64,000 nucleotides of DNA from Ananas comosus (Eukaryota; Streptophyta; Magnoliopsida; Poales; Bromeliaceae). Below the pieces are notes generated by a model. That model was not told where the DNA came from, did no database searches, and saw only the letters and a list, made by a program, of their open reading frames with translations. Within the stretch, counting starts at the first letter, position 1, and each line of letters begins with the position of its first letter. The stretch lies in assembly GCF_001540865.1 (NCBI RefSeq), contig NC_033628.1:3421077-3485076 (forward strand), written 5' to 3'. A program made the translations under genes and the position numbers. Positions 1 through 64,000 of the stretch are shown piece after piece.

Positions 1-533
1 TTACTTACCAAATTGCAGGCGCTCTCAACTTCAATTTTATTTTTAATTTGATTTTAAAGAATTATTTTGACAAATTGAATCGGAGAATGTTACAACTAAC
101 ACAACGGCTGCATTAGCTTCCAGTCCTTAACGGTTACATTGGTAAGTTTATTGATTCAATTCAACACTTTACTAGTTGAATTTAATAAAATTAAAATTAA
201 AATAATATTAGATGCTAAAAATAATTTAGGCCTTTTTGTATGAAAAATTTATTGGTTTTGTAATTTTGAAAAACTGAACCGCATTTTTTTAATTTTACAT
301 ATTCGAACCGTACTTTTAAAAATTTGATCAAAATATCTATGTTCTCTTTTTCCTTTCTTTTTCTCCTTCCCTTCTACCTCCTCCTGTCCCCTCCTACTGC
401 TCCTCCTCCGCGCTCTCATGTTGCCACTGGTCTCCTCCCCCTACCTCGTCCATGTCGTCGTTGTGTTTCTACCCACCTATCACGTCCCTATTCGCAGCTA
501 CAAAACTGTTCTGGATGACCGGCCGTTCTTAGT
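1..533. other. AT-rich intergenic DNA, no gene seen
   Basis: The left edge of the window is AT-rich with a pyrimidine-rich patch around 341-375. The short open frames here are low complexity (runs of Phe/Leu/Pro/Ser) with no family resemblance. I see no terminal repeats or RNA gene. Confidence 0.5.
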
Positions 534-690
534 GCAAGTGGCAAAGGGTCTGACGGTTGATAGCGAGGTTTCAAATTCGAATCCTAGTTGATTCACATTT
601 CTAGCTAAAATTAATTTTAAAAAAAATAAACGAAACGGTAGCATGCTACCTTTCTATATCTCTCTCTCCAAAAAAAAAAAAGAAAAAAGA
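534..690 (+). mobile_element. tRNA-derived SINE, copy 1
   Basis: One of four copies in the window of the same roughly 140 bp element. It begins with a tRNA-like head (GTGGCAAAGGGTCTGACGG, A-box region) and a B-box-like TTCAAATTCGAATCC. A conserved body follows (TAGTTGATTCACATTT, AAATAAACGAAACGG, AGCATGCTACC), then a pyrimidine tract and an A-rich tail from about 669. Internal Pol III boxes plus an A tail are the hallmarks of plant SINEs. The other copies are at 1686-1826, 17425-17536 (minus) and 60771-60910. I do not assign it to a named family. Confidence 0.75.
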
Positions 691-1685
691 AAAAAGAAAA
701 AAGACTGTTATGGACAAAGAGCGCAATGCGAGGCCTTGGAGAAGGGTGTTGCCGTGGAAAAGGCTGTGGCCGTAGATGGCAACAGCGAGGGCACTGCAAG
801 ATTTTTAAATTTTGATGAAAATATCTATATTTGCTCTTCTTTTTTTTTTCTTTTTTTTTTCTTTTTTTCTCTTTCTGCTTTCCTTCTTGCTCCTTCTGTA
901 CCGTCCTCTAAAAAACCACTATCCTTCTTATTTTATTTTATTTTATCTATCTAAACTTTATTTTATTTTATATATATGAACATCATTGCGAGCATATAAC
1001 GACTAGATCTGTTAGCAATAATAATTCGTTGAATCCAAACGACCGGCTCAAAATACTTAAGTCAAATCATAACTACCCGATGTGGGATTATTGGGATGAG
1101 GCAGGCTCCTCCGTATTTGTAAGTTGTAAGTTATTTTTGATGATACGATTTGGCGATCGATTTCGTTAAGTATAATCTATGTTATTAGAACTACTTAAAA
1201 AATAAATTTCGTAATTTTTTATTTTTTTTAGTCTTGTAAAACTAGTCTCAAAACAATTGGTTGAAAATAAAAATTTCATAAAAAATAATAATAAAAGACC
1301 TAATTTTTAAATCGGGAGTATTTAAAATTTTTTATTAAAATTTTATATAATTTGATGGCTGAAAATAAAAATTTTATAAAAAATAATAATAAAAAACTTA
1401 AATTTTAAATCGTATAAATTATATTTAATTAAATCAATTATCGATACGGAGGCTTATATGTTTTCGAAAGCATAAGAGATGTATTCCATAGCTGCTCTTA
1501 AATGTGTTAACTCTGTTTAATAAAAAAAACGATCATATACTATCCAGAACAGTTAATAAAATCAAAACAAATTATATTAACTTTATTTTGATCCAACGAG
1601 ATCTAACCTACGTCCATCCGAGTCCCATATAGTAAATGCAATCTATTGAATAATAATATTTCTATTTTACTGACCATTTCTAAAA
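691..1685. other. AT-rich intergenic DNA, no gene seen
   Basis: No coding frame or structural RNA is supported. It holds a T-rich pyrimidine tract (about 836-950) and, from about 1546, the start of a segment repeated near 5697 (the downstream flank of the F-box unit). Confidence 0.45.
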
Positions 1686-1826
1686 CAAGTGACAAAAGAC
1701 TTGGTGGTTGGTACCCGAGACTCAATTTGGAATCCTACTTGATTCACATTTTCAACTAAGTTTATTCTAAATGAAATAAACGAAACAAGTAACTTGCTAT
1801 TTATCTCTCTAAAAAAAAAAAAAAAA
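1686..1826 (+). mobile_element. tRNA-derived SINE, copy 2
   Basis: Same family as copy 1: CAAGTGACAAAAGACTTGG head, a GGTACCCGAGA segment, GATTCACATTTTCAACTAAG, AAATAAACGAAACAAG, TATCTCTCT and a 15-base A tail ending at about 1826. It lies about 20 bp past the stop codon of the F-box gene, so it probably contributes to that gene's 3' untranslated region. Confidence 0.75.
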
Positions 1827-1845
1827 TCTATTTTTTATGTTTATC

Positions 1846-3081
1846 CTAAAAAAGGGTCTTACGGTCAAAGAGAAACAGCATCAGAGGCACCATCCCCTCA
1901 CCATTCTCAACCCAACGTATACTCTTGTCGCTCATCCTAAACACCCCGGCCCTCAACGGCTCTCCCTTATCTTTGCGCGCTTCCGCGAAGTAGATGCAAT
2001 TCTCCTCCAACCCCGGCGGCGGCGCCTCCTCGACCGGCACGCAGACACAGCCGCACCGGCTCACTACCGCTGCCATCGCCTTCTTCCCCTGCAGTCCCTC
2101 CTGCTTCTCCCACTTCCTCGCCCAGCGGCCGCGATCGTCCTCTACCAGCTTAAGCACTTCGAACCCTAAGGCCGAACTCCTCTCCACCAACACCGCCTCC
2201 CCGTCGCAGTTCGCCAGAAACGCCCTGCTGTAACTCCGCCAGTGTTGCATATCCGGCATCAGCACCGTCACGACCGGCGGGCGCCTGCTTCCGGACGACG
2301 ACGAGAATTCGAACGAGACGACGCGCCCCGTGAGCGCCACCGCGATCAGCTCCCGCGGTGCGACGAATATGGCATCCTTGTAGTAGTAGTCAAAGTATAC
2401 TCGATTGAGTTCCCACGGCTCGTGCACGGCCGTCCACTCCGCATCTCCCGGCCTGCAGACTGCCAGGTGGTTGAACCAGTACACGGCCACGGCGAGGCAG
2501 TCTGGCGAGTCGGGCGGGGCCGACAGCGCGATCTTTTTCACGTACAGCGGGTTTCTCTGCCAATTGTCGGCGTCGCCGAACCCCGGCGGGAGGGTCAGCG
2601 TCGATATCGGCGGCAGCTCCACGCGAGCTGTCACCGGAACCTGGCGGAGGAGGAACACGCGCCCGGAGGCGGTCACGGCGGCGATCCAATCGTCGAAGAG
2701 CCCGCAGCACCGGAAGCGGTAGGAAGAATCGGAGAGCTGAAGGTTGAGGGAAGGGCTGATGAGGCGGCGGAAGTCGCCTTCGGGGTCGGCGGAGAGCGCC
2801 AGCAGCGAGTTCTTGCGCTGCAGGTGCGGGTAGTCGGTGACGGCGGTGGCAGCGCTGCGCCATGCAGAGCACGTCTCGCGGAAGCAGACGAAGGACGGGG
2901 GGTCAAGCTGCGCCGCGACGTTGTGCAGCACGTCGACAAGGAGGTGGCGGCGGGCAATGGAGGCCGTGATCATTGTTTTCCTGCGCGTCACTTTGGCGTC
3001 GTCGTCGTCGCCGGTGGTGGCAGCAGCAGCCTTTTCTTCTTCTTCTTCGCTGTGGGGGCGGCGATCCTCGTAGTTAGCCAT
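1846..3081 (-). CDS. F-box/DUF295 (KIB1-4 beta-propeller) family protein
   Basis: An uninterrupted 411-residue frame starting at ATG 3081, in the context typical of single-exon plant F-box genes. An acidic, low-complexity N-terminus (EEEEE and DDDD runs, residues about 11-28) is followed by an F-box-like helical segment at about 45-90 (LDPPSFVCFRETCSAWRSAA). The rest fits the DUF295/KIB1-4 kelch-like propeller: FDDWIAAVTASGRVFLLRQV, YVKKIALSAPP, VYWFNHLAVCRPGDAEWTAV, FLANCDGEAVLVER, GFEVLKLVEDDRG, ENCIYFAE and a final GVFRMSDKSIRWVE. Family members act as substrate receptors of SCF ubiquitin ligases or, like the KIBs, bind kinases; the substrate here is unknown. A decayed copy lies 4 kb to the right. 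No frameshift is seen, so this looks like the intact member of the pair. Confidence 0.85.
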   Translation of the reverse strand: MANYEDRRPHSEEEEEKAAAATTGDDDDAKVTRRKTMITASIARRHLLVDVLHNVAAQLDPPSFVCFRETCSAWRSAATAVTDYPHLQRKNSLLALSADPEGDFRRLISPSLNLQLSDSSYRFRCCGLFDDWIAAVTASGRVFLLRQVPVTARVELPPISTLTLPPGFGDADNWQRNPLYVKKIALSAPPDSPDCLAVAVYWFNHLAVCRPGDAEWTAVHEPWELNRVYFDYYYKDAIFVAPRELIAVALTGRVVSFEFSSSSGSRRPPVVTVLMPDMQHWRSYSRAFLANCDGEAVLVERSSALGFEVLKLVEDDRGRWARKWEKQEGLQGKKAMAAVVSRCGCVCVPVEEAPPPGLEENCIYFAEARKDKGEPLRAGVFRMSDKSIRWVENGEGMVPLMLFLFDRKTLF

Positions 3082-3520
3082 TTTAATTAATTTGCTTTTT
3101 TGTGGTTTTGTTGAAAGTGTAATTTTCTGTTATAGTAATTGTTGTAACTGATCGATATTTGTGATGATATCAATTATATAATCTAAACCAAAATATAATA
3201 CGAAAAAAAGATATTAAGAGAGAAAAAAAATATATAAATTAATATTTTATTAATAAAAAATATTTAAATTATGAGTAACACCCATGTAGCCATGTTTACT
3301 GTAACTTATTTATCTAATTAACTCATGCCTAACTATATATAGCTATCAAGTCATAACAGATGATAAATCGAACTTTTACTTTGGATAACAACAAATTCTG
3401 ATCATAATCAGATAATAAATTTAAACTTATCTCTAACTATATTTTAATTAAGTTTGGATTATTATTCTAATATATACAATAATTTTATCACGTGATTAGA
3501 TTGAATAATTTTTTAAAAAG

Positions 3521-4217
3521 TGTCACGCCCCGGATTACATGTTCCCCGGGCACGTTGACAAATCCGCCGTATACAATGAAATTTTTTCTGTATACGAAGC
3601 GATAGTTGTACATGTAAAACATACAATACTACAAACGGTAGTATAGAGCTGCCAGAAGAACCAGTAATTAAAAACAAACTGAGTTTCATATACATACGTC
3701 AAATCCAAGATACCAAACTACTCGCACTGGCGAGTTAAACATCTGAATGTACATGAACTCCAATTAGAAACAACTACCTGCTGTAGGGGCACCTCTAGCT
3801 CGGCTCGTCTGGTAGGGCTCTAACTCGCGACACTCTTGCTTCGATGCTGAGCTCGATCCTGATCAGCAACAGCAGCAGCCGAAAACGATGGCTCTGCAAA
3901 AACGGGGTAACAATAGGTTGTGAAAACTACTGTAAAAATAAGTAGTCCTCAGTGGGTGCGGCCCTCAACATCATTGGTCCACCCACTAAGTCTATAGAAA
4001 GGAGCAAAGATAATAATAATTGTTGGAATAAAATCTACAGTTACAAGTTATTACACTATCATGCTCGAAACTAACCTATTGTAGTGATGTCAATCCCGAC
4101 CCAATCTCTTTAGGGACTGTAAACATACCCGTCCCAGGGACTGTGAATACACCCGTCCCGCCCAGTTGGGACCTACCTCCACACTAACTAGTCCGTGGAG
4201 AGCAAGTCCAATCGGCA
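3521..4217. mobile_element. LTR fragment (TGTCACGCCCCGG family), cut at an n
   Basis: Begins TGTCACGCCCCGGATTACA and runs parallel to the first roughly 700 bp of the solo LTR at 30921-33508, including CCGCCGTATACA, GTATACGAAGCGATAG, ACTCGCACTGGCGAGTTAA, the AGTAGTCCTCAGTGGGT block and the CACTAACTAGTCCGTGGAG block. It stops dead at the single n (4218), so the remaining roughly 1.9 kb is missing from the assembly or deleted. It lies in the upstream region of the F-box gene, about 440 bp from the start codon. Confidence 0.85.
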
Positions 4218-4218
4218 N

Positions 4219-4350
4219 TTTAATTTTTATATTTAATTTTTATATTTTTAAAATTTTAAATTAGATTAAAAATTAAAATATTAAAAAAATTATTTAAAAT
4301 ATGTTAAAAATTATGTAAATTTTCCGCGGCGAAGCGCGGGCCTCCACTAG
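4219..4350 (+). mobile_element. Helitron 3' end
   Basis: An AT-rich tail leads to a GC hairpin at 4324-4340 (CCGCG loop CGCGG) and then CTAG at 4347-4350, followed by T. A short GC hairpin about ten bases before CTRR with a T target base is the diagnostic 3' terminus of Helitrons. The rest of the element is lost at the n (4218). Host flank related to 7880-8455 resumes right after it. Confidence 0.65.
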
Positions 4351-4927
4351 TACATCTAATTAGTCTATATCAACCTATCCAACTATAACTATCAAATAAT
4401 AACATATGATAAATCTATTTTTATTTTGGATAAGTACAAATTATAATCATAATCAAATAAAAAATTTAAAACTATTTCTAATTATATTTTAATTATGTTT
4501 GAATTATTATTTTTAATAGGTTTAATTAATTTTGCCAAATTTATAAAATGTACTGCGCAATCTCCACGCACAAAACAGCCCTCAATTATCGATTGTTTGT
4601 TAACTTACAGTGTAACAGATATTTTCTCTTATCTTTTTAAATGAGGCGCGTGTGCTAAGGTTGTTTCAGATTAATTAAATTATAAATTTTGATAATTTAA
4701 TAAATTTATTGGTTTAATCATTTTTATTTATTTTAATTGGTTCAATTAATTAAAATTTTACTTGGACAGCTAAAATTTCAGTAGAATTAACATTAAATTT
4801 ATAAAATTTAATTTAATTGATAAATTTTGTTTTAAATTAAAATATCTCAATTAGAAAAAAAAAAAAAATTTCTGATTTTACGCAAGTTTCTTGATTTTTA
4901 AAAAATTATTTGTATATTCAAACATAT
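4351..4927. repeat. Orphan copy of the F-box upstream flank
   Basis: Closely parallels 7880-8455: the shared blocks include TATTTTGGATAAG, AACAGATATTTTCTC, TTTTTAAATGAGGCG and TTTTACTTGGACAGCTAA. In the intact arrangement this sequence lies upstream (right) of an F-box gene, but here only LTR and Helitron debris lies to its left. The first unit already has its own version at 3150-3515, so this is a third copy. Confidence 0.75.
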
Positions 4928-5696
4928 CTATACTATTTATACTATATATAAAAGTACGTATTTCAAATTCCAGTCTTGTGGACTCTTTTTTTGCAAAAAA
5001 AAAAATTTGATTCCTCTTTTTTTATGTAAAATAAATAATTATTATGAAACAAACTTTTAATTCTCTTTATCTCTAAAATAGAAAAAAAAATATATTTATC
5101 CAATTTTTTGATAATTCAAAGATATCTACAGTGAATTTATATTTTAATTCGAAAATTATTTAATTTTTTTTATTTCTAAAACAGAAAAAAAAATTCATGC
5201 TTATCGAAAATTTTGCCAAAATATCTACTATAAATCTATATTTCAATTTAAAATTTAAAATTAATTTAAAATTTCAAATTTTGGACTATCAACGTATTAC
5301 TGATTAGTTTTGATTTTTTCAAATATGTCACTACTGTTACAGTCCATTAGAAAAATTTAGTTAACCATAAGTTAAATACTTACGCCGGTTAGTTTTTGAC
5401 ATTTTTACCTCTTCTATATTGTATTGTTAATGCTTTTGGAGGGATATATTTGTAATGGCAAAATTGAAAATATAAAACGGTAACAAATCAGAAGGATATA
5501 TTTAAAAATATTAAAACATTTATAAGCAACAAATAGGAAGGATATTTTTGAAAATATTATTACTTTTGTAGGAATAATATATAAAAGTTAAATTTTATAG
5601 GAATATATTTGTCATTAACTGTGTTTACATAGATCCGTAACGAAATTAACTCTCTTCTAATCAATATTATATACAAAATGATCATCAGTGCCCATA
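4928..5696. other. AT-rich DNA, no gene seen
   Basis: Very AT-rich. It starts with TCTATACTATTTATAC, which resembles a Helitron 5' end, but I find no matching 3' end. No coding frame is supported. Confidence 0.4.
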
Positions 5697-5961
5697 AGTA
5701 CAGTTGATAACATCAAAACAAATTATATTAACTTTATTTTGATTCGACGAGATCTAACCTACATCCATCCTAATCCCATGGTCAATGCATCCCAACATGA
5801 TGCAATATACTGAATTTATTTATTTATTTATTTTTGTTTACCTAAAAGAAGGTCTTAAAGTCAAAAAGAAACAGGCACCATCCCCTCACCTTTCTCAACC
5901 CAACGTATACTCTTGTCGCTCATCCTAAACACCCCAGCCTTCAACGGCTCTCCCTTATCTT

Positions 5962-6327
5962 TAGTTATGCAAATGGATCTGGGTTGGTGGAGCTCCGCCC
6001 CGATCCGTTCCGAATGGGTGGTAAGTGAGAATAAAAAATATAAAAAAATATAACCCGTCCCGAATCCGTCCCGATCCGCCAAGTAAATGAAGCGGGAGGT
6101 GGGAGACTCTTTTCTTCCTTCAATCCGCTCCGATTTCCGATCCGTTAAAAATCCGGCTCCCGCTCCGATCCGTCCCGAATGGAGCGGTAAGTGAGAGCCA
6201 AAAATAAAATGAAAAGCAACCCGCCCCGAATCCGCCCCGCCCCAATAAGAAATGGAGCGAGAGGTGGGAGAACTCTCCCGCCCCCGGATCCGTCCCATTT
6301 GCCGGATCCGTCCCATTTGCATCCCTA
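5962..6327. mobile_element. hAT-type MITE inside the F-box pseudogene
   Basis: Exact insertion footprint: an 8 bp target duplication CTTATCTT (5954-5961 and 6328-6335) flanks an element starting TAGTTATGCAAATGG and ending CCATTTGCATCCCTA. The intact paralogue has one uninterrupted CTTATCTT at the equivalent place (about 1968). Eight-base duplications and TAGGGATG-type ends are typical of hAT elements. The subterminal regions carry repeated GATCCGTCCCGAAT-like words, as in the larger hAT at 11053-15808. Confidence 0.92.
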
Positions 6328-7092
6328 CTTATCTTTGCGCGCTTCCGCGAAGTAGATGCAATTCTCCTCCAACCCCGGCGGCGCCTCGTCGACCGGCACG
6401 CAGACGCTGCCGCACCGGCTCACCACCGCTGCCTTCTTCCCCTGCAGCCCCTGCAGCCCCTCCTGCTTCTCCCACTTCCTCCCTCCCCCCGCGACCGTCG
6501 TCATCTACCAGCTTAAACACTTCGAACTCAAAGGCCGAACTGCTCTTAACCAACACCGACTCCCCATCGGAGTTCGCCAGATACTCCCTGCTGAACTCCC
6601 CCAACAGTTGATCCCACCGTCGATCCGGCGTCAGCAGCGTCACGAGCGGCAGGCTTCCAGACGACGAAAATTTGAAGGAGACGACACGCCCTGTGAGCAC
6701 CACTGCCAGCAGCTTCCGCGGCGCGACGAATGCAGCGCCCTTGTAGATGTAACGGACGTATTCTCGATCGACTTCCGTGCCGTGGTACGAGGCTCGAGCA
6801 CGGCCGTCCACTCCGCATCTCCCAGCCTGCAGGCGGCCAGGTGGTTGAACCAGTACACGGCCACGGCGAGGCAGTCTGGCGAGTCGGGCGGGGCCGAGAG
6901 CACGATCTTTTTTACGTACGACGGGTTCTTCTGCCACTTGTCTGCATTGTCGGCGAACCACGGCGGGAGTGTCAGCGTCGATATTGGCGGCAGCACCACG
7001 CAAGCTGTCGCCGGGACCTGGCGGAGGAGGAACACGCGCCCGGAGGCGGTCACGGTGGCGATCCAATTGTTGAAGAGCCCGCAGCACCGGAA

Positions 7093-7317
7093 GTGGTAGG
7101 AAGAATCGGAGAGCTGAAGGTTGAGGGAAGGGCTGATGAGGCGGCGGAAGTCACCTTCGGGGTCGGCGGAGAGCGCCAGCAGCGAGTTCTTGCGCTGCAN
7201 NNNNNNNNNNNGGTAGGAAGAATCGGAGAGCTGAAGGTTGAGGGAAGGGCTGATGAGGCAACGGAAGTCATCTTCGGGGTCGGCGGAGAGCGCCAGCAGC
7301 GAGTTCTTGTGCTGCAA
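7093..7317. repeat. Direct repeat flanking an N gap
   Basis: About 106 bp to the left of the 12-base N run (7200-7211) is repeated to its right with several differences. The left copy encodes QRKNSLLALSADPEGDFRRL, as in the intact gene; the right copy encodes QHKNSLLALSADPEDDFRCL. The two sides probably come from different paralogues joined across a gap. Confidence 0.75.
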
Positions 7318-7540
7318 GTGCGGGTAGTCGGCGATGGCGATGGCGGCGCTGCACCATGCAGAGCACGTCTCGCGGAAGCAGACGAATGACGGGGGGTCAA
7401 GCTGCGCCGCGACGTTGTGCAGCACGTCGAAAAGGAGGTGGCAGCAGGCGACGGAGGCCGTGATCATTGTTTTCCTGCACGTCACTATGGCATCGTCGCT
7501 GGTGTTTTCTTCTTCTTCTTCTTCTTCTTCTTCTTCTTCT

Positions 7541-7751
7541 TCGCTGTGTGGGCGGCGATCGTCCTCGTTAGCCATTTTAATTTGCTCTTTCGTGGTTTTG
7601 TTGGGAGGGTGATTTGCACTAATACTAATTGTTTGAATTAATATTCGCTGTGTGGGCGGCGATCGTCCTCGTTAGCCATTTTAATTTGCTCTTTCGTGGT
7701 TTTGTTGGGAGGGTGATTTGCACTAATACTAATTGTTTGAATTAATATATA
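7541..7751. repeat. 105 bp tandem duplication over the pseudogene start
   Basis: The block from TTCGCTGTGTGGGCGGCGAT through GTTTGAATTAATA occurs twice in a row with a 105 bp offset. It duplicates the start codon and first residues of the F-box copy, so a second decoy ATG lies near 7680 that quickly runs into a stop. Confidence 0.85.
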
Positions 7752-8518
7752 TATTTATATTAATACTCATTATGTAATCTAGATCATTAAGATATTATGA
7801 GAGGAAGAAGAAAACTAAACTAATATTTTATTAATAAAAAATATTTAATTCACCTTGAATGTCTTATTAATTTAATTAATTCATAATTTATATCTAATTA
7901 TGTATAGCTATCAAGTCATAACATATGATATATTTAATTTTTATTTTGGACAGGTCATAATCATAATTAAATAAAAGATTTAAACCTATCTCTAATTATA
8001 TTATACTTTTATTAAGTTTGAATAATTATTTTCAACAGGTTTAATTAATTTTGCCAAATTTATAAATGTGCTATGAAATCTCTATCACAAAACAGCCCCT
8101 AATTATCGCTTGTTTGTTAATTTAAAGTTTAACAGATATCTTCTCTTATCTTTTTAAATGAGGCGAGCGTCCTAAGCTTTTTAAATTAATTAAATTATAA
8201 ATTTTGATAATTTAGTAAAAAATTTATTGGTTTAATCATTCTGAATTTATTTTAATTGGTTCGATTAATTAAAATTTTACTTGGACAGCTAATTAAAGTT
8301 TCAGCAGAATCAACATTAAATTTATAAAATTTTAATTTAATTGATACATTTTGTTTTAAACTAAAATATCTCAATTAGATAAAAAAAATTATTTTTTCTG
8401 ATTTTATGCAAGTTTCTTGATTTTAAAAAATTATTTGTATATTCAAACATATATTTATATATCTATATTTATATATACTAGTCGAGTGTACGTGCAAATA
8501 CATATTATATTATATTAA

Positions 8519-9009
8519 TAGTTATATCAAAATCAACATAAAAATAAAAATTTGAAATTTGAAAAACATAAATTCATATTATAGAAAATATCTGACATCC
8601 TTAATTGTCATTAGTTGTTTTAATTAAGATATTTAGATTAATTACTATTATATATGTTTTGAATTTTAGAATTGATTGCACCATTTTTTAAGACTTAGTT
8701 TGATATTGAGACTCATTTGAGTCTATTAGATAAAATGGAGTTGGAATAAAAGCATGTAGAAATATGAAAAACATAAATATCAATAGTTATATTAATAGTT
8801 ATATCAAAATCAACATAAAAATAAAAATTTAAAATTTGAAAAACATAAATTGATATTATAGAAAATATCTAACATCCTTAATTTTCATTAGTTGTTTTAA
8901 TTAAGATATTTTTTAGATTAATTACTATTAGATATGTCTCGAATTTTAGAATTGATCGCAAGATTTTTTAAGACTTAGTTTGGTATTGATACTCATTTGA
9001 CGCTATTAG
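8519..9009. repeat. Tandem repeat of about 215 bp
   Basis: 8519-8733 and 8797-9009 share TTATATCAAAATCAACATAA, ATAGAAAATATCT, CATCCTTAATT, TTAGTTGTTTTAATTAAG and AGACTTAGTTTG, ending in CTATTAGA. The second copy ends exactly at the CACTA terminus at 9011. A related tail (AGTTTGGTATTGAGCTC, CTATTAGATAAAATGGAG) recurs near 10508-10556. Confidence 0.75.
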
Positions 9010-9010
9010 A

Positions 9011-9860
9011 CACTACAGGAAAATATACAATTCCCGGCGATTCGCTAGAGGCGGTTGTAAAAACCGCCTCTACAAAATAGCAACAGGCAGCATATAGAGG
9101 TGGTTTGTAAAACCGCCTTTATTTTCTTTCTCTTTCCCTTCATTTTTATTTCCCTCCTAGCCAACCCTAACTTTCCCCTTTCACGATCCGCACACGCGCG
9201 AAATAATTTCCCCTTTTTCACTCCGCGCGCGAACGCGAATCCTCTTTCCCCTTCGCCTCTTTCCGCTTCTTCGCCGCTTCTTCGCCGCAGAGTTAGGGTT
9301 CCCCTTTGCTCGGAACCCTTCGCCTCTTTCCGCTTCTTCGCCGCTTAACTCTGCGCAAAACCCTAACTTCGCCGCCTCTTTCCGCTTCGCCGCTTCGCCC
9401 CAATCTTGTCGGACCTCCTTAATTTCTCCCTTCTCTAACTCCCATCGCCTTCTCCAAGCTCTGAGGATGCCCTAGCTCCGCCGCTTCGCCGGAGCTCCAC
9501 CCGAGGCCGGAGCTCCACCCGAGCGCCCTCACGTCGCCGGAGTTCTACCAAACTCGCGCCTTCCTCAACCTGCTGCGACCTTTTTGTCTGTTTACTGTGC
9601 AAAGTTACACTTTTACTTACCTCCTCTGTTAACTACTAATTATACTTATAGTCCAAGTCATTACACCTCTTTGCCTCTTTCCCCTTCGCAGCTTCTCCTC
9701 TTCGCCGCTTTGCCTCTCCGCGAACGCCTACGGTGCAGACTTCCTCTCTTCAATCAACTTCCTCGATCGACGACGCCGTGTTAACCTCCTCATTTTCGGC
9801 AAGCTTTTTTCTCAAGCTTCTTCCAGGTTTGTAGTTATTTTTTAAAAAATCTCCATTAGG
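9011..9860 (+). mobile_element. CACTA (En/Spm) transposon end with transcript-like leader
   Basis: Starts CACTACAGGAAAATATAC, a typical CACTA-superfamily terminus. Inverted subterminal words follow (GAGGCGGTTGTAAAAACCGC and GAGGTGGTTTGTAAAACCGC). Then comes a GC- and pyrimidine-rich stretch (9180-9790) that looks like the untranslated leader of a captured or element gene. It ends in a splice-donor-like CCAG|GTTTGTAG near 9825. I do not find a convincing opposite terminus or a transposase frame, so this is an end fragment or an element with unrecognised limits. Confidence 0.55.
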
Positions 9861-10811
9861 GTTCTTTCCTTCTCTTATGATCTGCTTGTGCGAAATAGAA
9901 TAGCTATTAGTTTCCTGTTGAAGTAATAATTTACCTAGGCGAGTAGGCTAGTTTGATCAATCCAGTTTGAGTTCTTTTGCCTTTACTTTCGGTTTGAGAT
10001 CTTGTGGAGGTTCCCAGCTACCAAAATACAGTTCTAAGATAAGCTCTTGGTTTTCTTTCTGGACAGAACAGAGTATAGTAGCAAGACAAGAATACATATT
10101 AGCTTCGTAATTTAGTTTCATAAAGGTGTAAATTAACTAAATGAGTGGCTGTATTCATAAATATTCTAAAGTTTTAATAGCAAACTCTACTTCAATCCAA
10201 AAAAAAAAAACTTACATTGCTATGAAATGCTAAAATTTTATAGTGAGGATGCTAAGTGTGCCAGCTTTTGCATTTGGCTTAATAATGAAATTTGGTGGTG
10301 GATGCTCTTGATATCATTTTTATTAGTGAAAAAAAAGTAGCTTTTGAGCTTTGGGATAAAAACATATGGAAAAATGTTTCTACGTTCTCCGGTGGGACCG
10401 TAGAAAATATATCTACGTACGAAAATAAACAGAGTATTTTTCCATCATAGTTTTTCACCACATGTAACGCATTCTCTCCGCGCGCAATTCCAAACGAAGC
10501 CTAAGATGTAGTTTGGTATTGAGCTCTATCTAACACTATTAGATAAAATGGAGTTGAGAAAAAAAACATATAGAGATATGCTTCTGCGTTCTCCGATAGG
10601 ACCATAGAAAATATATTGTAACCGACTAATTGCGATATGCGGAACGCAATATTATGTACGAAAATAAATAGGATATTTTACCATCGTCCTTTCTTACCAT
10701 ATGTAACGTAATCCCCGTGCAATTCAAAACCAAGCATAAATTAAGTTTAGATTATGCTTAATTTTATTGAGATTAATCCTACTTATAGTAGGATTTAGCA
10801 ACTATTATAAA
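9861..10811. other. No gene seen
   Basis: Mixed AT-rich sequence. Two related blocks (10360-10490 and 10540-10720) share words such as TACGTTCTCCGGTGGGACC / TGCGTTCTCCGATAGGACC and GTAGAAAATATAT, so they are copies of an uncharacterised repeat. Confidence 0.4.
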
Positions 10812-11084
10812 GAATTAGGTTACTATACTATCTATAGTACCGGAGCTCCGGTCTTATAGTCTTGTTTTCGATCTTAGGGTGTTCAAATTAACGATCCGCA
10901 CCGTTAAATATAATATAGGGTATATGAAGTTCTTAGAAATAAAATTTTAGCTTTTTTCGATATCGTTTACTTAGTAAATAAATTATGTCAAAATGAACGG
11001 TGGAAATTGAATAATATTTAAAATTTGAGCATAAGGCTTTTAAATTCAAGATTAGGGATGTCAACGGGTCGGATTCGGGGCGGG

Positions 11085-11283
11085 TTTTTAAAAACCCGAA
11101 CCCGAACCCGAGTACCAAATCCGAAACCCGAACCCGAACCCGAACCCGATGGATTTTAAAAATCCACATCCAAACCCGAACCCGAGCAAAAACCCGAAAC
11201 CCGAACCCGAAAACCCGAACCCGAATCCGAACCCGACCAAAAACCCGAAACCCGATTCCAAACCCGAAAACCCGAACCCGAAA
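11085..11283. repeat. Left subterminal CCGAAC hexamer array of the hAT
   Basis: Many CCCGAACCCGAA units, some varied (CCCGAAACC, CCGATTCC), interrupted by ATGGATTTTAAAAATCCA. Its inverse is the TTCGGG array at the other end. Subterminal arrays are common transposase-binding regions in hAT elements. The translated frames (Gly/Phe or Val/Arg repeats) are an artefact. Confidence 0.85.
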
Positions 11284-11597
11284 ATAATATTTACCAATTT
11301 CGAAACATATTATACAAAAAACTAAAATTTCAAACAACATATTCAAATACAATATTAAACATCCATGTCATTAAAAATACATATTCAAATACAATATTAA
11401 ACATTCATGCCATTCAAAATACATATTCAAATAAAACATTAAACATTCATGCCATATAATAGCGATATCAAAATATGAAAAGTACAAACACAAATACTTA
11501 AAAACAACAATACAATTTTCATATGTCTAATATAAATGCACAACTTCTAAATAGAGCACAACATAATATGATATTAAGATTTAAAACAATCTTCCAC

Positions 11598-12681
11598 NTA
11601 CACTATAAGCTAACTGTAACGTACTCACCAGATATCTAGTATTGCTTTACTAATCTAGATACCGACTTTTTTACAATGTTTTCAAACTATTTATAACCGT
11701 ATATTAAGTACCGTAATACCCTCACCGTTGGCAAAATCTAGGTTCTATATTCGACTGAAACAACCTAACGATAAAAAGTTAATAAATAGTATGACTTCAC
11801 TTGTTCCTTCAACTGTCTTAAGCTTTTAACACAGTACTGGAGGACCAACTCATAGTTCTATCTTTATTCGCTCTCTTTCTTCAACCACCACTTAGAAGAG
11901 TAAGTAAAAGAAGAAGGTATTCACTTCAATCGTTGTCATCATATCACCCATCCTTCTTAAAATGACGATAGATACTAGATATATACTATGTTTTTTTTTA
12001 GTTGTAGATGATGTGGACGTTTTAGACTTAACCTAGTAATAAACCTCCTTCTATGAAATGGTTCTTGTCTACTAAAACTGCATAACCGAACCACCTTCTC
12101 ATTACCCGAGTTCATAGGATGGAACTACTACTATCGATCTCTATAAGAACGATATGAACAAAGATGATAACGTAGCCTCAGCCGTAAATCGTGATCACCT
12201 TCTAAAGATTGAGGTGTAGCTTTATCCGAAGTAGGGCTATAAAATCTTCGTAACTACACGTGAGCACTAACCAAAACCCGTTTCAAGGTAGTTCTTCCAT
12301 TATATTATTTTATACTCAATCAAAAAATTTGAGATAGATTATATGAATAAAAAATATAAAATAAACGTCTAAGAAGATGTCGATGTAGTATAATAGCTGG
12401 AAGTAATCTAGTACTACTGCTGCTGCTTCGACCGTAGTAATTACAATTACTCCATTGAAGATTAGTTAAAAAAATAATTTTTCTAATACTCTTAAATAAT
12501 AAAGTTTTTATGAAAACATTATATGACCTGAAAACGTTTAACGCCTCAAGCTCATACACCTTACCACACACCTAGTTAGGATGTACAAGATTTTCTAATC
12601 TTGTTCAAAAACCTATTCAATCTCCTACTAACCTTACGATTTTCACTCTTTAACGTAACTAGACGCTTTTAGTACCTTTTC
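11598..12681. other. Mirror-imaged segment encoding the hAT C-terminus
   Basis: Complementing the displayed strand base by base but keeping the left-to-right order gives a long coding frame from 11600. It begins CDIRLTLHEWSIDHNEMIRS, the expected continuation after the NLFF that ends the normal minus-strand part at 12682. It continues through KFDKYWHIIHGIMGVATVLD, SELDHYLEEDTLPRTDDFDV, then WWKSNGLKYPTLMMIARDIL and the hAT dimerisation core ASESAFSTSGRFLTPHRNRL, HPDILEALMCTRDW. One homopolymer slip (about 11991-11999) shifts the frame. A donor-like GAAG|GTAAT and TTTGCAG|A then join to DSSTATSYYRPSLDHDDDDE (12370-12452). Neither real strand encodes this. The left edge is the n at 11598; the right edge is near 12681. 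Confidence 0.9.
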
Positions 12682-14068
12682 GAAAAAAAGATTAGCAGTT
12701 GGATATCTTGTTCCTGAAAATATTTCGGTCACACTATAAAATAACTCAAGTCTCTCACACATGTCCATAGCTATAGCCCAATCATCTTCTGAAGGCAAAC
12801 ATTTGTATAAGGGCTCACGAAGCTTCAAACGTGAGAAAACATCTCTATATATCAAAGCAGATTAAAGCATTAAATATGTAGAATTTCACCGTGTTTTACA
12901 ATCAAGCACCAACTTTTTAGTACTTGAAATATCCAATTGTCGGGCCGTTTCTTCAAATTTTTCCTCTCTTTTTGGAGTTGCCTTCCAAAATGCAACACTA
13001 TCTTGTATTTTTTCAAGTACATCTCCAATCACCTCTAATCCATCTCTAACAATTAAATTAAGAATATGTGCACAACACCGCATATGAAAGAAATGTCCAC
13101 GAACCATAAGAGACCTCCTCTCAAGTTTATCTAATAAGATATCTACAATGGCATCATTAGAACTGCAATTATCTACTGTTAAAGTAGATAGCTTTTTATC
13201 AAGATTCCAATCAATAAATGTGTCCATCAATACTTCAGAAAGTGCATCGGCAGTGTGTGGACAAGGTACATATGCAAACCTATAATAGATATCTAATAAG
13301 TTATATGAATAAGATAAATAAAAAATTAAGACAAATTATATGCACAAAGAAAGAAAAATACCTCAACACTCGACTTTGCAACATCCAAGAATCATCAATG
13401 AAGTGAGCCGTGATAGCCATAAAACCTCTTTTTTGATTCTTAGCTGTCCACATATCCGTAGTAATAGCTATTCTACTTCGATTGAATTTCAATAAATTCA
13501 TAGTCTTTTCCTTCTCATAATCATAAATTTTTAAGATATCGCTTCTCACCGTATTTCTAGAAGGTATTTTAAATACCGGTTGAAGTGAAGCCGAATATCT
13601 TCTAAACCCCACATGCTCTACCATAGAAATGGGATATTCATGCATGATAATCATTGATGCTAACTCCTTTCTTGACACTTCTTGATCAAAGGTGAAGTTG
13701 ACAACTTTTACTTTCTCATCTCCATATTGTTCTAACTTTAATTTTTTTTGATTTACTATATCTTTTATGTCTCGAAATTTACGATTGGAACAAATCTTAA
13801 GATGAGAATGTAAGTGGCTTGTTCCTTTTTTTCCATCCCCACAAAGTTTTTTGCCACAATAATTGCACTTAGCCTTAATAATTTCACCATCTTTTTCTTT
13901 TGTAAAATGATTCCACACTAATGAAGTTGTTTTCCTTTTCGTTACCTCATTATTTTCTTCATCATCACCAATACTATCAATTGGAGATGGATTTGATCCG
14001 ACATTTGTATAAATAGTAAGTGGTGTCGATGAAGGTAGAGGGGTTTCATTAGTTGGTTGTGTAGACAT
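12682..14068 (-). pseudogene. hAT transposase (BED finger, RICESLEEPER-like), disabled
   Basis: Exon A (14068-13362) starts at MSTQPTNETPLP just after a CAG acceptor and holds a BED zinc finger (SLVWNHFTK, CNYCGKKL, HLHSHLKIC) and an RNase H-like start (SRIAITTDMWTAKNQKRGFM, ITAHFIDDSW). A GAG|GTATTT donor and TATAG acceptor join it in frame to exon B (13279 onward): FAYVPCPHTADALSEVLMDT, LTVDNCSSNDAIVDILLDKL, RCCAHILNLIVRDGLEVIGD. After DCKTR, two codons of the conserved RWNSTYLMLQSALIYRDV run have become stops: Trp to TGA (12886-12888) and Gln to TAA about ten codons later. The frame then continues to GTRYPTANLFF at 12682, where the normal-orientation sequence ends. The C-terminal third lies in the mirror-imaged block. 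The protein would bind element ends and catalyse cut-and-paste transposition; this copy cannot. Confidence 0.92.
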
Positions 14069-15576
14069 GTTCACCTGAAAAAGATATTTGCTAGCATTAA
14101 AAAAACTCCACAATTGTAACAGCATCAAGAAATGTAAATGACAACTTGGATGCACAATGGTAATAGCAGCATGTACATTGTTGGACTTACCAAGCTAATA
14201 CAAATGAACAGAACTCTGGAGAGTATTGATTTGGCGGCGCACAAGGTGCTGGGTGATCCACGATAGCCTCCAAAAGTTCATAAAAGCTCAGCCAACCTTC
14301 TTCCTCTTCAGATGGTATATAAGGAAAACGGACAATAGCACATTCCAGTATTACCAAGCCCAAACTCCATATATCACTTTTGTAATCATAAGAGCTTCCG
14401 CTTTTCGCTCAGGCTAAAGAATAAAAAAACACAATATACTATAAGTTAATGTTTCTATTATAATTCGAAGATGGAAAATGCTCATCTAGTTTCGAAAGCA
14501 ATAACTGAATATTTAGGCTGCAAAAGAAAGAGAAGGCCTTTCTGCCAGAAAACAAAGTAAATTTGTCAAAACGAAACACACTGCCTATTTTTCTATTTTT
14601 ACGACTTTAGCTTACTTTTCAACTTATGGAGCACACTGCCTTCCAATACAAGACCATGATGCATAGTTCTAAACTATTGGTGTGCAGTTTTAGCATATGT
14701 TTTAGTTCATATGTTGATCATTCAGGATAGTCCATGGTAGTTGTAGGATGAGCTCACAGTTTTATCACAAAAGTTGAAAACTTGGCTAGACTTTTCAACA
14801 TCCATAATTTCTTAGTCAACATCCATAAGAATTAAAAGATTATTAATTTAAAAAATAAAATAAAAAATTAGGGAAAAAAATGAACACATATTTTTGCTCA
14901 AAAAAATCATAAGAAAAAAAGGGAAAAAAGATGAAGATAAAAAATGAATTCATATTTTTGCTCAAAAAAATCATAAGAAAAAGAGAGGGAAAAAGATGAA
15001 GATAAAAAATAAACGCACATTTTGCTCAAAAAAACCATAAGAAAAAGGGGGGGGAAAGATGAATGTCAATGGAAGACGAAGAACGAACTAGCCGAAAGCC
15101 ACTGCCGGGAGTGTGCGAATGGCGACGTTGGAAGAGCCCTGTATGCGCCGCTGCCAAGGAGGGTCTTCGCCTCTTCGGGCGTAGTCGCGGCCACAACAGA
15201 GACAAAGCAAGAGGCGGCCACAAATGACAAAAAGCAAGGGGAGGACACAACAGAGAGAAAGCAAGAGGCTCGCCTCTTCGCCGCTGCGTGAAGGTCTTTT
15301 GGAAAAAAGGAACGAGTTAGGGTTAGGAGGAGGTGAAGTTAAAAGCTGATGGAATATTAGCCGTTAGATTTTGATCCAACGGTTGAAAATATAGGTGAGC
15401 CTCTTTATAAATAAGTTGGGCTTTAAGTTGGGCTAAATATTTTTAAAATAATAATCTATACTATTTATTTATATACAAATATAATTATAAAACTGTAAGT
15501 ATTAATTTTTTTTTTGGCCTTTAGATTCAGATCTAAAGGCTTAAATTTTTTTTGTATATTATATTATATTAAATTT

Positions 15577-15650
15577 ATTCGGGTTCGGGTTCGGGTTCGG
15601 GTTCGGGTTCGGGTTCGGATTCGGGTTCGGGTTCGGGTTCGGGTTCGGGT
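15577..15650. repeat. Right subterminal TTCGGG hexamer array of the hAT
   Basis: About twelve near-perfect GGTTCG units in a row with one ATTCGG variant. It is the inverted counterpart of the array at 11085-11283. Weaker CATATCCAAATC-type words continue to the terminus. Confidence 0.9.
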
Positions 15651-16102
15651 CGGTTACAGTCAATATCCATATCTGAATCCATATCCGTCGGGTTTTTATT
15701 TTTTTATATCCATATCCAAATCCATATCCATTTACATCGGATAAAATCCGTCCCGTTCGGATTTGGATTCGGATAAAATTCGGGTATCCGTATCCATTTA
15801 CATCCCTATTTAAGATCAAGAATGTTAACTTTAATTTAGATCCAAAATTTGAAGAAATTTAGACTCTTCTACACAGTTAAACTCCAAACTCGCCATAGTA
15901 GCCATTACAAATTTACAATTTTGAAATGGTTTGATCATAAAGTAAACTATGTCGAAAAAATATAAAATTTTATTTCTTAAAATTTTAAATATCCTATATC
16001 AGTTTTAACGGTGTGGATCATTGATTTAAACACTTTAAGATCAAAAAAGAGACTACAGTACCGGAGTCCCGGTACTATTGATAGTATAGGAGACTAGCTC
16101 CC

Positions 16103-16527
16103 ATTATAAATATACATATTTATAGTAAGATTTAGCCACTATTATAAATATACATTTTATACCATTGATTTGATATGGCAAATAAAGAGAAATATAGGTG
16201 AGATTATAATTTTCTGCGAGGTATATTTTGTATACCACTTTGATTATAGTGAAAATCTTCACTGTAAATTTAATTTAAAATTTAATTTTGATCTATTGTA
16301 AGAACATTTTTAAATGTTAATTCAAATTTATCATTTTATTTCTTATTTCTTACCATCATTATTTTATTATAGTAGAAAAATTTTAAAGTGCTTTCGAGTT
16401 TTTCAAACATTTCAGATTACAAAAACAGATTAGTTTAAACATGTCAATAATCTCAGGCTGGGCTTAAAAAGATAAGTAGTGCTGTCTATGCGTCAAAATT
16501 GGGATATACATATATATATATACATAA
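16103..16527. other. AT-rich DNA, no gene seen
   Basis: Flank between the Mutator-type MITE and the Helitron. It contains GATTTAGCCACTATTATAAA, an echo of the flank at 10794-10811. Nothing else is recognised. Confidence 0.4.
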
Positions 16528-17330
16528 CTAGATTTTCACCCGTGCGATGCACGGCTAATATAATAATATAGAATAATAAAAATTATTATGTAATGATAAC
16601 AAAAAAATTTTCTAATTAATTTTATATTTTTTAACAAATAAAAAAATATACTATCAATCTTAATTATAGTACATATTAAAATACACAAGCTAGAGAAAAA
16701 AAAATTTGGACCAAAATAAATATTCAACTAAAATGCAAAATTCAATCCTGCTCTATTATCTACGAATTGGTATGCAAAACAATTTACATTTACATATTGA
16801 TGTACGAAATAAAATGATAACTAAAATTGATATGAAAAATTACAAATGACATTAATATTTAAGCATATAATGAGATCAACTAAATTTTCATATTTGACAC
16901 AAATTAGAGTAAGCACACATATATTATATTCCTACTGTCACTTTTAAGATTCAAAAATATATAGATGTTGGTTTTCAAGAAAATATAAAGAAAAAAAATT
17001 TTGTTGCATGAAGATGAAAAGTTACATGAGTGACAGAAGGAAAAAAATTACGAAATAAAAATTACAGAAGTGACATTAGGAAAATAATATGTTCTATTTT
17101 AAAGCATCAATATTTAAAAGCGAAGAAAATTACAGTAGTGATGTGAGTTTTAAATTTTTTTCTCTTTCCAAAAATGACTCTATTCTTTTTTACTAATATT
17201 TTTATGTCCAGAAATTTTTGTAACCAAATATCCATATTTGAGTTTGACACGTGGCAAGCATATAGAAAGCCACGTGTCAGCTTCTCACATAGGGTTCATT
17301 AAGGGTTCTACTTTTATATATAGTAATAGA
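16528..17330 (-). mobile_element. Non-autonomous Helitron, 803 bp
   Basis: On the minus strand the element starts TCTATTACTATATATAAAAG (at 17330). It ends with the hairpin CCGTGCATCGCACGG (16554-16540), then GTGAAAAT and CTAG (16531-16528) followed by T. It sits between A and T, leaves no target duplication and has no inverted termini, as expected for rolling-circle Helitrons. No Rep/helicase frame is present, so it would depend on proteins from elsewhere. Confidence 0.88.
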
Positions 17331-17424
17331 TTTTTGTTTGCACAAATAGCATCTTCATAATAAAGATTATGAGTTTTCTTCTACAAATGTAAAAGAATCA
17401 ATTGGACATAAAATTTGTACTTAA

Positions 17425-17536
17425 CTTTTTTTTTAGAGAGATTCATTTAGAAATAAATTTAGTTAGAAATATGAATCAACTAGAATTCAAACTTAGAACT
17501 TCGGGAACCAACTATTAAACCCTTTGTCACTTGGGG
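17425..17536 (-). mobile_element. tRNA-derived SINE, copy 3, next to the RAF1 promoter
   Basis: On the minus strand: CAAGTGACAAAGGGTTTAAT, GGTTCCCGAAG, a B-box-like region TTTGAATTCTAG, TTGATTCATATTTC and AAATTTATTTCTAAATG, ending in CTCTCT and an A tail (T run at 17425). It ends about 35 bp upstream of a TATA-like motif for RAF1 and 280 bp from its start codon. Confidence 0.75.
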
Positions 17537-17570
17537 CAGAGAACATCGGGCACTCGTACTTAACTTTTGG

Positions 17571-17580
17571 ATATATAAAT
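17571..17580 (+). promoter_or_regulatory. Candidate TATA box for RAF1
   Basis: GGATATATAAATAG at 17569-17582 is the best TATA-like motif upstream of the RAF1 ATG (about 235 bp). The predicted leader would be about 200 bp and includes a CT-rich stretch (17766-17800), common in plant leaders. Position and sequence only. Confidence 0.4.
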
Positions 17581-17812
17581 AGTATGTAAAAAAAAGGGTT
17601 ATAGGCCGGGCCGGGCTGGGCAGAATAAGGTGTTTAACGAATGTTGTCTGGCCCGCTGTTCTGTCATTCGGGAAGAATTTACTAAAACTTGGTGAAAAGA
17701 AAAAGGAAGAAGCAGATGATAAGGCCCCCCGCCTCTCCCTCTTTTCTGCCACTCTCATCCTAGTTCTCCTCTCTCTCTATTATCCCTTCTCTCTCCCGCA
17801 ATTCCCCCAACC

Positions 17813-19177
17813 ATGCTCTCGCTCTCCCACCCTCCCAAACCCCCCTCCTTCTTCCCCTACCACCAAAACCCCCGCCTCACCACAGAAAATCGCAGCCGGC
17901 TGCAGCAGCAGCAGCAGCAACAGCAACAGCAGCAGCGCCGGCTGTCGGTGTCGGTGTCGGCGTCGGCCGCGAAGCTCCCGTTCTCCCCTCCGCCGTCTTC
18001 CCCTCCGGGCGAGGTGTACCAGCCCTTCCGTCCCCCGCCGTCGTCACCGCTCCCCGCGCGCTTCCGCTCGCTGTCCGTGGTGGAGCGCCTCGATGTCCTC
18101 CGCCTCCGCCTCGGCCTCTGGCACGAGTACGCCCCCCTCATCTCCGCCCTCTCCCGCGACGGCTTCACCCCCTCCTCCATCGAGGACGCCACCGGCATCC
18201 CCGGCGCCGAGCAGAACCGCCTCGTCGTCGCCCACCAAGTCCGCGACTCCCTCGTCGCCTCCGCCGCCTTCCCCCCCGACCTCCTCGCCTTCTTCGACTA
18301 CGGCGGCGGCCCCGAGCTGCTCTACGAGCTGCGCTTCCTCAGCGCCGCCCAGCGCGCCGCCTCCGCCGCCCGCGTCGCCGAGCGCCGCCTCGACCCCCGC
18401 GGCGCCCGCGACCTCGCCCGCGCCGTCAAGGACTTCCCCCGCCGCCGCGCCGACGACGGCTGGCGCGCCTTCTCCCCGGACTCCCCCGCCGACTGCCTCG
18501 CCTTCGCCTTCTTCCGCCAGAGCCGCGAGGCCCTCGACCACGCCGACCGCCTCGCCGCGCTCCGCCGCGCCCTCGACACCGCCGACACCGACTCGGCCAG
18601 GGCCCGGATCGCGGAGGAGATCGAGCGACGAGCAGACGGTTCGAAAGAGGAGGATGAGGAGGAGGAGGCGGAGCGGCGCGCGGCGGTGCCGGTGCTGAGG
18701 CTGAGGTACGGGGAGGTGGCGGAGGCGGCGGCGGTGGTGCTTCTCCCGGCGGTGCGGGCGGCGGAGGGGGCGGCGGGGGTGGCGGCGGCGCCGGCGAGGC
18801 TGCGCGCGCAGGGGGAGCTCGGCGTGGTGGCGGCGGAGACGGCGTGGGGCCGGTGGGCGGTGCTGCCCGGGTGGGCGCCGGTGATGGAGGCGTCGGAGAC
18901 GGCGGTGGCGGTGGAGATGGAGGACGGGCGGGCGCTTCCGTGGCGGTCGATTTTGGCGGCGGCGGAGGAGGCGGTGTTGGTGGTGGCGGATAGGGGGCGG
19001 CGCAAGGTCGAACAGGAGGGAGGGGCCTACGTAGTGGACAGGGAGGGGAGGTTGGTGGTGGAGAGGGGTAAGAGGTTGATGGAGACGGGGGTGGCGCAGG
19101 CGGTCGCCACCGTCGTGTTGGTGGTGCGCCCGCCCAGGGAGGAAGACGACCAGTTGAGTGAGGAGGATTGGGAATAA
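17813..19177 (+). CDS. RAF1: Rubisco accumulation factor 1, chloroplast precursor
   Basis: Intronless 454-residue frame from ATG 17813. The first roughly 65 residues form a Ser/Pro/Arg-rich, acid-poor chloroplast transit peptide with a CAG/CAA-encoded poly-Gln tract (residues 31-41). The mature part opens with VYQPFRPPPSSPLPARFRSL, and the RAF1 alpha-helical domain follows (about 70-270: VERLDVLRLRLGLWHEYAPL, GFTPSSIEDATGIPGAEQNR, RELDPRGARDLARAVKDFP-like block, SPADCLAFAFFRQSREALDH). An acidic linker (KEEDEEEEAE, about 278-287) leads to the beta domain (VPVLRLRYGEVAEAA to LVVERGKRLMETGVAQAV). RAF1 acts in the stroma downstream of chaperonin, where it dimerises and clamps Rubisco large-subunit dimers before small subunits bind. 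Codon third positions are overwhelmingly G/C, unlike the AT-rich surroundings. The TAA stop lies inside an AATAAA. Confidence 0.95.
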   Translation: MLSLSHPPKPPSFFPYHQNPRLTTENRSRLQQQQQQQQQQQRRLSVSVSASAAKLPFSPPPSSPPGEVYQPFRPPPSSPLPARFRSLSVVERLDVLRLRLGLWHEYAPLISALSRDGFTPSSIEDATGIPGAEQNRLVVAHQVRDSLVASAAFPPDLLAFFDYGGGPELLYELRFLSAAQRAASAARVAERRLDPRGARDLARAVKDFPRRRADDGWRAFSPDSPADCLAFAFFRQSREALDHADRLAALRRALDTADTDSARARIAEEIERRADGSKEEDEEEEAERRAAVPVLRLRYGEVAEAAAVVLLPAVRAAEGAAGVAAAPARLRAQGELGVVAAETAWGRWAVLPGWAPVMEASETAVAVEMEDGRALPWRSILAAAEEAVLVVADRGRRKVEQEGGAYVVDREGRLVVERGKRLMETGVAQAVATVVLVVRPPREEDDQLSEEDWE

Positions 19178-19753
19178 ACAATGCTAATACATCCCCCGAA
19201 AGATAGATTTGAGGTTAGGAGAAGGTTTGTATTTGTATTTGATCAAGAAAACAAAACAAGGAATTATAGTGTGTATTTTTGTATTTCCTTTTGAACTTTT
19301 GTTATTATACAGCACAAGTGGAAAAAGTTTGCATTGGAAGCACCAAAATGTCTGAATCAAAGCTATTGAATTTGATTGGAACATCAATTTGAATCTTTTA
19401 TGCAAGTTTCAGTCAATTACTAGAATGCATTCTTATTTGCTACTATCATCAGATTCTGAGGCTTAGCTCAGAGAGAACTGATGGTGAAGAACAGGAAAAA
19501 TGGTGAAAATTGACTATGACTGCTGTTGCACTGAGGAGCTACCAAGTTAGTAGTAGTTTGATTTTATTCTTTTTTCCATTTATTAGGGTGATCAGTAAGC
19601 ATCATTGTAAGTACGTTACACAAGAGAAGCATGAAACTTCAAGTTTTTGATAATTAGAATCAACTGTAAAGCATTGGAATAATGCTTTCATTTTTAAATA
19701 ATCCATGTATTACTACTGAGACACTACATTGCATGCATATTCCAATGCTTGCT
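19178..19753. other. Convergent intergenic region between RAF1 and WAT1
   Basis: The two genes run toward each other with 576 bp between their stop codons. This interval must hold both 3' untranslated regions. No repeat or additional frame is supported. Confidence 0.6.
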
Positions 19754-22700
19754 TTAGATACCATGGAACTCCTTTGAGCCATCGCCTTTTCCACAATTAC
19801 CTGTGTCAGAAACACAATTTGATTCACCCTGCTCCTCATAAGCCAAATCAGAATTTCCTTCAGATTTTTCCCTGGCTTCTTGATCTCTGTCTTTGCCCCA
19901 CAGTAATGTGTAGAGGCCGCCGACGACGATAATTCCACCGATTATGCTGCAGAAACAAAACAAATTGTATAAAAAATCAGATACATTCTCTCGGCAAAAA
20001 CAAAGGATGCTAAGAACAAAGTTATCTCTTTCGCGCATGCGCGCACGCACGCACCTCCCTGTGTGTAATTTCTCGCCAAAAATGAAGTACGCTAGCATTG
20101 CCACCATTACAGTCGAAAGGGGATTGAACATGGTCACAAAAACTGGCCCTTTTTCTTTGGTGCACCATAACTGGATGAAGAGTATCAATCCAGAGCATAC
20201 TACTGCCTACGGCGGAAAATTTATTTTTTTCAATTATAGTAACCATTTGAAACTGAAACTGAGATGGTTCAAAATTGATTAATGATATGAGGAAAATCAC
20301 ATACTGAATATATGATGCACCAGAATTTGATGTCGAATCCAATGGCCCATGCTGATGGTTTATGCTCTATAAATGCAGTGAAAATGGCTGATTGTGCTCC
20401 GCCGACGATGCACACCCATGTGGTGAGCGAAAGTTGCGCGGGGTATCGTTTCAATGTCATTGCCTGGATGATAGATGATCAGAACATAGCATTCTCTGAT
20501 AATCAAAGTAAGCAGAATTTATGACATTCTTAAGTTTTCAGGCTTTTTGCGAAATGATCCCTACCTTTGTATCTTTATACCACCCATAATTCTCCCAACT
20601 TATATCATGTTATGTTTCTACGACACAAATCGTGATGATCTAGCTTATTAGAGCTAGCCTTCGCCGATCTTATGGGAGCCGCACTCCGCCTACAATGGTT
20701 GTCTGCCGAGAAGCCGCGCTCTACGGGCCCGCTTAGTGATCTTGGCTTAGCCAAGATTCATTTCGCACTTCCGCCTGGTGATTGGCTTTGATACTAAGTA
20801 TGAAGTCCTTTTTTCGGGAGGCCACTCATTCTAGAACTATTCTAGTCTTAGCACGCTTAATTTTTTTAACCTTTTGGATCTAGCCACCGCCTAAAATATT
20901 ATAGTTAGTTTAAAAAATTTAGCCCTATTATATCTCATATATAGAACTGTTTTAAATCCTAAGAGTATTATAGAGAGTCAACCACAAGTTATATATTTTT
21001 TTGTTTTTAGCAGCTGTGCAATTAGCTTGTAGCCGAAACTTGAGTCGGTGGTAGATTTGTTTATGACGGAAGCAGAGTATATTCACATATGCTTGTTAAG
21101 AGACTATTAGGTTAAAGAGGCTTAGAGGAGAAATTAAAGGTAAAACGAGATACGGTAAAGTGAATTGTGATAGTCAAATTGCGATACTTTTGGCCAAAAA
21201 TTCGGCATTTCACTCTCGCACGAAGAAAATTCATATACATTCTTACTTTGTGAGAGATGTGGGAGCTAAAGGTCTGATCTTGCTATTGAAGGTTAATAGT
21301 GATGCGATTCCAAAGGATATTTTGATGAAGCGGTGACTTAAGAGAAGTTCAATTAGAGCATAACGTTTTTTGGTCTTAGAGCTACCTAAGAAGAGTAGGA
21401 ATTGGCAAGACTTTCGATTTGATGTTTTAAAGTGTCCGGCACACGTCCTTAGTGGAAGAATTGTTAAATCATGCAGAGCAACGTTTTGCGTTGACATCTC
21501 GGTGAAAACGTTGAGATTTTGAAGTCACGGACGTAAAGTTTCAGAAGTTATGTTCAAGTTTCGGAACTCTAAGCTTCTGTTTGGTTCGGGATTAAGAAAA
21601 AAATAGTTATTATAGGGATAGAGTTAAGTTCAGGATTAAAATGGGGTTAAAGTTTTTTTGTGTTTGGTTGAGAGTTGGAGTTAGTCTAGAATAATGAAAA
21701 ATAGTGTTTGGTTGGAGTAGGTGAGATAAGAAGATAATGATTGATAAAGAAGGATAATGATTGATTGGAGTAGGTGTGATAAGAAAGATGGTGGGTTATT
21801 ATGAATAGAAAATAGTATTTGATTTGAGTTTGGTGGGGTTAGATAGGGTTAGCTAATCCGGAATAATTTATTTGAGGTGGAGGTTAGCTAACCCCACCCA
21901 TTTTTTAGGGTATTTGGGGATAAAATAGGGGTTAAGGGATTATTTCACCCCTTAACCTCCAACCAAACAAGGGCTAATAGGTATCAGCGGCGGATCTAAA
22001 ATTTTTTTCATAGTGGAGCCAAATATATAATAAAACAATTATTAAGAAATAGAAAAGTAAACTAGTAATTAATAATGTATAAACAGAAAAATATACCATT
22101 ATAATTTATAATTATTTTCAACGTATTTTCATATTTTGAAAAAAATATATGATAGTCTTATTGGTAACGCCATCAAATATATCTTTCTTTATGTATTTAT
22201 TAGCAAAAATTGATGATAAATAAATTAATTTCTTACAAACGATATAAAATTAGTCATCTGTCAATAGCCAACAAAAATAGAAAAAATAAATGACTAATTA
22301 CTTTTCACAAACAACAATAATAATCAAATACAACAAGCTAAAAAAATTAATATACTAAATATATATTTATGTATTGTAACAACTCAAAATAATTACTACT
22401 TATAAACAAAAAAATTATAATCATAAAAAATAAATATAAATAAATTATCCTAATTGTTGACTCCTCTTCCGGATCAAAGTTGACCCCAAACTAGAGCCAA
22501 CATGACAGGCAAGGCCATTGTGGCCTTTCTTCGGCGACCTCAGAGGGGTCAATAGACTCCACTGAGGTAGCTTTGAATCCGCGAAGGATAGGAGGAATTC
22601 TACACTATCACACTTATACTACGTCATCAAAAACAAGCCAATCATATTCCTTTTTTTTCAAACAAAAGTACAATAAAAATATTTATTTATAATCATGATG

Positions 22701-25700
22701 GGACATATATCCCTAAAAGAAAATATTTGATTGGTTTGTTACGCCACGTCACCAATATACAGGTTGCATTCTAGAATTTTTCGAAGGATAGGTACTGGTA
22801 CTTAGGCTGAAGTTTCTTAAAACTTGAAGCTGTACTTGTACGTCAAACGCTAGAGAGTATGAAGTTTTGAAACTCCTGTGTTAGTAGTATCGGTACCCCA
22901 GGCCACGCTTGACAAGTAAAGTTAGACTTGACTCTAACTTGGTCTAATCTTATGCTTTAAGATTAGGAATGGTCCAGAAACATTTTAGAGAGAATTTTTA
23001 AGAAAAGATTGATGACTAACAGTGAATCATGGACTCAAATGGATGGTGGAGATCTCCTGCTAGAATTGGGGCTTTAGGATTTTAAATCCTTATAATTCAT
23101 GTTTTTGACTTAAAAGAGTTTTATTGTAATACCCTAAGAGAGAGAGAGAGAGAGAGGAAAATGTGGAGAGAGACATTAAGAGAGATTCTTATAATCTAAT
23201 TTTTTCCTTGTATTTGTTGTGCCTTGTATTAATCAAAAAAGACATTGAGGCCATTAATAAAAAAAAAGCATTGAGGTCTTACCCATTGGATGTAGATCAA
23301 CACACCATTGGTTCACAACGCATTGAGACCTTGCCTGTGGACGTAGGTCAATACACTGTTGGTTGAATAACGTAAATTTTTTGTGTCCTCTATTTTTGAT
23401 TGTTTTGTTATTTTTGTACTTGTGTTTTAAGATTGTTCTCGTCTATTTTTATTTACATCAGATCCAATTTTTACTATGCTCATGTGCCCTATGGCCTATA
23501 GGTTTGAAGTGTGCTCGGTAGCTCTTCGTCTGATCCCTTCAATATAAGCCTCTCACACTCTTCTGTATCTAATGTGGAACTATTAGAATGTCACATGTAT
23601 ATTGACTATTAAAAATTAAACTCCATTTTAAAGATAATCTTTTATATTTGCCAAGATGGAGTAGGAAAAATGAAAATTCAATTAAGAGGAAAATATTATA
23701 ACATATAAATTCCTAATTTGCACCATTAGAACATTTAGATATAGTTTTAGAAATGTTAATGGGTACAAATATTCGAAAGTTTAGCTGAACCCAGTACTGA
23801 ATGGGGCAGATTTAATCTATGCTAAACATGTACGGTTTTAGTTGTGAGTATAAACAATAAAAATTTGAGGAATTCGGGTTTGATATTGGTTCTTGTTTGA
23901 ACCCTAACTAGAACCCCCAAACCCCTATAAAAATCTATTATATATATAATATAATTTTTTTATATTTATTTTAATAATTAATATATATTTAATGACTAAA
24001 TTAAGAGTAGTGCTTCTATACTTTTTTTTTTCCACTACTATTCATTCACTCCTATTCAACGGCTCAAATTTATTTTCTTTAAATTATGATTTATAATAGT
24101 AGGTCACTTTGGGAGAGGTACCAATTACCAAGTAACTCAAAGAAGGATATTTTTGTCTTTTAATACATGAACAATTTAGAAATTTTACCTTTACTAAATT
24201 ATCAAAATTTTTATGCTTTCTTTGTTTTCTTTTTCTCTCTCTATATTTCCTCTCAATTTCTTTTGTTTTTTTTTTCTCTCTCTATCTTTCCTCTCAATTT
24301 CTTATATTTCGGCATTTTATATAAGGAAAGTTTCAAATTATTAGGCAGCATGATTTTTTAATTTTTCTTTTCTCTTTATTTAATTATTTAATATTGCAAA
24401 TGAGGAGTCCGGCTACTATACTTTTATGAGTATTGGCTCTCTTATACTCATAAGTTTTCAGCCTTTAGATTTATTCCATTGATCATTTCCATCCGTTAGA
24501 TCATACTATTCAACCAACTATCCACTCAACCCTAAGAAATCACTATCATTCTAAATGGGAACCACCATCATCCTAACCATACATCCTATCAATCAACGGT
24601 TAAAAATTTATGAGTACAAGAGGGTCTATATTCATAAGAGTATAGTAGCCATAGCCGCAAATGAGTTTAATTTTAAGAAAATATTATGCATAAAAATTTA
24701 TTTTGTGGATTAACTATTGATTTTGTTTTTACCCACCTTGAATACGACCTGAATCATATATAAAGTTTAATATTATATTCGAATTTATATTTTAAAATTT
24801 TAAATTTAATAATTTTGAAATATAATAAAGAGAAATAATTATTTTGGGTTCCGATCTTCGGGTTTGGGTTTGGTTTTGGATTTCAGAAAATTGGACAGTT
24901 TCGAGTTTGGATATGGATGTTTGAAATCCGTCAAGTTCGGAAATAAGTATTGCGATTGTTAGTCGAGTTCGAATTCAAATTCCTAACTAACTTTTTTCCC
25001 GACCAGTAATCTTAATCTTTTTAATTTTTATGTTTAAAATTATGTTTAAAATATTTATTAGCTCTAACGGTTAAAATGCCATTCTGTTTAAAATATTTAT
25101 TATCTTTAACGGTTCCATATTGTTCTTAATCTTATTTAGTTCAATACATTGAACTCAAATACTTATAGAATAGGTTATGATTTGATCAGTCAAATCAATT
25201 GGTTTGATTTGGTTTTTAAATTATTGATACTAATTTAATTAAAATGAATAATAAAAGTTAAGAAGCTAATTGTAAACCAAAAGGTAAGGAACTAAAATTT
25301 AAAAACTCGACTAAAAATTGAAAAAAATTTAAAGGTAAAAGTTAAAATCAATTTAATAAATCAAATTAATTAGACTGATCAAATTGATAAAATATACACA
25401 TAGTCTGAATCTGTTCAATATAAATTTATTTAATTTATCTACATTTCTAATTTTGTTTACTCTAGTAAAACTCTAAGTGGAGATTTATTATAAGCTTAAA
25501 ATTTAAATTATACAGTCTAAATTATTATTGGTAAGTTTACATTACACTATACTATTTAGATTTATTGAAGGTGTCACACCCCAATAATCCCACATCGGAT
25601 ATGAATGGGGATGCGATTGGGTATATAAGAGACTTAGACACCAGTAATAATAACTAAGCTTAAACATTTTGAGCCGGTGGTTGGGCCCAACGAGTTATTG

Positions 25701-28700
25701 TTGCTAGCGGGTTAGGTCGTTACATTTGGTATCAGAGCCAATTCACTAGCCGAAAATGTGGTGGCTCTCGGCTGGTCGGCTGAGTCAGAGTCTGAAAGAT
25801 AAGGTGATAAACATGCCGGAGTCTGAATGACAAGATAACCGGCTATCTCAGGGTCTGAATGACAAGGCTAGCGAGACGAGTCTCACATCGCCTGGTGATC
25901 TTGGGCTATGTGTGTGATTGGACTGATGTGTCTCACATCGTCTGGTGATCTTGGGCTGTGTATGTGATTGGACTGACGAGGACGTCAGGGGCTTAACGGG
26001 TGGTGATTTTGTGTGTGATTGGACTAATGTCACGCCCCGGATTACACTTTCCCCGGGCACGCCGACAAATCCGCCGTATACAAAGGAATTTNAATGTTCT
26101 GGGCGCCCGAATCTGGCAAAACTTCAGTTTTGCTTATTTGAGTGCGCCGAGTCCAATTCTGCATCCAATTCGTGCAGAATTGACTCCGACTCAGTCCGAC
26201 ACTCTCCAGAGATGTCGACCAGTCTATAATACTGAAGCCAATCCTATCCAAAGCTCAGGAACACTACAACTAACGAGGACGTCAGGGCCTTAACGGGTGG
26301 TGATTTTGGGCTGTGTGTGTGATTAGACTGACGAGAACATCAGGGTCTTAACGGGAGGAGTCTGTAACACCCCAATAATCCCACATCGGATATAAATGGA
26401 GATGTGGTTGAGTATATAAGAGAATTAAACACTAGTAATAATAACTGGGCTTAAACATTTTGGGCTGATGATTGGGCCCAACGAGTTATTATTGCTAGTA
26501 GGCTGGGTCATTACAGAAGGTTTCTGTATACTTTTTAGGTTCTAAACTTCAAATTTATTTTGTTTTCGGCGTATATTTTAAATTACAATATATGATCTTA
26601 TTATTTTAAAAGATCAGTTTTTACTATTAAAAATTGAATTAATTTTGTCCATATAATTCTATTCTAAGAATAAATTTAAATTATACCCCATATTTCTAAT
26701 CAATTATTCACATTAAATTTTTAAATAGTGATAAAGAATTAATATCTAAATTAAGAAAATTTATAAATTTTTAAAAATATATTAAATATGTTTAATTTAA
26801 ATATTTGCCCACATTCAAAATTTTAAAATTAGTAATACAAAATTAATGTCTAAGACAAATTCATAATTTTGTTAAACATATTAAATATGTTAAATTTAAA
26901 TATTTACCAACATTAAAAAACTTTTTAATTAGTGATACAAAATTTATGTTTAAAATAGAACAATTCTATTTTTTTAAAATATATTTAATACATTTAATTT
27001 ATAATTTTTTTACCTATATTCAAATTTTTTTAAATAACTGATACAAAATTAATGTCCAAACTATAGAAATTTAAAAGTTTCTTAAACATATTAAATATGT
27101 TGAATTAAAATATTTACCAACATTACAATTTTTTTAAATAGTAGTACAAAATTTTTCTAAATTAAATTTCAATTTTAAACTTTAATTATTTAATATTTAA
27201 TATTTAAATTCAACGTATTTAGAAATAGAACTATTTCTAAAATTTCTATAATTTAAATTAATGCCTAAATTTTAGAAATACTGAATCAATCAATTCCTGA
27301 AATTAGTGTAAATTGATACATAAATTTAGGATATTAATTAATTTTTTTTAAATGTTGCATATTTTAATTACAAAAATAACCTCAAATGAAATAACTTTTT
27401 TACCTGTTAAATGTTAAAATTACATATTTACCTCTGTTAATCAACGGTTAAATAGTCAGTTCAAATTTTTAGTTTGAGATACGAGTTTTTGGGGTTTTGA
27501 TCAAGAATCAAAGTGCCAGCGCAAAAGCGCAGAAAGTTTGAGTGATTTTGGTACATTAATCCCTTCTTAATATTTCTGAAGAAAATTTATTCATGTGAAA
27601 CAATTGTTAAATAATATGAAACAATCGTTATTTAACATGATACCAGAGCAAGAGGTCCTGAGTTCGAGTCACACATGGTTTCTAGTATAATTGATTTTCT
27701 TCCATTTAATTCAAGCCTACGTCATGGGTCTATCAAAAAATTTTGAGCCCAGACATGAGAAAGCGTTAAATATAAAAATATAAAAATACCGTTATTTAGC
27801 GGCGTAAGCTTTTATCGTATAACAGTTTGGTATTATTTTAACAACAACATCTTGCTCAAAATCTTTCATTTGCAGCAGAAGCTGAAACATACCTGCATGA
27901 TATACCACATGGACCAAGTTATGCAGCTTGCAACAATAAGAGTTGCTCCTTTCACCCATTCCTCATGTATGACACCCCCTTGTATATGAATTAATCCCCT
28001 CCAGAGGTTCCTCACTGTTGGTCCCTTATACAATGTCATAGTCGTAACGCCGGCCAAGGAAACTGCCGTGCCGACGATCTTCGCCATCCCTCGAAGGCTC
28101 TTCGCATCGAGATGCTCCAACCTGAGAACAAGAACAAGAACAAATTATTCATCTTATTGCTGCGCCCCGAAACCAACACGAAAGATGATATCGAGTATGA
28201 AAAGATCGCGGACCGAAGAAAAATAGCGATTACGAATGTCATCGAAGCAACGGTGTTGACCATAGAGGCCACAAATGTTGGCGAGGTGTATCTTAAGCTT
28301 GCAAAATACATATTCAGAGTAAGGCTGATCCTGTTGTGATGGAAAAATAGAAAAAAAAAAGCTTATCATTCGAAACAAATCATAAGACCTTCATCCTTCA
28401 ATTTCATTATATAAGTTTTGTTATTTTTCTCACCCTAGAAGTGAAAGGATTTGTATCTCCAGAAACAGTGCCCATGTCAACTTTGGCCTCAATTTTCTGA
28501 AAAAACAAAACAAAACAAAAAATCGTAACGAGCTCTACATGATTTGTGCTTAGTTAGTTGAGAGATCATCTGAATGAAACATACTTTTCGAGGAAGTAGG
28601 CGAAAGGGAACATGACCAAGCCGGCCACGAGATGTCGGTACGTAGTGTAAACATGGGGATTGAGCCCGCAATTGAAGGAAGCTTCCATGAGGAAGTACAA

Positions 28701-28790
28701 AATTGTGTAACCAACCTGGGCTAGAGTCATGAGACTGTGTGGTTTGTATCTCCTACACATTTTTCTAACCTGAGATGTTACAAGCACCAT
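19754..28790 (-). CDS. WAT1-related protein (UmamiT, EamA-type transporter)
   Basis: Seven exons, all with GT-AG borders: 28790-28585, 28496-28434, 28330-28214, 28121-27893, 20463-20305, 20206-20055, 19946-19754. Joined length is 1119 bp, giving 372 residues plus stop with phases consistent at every junction. The product has the ten-helix, two-EamA-domain plan of plant WAT1/nodulin MtN21 proteins: LAQVGYTILYFLMEASFNCG, TYRHLVAGLVMFPFAYFLE, ISLTLNMYFASLRYTSPTFV, GTAVSLAGVTTMTLYKGP, the cytosolic loop, TLKRYPAQLSLTTWVCIVGG, EHKPSAWAIGFDIKFWCIIY, GPVFVTMFNPLSTVMVAMLA and IIGGIIVVGGLYTLLWGK, then a hydrophilic tail. Family members move auxin or amino acids across the tonoplast or plasma membrane; the substrate here is unknown. 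Intron 4 is 7,429 bp, the others 88-108 bp. The intron 3 donor (CG|GTCCGC) is weak. Confidence 0.92.
21030..21345 (+). pseudogene. Ty1/copia RNase H relic
   Basis: With frameshifts and stops, the plus strand reads MTEAEYIHI (family VALSTTEAEYMA), then AKNSAFHSRTKKIHIHSYFV and RDVGAKGLILLL, then IPKDILMKR (family NPADMLTKPL). That is the end of the copia Pol polyprotein. It lies inside WAT1 intron 4 and is dead. A copia-like LTR end at about 22.98-23.44 kb may be its 3' LTR. Confidence 0.75.
21573..21974. mobile_element. Tourist-like (PIF/Harbinger) MITE, 402 bp
   Basis: Ends GCTTCTGTTTGGTTCGGG and, inverted, GCCCTTGTTTGGTTGGAGG, flanked by a TAA duplication (21570-21572, 21975-21977). Three-base TWA duplications and TGTTTGGTT-type termini are characteristic of Tourist elements. 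It is inserted in the copia relic within WAT1 intron 4. No coding capacity. Confidence 0.88.
22980..23445 (+). mobile_element. Copia-type LTR remnant
   Basis: The right part resembles the end of a plant copia LTR: TGTATTAATCAAAAAAGACA, ATTGAGGTCTTACCC, GTGGACGTAGGTCAATACAC, then GTTGAATAACGTAAATTTTT and TGTGTCC. An AG microsatellite lies at 23139-23156. The left border is not defined. It probably belongs with the RNase H relic at 21030-21345. Confidence 0.5.
24405..24656. mobile_element. Mutator-type MITE, 252 bp
   Basis: Flanked by a perfect 9 bp duplication GCAAATGAG (24396-24404, 24657-24665). The left end is GAGTCCGGCTACTATACTTT; the right end inverted is GGCTATGGCTACTATACTC. Nine-base target duplications point to the Mutator superfamily. 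It is the reference for the GGCTACTATACT family that recurs at 38.6-44.8 and 58-60.4 kb. Confidence 0.9.
25572..26515 (+). mobile_element. TRIM retrotransposon with 153 bp LTRs
   Basis: Two LTRs of exactly 153 bp (25572-25724 and 26363-26515), each TGTMACACCCCAATAATCCC to GTYATTACA-like ends. The 5' LTR is followed by TT and a primer-binding site TGGTATCAGAGCC (initiator tRNA-Met, 25727-25739). A purine-rich ACGGGAGGAG precedes the 3' LTR. The target duplication is GAAGG (25567-25571, 26516-26520). The internal part is noncoding and contains repeats of CTCACATCGYCTGGTGATCT and TGTGATTGGACTGA. A solo LTR is nested inside. It lies in WAT1 intron 4 and needs enzymes from other elements. Confidence 0.95.
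26028..26268 (+). mobile_element. Solo LTR nested in the TRIM, collapsed at an n
   Basis: Begins TGTCACGCCCCGGATTACAC and ends GGAACACTACA, flanked by ACTAA on both sides (26023-26027, 26269-26273). The 64 bases before the n (26092) match the start of the LTR at 30921-33508; the 176 bases after it match that LTR's last 176 bases. About 2.35 kb of LTR is therefore absent here, presumably an unfilled gap written as one n. Confidence 0.95.
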
Positions 28791-28877
28791 CTCTATTATT
28801 AGTAGCTGATATGGTCTCAGTTCACTTATAATTTGCTAGCTCCTAAGATGTCTTAGTAGTGTTAGAGAGTAGCTTAT

Positions 28878-28887
28878 CTTTATATAG
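28878..28887 (-). promoter_or_regulatory. Candidate TATA box for WAT1
   Basis: On the minus strand CTCTATATAAAG ends about 88 bp upstream of the WAT1 ATG, a normal distance for a plant core promoter with a short leader. A GTT microsatellite lies just upstream. Confidence 0.5.
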
Positions 28888-28905
28888 AGAATGTGGGATC
28901 CAGTG

Positions 28906-28906
28906 G

Positions 28907-28942
<36 letters not shown>
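28906..28942. repeat. (GTT)n microsatellite in the WAT1 promoter
   Basis: About twelve perfect GTT units immediately upstream of the candidate TATA box; it is likely polymorphic in length. Confidence 0.9.
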
Positions 28943-28943
<1 letters not shown>

Positions 28944-29210
28944 GTGTTTCCAACAAGAATATTGATCACCTGAGAATAGTCAGTAAAAAGATTAATTGCA
29001 TGTGGAATATTACAATTCTATGTGCCAAGTTGATAGACATTTATACTTACTGGAGTGATCTAAAAGCTCAAGTAAAAGAACCAATTCATGTGATCTTGGG
29101 GAATATTTGTGTTGGTTCTTTTCAAAAGAGAAACTTGTGCCTATACTCTTCGGTGTGGTTTAATGGCCCTTCCCATGCATCATAATTAATCTCCAACCCA
29201 CCCAGTTGTT

Positions 29211-29330
29211 CATGAAAAAGATCTCCTGAGTGCACCCAGCAGTAACTGCAGGGTTAAGTAAGGATAAGATATTCATGAAAAAGATATCCTAGGGCACCCA
29301 GCAGTAATTGCAGGGTTAACTAAGGATAAG
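29211..29330. repeat. Two 58 bp tandem units upstream of WAT1
   Basis: CATGAAAAAGATMTCCT, GCACCCAGCAGTAA, TGCAGGGTTAA and TAAGGATAAG occur twice with a 63 bp offset, about 420-540 bp upstream of the WAT1 start. Function unknown. Confidence 0.8.
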
Positions 29331-30920
29331 GCACCTCTGTTTCCATTTGGCTTGAGCTTTAGAACAACTTTTCAACACAGAAAAATAATAGTTAACTAAA
29401 AGGTGCCGAAAACTACTTGTATCGTTTTTCATGTACTACTAATATGTTGGGAATTTGGTACTCGCCCCGGTATCGGATTTTTAGAATCTGTAATCCACTT
29501 CGATATCGACTGTTATTGATCCGGTACCGATAGTTGGAACTCCGCAATGGAAGCGTCGAATCGGGTTTTTACCATAAACCCGTCTCTTCAGCAAAAGCTG
29601 ATATGATCACAAAAGAAAGAAAAACCAAAACAAAAAATCTGTCGATAAAATAATATTTATTAAATAAGAAAAGATTACACCTAACTTCTCTTATACATAG
29701 AGTAGTTATAACTCGAGCCATCTTTTTTTGAATCTCTCATGCTCTTCTCTCGTCTTCTATAAACCCACAAAAAAGACAACTCTCCACGTGCACCCGTGCA
29801 TTAGGTGCACTCAACCATGGCTTTCTCTCCCCTGATAGGATTTCACCCAAGAAGGCATTCTTTCTCACCGTACGTACTCTCTTCAAGAATCTCAACTTGG
29901 CTGTACTACCCCCTTAAGCTCTCCACCAATGAAGCTATTTATAAAGTTTACGTCAAAACGTACTCAAATCCTAATATATAGAATTCCAACTCCAATAAAT
30001 ATTTAAATCTTAATTAATTTATTTTCATTAGATTTAAATATTTATTATAATCTAGTTAGATTCATACTCTAATTAATATTTAAATCTTAATTTATCTCCA
30101 AGAGATTTAAATATTAATTCTTATAAAAAATTATACTATTTTTGTAGTGCTGCTTATTCCAATTAATTAATTTTAATTTGGTGTCCATTCAATTGTATTT
30201 ATAATGTTTTCAGACAAAATAATATTTAAGTTAATTAAAAAGATATAGTGATAATAGATGATAGGCAAAATAAGAACTTAATTTATTTAGTATTTTTAAT
30301 AAACTGTTGTCAATTTTGTTATTTACGATAGTTTCTGTAAATTAGAGAGGCATTTTTTATATTGTTATTTTTAAAAGGATATCCATAAATATATATATAT
30401 ATATTCTCTAAAGTTCGAGGAAGAATATGTATGAAATTAACCTTATATATATATATAATAGGATCGTGAAGATGAAGGCTCTCAACGTTGGATTAAACTT
30501 TAACATTTGCATCCTTGTAATAATAGTCATAATGGTTACGATTATAAAAAATTGTAATATAATTTCACTTGTAATAATAATAATCATAATGGTTATGGTT
30601 ACAAAAAATTATAATATAATTCCACTTTGAAGGAGAAAATAAAGAGATGTGCGTGACATTTGTTTTGGTGCTTCATCCACTGTGATTCCACTTTTCTCAT
30701 CATTGCTCTTCTACGAAAGCTTTTTAATGCTCAAACACCTAATAGAAGGGAATTAATTAAAGATCCTTTTGCATGCACTATTTCTTATGTTGGAAAGAAT
30801 GTGGCAATGCTGATCACTTTAATATATATGGTGATACTGATCAAATGCGCACTCATTTTAATTTGTATTTGTGTGCTCTGCGCACTAGGGCACCTCCTTT
30901 TTTTCATTCCAAAATGTTGA
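29331..30920. other. Intergenic DNA, possible copia Gag debris
   Basis: No intact gene. TGTTGGGAATTTGG near 29444 resembles a copia LTR start, but no matching end is found. 30500-30640 carries two Asn/Gly-coding repeats (AATCATAATGGTTATGG-like), and 30765-30850 reads CWKECGNADH, faintly like a decayed Gag zinc knuckle. This is weak evidence. Confidence 0.3.
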
Positions 30921-33508
30921 TGTCACGCCCCGGATTACACTTTCCCCGGGCACGCCGACAAATCCGCCGTATACAAAGAAATTTTCCCTGTATACGAAGC
31001 GATAGCTGTACCTGTAAATCAAACACTACTACGAACAGTAGTAGAGAGCTGCTAGAGAAAACTGAAGCTAAATAAAACAGAGTTTCATATACATAGTTCA
31101 GATCCAAAATACAGAGCTACTCGCACTGGCGAGTTAAGTCAACTATGTACATAAACTCGAAACAAAACATCTACCTGCAGTAGGGCACCTCTAGCTCAGC
31201 ACGTCGGGTAGGGCTCTAACTCGCGACGCCCTTGCCTCGATCCTGGTCCGCAGACGGTGCAGCAGCCGGAACCTGTGGCTCTGCAAAAACATAGGTAACA
31301 ACTGGGCGTGAGAACTACTGTAAAAACAAGTAGTCCTCAGTGGGTACCGCCCAAAACAACATCGGTCCACCCACTAAGTCTACAGAAGGGAGCAAGAATA
31401 GTAGGAAAAGCAGGAAGTACACTCTACCGCTATCAATCACTACACTATCATGCTCTACACTAACCAACTGTAGGAAATGTCAAATCTGACCCAATCCAAT
31501 CGGGACTGTAAGCATACCCGTCCCCGGGACTGTGAATACACCCGTCCCTGCCCCGTTGCGACTATCAGGCTCTATCCACACTAACTGGTCCGTGGAGAGC
31601 AAGTCCAACTGGCATGAGCGACACCAACGCAAAAGCACAAGCCTGACTCCGGAGTGGCACTCGTGGGCGCTACCCAACCGAGTATGCAGCGTATCTCTGT
31701 CGAGCTCAAACAGGCTCCAACTAGCCAAAGTCAAGTGAACAGGGTCAAAACAGGTCTACAAACCAAACCCACGTGCCCTCGGCACAATCTGTGACCAAAA
31801 CAAGAATCTGGGTCCACCGCTAACCCGAACGGCACCCAATGACCCGAAACAGCCTATACTCTGCTGAAAAATAAGCTCGGCACCTCAGCACGAGCGTAAA
31901 TGCCATCTAAACTACCCCAGGTATCCATCGCACTAATACGGCAACGATACAATCGAAACACGGCTCCTAGAGCTAAATCTGGTAGTTTAAGCATATGACG
32001 GGTCAAAACGCAGGTTTTCTCCTAAGTCAAATTTCAAGTCCAACATGTATAATCTAAATATTCATTTCAGCATGCTTCTACATTCATATTACATTCAAAA
32101 ATGCTAATCGATGAATTAAAGCATGATTTACAACAATCGAACCATACACGTTGACTAACATGCACTTAGGAGCGAAACCGATGATACACCCACCTCTAAT
32201 GCAATTCCTGGCAGCACGGGACTCCCTCGGCTGTGGCACAACCTGCTGGATCGACGGAAAATGTCCGAGTCTCACAATCAAGCTATCTCCAAGCTATCAA
32301 CATCAAAATCCACAATTCAGTCCAAATACACAGCAGCAGAGAAGAGAAGGGTTTCGACCAAGCTAACCTTCACCAAAATCCACAAGTAACAACTTCGTGG
32401 ATTCCTCTCGCAGTCCTGAAACTAACGAATCAAGTTTCGTCGAAATCCGATGCTCCTACGTCGAGTACGAGCTGAAATACCAACAGTCGACGATAAAGTT
32501 CAGCAAAACAGCACTTAAGCTTAAAAATCCCAATTCCAATGTCAAAACTCACCTAATGAACTCCAAATCAGGTGAAGAAGGTCCCAATTCCAGTGCTGGG
32601 TGATGGTGAACGTGACTCAACTCCACAAAGCCCCTGCTTCCAAAGTTCACCCCAAAAAGAACTCAAAAACTTACAATTCTGCCCACAGCAACAACAGCAG
32701 AGGAAAACTTGAGTTCGACTGAGCTAACCTTCACTAAATTCTGTGAATCATGGCTTCGTGGATTCCTCTGGAAGTCTAGAATCCAGCAAACCAAGTTTCG
32801 TCGAGATCCGATCTTCCTACGTCGCACACGAGTCAAAACACTGGAGGTCGACGCTGAAGAACTGCAGAATCAGCACACCATCAAGCTGGATCAATGGAAC
32901 TTGATGCAATTTGAAGCAAATCCGAGGTTTGAGAGGCTAAGAGGGGTTTCTCTGTGAAGGAGGGAAGAAAAGAGCAGCAAAGGGACGCTTACCAAGTATT
33001 TATAGTGAGTTAGAACGATCCAAAAAGCCTCAGGAACTCAAGCTGCTATCCAGTGCCCCTGCAGAAACGGGCATTTCCGGGCGCCCGGAACCATGTTCTG
33101 GGCGACCAGAACATCCCGACTGCACAAACCGGGCCCTTCGGTCTCTCCGCCCGCGGTGTGCTGCGCCCGTAAACGGCTCCGGCGGAGCTCACCTACCACC
33201 CTGCCACGCGTCGAAGCAAGCGATATTCACGAGGTGGAATTTCCGGACCCACTTCTGGGCGCCCGGAACATAGGATCCGAATTGGCTTCCAGTTTCAGTT
33301 AAATTCAACACTCATTTCTGGGCGACCCTAACAAAGTTCTGGGCGCCCGAATCTGGCAAAACTCCAGTTTTGCTTATTTGAGTGCGCCGAGTCCAATTCT
33401 GCATCCAATTCGTGCAGAATTGACTCAGACTCAGTCCGACACTCTCCAGAGATGTCGACCAGTCTATAATACTGAAGCCAATCCTATCCAAAGCTCAGGA
33501 ACACTACA
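30921..33508 (+). mobile_element. Solo LTR, 2,588 bp
   Basis: Starts TGTCACGCCCCGGATTACAC, ends GGAACACTACA, and is flanked by the 5 bp duplication GTTGA (30916-30920, 33509-33513). No internal domain, primer-binding site or pol frame is present, so recombination between two LTRs probably removed the rest. The last 450 bp carries repeated near-palindromes TTCTGGGCGCCCGGAA (about 33075, 33105, 33255, 33315, 33335). It is the reference copy for the fragments at 3521-4217 and 26028-26268. The several short frames inside are not genes. Confidence 0.95.
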
Positions 33509-33513
33509 GTTGA

Positions 33514-34942
33514 TTGTGATGTATCTACGTGAACATAAGCATCTCTTTTCAAATAGAGTAAAACGACGCTTTTTCTCCTCAAACGAATGAGTGGCGTGAC
33601 ACTTTGTTCCATAAACTTTAACTTATTATAACTTTTTATTCCAACTTTTTGAATTGTTATAATTAAATTTTACAATCTAAATTAGTAGGCTAAATGTTAA
33701 TCTGTAAGTGATACAGCAGTATTGCGATTGACGGTTCAACAATAATTAAAATGCTACAACACTTTCACACCAGTAAATAGTAATTTATCAATATTTAACT
33801 AAATATAAATTATATTATAAAAATTAAGGGTAAATTTCAAATATTATTTCTATGGTTTCACGCTTTCTTACTTTAGTACCCTTTAATTTAAAGTGTATCA
33901 CTTTATTACCCTATAGTTTCATTTTTTTTCTTTCTGTCAGCACTTTCATTAACTCCCTATTAAATCACATACAAAAACTTCAGATACCCTATCTATGATT
34001 TATCGAATATTCACTTTAGTATCGTGTGATTTACCGAATTTTTACTTTAATGACTTGTGGTTTTAATTTCAATACTGATTTAGCGAAAAAAATTAACAGA
34101 GGAAATGACAGAAAGAGAAAAATGAAACCATAGATACTAAAGTGATACCTTTTAAATTATAGGAGACTAGAATGATTAAGCGCGGAATCATAAGAGTGGT
34201 ATTTGAAATGTTTTTAAAAATTAATTATGATAATTTATAAAGTTCGATACAAAAACTATAATCCACATGCATAAATTTCTGATTGAATTACTTGTCTCAA
34301 AGTTTCGTACTTTGCATTTTGACAATCTGAAGAAGATACTGTTTTCTCTTTCTCTTTATTCATCGCGCAAAGCGCGCCACCACACTTTGTCACTGTTTTA
34401 TGCTTTGATAAAAATGCATTAAAAATTATAACATGGTCATTAAGATATTTGATTTTGGAGAGAGATCGTAAGTCACCGCTATTAATTAACCGCGCTTAGA
34501 CTACACATGGAGAATTGTAATATAGGGAGAACACACAAGTTGGGAGAGAACAATAAATTACAATGGAATGATAACATTTAGGCTAAAATACGGAAAAAAA
34601 AAAAATTATACATACTTGCTTTTTTATTTTCCTTCTCAACTTTCAAAAGTATATATTTTGCTCCATCAAAATTTAAAATTGTTACACTTAGCTCCGCTGG
34701 AAAATGACCGACCTAAGATAATTGGTAAGATCGCAATTCGGGTTGATGGTTGGAACTTATGATTAATACTCTGAGGTTGTCGGGTTGAATTAGATCTATT
34801 CTCGTAAAAGCAGAATTCAAAGACACACTTATAGTTGAAACTGAATTTTTAGACTACTTCTGGACTCCCGAAAGTGGTGTGGGCGCCTGAAAGTATTGTT
34901 GCATATGAGCGAGTGCGTTTCGCATTGTCCAGATGATGTTGT
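33514..34942. other. AT-rich DNA, no gene seen
   Basis: Nothing coding. From about 34855 words such as CTGGACTCCCGAAAG and GGGCGCCTGAAAG appear, which may be the decayed tail of another GGGCGCCCGGAA-bearing LTR interrupted by the mini-CACTA. Confidence 0.4.
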
Positions 34943-35298
34943 CATTATAAGAAAATTAATATTTAAGAATGTTTTTTTTATATATTTCACGGTGGTTAAA
35001 AGCATCCAAATATAGTCTACTGTCACATTCGAAAGTTTCAGTTAAGACATCAGCAAATGAAAAGTTGTCGCGTATATATCAACGCTTATGCCAAGCGTCG
35101 GAAAAATATATTCAAAGTGTCGAAAAATTAAAAATAATAGTAAAGTTTATCATTTAATAAATTGGTTCGATACAATAAATGTTTCTTATGATGACGTTTT
35201 TTGAAGCGTCAATATTTACTATATTGCAGGGATGTTTGAGGACGCTTTTCTTAAGTATCATCTAAAAAGTGTTCTTATTTTGAGATTTTCTCATAGTG
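34943..35298. mobile_element. Miniature CACTA element, 356 bp
   Basis: Left end CATTATAAGAAAATTAATA; right end inverted CACTATGAGAAAATCTC; 3 bp duplication TGT on both sides (34940-34942, 35299-35301). Subterminal copies of GACGCTT/AAGCGTC (about 35083, 35195, 35245) are typical of CACTA elements. No transposase. Confidence 0.82.
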
Positions 35299-35554
35299 TG
35301 TGGACACCCGAAGGTTTCAGGCGCAATTCCAGACGCCCGGAGGAATCGTAGATCATGAAAAATTGCAGGCACCCGAAAGGTATTGGGACGTCCGAATATT
35401 GAGGATAAGTGCAACTGAGTGAAAAATGGTGAGAAAATGACTAAATAATAGTGGGCACATGAAATAACCATTTTATCCTTATAAATTTGTCCCTACAAAA
35501 ACCTATCTTCTTCCTCTCTCTCCTCTCGCCTTTACCACCGACCGCGTGGCATAT

Positions 35555-36073
35555 TGTCGGATCGTTGGTACTAACCATTAATCCCAAAAGATCGAGCTAT
35601 TAGAAATATACAACCAATTCTCTTAAAGTGTACAGATACAACGCCCATAGGTCTCGATTGTGACTCGGCCCAATTAGCCTCACGCCACTTCGAACATGAC
35701 TCAGCCCAACCCAGCCTCACGCCCCACCACAGGGCAGGATGCTAGCCCATTTAAGCCAACAATTCCCTCTCCAGCACCTATACATATTTGCCACATGTGG
35801 GAATCGAACCCGTGGCCTCTGGCTCTGATACCACTTGTCGGATCGTTGGCGCTAACCATTAATCCCAAAAGCTAGAGCTGTTAGAAATATGCAACCAATT
35901 CACTTAAGTGTATAGATACAACGCCCAAGGGTCTCGATTGTGATTCGGCCCAATCAGCCTCATGTCACTTCGAACATGACTTGGCCCAACCCAGCCTTAC
36001 GCCATTTCGAACGTGACTTGGCCCAACGTGGCCTCGCGCCACACGGCAGGATGCTTGCCCATTTAAGCCAACA
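35555..36073 (-). mobile_element. TRIM retrotransposon, minus strand, tiny internal domain
   Basis: Direct LTRs at 35555-35761 (207 bp) and 35836-36073 (238 bp, with an extra internal repeat), plus-strand ends TGTCGGATCGTTGG and TTTAAGCCAACA. Only 74 bp separates them. On the minus strand it contains TGGTATCAGAGCC (tRNA-Met primer site, 35833-35821) and, at the other side, the purine tract GGAGAGGGAAT. The flanks CATAT/CATAC fit a 5 bp duplication with one change. Noncoding. Confidence 0.9.
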
Positions 36074-38656
36074 CATACATCGTCTTTGCCACAGCCGAGG
36101 CCTTGCCTTTAATGCTGTCGTCGCCACTATAGACAAATAGGAGGGCGAGATAAAAATAATGGGACTCAATATATATTGTAAAACTAATTATATAAATTGT
36201 GGGTAAAAAGATCATTTTATTCTTTATCTAACTATGGTTAACTTCTTTTACTCATGGTTATCCACATCTTTGAAATAGAAGGATATATTTATAAACGAAA
36301 TTTTTTTTGAAAAAACAAATCTAATCACTTGCTATTAATATCTTTGCAAGGAGCTATATACAATCTATCCAATATCATTAAAGGGTGAACCCTTGGTTTC
36401 CTGTGTTCTCCGTGATTTCGAACCTCTTGCACACTTTGCTCTCTCTAAGATGTAGGGCCTATCCTTCTCCCTATTCATCATTCACGTATATTGCTCTCTC
36501 TCACCCTCTCTTCTCTTCCTTTTTCGCCGCCTCCTACAGAGTTTTCTCTCTGTGAGCTGTACTCTATATTCCCCTAGGATTAGTACTTTCTCCGGGATTT
36601 CGGCCTATCTCTTTTTCTCTGCCTCATCTAGCCTTTCCTCTTCCTCTCTCTCCCTCTCACCGAACCCTAACTTCACCTAGGGTTAGTACTCCCTCCGACG
36701 CATTTAATGCCACCGGAACGTCCCTTTTTCGGAGATGGTTCCCTCTCTGAACTGTACACCTCTATTCGCTGGCGAATCCCCCTCTCCCCGAAACTCCATT
36801 CCTCTTCCCTGTATCCGGCCACCGTACACCTGTATCCACCAAAGATGTAGGCATTTAATGCTACCGCTTACCCAGGTATGGCTTCCTCCTCTCCCGTACG
36901 CCTTGCCCTGCCGGAGATCGAGGCATTTAATGTATCCCTTCTCCGAAGATGGTACACCTGTATCTACCACAAATCTGCGCAATTAATGTTGCGTGACAGT
37001 GCGCCGCTCGACGCGGGAGTGCTCCCCTTCTACCCTCGCTCTTCCTTGGCTTTGTTCTGGTGCTAGTATGTATATATATACACCATTGGGAGGTAAGGTG
37101 CCATATCCAATTGCTTCCGAACTTGCAACTTTTATCTGCCATCTCTGTTATTCTTCGTATTATCGCTGCCTGTGGAAAGAAGGTCGGGCTCTTTGCAAGT
37201 TCCTCTGCTTACTTCTTATATTCTGATGAAGCGTGCCTATGTATATGTTTGGACTCCTTGATGCATGGATGCTTCAATGTCTGGTAGTGGTTTTGCATAG
37301 GGTTCCTCTTGCCCCGCCTTCGCAAATCTGATGTTTTTTTCCCCTGAGATTTGTAAATTATTTTCTTCTTTTCACCTGGGTCTTGCCTGGATTCGAGTTC
37401 TGAAAAGAAATACTTGAGCTTCTTTTTTTTTTTTGGGTATTTTGGTTTCGCTGGAATAGGATTTTTACTTTGGCTTTTTTTTTTTTTGATTTTTTCCTGA
37501 AATAGTTCTTTTGGCTTCGATTTTGCTATTATTTCCCGTGCCCCTTCGAGTGAGGCAATGATATTATAGCCAATAATTGGAACCTATCTACTCTGCTGGA
37601 TTTGCCCCGGGCCGGATGTTGCCTTCCTTATTGAATTTGGTCGCAATGGCACGGCAGCAAATGGCCTCATGACAATCGGTGCAGCCTGCGGCTATTATTG
37701 CGGAGTTCCGATCCATAGAATGTTTATCCTGCTCTTTTACTTTGGGGGAAGAACCAACCTGAGCCATGTTTACCTTACCCTTTTTTTAAAAAAATTTCTT
37801 CTTTCGGTCTTGGTCTTTCCTGGATTTCACGCCCTGGAATTTGCAGATTTTTTTACCTTTTTTTTTTAGGGCTTTTCCCTTTTTTTGTGGTTTTGCTTTT
37901 GCTAGTGAGGAAAAAAACTACTTGGGTTTTTTGTTTTTTTTGTGTTTTTGCTTTCACTGGCAGAGAATTTTTGCTTAGGTCTTTTTTGCTTTCTTCCCGT
38001 TCTTTTGCACGTGATTTTTTTTTCTTACATATGGCTCTCCGAATGTCTCTCCCTAATTCTTAAAATTCTGTCTCGAATTTTCGTGCTATGGGTACAAGCA
38101 TGGAGGTGATCGATATTTCGTTTAAGCATTTGCTGCTTGAAATTACGCAACTCCCCAAATGATAGTCATAAAATTGAAGAGCAATTAGTTTTGACTCCTC
38201 CGAAAGATCCTCACACTGACCTTTCTAACGAAGTAACTCCCCGAATGATAAGTCACTCCAGGTGTTGTTTTCTTTTTCTCATCATTATGCATATAAAAGA
38301 AATGCTACATTTCAAATACTAACGTGATGCAATAATTTTTATCCTGTTCTTAAAAATAAATTAGAAATAGCTTCTGATGTAAAACAACCAAGAAGAAAGC
38401 ATCTTAGGTAATTCTACTAAACTTCTGATATATAGCGCACAAGTCCATAACTAATATTTTTTCATACATTAAAATTACAGGTTTGCAGAAGATGGTGACC
38501 AGAGCAGTAGCAACATCGAATAAAACATTTGGGTTTTTTATATTATTCAATTTACTATGCACTTTGTTAATCCAATGCAAATAATATATAAACGGTTGTT
38601 TTGTTATATCTTCGGAGTTGAACTAATCTTTAATATTAAATATATATATATATATA
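36074..38656. other. 2.6 kb with no recognised gene
   Basis: Pyrimidine-rich, promoter- or leader-like sequence at 36480-37070, a splice-donor-like GGGAGGTAAGGT near 37090, and T-rich runs at 37420-38010. Small frames (for example 36735-36986, 37669-37869) show no family features. It could be a noncoding transcript or a captured gene fragment; I cannot tell. Confidence 0.35.
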
Positions 38657-39197
38657 GGCTATGGCTACTATACTATTATGAGTATTGGAGCCCTCGTACT
38701 CATAAGTTGTTTTCAATGGAGCTTCCGAATCGACGATCCACTCCGTTAAATATGATCTAGAGTATTTGAAATTTCTAGAAAATAAGTTTCGTAAATTTTC
38801 AAAATCATAATAAAGTCCATCAAGTGGGCATAAAATGAACGGTCAAAATCGAACGACGTTCTAAAAAAAGATGATCGGATCCTTCAATTCAAGATCGGAG
38901 TTATTGATCTTTATCTATGTAGTGAATAGAATTTTTTATCAAAAATTCAACAAATTCCGATTCTTTTACACCGTTAAACTAGCAAGTATCCCATACTGGC
39001 CGTTAAAAATTATCAAATTTGTGACCTCTTGATCGTAAGGTAAATGATGTCGAAAAATTATAAAATTTGATTCCTAGAAGTTTTAAATGCTGTCAATATC
39101 TTGTTAACAGTAGGATCGTCGATTCGAAGCTCTATCATCGAAAACAACTTATGAGTATGAGGGCACATCGACTCATAATAGTATATGTAGCCGACTC
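38657..39197. mobile_element. GGCTACTATACT-family MITE
   Basis: Left GGCTATGGCTACTATACTAT, right inverted GAGTCGGCTACATATACTAT, in a TA-rich target. The inner parts are mirror-related, e.g. TCCGAATCGACGATCCAC left and GGATCGTCGATTCGAAGC right. Same family as 24405-24656 but longer. Confidence 0.8.
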
Positions 39198-39212
39198 TAT
39201 ATATATATATAG

Positions 39213-39507
39213 AATTAATGCTACTATACTATCAATAGTAACGAGTCGTTGGTACTATTGAGTTTTCGGCTCGTTGGAATGAAAGGATGTGCGGTTAGGA
39301 TGATGTGGTCCGCAGTTAAATTGATAGTGATCCCTAGGGTTGATTGGGTGGTTGGTTTAATAGTATAATCAACGGATTGAAATGATCAAAGGTAGATCTA
39401 AACGGTAGAAAACTCAATAGTACAAAGGCTTGCTATCTATATCGACTAGTATGGTAGTGCAACCCGATACTCAATAGTACCAAGGCTCGTAATATGATAG
39501 TATCAGT
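39213..39507. mobile_element. Short MITE of the same superfamily
   Basis: GCTACTATACTATCAATAGTA on the left and TACTGATACTATCATATTAC-type inverse on the right, with repeated GTACYAAGGCT words; inverted-terminal, noncoding. Confidence 0.6.
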
Positions 39508-39559
39508 AGCATAATATATATATATTATATATATAAGTATAATTTATATAATAAATAGG

Positions 39560-40112
39560 CTACTATAGCTATCTATGTACCGATGCCAGGTACTATAGTT
39601 TGTTTCGATCTTGGGTGTTTAAATTAACGGATCCACCTCATTAAAATATGATCTAGGTTAATATAAGTTTCTTAGAAGGAATAAATTTTAATTTTTTTCA
39701 GACATCGTTACCTTAGAAATAATTAAATTATGTCAAACATGCAGTCGAAATTGAATAATCTTAAAATTTGAGCATAAGAACTTTTAAATTCCAACGAATC
39801 AACGAACTGGGTTAACCTTTAATCTAGATAGTTTAAGAGTATTTTCCTATCAAAATTGAAAAAATTTATGAGTTCTTCTACGACCGTGTTAAACTCCAAA
39901 CTGCTTATAGTACCATTGAAATCTATAATTTGAAATGATTTGATCTAAGTAAACTATGCTCGAAAAAAATATATAATATTTATTTTAAAAAACTTTAAAT
40001 ACCATAAAATCAGTTTTAACGGTGTGGAGTTGATTGAACACCCTAACATTGAAACGACTATTATGTAACCGGAGTCCCAGTAACTTATAATAGTATAAGG
40101 ACTAGATATATA
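39560..40112. mobile_element. MITE related to 10812-16102
   Basis: GGCTACTATAGCTATC with a CCGATGCCAGG block on the left and ACCGGAGTCCCAGTA on the right. The inside parallels the hAT-split MITE. It contains many single-base indels against that copy. Confidence 0.7.
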
Positions 40113-40130
40113 TATATATATATATATAAT

Positions 40131-40337
40131 AGAGCTAATATGCTATCGGAAGTATAAAGTAGTTGGTGCTTTCGATTTTTTAACCCTTAGATCAACCCCA
40201 TTGATCATTTCTAATCATTGGATTAATATTATTAACCAATGGGGACCACTCAACCTTAAGGGAACCGCTATCATCCCAATCGTAAAATTTTTGATCCAAG
40301 GGCTAAAAAATTAGAAGCACCAACTACTTTATACTTC
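40131..40337. mobile_element. Short MITE
   Basis: CGGAAGTATAAAGTAGTTGG on the left and CCAACTACTTTATACTTCCG on the right form a perfect 20 bp inverted pair, followed by a CA microsatellite (40341-40368). Confidence 0.75.
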
Positions 40338-40339
40338 CG

Positions 40340-40376
<37 letters not shown>

Positions 40377-40920
40377 GAGTCCGGCTACTATACTCTTATG
40401 AGTACGGTCGCATTCGTACTCATAAGTTGTTTTCGATGATTGACCTTCCGAATCGACGATCTAAACTATTAAACATTATCTAGAGCATTTAAAACTTCTA
40501 GAAATCAAATTTTATAATTTTTCGATATCATTTACCTTATGATCAATAGCTCTCAAATTTGACAATTTTTAACGGCCGGTATGTGTTACTTGCTAGTTTA
40601 ACAGTGTTAAAGAATCAGAATAGCTTGAATTTTTGAGAGAAAATTCTATTCATTACCTAGATAAAGATCAATAGACCCGATCTTAAATTAAAGGATCCAA
40701 TCATCCATTTTTAGGACATCGTTCGATTTTGACCGTTCATTTTATATCCGCTTGATGGACTTTATAATGATTTCGAAAAATTACGAAATTTATTTTCTAG
40801 AAGTTTCAAATACTCTAGATCATGTTTAATGGTGTGGATCGTCAATTCGGAAGCCCGAACATTGAAAACAACTTATGAGTACGAAGGGCTCTATACTCAT
40901 AAGAGTATAGTAGCCCTACT
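40377..40920. mobile_element. GGCTACTATACT-family MITE
   Basis: GAGTCCGGCTACTATACTCT to CATAAGAGTATAGTAGCC, about 544 bp, sharing GTTAAAGAATCAGAAT, CCGATCTTAAAT and ATCCGCTTGATGGACTTTAT with its relatives at 38657, 44348 and 59947. Confidence 0.8.
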
Positions 40921-40961
40921 ATATATATATATATATATACTCATATATATATATATATATA

Positions 40962-41206
40962 GAGTGAAGCTACTATGCTTCTGGAAGCACGGAGCCTTCC
41001 GTGCTTCTAAGTCGTTTTCGATGTTGCGACTTTCAAATCGTCGATCGGCTCCGTTAAACTTGATCTAGAGCATTTGAAGTACTTGGAAAATAAATTTTAT
41101 GATTTTTCGATATCATTTGACTAGTGANCGATCGACGATTCGAAAGTCGCAACATGGAAAACGACCTGGAAGCACGGAAGGCTCCGTACTTCCAGAAGCA
41201 TAGTAG

Positions 41207-41209
<3 letters not shown>
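40962..41209. mobile_element. Related MITE collapsed at an n
   Basis: GAGTGAAGCTACTATGCTTC to AGAAGCATAGTAGCCTC. The single n (41128) stands where the two arms meet, so the centre is probably missing. The arms repeat GCACGGAGCCTTCCGTGC and its near inverse. Confidence 0.7.

Positions 41210-41297
<88 letters not shown>
41208..41297. repeat. (CT)n(TA)n compound microsatellite
   Basis: About 27 CT units followed by about 18 TA units, joined to the end of the MITE at 40962-41209. Confidence 0.95.
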
Positions 41298-41305
<8 letters not shown>

Positions 41306-41661
41306 TATTATTTACTACTGTATGTTTAGTGTAAATCTTTCTGCCTGCCATGAAGCACAGGTCCTTAACTAGTTATTCCTAAAAAGTAGAATAATTGATA
41401 AAACAAGAGTCCACACTACGAAGGGGATGTAAAATTTACATACTTTTTGGTGTGTACAAATATCATTGCCAAATAAAATTTGATCATTGGACTAATTATT
41501 GCATTAGTTTATAAACTCTCTATAAATGCATTGAAGAGTGTTAACTAAAATTTAATTATTGGTCAAACTCGGACTTTTACTGAGTCATGTTTGAATGTGC
41601 TAATTCAACCTACAAACCCAAGTTAGCCTATAAACAAATTGTAACCCAATTCAACCAGTAT

Positions 41662-42123
41662 TAGGGATGTCAATGGGTCAGATTCAAGATGGATTTTCAA
41701 AAATCCAAATGCGAACTCAAATTCGATGGATTTTAAAAATCCATATCCAAACCAGCACCCGATCAAAAATTCGAAACCTACAACGGAATCTGAACTCTAA
41801 AATCCGAACCCAAAATAAATATTTTTCTTTCCAATATTTCAAAACATATTACATTAAATCTAAATTTTTAAAACACAAATTTAAATATAACGTCAAACAT
41901 TTTTATATATATTATATAATGTAAAATCAACTCAGGTGTGAGGCGGGTTCGGATTTGGGTTAGATATAGTCAAAATTCATATCTGAATTCAAATCCGTTG
42001 GGTTTCATTTGTAATATCTATATCTAAAACTATATATGTTCATATCTGCTATGTTCATATCTGCTTCATTCAGGTTCAGGTTCGGATAAAATTTCGGATA
42101 TCCACACCTGATTGACATCCCTA
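41662..42123. mobile_element. hAT MITE derived from the 11-16 kb hAT
   Basis: TAGGGATGTCAATGGGTC at the left and, inverted, TAGGGATGTCAATCAGGTG at the right. Flanks ACCAGTAT/ACCAGTTC (6 of 8). The inside keeps GATGGATTTTAAAAATCCA, AAACATATTA and TCAAACATTT words that also follow the left end of the 4.76 kb hAT, so it is an internally deleted relative. Confidence 0.85.
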
Positions 42124-42420
42124 ACCAGTTCGAAGTCAGCCTATAATCTTAATTTAGCCTATTAACAAATCCAATCCATAAACTAATTCAGATAATAAAT
42201 TGAATCCATTCATAAACTAAATCCAGCTCACAAACAAAATTCAATCCATAAAATCTAGTTAAGCCCAAAACCGATCGAGTCTACAACCCAAATCAAACTC
42301 ATAAATCAAACTAAACCCATAAACCAAATTCGATCTATAAAGCAACTCCAACCAACATCAAAGAAACCAAATCTAGCCCACAAATCAAATCCAGCCCACA
42401 TAATATAATTACCCAGAAAT
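42124..42420. repeat. Degenerate short tandem repeat
   Basis: Loose repetition of a unit like CCATAAACCAAATTCAACC through about 42420, and also left of the hAT MITE (41590-41660), which interrupts it. Confidence 0.5.
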
Positions 42421-44347
42421 CAAATTCAAAGATCATTACATTTTTGTTAGCCTTTTAAGTATTATTTTTTAACTTTTTTTTTGTAAATTGGGGGTAAATA
42501 ATATTTTGGGTTAATTGTATTCAGCGCCCTGCAAACATATCGAATATTGAATAGTAAATATATCATTACAATGTTCAACTTTTTATTTTTATTTCTGAAA
42601 AAGTCAAGTGATATTTATAGTTGTCCCTCTGGTTTGTTACTGTTAGAGCATAGTTTATTTTTTAATAGAAGTAAGTGAATAATATTTTAGCCGTTACAAA
42701 TATATCTCTCCAAAAGCCCGAACTATTAGAATTATGTAGAAATATTCTTCCAACAAGTATTTTATCAAATAATATAAGAGGGATAAAAAAGTCAATTTAA
42801 TTTATTCATTAATTAGGGTTAAATATTTTACTCATGGTTAACTGTATTTTTCTAATGGATTGTAACAGCAACGATATATTTAAAAACGACGGGATTTTTG
42901 GAGGGATAAAATTAAAAAGTTGAACTTTTTAAGTTTATCGAGAGCTGCATGCAATTAATGCTAAAATTTTCGCTCCCCAAATAAGAAAATGCGTGACACT
43001 TTGATTTTTAAATTTTAATTTGTTATAATTTATAACTCAAAATTGTTGCAATCAAGTCCGGCGGCCATGACCCAATTTTGTTTATTAAATATTTGCAAAT
43101 TATTTATATAAAAGTAATGTAAAAGTATCATTATTAATGATACGATAATAAATTAAAATATTATATTATTTTTATATTAATAATTTATTAATCTTTAGCT
43201 AACTAAATCGAATTGTGTGATGTGATTATAATAATTAATTAAATTTTGAGTCATAAATTATAATAAATTAAAGTTTTGAGAACAGAAGTATTCCACAACC
43301 TAATTATATTTAAATTTCATATTCAAGCCTTAAGTTTAATTATTAAATTATAAACTAATATTTAATTATTAAATTTGATAAAAATTTTAAGCAAACTAAA
43401 TATAAAATTCAATTTTGTAAAAAATTTAAAAGGTCAATTTTAAAATAACTAAGAGTTGAGGGGGTCTCCATGCATTTTTATCCATCAAAACTAGGGGTGG
43501 AAACGAGCCGAGCTCGAGCGATCTTACTTCGGCTCAAATTCGGCTTGAAATTAATTTCGAGCCTAAATTTAAGCTCTAAGCTAGGTTTGAAATTAATTCA
43601 AGCCGACCTCGAGCGAGCATAATTTCGAGTCGAGCGAGCTCGAGCCCTAAACGAGCTGCTTGAAATTCTCAATATCGTACGATCAATAGTTTAATTTGTA
43701 TAGAACATTATCTACAATTTGATACAAAAATATATCTAATAGTTCAAAGTACAAAATAATTTTATGAAATATAGTATTATAATATGAAGAAAAATAACTT
43801 ATGAGCTGAATATCCAATCTTTTCGGCTTCATATGTTATCTCTTCCGTCTTCAATTTCTATATTATTACTTTTTATTTATGCGGCCAAAAAATAAATAAA
43901 TTATATAGACAAATATTGGATTAAACTATCTAATCATATATAATTAAAATCAAAATTTTATATAAACAATAATTTTTTACTTTAAAAATATTCTATATAT
44001 ATATTTTCTTAAGCACATAATTAATGGCAAAGTAGGTAACGACGGGTGCGTACTGTTACTTGATAACTTGGAGAGCTTTGGTTTGGCCACTTGAGGGGAG
44101 AGAGAGAGAGAGAGAGAGAGAGATATTAGAAATTTAGAGCTCTATGCAAGAAAGAAAGGGAGAAAATAAAAATTTAGTGAATTTTGCAAATAAAAATTTA
44201 GTGAAATTTTGCACTTTTGTTTTTCTATTGGATTTATTTTTATGAATCAACAACATTGACCCAATTTTAACTAAACTCATATTACTAATTCAGCCTATAT
44301 ATAATTAAAATATATTATATTTATATATTTTTTTAATATATATATAT
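42421..44347. other. AT-rich DNA, no gene seen
   Basis: Nothing coding. TAGGGGTGGAAACGAGCCG at 43493 may be one end of a hAT-type element (followed by GAGCTCGAGC words), but no partner end is found. A GA microsatellite lies at 44098-44121. Confidence 0.4.
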
Positions 44348-44836
44348 GGTCTGGCTACTATACTATTATGAGTACGATCGCCCTTGTACTCATAAGTTGT
44401 TTTCGATGATAGAGCTTCTGAATCGACGATCCACACCGTTAAACTTTATTTACAGCATTTAAAACTTTTAGAAATAAAATTTTATAATTTTTCGACATCA
44501 TTTACCTTACGATCAAGAGGTCACAAATTTGACAATTTTTAACGACCGGCATGGGATACTTGCTAGTTTAATAGTGTAAAAGAATCGGAATTTGTTGAAT
44601 TTTTGATAGAAAATTCTATTCACTATATAGATAAAGCTCAATAACTCCGATCTTGAATTGAATGATCCGATCATCCTTTTTTAGAACGTTGTTTGATTTT
44701 GACCGTTCATTTTATGCCCACTTGATAGACTTTATTATGATTTCGAAAATTTACGAAATTTATTTTCTAGAAGCTTCAAATACTCTAGATCATATTTAAC
44801 GGAGTGGATCGTCGATTCGGAAGCTCCATCTTGAAA
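44348..44836. mobile_element. GGCTACTATACT-family MITE, right end displaced
   Basis: Starts GGTCTGGCTACTATACTATT and follows its family as far as CGGAAGCTCCATCTTGAAA, then switches abruptly to LTR sequence. Its missing right end is found inverted at 59808-59871. Confidence 0.88.
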
Positions 44837-47800
44837 TCCTGACCCCGAGATGTATGCCAAACCCCACAAATACAGAGATTCCACTGTTCACAACTGACAG
44901 AGTCCCACTATATTTGCACAGCGTCGCACAATACAACATTACAAACATGGATACACCACAACTACATGAATAAGAAATTCCATACATTCATGACATTCAC
45001 CATTCATATCACAGATATCATTCAATGTCTAAATATAAACTCCATATAAAATTTTTGAAAACTTTCCCCTAACACAGAACCTTTATTCTTTAAAAATGCT
45101 TACGAACGAGGGTAGAAAATCTTTTGATTTTACAAAATCTAGAAATCCACATTCAATGTAAATAACACATGGAACGTCGCACTAAACCAACTAGACTATT
45201 CATTGAGCCAAAAATAAGAAGGTAAAGAAAGTAATAGCCGTATAACACTGGGTCGAAAGCTCTATCGACGCGCACAAACCTACCTCACGTCTCGTCCCAA
45301 AACTCAATTCCTGCAATACACCTGAAAAACAGTGGGGATGTGAAAACATGTAAACATGTCCCCCCCTCCCTGGGGTACTTAGCAAGCCGAAGAAGGCGAG
45401 GAGTACTCACATATCGGATCAAGGAAAATAACAACAGTAATGGTTAAGTAAAAATATCATGTAGCAACGGTAATAATCAACATATACTATATATAATAAA
45501 GCACACTATCCCGTCTACTGTAATGTACAACTGCACAAGCACGCAAGGACTATCAAACTATAGTAAGCAAGATAACTTAAATGAAAGAACTAGATTACAT
45601 ATCAACAACCCCTACTATAGCTATATGCGTCAAACCGACGAAATCCCAAAAGTACCAAAATGCTAAAACCGCCGTTCGGTCTAAGAGCCTCAGGCAAAAG
45701 CCACTATCTGCTCACACTGGCATGTAACCCTAGCACAAAGAAACACCGGCTGGCTACGGTCGGATGTATCACCACTTGCCCGAAAGAACACCCTCCTGCG
45801 GGATCAACCCGCTGTTGTACCGTAACACTGCACCGAGTCTGTGCGATCATGCGGATATGATCAAGTAGCCTAACGTCGCTAATCAGCCGACAACTCACTG
45901 CCCCCTCGGCTAAACCTGACCGTGGTACTTCAAGTAACAACGTGAAGCCCGACCAAAAGAAGTCATATAACGGAAATAACGAACGACCAAACAGTCACCG
46001 ACTGCAAACAGGAAACCGACCAATCCAAGGTCACAATATAGTAATATACGAATGCCCATCACTCTAAACCCCTATACAGTATACACATATAAAACAACCA
46101 GGCCAAAGTAAATAAAGATAATAATGTAGATACTGCTTCGTAGCAACTAAAAGTACGAACGCCAAAATCCCGACCGATTAGTCACAAAGTGTATTCGATA
46201 TAGTATCAGAACTACGCAGCACTCAGCCGAACAATCCTAATCCCCTCAGGGTAACCCGAGCCGTCAAAGGTCATCGAAAAGCAAGTCAAAGAAACAGACC
46301 AAACGCCAATACATAATGCAACGTACGACTCAACCAGGTCAACAGGATAATAAGATAAAAGCCCGATCAAACTAGTCACCGAAACGAATAAACCGAGAAC
46401 GACACAATAGGTCACCGAACAAAGACGAGAACCGACCCAAAATCGAGGTCAACCATACACATATGTGATAACTATCTATACTCCTACAACATGATACTAA
46501 AGCATGAGATACACTTATGAGTAAGCATAATAAAAACAACGGGTGATGGCAAAGCTCAATATATAACTAGAAAAAATAGCACAATAACAGCAGGATAGCA
46601 AAATATCATCCGAGCAGTCGCACTCACTGACCTGACTTCGGTTCGTATGCGAATAACCGCACTCTGTCCTGTCGCTTCGAAAACATCTGGTACGCACAAT
46701 CAAACCGGACCTAACGAAGAATCCACGGGTCACAGTAACCAACCCACTCACCGAAGATACACTGTCTCCACAAACCCCACACAGAACCCCGTAATCAGTT
46801 TCCCAAAAACCGATCATTCGTAACTCAACCGAAGTCGAAAACCACACCGGACGCGTCGGGATCGCACATAAGTTCGCCCGAACTCACCGACTACGTGCCA
46901 CAAGTCACCCGCTGCCGCGCCAAAACCTCCGACTTTGATCCTTGGCAGCGGAGCACGAGGTGACAACAACCTATTTTACGATCATCCGCCGACCTAATCG
47001 TAGCGAAATCCGGGTTCTCCGAAATGGTCTAGTTCTCGATCACCGGAACTATCCGTCGGTCACCATCCATTTCTAGAACCCCTCAACCATGAGTGCGAGT
47101 GACCAGCACGACAAGGCTCAGCAGCTACACAATTCCTCACAGAAAACACTCGTCAAGCAAAGGTAATTCGAACCGATCGCGTTTCCGCTCGGCCAGGATT
47201 TCGCCGAGAAACGCGCGAAAGTCTCATTCTGACATCTTGCAAAGCTTGCCTTGATCATAGTCCAGAGTTTATTCTCAGCCCTACACGTCGCTGCCAACCA
47301 GCAGGCTCACGACGAAGCAAACGCATAAAAGCCCCTATCGGACAACACTGAAATCACATATTTTAATGTGATTTCATTGTCTTTATGATCGTACCGCAAA
47401 ACAAGCGTCAAACAGCCAAGGCAAGATCCCTCGACTGGTCTCGGCGTCCGGAGGCCGTGCTCACCTTTCGGAGCACTGCCCGGCCACATGCGTGGCATGC
47501 GCACGCGACGGCAAATTAGTTGAAACATCGCGCACAGTAGGAAAGCATGCTTATCATCGCTAACCAGGGCTCTCAGACTCCAATGAAGGTGGCCGACGAT
47601 GATCAGCGAGCGAACTCAGTATCATCGGCTACTTCAAAGACTCGGTGGCGTTCGGTTCCACCGGAACAGTGACCGAAGCCCAAACAAAGGTGCATCGAAA
47701 AGTCTAACACTAAAATTACCGGAGCTAGGCAAGGGCACGGGTCCGCGCGGCCGAAGACGGCGGGCAGCGCGCCCAGGGAAGGTGCTTCCAAGTCAAGGAC

Positions 47801-50800
47801 GGCCGGGGCCGCGTCAGGCAAAGGAGCGGCGCGACGACAGGCCAACGTCCCACTAGCCACCAAAACCCGTGGAGCATGGGCTGCATTCTCGGCGGACAGC
47901 GAGCTCCGGCGCAGCGTCTCCGCGGTTGACGCACGGCTGGCCAGGCGAGTTGTGCTTGCTCACGCCGGCGCGGCGAGAGGCGGCCAGCGCGCGCTGGAGC
48001 ATCTGAGCTCTCACTGGCTCGCTTCGGGCTCACAGTGTGGCGACGGCCCACGGCGGGCTGTCTCGGCGGAAGGCTTGGGACGAACAGAACCCGTCGACCG
48101 AGCCGAGGCAGGCACGCGGCGCAACCGAGGCTAAGGCGTCGCGGCGCACGAGCAGCGCGGGTCACCCCTCGGGCCCGAGCAAACCGGGGCGGCCGCGGTT
48201 GACATGAGAGGTCACTTGCAGGCCCCAAGGACGAACGGCGACGATGCACGGGGTCACTGGGGCTCCGGGATCGGCGCGTTGCCGGAGCTATTGGCGCGGT
48301 TGGCGAGGAGAGGAAGATCAAACCATGCTCGCGATGCTCCGAGCTTGCCGCAGGATTGCCAATGGCGGCGGCGCGCGTCTCGGTGTTGCGGCGGCCGACA
48401 AGAATGGTTCGCCGGGTCCAGGTCGCCTACGCTGTCAAGAGTGGAAACCCGAGGTGGTTCACCCTGGTACGCAGCACAAGTGGGTGAAAGATGGTGAGCA
48501 AGAGCAATGAGGAGGTAGAGGAGCAGCCAGCTCTGCGCCGCGCGTGCTCAGGTGCCGGAGCGCGCGCGACGGGCAGGGCGCGATGCAGAGGTTCGCTAGG
48601 GCACAGTATGGGGGCAAGGGCTCGTGCCAGATCTAGTTTCGTGCATAGAAACCCTAGATCACATTTGTATAACAAATGCAATTTGCAGCAAAATGTCCAC
48701 TAATCTTGGATTCTTACCCAGTCAACTCACAGCACAAGTAAAAACGCGCGAATACCCTCTACGTGCGATTCAAACCAGAACGTACATAAAATGTCGCGAT
48801 CTTTTGCGAAATACCGTTTTGCCAATACAACCGACCTCTCCTGATGAACGGCGCGATTCTCGTAGATCCGTCCATCAGATTCGAATGGATTTGCCACGCA
48901 GTGCGATCAGCAACGCTCGGAGACAACAAAGAGGCTATCGAATTGCGATTCGTCTCGATTCGGACCAACAGGACTCACGACAAAATCCAACCTTTTTCGT
49001 TCCAATCGAACAGAAAGCACATACACAAAATACATATAAAAACATGTATTTTTTGGATTTTCTCGACGAAATCCGGCTCAAAACTCAAAATCCGTCAGCT
49101 GCCAGTAACGTTCCAGACATAAGCTAATCCTCAAAATGAGCTACTTTGACTGTATGAACGGAGCCCGATAGACGCTGTGATAGATTCATCATCATGTCAG
49201 AAAGCCAACTCTAATCCTGGCCTCTTTACCAGAAACCGGAGTTACTCATTCCACATTAAGTGAAAACTAATAAGTCTCCGCGTAAGCTTCTGCCGTTTTA
49301 GCTCCATTTTCTCACTGAAACTTTGACTTAGTGCTTATGTAATTAACTTACACACATCAAACACGTCAAACAAGAAAAGTTATTGCACTGTAACAAAAAT
49401 CTCATTCCTTACATCATCTCCCCCTAAAAACAGTTTCGTCCTCGAAACTTGACCACCGTACGCACCATAAACAAACTCTGACATTTTGCCCCACCAACAA
49501 TTGCAGGTAACCACCTTTGATACAGGTCTGTCACATTCTTAAAAATTGGACGATCAATTCTCTAAAAGGGGAATAGGACGCGGTTCAACAAGAACAAGAC
49601 GAGGAAACGTGACCAAACGAAAGTCTGCGGACCATAACACACCGGATCAACACCTATCCTGTAACCTTGTCCGAAAAGTCCTCAACACGACTTCCGACCA
49701 CGTCACTAATTCACGAAGAAGAATCACAGCCCACACTACAAACCTATTCTAATACCTAGATCGGAGCAAAATATTTCGACTAGCCAACATATCAACTTGC
49801 TCACCACCCACGACGAAGACGAAACGTTCTTCTCTAAACTAAACTCGTAGTCCGTAGCAACACAATCTGAGACTACAGTCTCCCACAACCGATCATATCA
49901 TCTCCGAAGTCAGTCCCACATCCACGAAAGCCCCTTGACATTCGACAGTCATAGGTCCCACAACCTCACACGTTCACCTGCCAAAAAGGTCGAGAGCTGA
50001 CAATACTACATTATGTCGAATATTCGCTGCTCAATTAAAAAACTGTTCGACTAAACCAATAAACCTCGCCATGCAAGTCCAAAACTTGTGCTACACGGAA
50101 TTGCCAACGCACCTATACAGATCAACCATTCGGTGATGCTCAACCACCTGTCCTACGAAGCCTCTGTCGCTGCCCCCATACAAGGGACCGCTATCGATCG
50201 GTGATTTCGAGCAACACTAAGAATAACGTTCTCATTGAGACCCCTGGGCGCACCTGCACGCAATTAACCTGACAGAGCATATACAATTACAAAGTCGCAC
50301 AAATAGCCGAAATACAATCCTACACAATCACACCTACGGTGACAATCAAAGCCAACTAACTAGGCTCAATTCACTCAACCAACAATTTTGAAACCTCAAG
50401 ACAACAGACCGAAAAACTACTAACCAACAAACCTTTTAGCTAAAAGGGAGATCAACTAAAAGCTATGAACCACCCCAGACCTCGAACCAGAGCAGAAACC
50501 ACACTGCATGATATAAATCAACTGCGCAACCTCCAAAGAATCCAAGGCCCACATACGTGTCAAGATACCGATACACAACCATCTCACAAGACTATCTCCT
50601 CTAATCTCTTCACACAAAAATCTAGAGAACCCATCGACGCCAATCCATAATCCCAAAGAAGATGGGTATTTCGTTCCTCTTCTCGACAGTATACTTGTCT
50701 GCAGCCAATTAAATAAAACTTTTTTTTTAATAAAAAAAAAAAAAAAAAAAGCCGAATATCCGAAGATCCACTACCACAACCAAGTTGAAGTACAACGCGA

Positions 50801-53800
50801 TAAAGATCACGCCACTTGAATACCTCTCTAAACTGAACACAGAACTTCACAACATTACATAAGAAACACTCGACTTACAAGTCGACATTCGAAAATAGAC
50901 GACCCTGGACATCTCGCATCTAGGCCAACTAACAACTAATCCAGCAACACAACTGCCAATTTGGGTGTTAGAATAACCGCAAATTAATTATGCCATAACA
51001 AACATTGACAACCAAAACTGTGTCAATGACCCGACTCTATAAGAAGAATAACGATTCAAGGTCAAAAGACTCCTGAACTGCTGATTCATAAAACATAAGA
51101 AAGAAGTATACACACAGCCTTACCCTAAGATCCTGAAGAAACAACACCAAACAATGCAGTCCTAAAACACCGCACCAAATACCCTGGCACACCCTAGTAG
51201 AACCCACAACATCTGCGACACCGTAACTGGTCTAAGCACCGCCTAGTAACACTCACCAACACTCTCGTGTCTCAAGTTGAAATGCCTGTGCGTCGCAGGT
51301 CCATGACACTTCATAGGCCCAAGAATCCCTAGGCCTTTCAAGGCCCCACTCTAACAAATGGCTACACCTGGGGAACCTTCGCCCCAACCACCCTCGATTC
51401 CGAAAAATACACTCCACTACACCCGACTTAGAACACCAGCATGTGCCCGAACCTAAACATACAAACCATAAACCACTCGAGTTTTAACAAACTCCGAATA
51501 CACACCGACACAAGCCCCAACCCCAACCACAGTGCCTATAACCGTAGTCCTTCCTATAGTCAAACAAACCAAAATGTTCAGTTTCATTACTTTTCAAACA
51601 ACCTGTAAGTGTTTGTGTTGAACGCCCTTTCTCTGCATACCATTTTATCTGTCACTCGCCTCGGGTCCTTGAGATAAAAGATAGCGGAAAAGCGCTGAAT
51701 TTTTTTTTTTTTTTTTTTTTTTGAAAAATCCTGTACCGCAAGAGTATGCCCAGACCGCCACAAATAAACAGAGATCCACTGCGTTCACACGGACAGAGTT
51801 CCATATATTTGCACGGCGTCGCAACAAGTACAACTAGACAAAGCAGGATACACCCACAACTACATGAATAAGAAATTACCATACATTCATAAACATTACA
51901 ATTCACATATCACAGATATGCATTCAATTCTAAATATAATCCATAGAAAATCTTTTGAAAACCTGTTCCCTACAAGGAAACCTTTATTCTTTAAAAATCT
52001 ACCACGAGGGTAGAAAACTTTTAATTTACACAAATCTAGAATCCACATTTTCAAATTATAATGAATCATGAACCCACATAAACCAACTAGACTATTCAAG
52101 CCATAAATAAAAGGTAAGAAAGTAAACCGAATAACCTGGGTCGAAACTCTATCGAACCGGCTACAAGTACCTCACTCCTCCCAAAACCCAATGCCTCAAA
52201 TACCTGAAAAAACAGTGGAGTGATAAACATTATAACATGTCTCCCCTCCCAAGTGGTAACCGCAAGCCGAAAAGGCGACGATTCACACCGATCAGAAGAT
52301 ATAACGCAACATTATGGGTAATAAAATACAGTAGCAACGGTAATGAACGAACAGAATATTATATAATATATAAAGCACAACTACCGCTACTGTAATGTAC
52401 AAACTTGCAAGCATCAAGATATCAAAAACTATAGTAGCCAAATAACTGTAAAAGAAAACGAACTAGATGTACATATGCAACAACCGCTAACTATAGCTAT
52501 ATCGTCAACACGAACGAGAAGTCCCAAAAAAGGTAAAAAACCAAAATCTAAAACCGCCGTGTCGGTCTATAGGATCCATCAGGCAAAAGCACTATCTGCT
52601 CACACCTGTCAATGTAACCTAGCACAAAGAAACACCTGCTGGGCTACGGTCGATGTACGACCACTTTCCGGGAAAAAACACCCTCACTGCGGGGATCAAC
52701 GCCGCTTGGTGTACGGAAATGCACTCGACTGTGCGATCATTCGAAGAATCAATAGCCAAACCGTCGCCAATACATCCGGCATCACGTGCCCCTCGGGCTA
52801 ACCGACCGTGTAGTCTTCAATCAACGTGAATCGACCAAGAAGGTCTAATATCGAAAGTAACGAACGACCAACAGGTCACCAGATGCAAACAGGAGAACCG
52901 ACCAACCAAGGTGCACAAAGTATATATATACAGTACGAATGCCACTACTCTACCCCTAAAACAGGATACTAACATAAATAGAACAACAGCAGAGTAAATA
53001 ACAATAAATAATGTAGATACTGCTCGAAGTCAACTAAAAGTACGAACAACAAGAACCACCGATAGGTCAACAAGAGTGTATTCGATATCAGTCCGAATAC
53101 CGTCACACCATCCGACAATCCTAACCCTCAGGGTAGCCCGACCAAAGTCAATGCGAACAACAGAAGTCAATAAACAACAACCCAATACATAATGCAACAC
53201 CGAACTAACCAGGTCACAGATATAAGATAAAAGCACCGATCAACCTAGCACCGAAACGAAGTACGAGAATCGACCAAATTAGGTCACCGAACAAAATACG
53301 CAGAAACCGAACCAACAGTTCACCGATACACATATGATAAACCCTACTCTACTNNNNNNNNNNNNNNNNNNNNNNNNNAATTAAACTACTTACTCTCACA
53401 CAGTTGGATTTACTAGGCATTAGAACATATGACGTAAAGCATAATAGAACAACGGGGATGCAAAGCCAATATATAATTACCGAAAAATAGGCACAGAAGG
53501 AACAGGATAGAAGAATAAGATCGACGACGTGCACCACTGGGGTACCGATTCGATCGCGAAGTGCCCACCTGTCACATGTCGGGGCGGACACACTGGGTAC
53601 GAACAAGTTCAACCGACCTACGAAGATCCCACGTCAGTAACAACCCATCACCAGAAGTACACTGTCTCACAAACCCCACACGATTAAACCCCGTATCGGT
53701 TTCCCAAAACCGAATTCATCGTAATCATCCGGAAGTCCCGAAAACCACACCGGACGCTTTCCCCGTCACGGACCCACTCAATTGTCCGCCGAACTTCACC

Positions 53801-56290
53801 CGACTCGTGCACGAGTCACCCGGCTGCCCCAAAACAACTCCGGATTTGGGATCGCCTTCGGCGCGAGACCGAGGTGACACAAACCATAGCGATCATCGGC
53901 CCGATCCAATCGTACGGAAATCCGTTCCCGAAGTGCTTTTTTTCCGCAGCGACCTACGTCGGTCAACTTAATTTAGACCCACTCAAAATGATGCGCAAGT
54001 GACCAGCCGAACAAGGCTCCAGCCACTACAGAATTCCTCACGAAAACACTGTCGGGGAAGGAATTCGAACCGATCCGCGTTCCGTCGCGATTTCGGCCGG
54101 AGAAACGCGCGAAAGTTACTCATTTCTGACACTTGCAAAGGCTTGGGCCTTGGGAACGATCAGTCCAGAGGTTTATTCTCAGCCCTAACTCGCTTGCCAA
54201 CGAGGCACTACGACGAAGCAAACGGCCATAAAAGCCCCTTATCGACACATGAATCGACATTATTTTATAGTGTTTCCATGGCTTTTTATGGATCGTTGAC
54301 AGCGCAAAGCAGAGTCAAACAAGCCAGGCCAAGATCCCAGGTGACTGGTCTCCGGCGTGCCGGAGGCCGATGTCACCTTTTCGAGCACGCCGGCACCGTG
54401 GCATGCGGCACGGGACGACGCAAAATTATGAAACAGCGCGCACCAGTACGGAAAAGATGCCCTTAATACTCGCCTAGACCGAGAGCTCTCAGACTCCAAT
54501 GAAGGGTGGCACGATATCAGCACTGACCAGGATCATCGTGGCTCACCTTCAGAAGACTCGGGTGGCGTCGTTCACGCGAACAGTGACGCGGAAGCCCAGA
54601 ACAAGGGTGAGAAAGCTAAACTAAGTTACCGGAGCTAGCAGGGCACGGGTGGCCGCGGCGGCGGGACGGCGGCAGCCGGCCAGGCGGAGAGGTGCTCTCA
54701 GGTAGAGGAGGCCGGGGCTCGCGGTCAGCAGGCGACGGGGAGCGGGTGGCGGCGAGACGGCCAACGATGCCCTAGCACCAAAACCCGTGCGGAGCATGGG
54801 CTCCAATTCCGGCGGGACAGCGAGCTCCAGGCGCGCAGCGTCTCCGGCCGGGTTACGGGCACGGCTGGCCAGCGGAGTTGGTGCTCACGCGGTCAGGCGG
54901 CGAGAGCGGCCGCATGCGGCGCTGGACATCCTGAGGCTCTCACGGCTCGGACTCGGGCTGCACAGGGGTGAGCGCGGCCACCAGCCGGCGTCCGGGGAAG
55001 GCTTGGGCGGGAACGCCGTCGCGGAGGCCGAGGGGCAGGCGGCAGCGCACGCTAAGGCTTTTTTTTTTGGGCGGCGCACGGAGGCAGCGCGGGTCACCTC
55101 GGCCCGAGCAAGACCTGGCGGGCCCTGCGGTTTGTGAACAGAGGAGGCGACGCGGGCCCGCAGGACGGACCGCGACGGATGCACGGGGTTACGGGCGCTC
55201 CGGGGATGCGGCGTTGGCCCGAGCTATGGCAGCGGTTGGGTCTCTTAGGAAGAGGTAAGCATCAAACCATATCGGCCGGATTGACCCGAGGGCTGCGCGC
55301 AGGGATTGCCAAGTGTCGGCGTGTGGCGGCGGCGTCGGTGTGTGCAGGGTCTGAGAATGGCGTCGCGGGGGTGTCAGGGCCTGTGTCAGAGGTGAAGAAC
55401 CGAGTGGTGTGGGTTCACCCTGGTAGCGAGGCCACAAGTGGGGGTGGAAGATGTGAATGAATGAGCAATGGAGGAGGTGGAGGAGTGTGTGTGATGTGGT
55501 CGCGGCGGTGTGTGTGTGCGTTGCTGCGAGTTGCTGTGGAAGCGCGTGTGTGTGCAGGGCAGCGGCTTGGGATGGCAGAGGTGCTGGGGTAGGTCGGAGG
55601 AGTGATGGGGGCAGGGTCGGCTCGAGTCTAGGGGTTTCGCTGCATAGAAACCTAGATGCCAAATTGATATACAGAGAGTGAGTGTCACAAAAAGTGCCAC
55701 TAGCGTTGTTATTTTACCAGTCCTGCACGAGCACAAGGTAAAACGCGCGAATACCCTCTACGGTGCGATATTCACGCGAAACGGTACATAAAATTATCTG
55801 CTGGACCTTGGGCTCGAGTAGAAGAGTAGTGCGTGTCTCTTGTTTTTCTGATCCAATAAAATCACGAATAACTCGTCCATTAAATCCAGAATCATTATCA
55901 AGTCTCTGTTGCTCGTATACTACACCGCTAGAAATTGGAATCCGCTCAGCACTCTCTCGCACGCGCTCAATTTGTTTAGCGGCTCATCGCGAGCGAATAA
56001 TCGCCATCTTCTCTCGAGTTCTCAACCAACAGAGCTAACTCATTTTACAATTCTGTCTTTCGATTCACCACTTAAACTCACGACAAAAATCCACTTCCGT
56101 CTCAATTCGAAAGTAACATAATTAATTCACACAAAATACATAGAAAACATGTATTTTGGATTTTCTCGAATCGGTGCGTCAAACTCAAAAATCCGTCAGC
56201 CGCCAAAATAATATTAATATAATATTAGACTATATACAGTTGATTTCCTAGAATAGTTGCTGAATCCTGCAAATGAGCTATTTAGGTATG
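44837..56290 (-). mobile_element. Large noncoding LTR retrotransposon (LARD-like)
   Basis: Two long direct repeats (44831-49413 and 51650 to about 56290) flank a 2.2 kb internal part. On the minus strand the 5' LTR ends GCGAGTGACA at 51650, followed 7 bp later by TGGTATGCAGAG (51642-51631), an initiator tRNA-Met primer site with one extra base. The 3' side has the purine tract AGGGGGAGATGATG (49426-49413), then an LTR starting TGTAAGGAATGAG. The internal domain has no gag or pol. Long LTRs with a noncoding interior define LARDs. A GC-rich core (46.9-48.7 and 53.7-55.6 kb) produces spurious frames. The left LTR terminus is missing here and found at 59866-59946. Confidence 0.85.
53354..53378. 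other. Assembly gap (25 N)
   Basis: A run of N inside the right LTR of the large retroelement. The matching place in the left LTR is about 46,490. Confidence 0.95.
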
Positions 56291-58257
56291 ATGGTATGTA
56301 TGTAAAACTTTAGTATTCTAACTTGACGGTGTAGTCTCGAATATCTGACCAGTAGCTACATACATTTTACTCTCTGGAGCTTTTTAATTTCGTAAAAACT
56401 GGGTACTTTAAGTATCTCATCATATAATTTTTTAAAAATTTATTTAATCGGCAGATTATTTTTATAGCTTTACAAATTTTTCAATCCTGAAGACTTGACG
56501 GAGTATGCTTATAGTGTAATACTTAAAAATCTTATATATTCACAAATAAGCATTTTCAACAGAATGCTATAGGATATTCTACTATCGTACTCTAGTAATT
56601 ATAATCAAGAAAAAAAATTCTCAAGAATGTCCTTAAATTTGCTAATATTTTAATTTGTAGATAAATATATTAATTATCATATCATATCCTCTTCTCGTAA
56701 TAGTACCAATATTATATATTGAATCAGCGAGTAATTTGGATATTTAAATATGTGCTCTTGGTGAAAATATTCGATGACATCCTATTAAATAGAATTGATA
56801 AATTCTGAATATACCTTCTTATTATTAAAGATCAGCGTTATAATAGATCCTTTTTATATTATTTTTACGTAGTTGTAAATAGAGTGATTTATTTCTTCTA
56901 TAAAATTCAACTTTTATTTCGATTTCATATTAAATTTACGTTAAACTAGTAAAATATCTCATACCGGCATTAAAACTTATGCATATATATGTGACGTTTG
57001 ATGTAGATAATGATATCGAAAAATTATAAAATTTATTTCTAGAAGTTTTAAATGCTCTAGATAATATATTTTTTTAATAAGTTATGAGTAATCGTCGAAT
57101 ATTCGGAATATATAGTATAATCCATACTCTCTGTAAATTATAAAAAATTATGGTATTAATATCAATTAAATTGCTACGTGGAGTTTTTTGTTGACGATCA
57201 ATCGTACTCATAAGTAGCAACTTATGATAGTAGCCTTAGGTACTATATATTATATATATATATATTTAATATATACACTTCAATATCATAATATATATAT
57301 ACTATATTATTAAGTAATATATAATTTAATACTTATATATATTATTATATTATAATAGTTGTCTCACTGGTCGTTAGCCAAAGATGGCAGTAGCAATTAC
57401 ATTATATTTAATATTAAATTATATTTATAATTTAATACGCAGATCAGATGCCTGCTAGCATCAATCATTAAGTATTTTTTCTGGAAGAATTTTATATAAT
57501 TATTAACAATATTGTTTCGCAATTTAATTTATATATTACTCAACTATTTAAGAGAAATCCCTGGGTGGATATGGTGTTGTCAATAAACATAAGTTAATAT
57601 AGTTTTGTTTTTAATTTATAAAAGTTTTATCATTGTAGTGTAGATATAGATAAATATTAACATTTTTTCATAAATTATATATAGGTAGATATTAGATATA
57701 CATTAAATATAGATATACTATTAAATATTTCTGTAAATTTCATATATAGTGATAGATATAGATGATACATTAAATATAGATATACATTATTATTTTTAAA
57801 TTCTAATAAATTTTAAAATTTTTAAAAATATTTAACTAAGTATCAAATTAAACAATTAACTATATAATAAAATATGAGTAGATTAGAAATAGAGATAATA
57901 TTATATATATATATATTATATATATAGATATATTATATATATATTATAATATTATATATATATATTATTATATATATTATATTGTAGATGGGGGATAAGG
58001 AGATATTCGCTAGGTATGCAAAAATTCTGGATTTTTTTACTGTTGTAGAAACAAGAGGAAAATTAAAGTTTGTTTAATTCTATATATTTATTTTATGTAA
58101 TGAATAAGGAATTTAGTTTTTTTTCCCCCCAAAAAATGAGTCTTGGCGACAGACTTTTGAAATGTTGAAATTACGTGCTTATATATATATAGTATATATA
58201 TATATTATATACTAATATATATATATATATATATACTATGATATTATATAATATATA
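56291..58257. other. Decayed AT-rich DNA, no gene seen
   Basis: Includes a barely recognisable MITE relative (about 56870-57245: AAAATTATAAAATTTATTTC, TCTAGAAGTTTTAAATGCTC, TACTCATAAG) and TA-rich low-complexity sequence (57240-57310, 57900-57985). Small indels make finer annotation unsafe. Confidence 0.4.
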
Positions 58258-58515
58258 CCCTCTCTATATATATATGAGTAAGAAGTTACTATGTTATCAG
58301 ATGTATAGAAGACTCTGGCGCGCACGTGCATTCGATTTTTTAGCCCTGTAGATCAACCCTTTAATCATTGTCTAATCTTTGAAGTCCAATACCTATTACC
58401 TGGTGAGGGACTAGTCAAACCCTAGGGGTCACTACTCAACCCTGGGCGGACCGCAATCATCTCAAACGTTATAATTTTTTGATCCAATTCGAGGAGCATA
58501 ATAGCCTCAACGCTA
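58258..58515. mobile_element. Decayed MITE related to 40131-40337
   Basis: Shares TTCGATTTTTTAGCCCT, AGATCAACCC, AATCATTGTCTAATC and TAATTTTTTGATCCAA words with that element, with many small indels. Confidence 0.55.
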
Positions 58516-58538
58516 ATATATATATATGATATATATAT

Positions 58539-58588
<50 letters not shown>

Positions 58589-58595
58589 AGAGCAA

Positions 58596-59056
58596 GAGAA
58601 GTAGGGCTACTATACTCTTATGAGTTATAGAGCCCTTCGTATCTCATAATTTTTTCAATGTTTCGGGCTTCGCAATTGATGATCCACACCGTTAAATGCT
58701 CTCGCAGTATATGAAACTTTTTTAGAAAATAAATTTCGTAAACTTTTTGAAATCATTATAAAGTCCATCAACGGATATAAAATGAGCAGCAAAATCGAAC
58801 GACGCCCGAAAAATGGATGATCGGATCGTTCAATGTAAGATCGAGGTTATTGAGTCTTTATCTAGATAGATGAATAGAAATTTTTTTTATCAAAAATTCA
58901 ACTATTCCGATTCTTTTACACCGTTAAATCGGGCAAAGTATCACATCCGGCCGTTAAAAATTGTCAATTTTTGCGAGCTATGATCGTAAAAGGTAATATG
59001 CATATGAAAAATTATAAATTTGGAATTTTCCCCGAGAGCATACGTAGCCTCTCTTA

Positions 59057-59060
<4 letters not shown>
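58596..59060. mobile_element. Decayed GGCTACTATACT-family MITE
   Basis: AGGGCTACTATACTCTTATG on the left; family words GATCCACACCGTTAAAT, GTCCATCAACGGATATAAA, GATGATCGGATCGTTCAAT. The right end is eroded near a CT microsatellite (59056-59085); a GA microsatellite precedes it (58558-58590). Confidence 0.65.
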
Positions 59061-59087
<27 letters not shown>

Positions 59088-59138
59088 CATCTATATATTA
59101 TATAATATACTATAGTTATATATTTATATTCATATAGG

Positions 59139-59706
59139 TTGTGGCTACTATACTATTATGGAAATACCGATCGCCTCTTTACTCATAAGTTGGTTTTCGA
59201 TGATAGATCGTCCGAATCGACGATCCCACCATTAACCATTATTTACGCATTTAAAACTTCTAGAAGAATCAGAATTTTATAATTTTTGACATCATTTACC
59301 TTACGATTCAAAATGTCACAAATTGACAATTTTTAGATGCGCCGGGTATTGGATACTTGCTAGCCTTAACAGTGTAAAAGAATCGAAATTTATTGAATTT
59401 TGATAGAAACATTCTATTCACTAATATAGAGTAAAGATCAATAACTCCGATCTGAAATTTGAAGAGAATCCGATCATTTCTATTTTTAGGAACGTCGTTC
59501 ATTTTTGGACCAATTCTTTTATGCCTACTTGATGGAATTTTATTCTATGATTTTCGAAATTTACCGGAAATTTATTTTCTAGAGCTTCAAATTACTCTTA
59601 GATCATATTTAACGAGTGAGATCGTCGTATTCAGAAGCTCCATCATTGAAAACAACTTATGAGTCGAGGGTCCAATACTCATAATAGATATTTAGTAGCC
59701 ATGCCT
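59139..59706. mobile_element. GGCTACTATACT-family MITE with indels
   Basis: GGTTGTGGCTACTATACTAT to TAGTAGCCATGCC, complete in outline, but with extra or missing bases every 10-20 positions against relatives. A partial copy of the same family follows at 59712-59800. Confidence 0.75.
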
Positions 59707-59807
59707 ATATATATTTGACGATTTATTTTATGCCCACTGATGGACTTTATATGATTTCGAAAATTTACGAAATTTATTTTCTAGAAGCTGTCAAATGATT
59801 ATATATA

Positions 59808-59871
59808 GGCCATGGCTTACTATTTACTATTATGAGTATTGGAGCCCTCGTAGTCATAAGTTGTTTTTCAA
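59808..59871. mobile_element. Detached MITE end (partner of 44348-44836)
   Basis: GGCCATGGCTTACTATTTAC then ATTATGAGTATTGGAGCCC and CATAAGTTGTTTTTCAA. Reverse-complemented, it continues exactly from the break at 44836 and completes that MITE. Confidence 0.85.
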
Positions 59872-59946
59872 CAAAAAAAAAAAAAAAAAAAAATTCAGAC
59901 GCTTTTCCGCTATCTTTTAAACTCAAAGGGACCCCGAGGCGTGACA
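59866..59946 (-). mobile_element. Detached LTR terminus of the large retroelement
   Basis: TTTCAACAAAAAA, an A run, ATTCAGACGCTTTTCCGC, ACCCCGAGGCGTGACA: the inverse of the start of the right LTR (TGTCACTCGCCTCGGG at 51650). It is the piece missing from the left LTR at 44837. Confidence 0.88.
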
Positions 59947-60370
59947 CATATAGAAATCAAATTTCATAATTTTTCGACATCATTTACCTTACGATCAAAA
60001 GCTCACAAAATTGACAATTTTTAACGGCCGGTATGAAATACTTGCTAGTTTAACGGTGCAAAAGAATCTGAATAGGTTGAATTTTTGATAGAAAAGTTTA
60101 TTCCCTACCTAGATAAAGATCAATAACTCCGATCTTAAATTGAAAGATCCGATCATCTATTTTTAAGACATCGTTCGATTTTGACCGTTCATTTTATGCC
60201 CGCTTGATGGACTTTATTATGATTTTGAAAAATTACGAAATTTATTTTCTAGAAGTTTCAAATACTCTAAATCATACTTAACAGAGTGGATCGTCGATTC
60301 GGAAGCTCCATCATCGAAAATAACTTATGAGTACGAAAGGCCCAATACTCATAATAGTATAGTAGCCCTA
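59947..60370. mobile_element. GGCTACTATACT-family MITE lacking its left end
   Basis: Starts inside the family sequence (TAGAAATCAAATTTCAT) and runs cleanly to CATAATAGTATAGTAGCCC. It is interrupted on its left by the retroelement LTR terminus, which suggests that the retroelement inserted into this MITE. Confidence 0.8.
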
Positions 60371-60413
<43 letters not shown>

Positions 60414-60432
60414 GACACACACACACACACAA
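60371..60432. repeat. (CT)n(TA)n(CA)n compound microsatellite
   Basis: Consecutive CT, TA and CA runs at the MITE edge. It is low complexity and explains the small minus-strand frame that ends here. Confidence 0.9.
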
Positions 60433-60770
60433 TCATGTACTTTGCACTCAGCACGGACGAAAGAGAAATTTCCTGGCATTGAGGAGACACTAACAAACAA
60501 ACACGTAAGTAGAGCACTCACCAAACCAACATTATATTTTTTTTCTAATCTAATGTGCGTGTATGTATAATAGCCCTTCCAAATCCTACCGTAGCACATG
60601 CCAATTTATAAAAGATATATGCCAATCAACATTATTGCTGGGAAACTTTTGATTTATTTAAGAAAGAAAGATTGGAAGTTTGCCCCTGAAACAATTCGAA
60701 TCGGCATCTTCAAATAAGTTCTCATTTTTTCCATCCAACAATATTTAATGAGTAGAACCGATTATTCCTA

Positions 60771-60910
60771 GCGTAGGTGGTAAAAGGCTTAATGGTTGCT
60801 ATCCGAAGTTTCAAATTCGAATCTTAGTTGATTCATATTTTCAGCTAAATTTATTTTTAAATAAAATAAACGAAACGGTTAGTATGCTACCTATCTCTCT
60901 CAAAAATAAT
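60771..60910 (+). mobile_element. tRNA-derived SINE, copy 4
   Basis: GTAGGTGGTAAAAGGCTTAA head, TTCAAATTCGAATCTTAG B-box region, TTGATTCATATTTTCAGC, AAATAAACGAAACGG, AGTATGCTACC, CTCTCTC and an AATAAT-rich tail. Confidence 0.78.
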
Positions 60911-61123
60911 AATAATAATGAGTAATACTAAAAACTCTCAAGTTCAAAGTCTAAATCTCTTTTCATCTAACTTTTTTTTTTTTTCTAAAGAATGAACGAA
61001 GCAGGTAAATGCTTTCCTATTATTAAGCCATTCAATTTTTTATAGTAAAATTAATTGTGGGATAATTTCTTAGAAGCCCCTCTTGCGACTGCTAATTTCA
61101 TTAGTATCCTTTCAATTCTTTAA

Positions 61124-62310
61124 GGCCATGTTTGGTTGGGGAACAAGGGTGGGGATAAGGGGTTATCCCCCCCTTGTTCCCCAAACACTATTTTTAAAGG
61201 TGGGAACTAGCTATTCCCACCCTTAACGGGTTATCCTAGGATAACCCGTTAAGGGTGGGAATATTTGCATTAGTTATCTTTCAATTCTTTAAGGCCATGT
61301 TTGGTTGGGGAACAAGGGTGGGGATAAGGGGTTATTCCCCCTTGTTCCCAAACACTATTTTTAAAGGTGGGAACTAGCTATTCCCCCTTAACGGGTTATC
61401 CTAGGATAACCCGTTAAGGGTGGGAATAGCTAGTTCCACCGTTAGGTGAATAGGATGGGAACAAGTTGTTCCCACCTCATTTTTTTAAAAAAAATTTAAA
61501 ATTAAAAATTTTATTTTAATTTTAGTTTTATAAATTTATAATTGGTAATTTCAAATTCAAGTTTATAGTTTTAAATTTAAATTTTAAATTTTAATATTAA
61601 TTAATATTAATTTTATATTTTTTAATATAAATTTGATATTTATATTTAAAATTTAATTTGATCTTAAATTTTTTAATTTAAATTTAAAATTAAAAATTAA
61701 ATTTTAATTTTAATTTTTGAATTTTAAAAAAGTATTTTTAGGATCACCTGCTTTTTCCACCCATGAGAGAGAGAGAGAGAGTTTTTAATTTATTATAAAT
61801 TTAATTATAAATTCAAATTTAAAATTTATAATTTTAAAATTACAAAATTAAAATTAATTTTAATTATTTAATTTAAAATTTAAAATTTTGATATTTTAAT
61901 TTTTTTATATTTAGAATTTGATATGTTATTTTTAAATTAAAATTTCATCTTAAATTTAATGTTCAAACTTTAAAAAATTATTTTTTTTAAATTATAAATT
62001 TGAGATTTTAAAGTTTATATTTTTTAATCTTAATTTTAAATTAAAAGTTTATATTTAAATTTTAAAATATAAATATAAATATAAAGTTTTAAATTTATAT
62101 AAAGAAAAAAGATAATATCATTATTTTTATTTTTTTTAATACCAACTTTAATTCTTATCCCATCTTAACCTAAACCAAACGTTATTTTTTTTATTCCCAG
62201 CAATAACTCAATTTTCATCCAACGCAAAATTGATTAATCTTGCTTATACTTCAATTTATTACTATCCCCGGAATACCACTTTTTTGCTTATCCCCGACCA
62301 AACGATTACC
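61124..62310. mobile_element. Tourist-like element 1 with duplicated left end
   Basis: Left terminus GGCCATGTTTGGTTGGGG after TAA (61121-61123); right terminus inverted GGTAATCGTTTGGTCGGGG before TAA (62311-62313). The left 170 bp including flank (TTTCAATTCTTTAAGG) is repeated, with the second start at 61293. The interior is AT-rich and noncoding, with a GA run at 61766-61784. Confidence 0.8.
61212..61263. repeat. Perfect 52 bp palindrome
   Basis: Each 26-base arm (TATTCCCACCCTTAACGGG then TTATCCT) meets its exact inverse at the central CCTAGG, with no spacer. A second version at about 61370-61436 spans nearly 68 bp with a small mismatch, and a degraded third lies at about 62395-62465. Confidence 0.95.
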
Positions 62311-62313
62311 TAA

Positions 62314-63186
62314 GGCCTATGTTTGGTTGTGGGAACAAGGGTGGGGATAAGGGGTTATCCCCCTTGTTCGCCCAAACACTATTTTTAAGGTGGGAACTAG
62401 CTATTCCACCCCTTAACGGGTTAATCCTAGGATCAACCCGTTAAGGGTGGAATAGCTATTTCCACCGTTAGGGTGGAATAGCGGTGGGAACAAGTTGTTC
62501 CCACCTCATTTTTTAAAAAAAATTAAAAAATTAAAAATTTTATTTTAATTTTAGTTTTAAAAATTTATAATTGGTAATTTCAAAATTCAAGTTTATAGTT
62601 TTAATTTAAATTTTAAATTTTAATATTAAATTTTAATATTAATTTTATACTTTTTTAATATAAATTTGTATTTATATTTTAAAATTTAAATTTGATCTTA
62701 AATTTTAAATGTTTTAAATTTAAAATTAAAAATTAAAATTTTAATTTTATTTGAATTTTAAAAAAGTATTTTTAGGAATCACCCTGACTTTTTTCCACCC
62801 ATGAAGAGGAGGAGAGAGAGAGTTTTTATTTTATTATAATTTAATTATAAATTCAAATTAAAATTTATTAATTTTAAAATTAAAATTAAAAATTTTAAAT
62901 TTTAAATTATTTAATTTAAATTTAAAATTTTGATATTTTAATTTTTTTATATTTAGAATTTGATATGTTATTTTTTAATTAAAATTTATCTTAATTTAAT
63001 GTTCAAACTTTAAAAATTATTTTTTTTAAAAATTATAATTTAGGATTTTAACAGTTATATTTTTAATTCCCAGCAATAACTCAATTTTCATCCAAACGCA
63101 AAATTGATCTAATCCTCGCTTATACTTCAATTTATACCTATCCCCGGAATACCCACTTTTTGCTTATCCCCGAACCAAACGATACC
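62314..63186. mobile_element. Tourist-like element 2, tandem and indel-ridden
   Basis: Starts GGCCTATGTTTGGTTGTGGG immediately after the shared TAA and follows element 1 nearly base for base, with many one-base gains and losses and a missing block near 63060. It ends CGAACCAAACGATACC. Confidence 0.75.
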
Positions 63187-63579
63187 AAGTGCCCTTTTAA
63201 AATGTCCATATGAACTGTTCATACTTGATCCAGTGGGCTTAAAATACTCATTTTACTGCTGTATGATAGTAAAGTGAATTCAAGTGAGATTAAAATATTC
63301 CAAAATAAACTAAGAATCTAAAAAAGAAAGCTCTGAAAATCATGCATTAATTTTCAAGTTAATGGGCCCAGTTGAAATTTCAATGACAAGTTAGAACTAG
63401 CAAAAAGAGAACTCGTAGTTCAAGAAAAAGGCTTTTCATTTCCCCCTTTTCGGGGGAATCATACCAAAGGCATTTAGCTAATAAAACAAAACTAACACCC
63501 TGCAAACGAAAAGAGGCGGCAAGAGTGTTGATGTCTTTTTATATTTTTTTAAGAAAAATATAGCATGTCGTGTCTTTTT

Positions 63580-63948
63580 AATAGCTCGGGTTTTTAAAAT
63601 TAGTGGTTAACACCAATGATCTGACAAGCTATATTAGAGATAGAGGTCATGAATTCGGTTTCTGCATGTTGCGAATTTATATAGGTGTCAGAAAAGAATA
63701 TTAGCTTAAAGAGGCTAGCATACTACTAAGTGGTGGAAAGGCCAGGTTAGGCTGAGCTTTGTTCAAAATGGTGGAAGGTTGGATTAGATCGAGTCATATT
63801 TAAAGCGGAGTGATGAGTCTGATACTCTGATTGGACCTAGTCACAATCGAAATTCGTGAATATTATATATGTTCACTTTAAATAAATTAATGGTGTATTT
63901 CTAATAAATCGAGCTTTTGAATTTAATAATTAACACCAACGATCCAAC
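63580..63948 (+). mobile_element. Decayed TRIM, relative of 35555-36073
   Basis: A partial left LTR tail (AACACCAATGATCTGACA, ending 63627), a short internal part, then a nearly full LTR ending AACACCAACGATCCAACA at about 63947. The LTR parallels the inverse of 35836-36073 (TAGTCACAATCGAAATTCGT, TGTATTTCTAATAAATCGAG). Plus strand. No target duplication is visible. Confidence 0.65.
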
Positions 63949-64000
63949 ATAATTTTTTTTTTCTTTATGAGTAAGGGTGTTGATGAAAATCATTCTATGA

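What the first reader, a model, noticed from the sequence alone, without database searches (positions are those of the whole stretch)
11598..12681. Mirror-image DNA: transposase C-terminus readable only by complementing without reversing
Neither true strand of this 1.08 kb encodes anything, yet the base-by-base complement read left to right gives about 230 consecutive residues of a hAT C-terminus. These include KYWHIIHGIMGVATVLDPRY, the dimerisation core ASESAFSTSGRFLTPHRNRL, plausible GT-AG intron borders and a final acidic exon. It begins (CDIRLTLHEW) where the normal minus-strand frame stops (NLFF at 12682). A biological inversion gives a reverse complement, never a plain reversal, so this points to a contig piece reversed but not complemented. 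The n at 11598 marks one edge.
Basis: partly seen in the sequence, partly recalled or inferred. Interest (0 to 1): 0.95.

Follow-up and report, generated by a model that had tools for sequence, protein, structure and literature searches.

The report
Backwards assembly error in pineapple genome
A 1.1-kb stretch inside a broken jumping gene is written back to front, without swapping the bases, in a plant genome assembly (most likely pineapple); living DNA cannot do this, so it is a software error, and a second case in the same assembly suggests that the error recurs.

Summary
Bases 11599-12673 are written in reversed order without complementing. Read by complement only, they give PF14372 (3.1e-21) and PF05699 (3.6e-32), continuing the minus-strand hAT transposase codon for codon: 118 of 120 relatives put adjacent residues on either side of the seam. 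Reversed, the block matches 7 of 7 fetched paralogous copies in the same genome (best 94.9% over 933 bp); as displayed it matches 0 of 7. A k-mer test without homology picks the same block as the strongest segment of the window.

It is an assembly artefact, not biology. The block lies at a contig end, between the contig body and a single n. In 200 kb of the same assembly taken without regard to content, one of 10 single-n sites carries another: L011 3572-3880 is the exact reverse of sequence just across the n. Turned round, the two contigs there overlap by about 430 bp at 100%, which explains that unmerged joint. The genome (382 Mb) is most likely pineapple F153 (inferred). The genome-wide rate could not be measured (search machine busy).

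The parts
11599..12673 (.). Mirror block: sequence order reversed without complementing (1075 bases)
   Evidence: Reversed block matches 7 of 7 fetched paralogues; displayed block 0 of 7; k-mer LLR +37.6 against a mean of -19.6 in 57 other windows, highest other +13.4 (k=6)
11598..11598 (.). Single n, outer edge of the block (contig joint)
   Evidence: same geometry at L011 3881
11600..11998 (.). Complement-only coding: hAT RNase-H-like part (CDIRL...MIQKK), PF14372 profile 16-100
11991..11999 (.). Run of nine A (in complement-only sense) where the frame shifts
   Evidence: Read by eye; frames
11991..12323 (.). Complement-only coding: hAT dimerisation region, PF05699 profile 1-84 of 84
12298..12369 (.). 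Possible 72-base GT-AG intron in complement-only sense, followed by an acidic exon to about 12452
   Evidence: partly supported
12517..12673 (.). Tail of the mirror block, not matched in the fetched hAT copies; reversed, it aligns over 143 columns at 84% to L014
   Evidence: k-mer LLR of 12453-12673 exceeds 283 of 283 other 221-base windows at four word lengths
12673..12674 (.). Seam between mirror block and normal contig (about one base ambiguous)
   Evidence: 118 of 120 relatives give adjacent residues across it; 7 paralogues run through it, L008 with small gaps nearby
12674..14083 (-). Normal part of the same hAT transposase pseudogene (BED finger to NLFFEKV), with two in-frame stops and an intron inferred at about 13280-13361
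   Evidence: intron read by eye
11053..15808 (-). Whole hAT element with terminal inverted repeats TAGGGATGT and 8-base target duplications TTCAAGAT / TTTAAGAT (7 of 8)

Best explanation
This is an assembly-software artefact. A contig whose normal part begins at 12674 carried about 1,075 further bases at its left end, running into the 3' half of an hAT transposon. When that end was written out, its bases were put down in the order of growth: on the minus-strand view they were complemented but not reversed. The contig end therefore reads back to front. No overlap with the left contig was found, and the contigs were placed side by side with one n. Shown: the reversal, its edges, its place between contig body and n, and a second case with the same geometry. 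Inferred: that the step was contig-end extension, merging or gap closing, and that a missing (or extra) reverse operation caused it.
For: Protein: complement-only hits and codon-exact continuity in 118 of 120 relatives. DNA: the reversed block matches 7 of 7 fetched paralogues (L002 over 284 bases only, because its own single N lies there; L008 at 72.8%) and the seam is continuous. Composition: best segment of the window for all four word lengths, left edge 11571-11576, right edge 12666-12868; +14.1 to +37.6 against negative means in 57 windows, z 3.4 to 5.1. L003, a copy without N, carries both flanks in the right order, with 110 bases between the turned block's matching part and the left contig, and both flanks lie inside one element with matching ends, so the scaffold join itself is right. 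Second case: L011 3571-3880 is the exact reverse of 4003-4312 (310 of 310), and the 120 bases before it equal the first 120 after the n. Other N joints also have unmerged overlapping ends, e.g. 206 bases at 100% in L027.
Against: None against the reversal. The software step is not identified: no reads, no assembly log, and the paper I looked up as the original genome paper is not held. The other five N runs of the window show no mirror block (highest flank score +2.1, right of 4218 over 200 bases), nor do nine of ten single-n sites and both 100-N runs in the sample, so the error is not universal. L024 157 (left flank +5.0) and L012 9150-9992 (+14.1) were not resolved. The reversed block and the left contig show no overlap at the n, unlike L011.
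Confidence: 0.97

Rival explanations
1. The reversal was introduced after assembly (curation, pseudomolecule building, file conversion or preparation of this window) rather than by an extension, merging or gap-closing step.
For: The tools cannot see the original contigs. The genome copy held by the tools carries the same letters as the window (L001, 4,381 bases, 100%), so it is not private to the window file, but that copy may share any later step.
Against: Both blocks end at a single n and at a contig end, one right and one left of its n. A later step that handles whole scaffolds would not reverse contig ends only.
Confidence: 0.06
2. A natural inversion or rearrangement of the transposon.
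For: Inversions occur in transposons (general knowledge).
Against: An inversion gives the reverse complement. The block as displayed, searched on both strands, matches 0 of 7 fetched paralogues, while its plain reversal matches 7 of 7. A plain reversal would need 5'-5' and 3'-3' joins (established chemistry).
Confidence: 0.005
3. Coincidence: the complement-only reading resembles a transposase by chance.
For: None.
Against: E-values 3.6e-32 and 6e-117, DNA identity of 94.9% over 933 bases; the RAF1 control gives 0 of 120.
Confidence: 0.0001
4. A real, unknown biological process writes mirror-image DNA.
For: Only that the letters exist in the assembly.
Against: Both cases lie at contig ends beside an n. 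In L011 the displayed mirror copy duplicates normal sequence on the other side of the n at 100%, as expected for two overlapping contig ends read from the same DNA. No polymerase or ligase known to me makes such a product.
Confidence: 0.0005

Closest known systems
Plant hAT transposases of the RICESLEEPER type (PF02892, PF14372, PF05699)
   Same: Domain order, TAGGGATGT ends, 8-base target duplication; 1,636 relatives at E <= 0.001, best 120 listed
   Different: The C-terminal third is printed backwards; two stops and a frameshift; nothing biologically new
Negative gaps / unmerged overlapping contigs (as described in PMC3504050, passages seen)
   Same: Adjacent contigs that should overlap but were not merged; here several N joints have overlapping ends
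   Different: In the two mirror cases the contig end itself is reversed without complementing; in L011 this hides a perfect overlap
False duplications from an assembler bug in FALCON (PMC8081667, passage of a figure legend seen)
   Same: A fault of an assembler left in an assembly
   Different: That bug duplicates sequence; this one reverses it

Membership tests
hAT transposon (RICESLEEPER type) | hAT C-terminal dimerisation domain PF05699 | tested here: met
   3.6e-32, profile 1-84 of 84, complement-only reading
hAT transposon (RICESLEEPER type) | RNase-H-like part continuous with the N-terminal part | tested here: met
   PF14372: the minus-strand piece aligns to profile 1-22 (weak, E 0.026, below cut-off; the last 7 residues lie past the seam), the block to 16-100; 118 of 120 relatives give adjacent residues
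hAT transposon (RICESLEEPER type) | BED zinc finger | tested here: met
   PF02892 1.8e-6
hAT transposon (RICESLEEPER type) | Short terminal inverted repeats and 8-base target duplication | tested here: met
   TAGGGATGT at 11053 and inverted at 15808, 7 of 8 bases of the duplication; five coordinate pairs passed the one-mismatch scan, this one has matching ends
Reversal without complement (artefact) | Plain reversal, and only that, restores homology to independent copies | tested here: met
   7 of 7 reversed, 0 of 7 displayed
Reversal without complement (artefact) | Word composition of the mirror type | tested here: met
   artificially reversed control windows score positive in 47 of 57 (k=3) and 52 of 57 (k=5)
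Reversal without complement (artefact) | Raw reads contradict the displayed order | not testable with these tools
   No reads held
Natural inversion | Reverse complement restores homology | tested here: not met
   Displayed block searched on both strands: 0 of 7 fetched paralogues

The most novel reading that the evidence does not exclude
The assembly (probably pineapple F153) carries mirror-image contig ends as a systematic error: 1 of 10 single-n sites in the sample chosen without regard to content. If that is typical (about 10 single n per 200 kb, so some 19,000 in 382 Mb; a rough extrapolation from one case), there would be hundreds to a few thousand backward pieces, each invisible to ordinary homology searches and able to break a gene or repeat. 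The same code fault may sit in other assemblies made with the same pipeline, and the word-composition test used here could find them without any reference.
Probability: 0.6. Interest if true: 0.6.

Novelty: not a real feature. Interest (0 to 1): 0.42.

Why it matters
It is not biology, but it is a kind of error that normal checks miss: a backward piece has no homologue on either strand, so it can pass as unique or species-specific DNA, truncate gene models and leave unmerged duplicate ends. If it recurs across the genome, as the second case suggests, users of this reference should screen and mask single-n joints. A composition test that needs no homology can find such blocks when they are long enough.

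Tried and rejected
Considered and rejected: natural inversion, chance, wrong scaffold join.

Led nowhere: a search for a short protein that crosses the seam found 22 relatives, none above 60% identity and no exact copy. The left contig and the reversed block show no overlap at the n. Literature searches for this type of error gave no listed title or abstract start that describes it; these are listings, most papers were not opened, and one search matched 971 papers of which 20 were listed. Of papers I saw only passages: PMC3504050, PMC6022998, PMC8081667, PMC8774480. A genome-wide count using a reversed retroelement piece did not complete. Mirror-frame ORFs beside the other N runs were listed (52) but not scanned against Pfam. 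In one search I mislabelled 22 hAT proteins as RAF1; one search replaces it.

Full report
OBSERVATION. Bases 11599-12673 have no long open frame on either true strand (longest 83 aa, minus), but read by complement only they have frames of 142 and 113 codons. These match Pfam PF14372 (3.1e-21, profile 16-100) and PF05699 (3.6e-32, profile 1-84 of 84). The true minus strand just to the right matches the start of PF14372 (profile 1-22, weak, E 0.026, below the cut-off; without gaps its last residue before the seam falls on profile 15, the block's first on 16), and further upstream the BED finger PF02892. The dimerisation part also matches Hermes transposase structures (1.3e-11).

SEAM. The best relative, P0001 (427 aa, 91% identity over 62% of the query), aligns residues 1-185 to the minus strand 13227-12673 and residues 186-427 to the complement-only reading 11600-12323, so no residue is missing between them. 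Of 120 hAT relatives, 118 place adjacent residues on the two sides of the seam; two give other values (-43, -59), which I did not examine. The most economical edges are block 11599-12673 and contig start 12674; about one base is ambiguous because both candidate bases are T.

CONTROLS. 120 of 120 hAT relatives hit the block in complement-only reading, one alignment running left past the n to 11513. In normal reading 120 of 120 hit the gene right of it, and 25 have alignments running past the seam by at most 27 bases. Of 22 further short relatives, 22 hit in complement-only reading and 6 run past the seam in normal reading (to 12607). 120 of 120 RAF1 proteins hit only in normal reading. A word-composition test (normal against reversed Markov model, both strands pooled) needs no homology. 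The best mirror-like segment of the window is 11576-12680, 11571-12868, 11573-12677 and 11571-12666 for word lengths 3 to 6. With each tested window left out of training, the block scores +14.1, +18.0, +23.8 and +37.6 against means of -3.7, -6.7, -11.4 and -19.6 in 57 other windows; the highest other windows reach +2.3, +4.1, +8.7 and +13.4. Artificially reversed windows give positive scores in 47 of 57 (k=3) and 52 of 57 (k=5), so the test works but is not perfect.

DNA IN THE SAME GENOME. The window lies in a genome of 381,958,007 bases in 3,128 contigs, at C8:3421077-3485076. That search listed 18 matches to the normal part of the element and gave loci for eight: the window's own and seven others. 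The block as displayed, searched on both strands, matches none of the seven; its plain reversal matches all seven: L003 94.9% over 933 bases, L007 92.4%, L004-L006 81-82%, L008 72.8%, and L002 97.2% over 284 bases, up to its own single N. With the block turned round the alignments run through the seam. L003 has no N and carries both flanks in order; between the part matching the turned block and the part matching the left contig it has 110 bases. The last 157 bases of the block (12517-12673) are not matched in L003-L006 or L008 (the matches of L007 and L002 end earlier); reversed, they align to L014 at 84% over 143 columns. They are therefore also mirrored, but may be a place where the contig strayed into another repeat, which would explain why it did not meet the left contig (inference).

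WHY AN ARTEFACT. Both flanks belong to one transposon: ends TAGGGATGT at 11053 and, inverted, at 15808, with target duplications TTCAAGAT and TTTAAGAT. The join is therefore right and only the piece next to the n is wrong. DNA cannot be reversed without complementing, since that needs 5'-5' and 3'-3' joins (established chemistry).

SECOND CASE. I took 200 kb from the same genome without regard to content (10 kb at 5.00 Mb of C1 to C20). It holds 10 single N and 2 runs of 100. The strongest mirror signal outside the block is L011 3573-3873 (+22.5), ending beside a single n at 3881. L011 3571-3880 is exactly the reverse of L011 4003-4312 (310 of 310), and the 120 bases before it equal the first 120 bases after the n. 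The right-hand copy is the normal one: it matches a repeat in the window as it stands, while the left-hand copy matches it only when reversed (89% over 136 bases). Since base 3571 equals base 4002 (both G), the block is best taken as 3572-3880. Turned round, the left contig then overlaps the right contig by about 430 bases at 100%. This shows the fault: a contig end written backwards, so that a perfect overlap went unseen and a single n was left. Several other N joints have unmerged overlapping ends in normal orientation, for example 206 bases at 100% in L027.

RATE. In the sample, 1 of 10 single-n sites has a proved mirror block; in the window it is 1 of 4, but the window was chosen because of it. 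The other N runs show none (for five in the window, for eleven in the sample), with two unresolved weak signals: L012 9150-9992 (+14.1, near a single n at 8959) and the left flank of L024 157 (+5.0). Detection of short blocks is weak, so 1 of 10 is rough. A whole-genome count was attempted but not answered.

ORGANISM. The RAF1 gene at 17.8 kb is 100% identical to a protein on a 13,970,067-base contig whose source is not shown; the nearest named relative in the list is Typha latifolia at 64%, and C8 has that same length. The total of 382 Mb equals that given for the pineapple F153 assembly in PMC6022998 (passage seen), and PMC8774480 (passages seen) speaks of 25 pineapple chromosomes and of chimeric regions in F153. 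I infer pineapple F153; no tool states it. The passages seen mention no reversal without complement.

MECHANISM. Shown: plain reversal, contig-end position, single n on the outer side, overlap destroyed by it in L011. Inferred: the contig end grew outwards from the contig and was written in growth order, i.e. one reverse step was left out (or one added) in an extension, merging or gap-closing program. The program is not identified.

VERDICT. As biology it is not a real feature; as an assembly fault it is clear, unusual and probably recurrent.

Noticed in passing
L011 3572-3880 (C3:5003572-5003880): Second mirror block in the same assembly, exact reverse of sequence that starts 121 bases beyond the single n at 3881.
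   Followed up: yes
L012 8959-9992 (C4): Moderate mirror-like composition (+14.1 for 9150-9992) to the right of a single n; the two contig ends also match each other over 194 bases at 90% in normal orientation.
   Followed up: partly
window 7095-7316: A run of 12 N is flanked by the same 105 bases on both sides (96%): unmerged contig ends inside a second copy of the gene at 1846-3129, which matches PF03478, KIB1-4 beta-propeller.
   Followed up: partly
window 7540-7748: Tandem duplication of 105 bases at 100% identity, possibly another assembly duplication.
   Followed up: no
window about 14195-14410, minus strand: Kinase-like fragment (PF00069, E 1.7e-4, below the curated cut-off; likeness to a MAP kinase kinase is recalled, not tested) between the transposase and the right end of the hAT element: possibly a captured host gene piece.
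   Followed up: partly
L027 2515 (C19): Single n with the same 206 bases on both sides (100%): an unmerged overlap in normal orientation.
   Followed up: no
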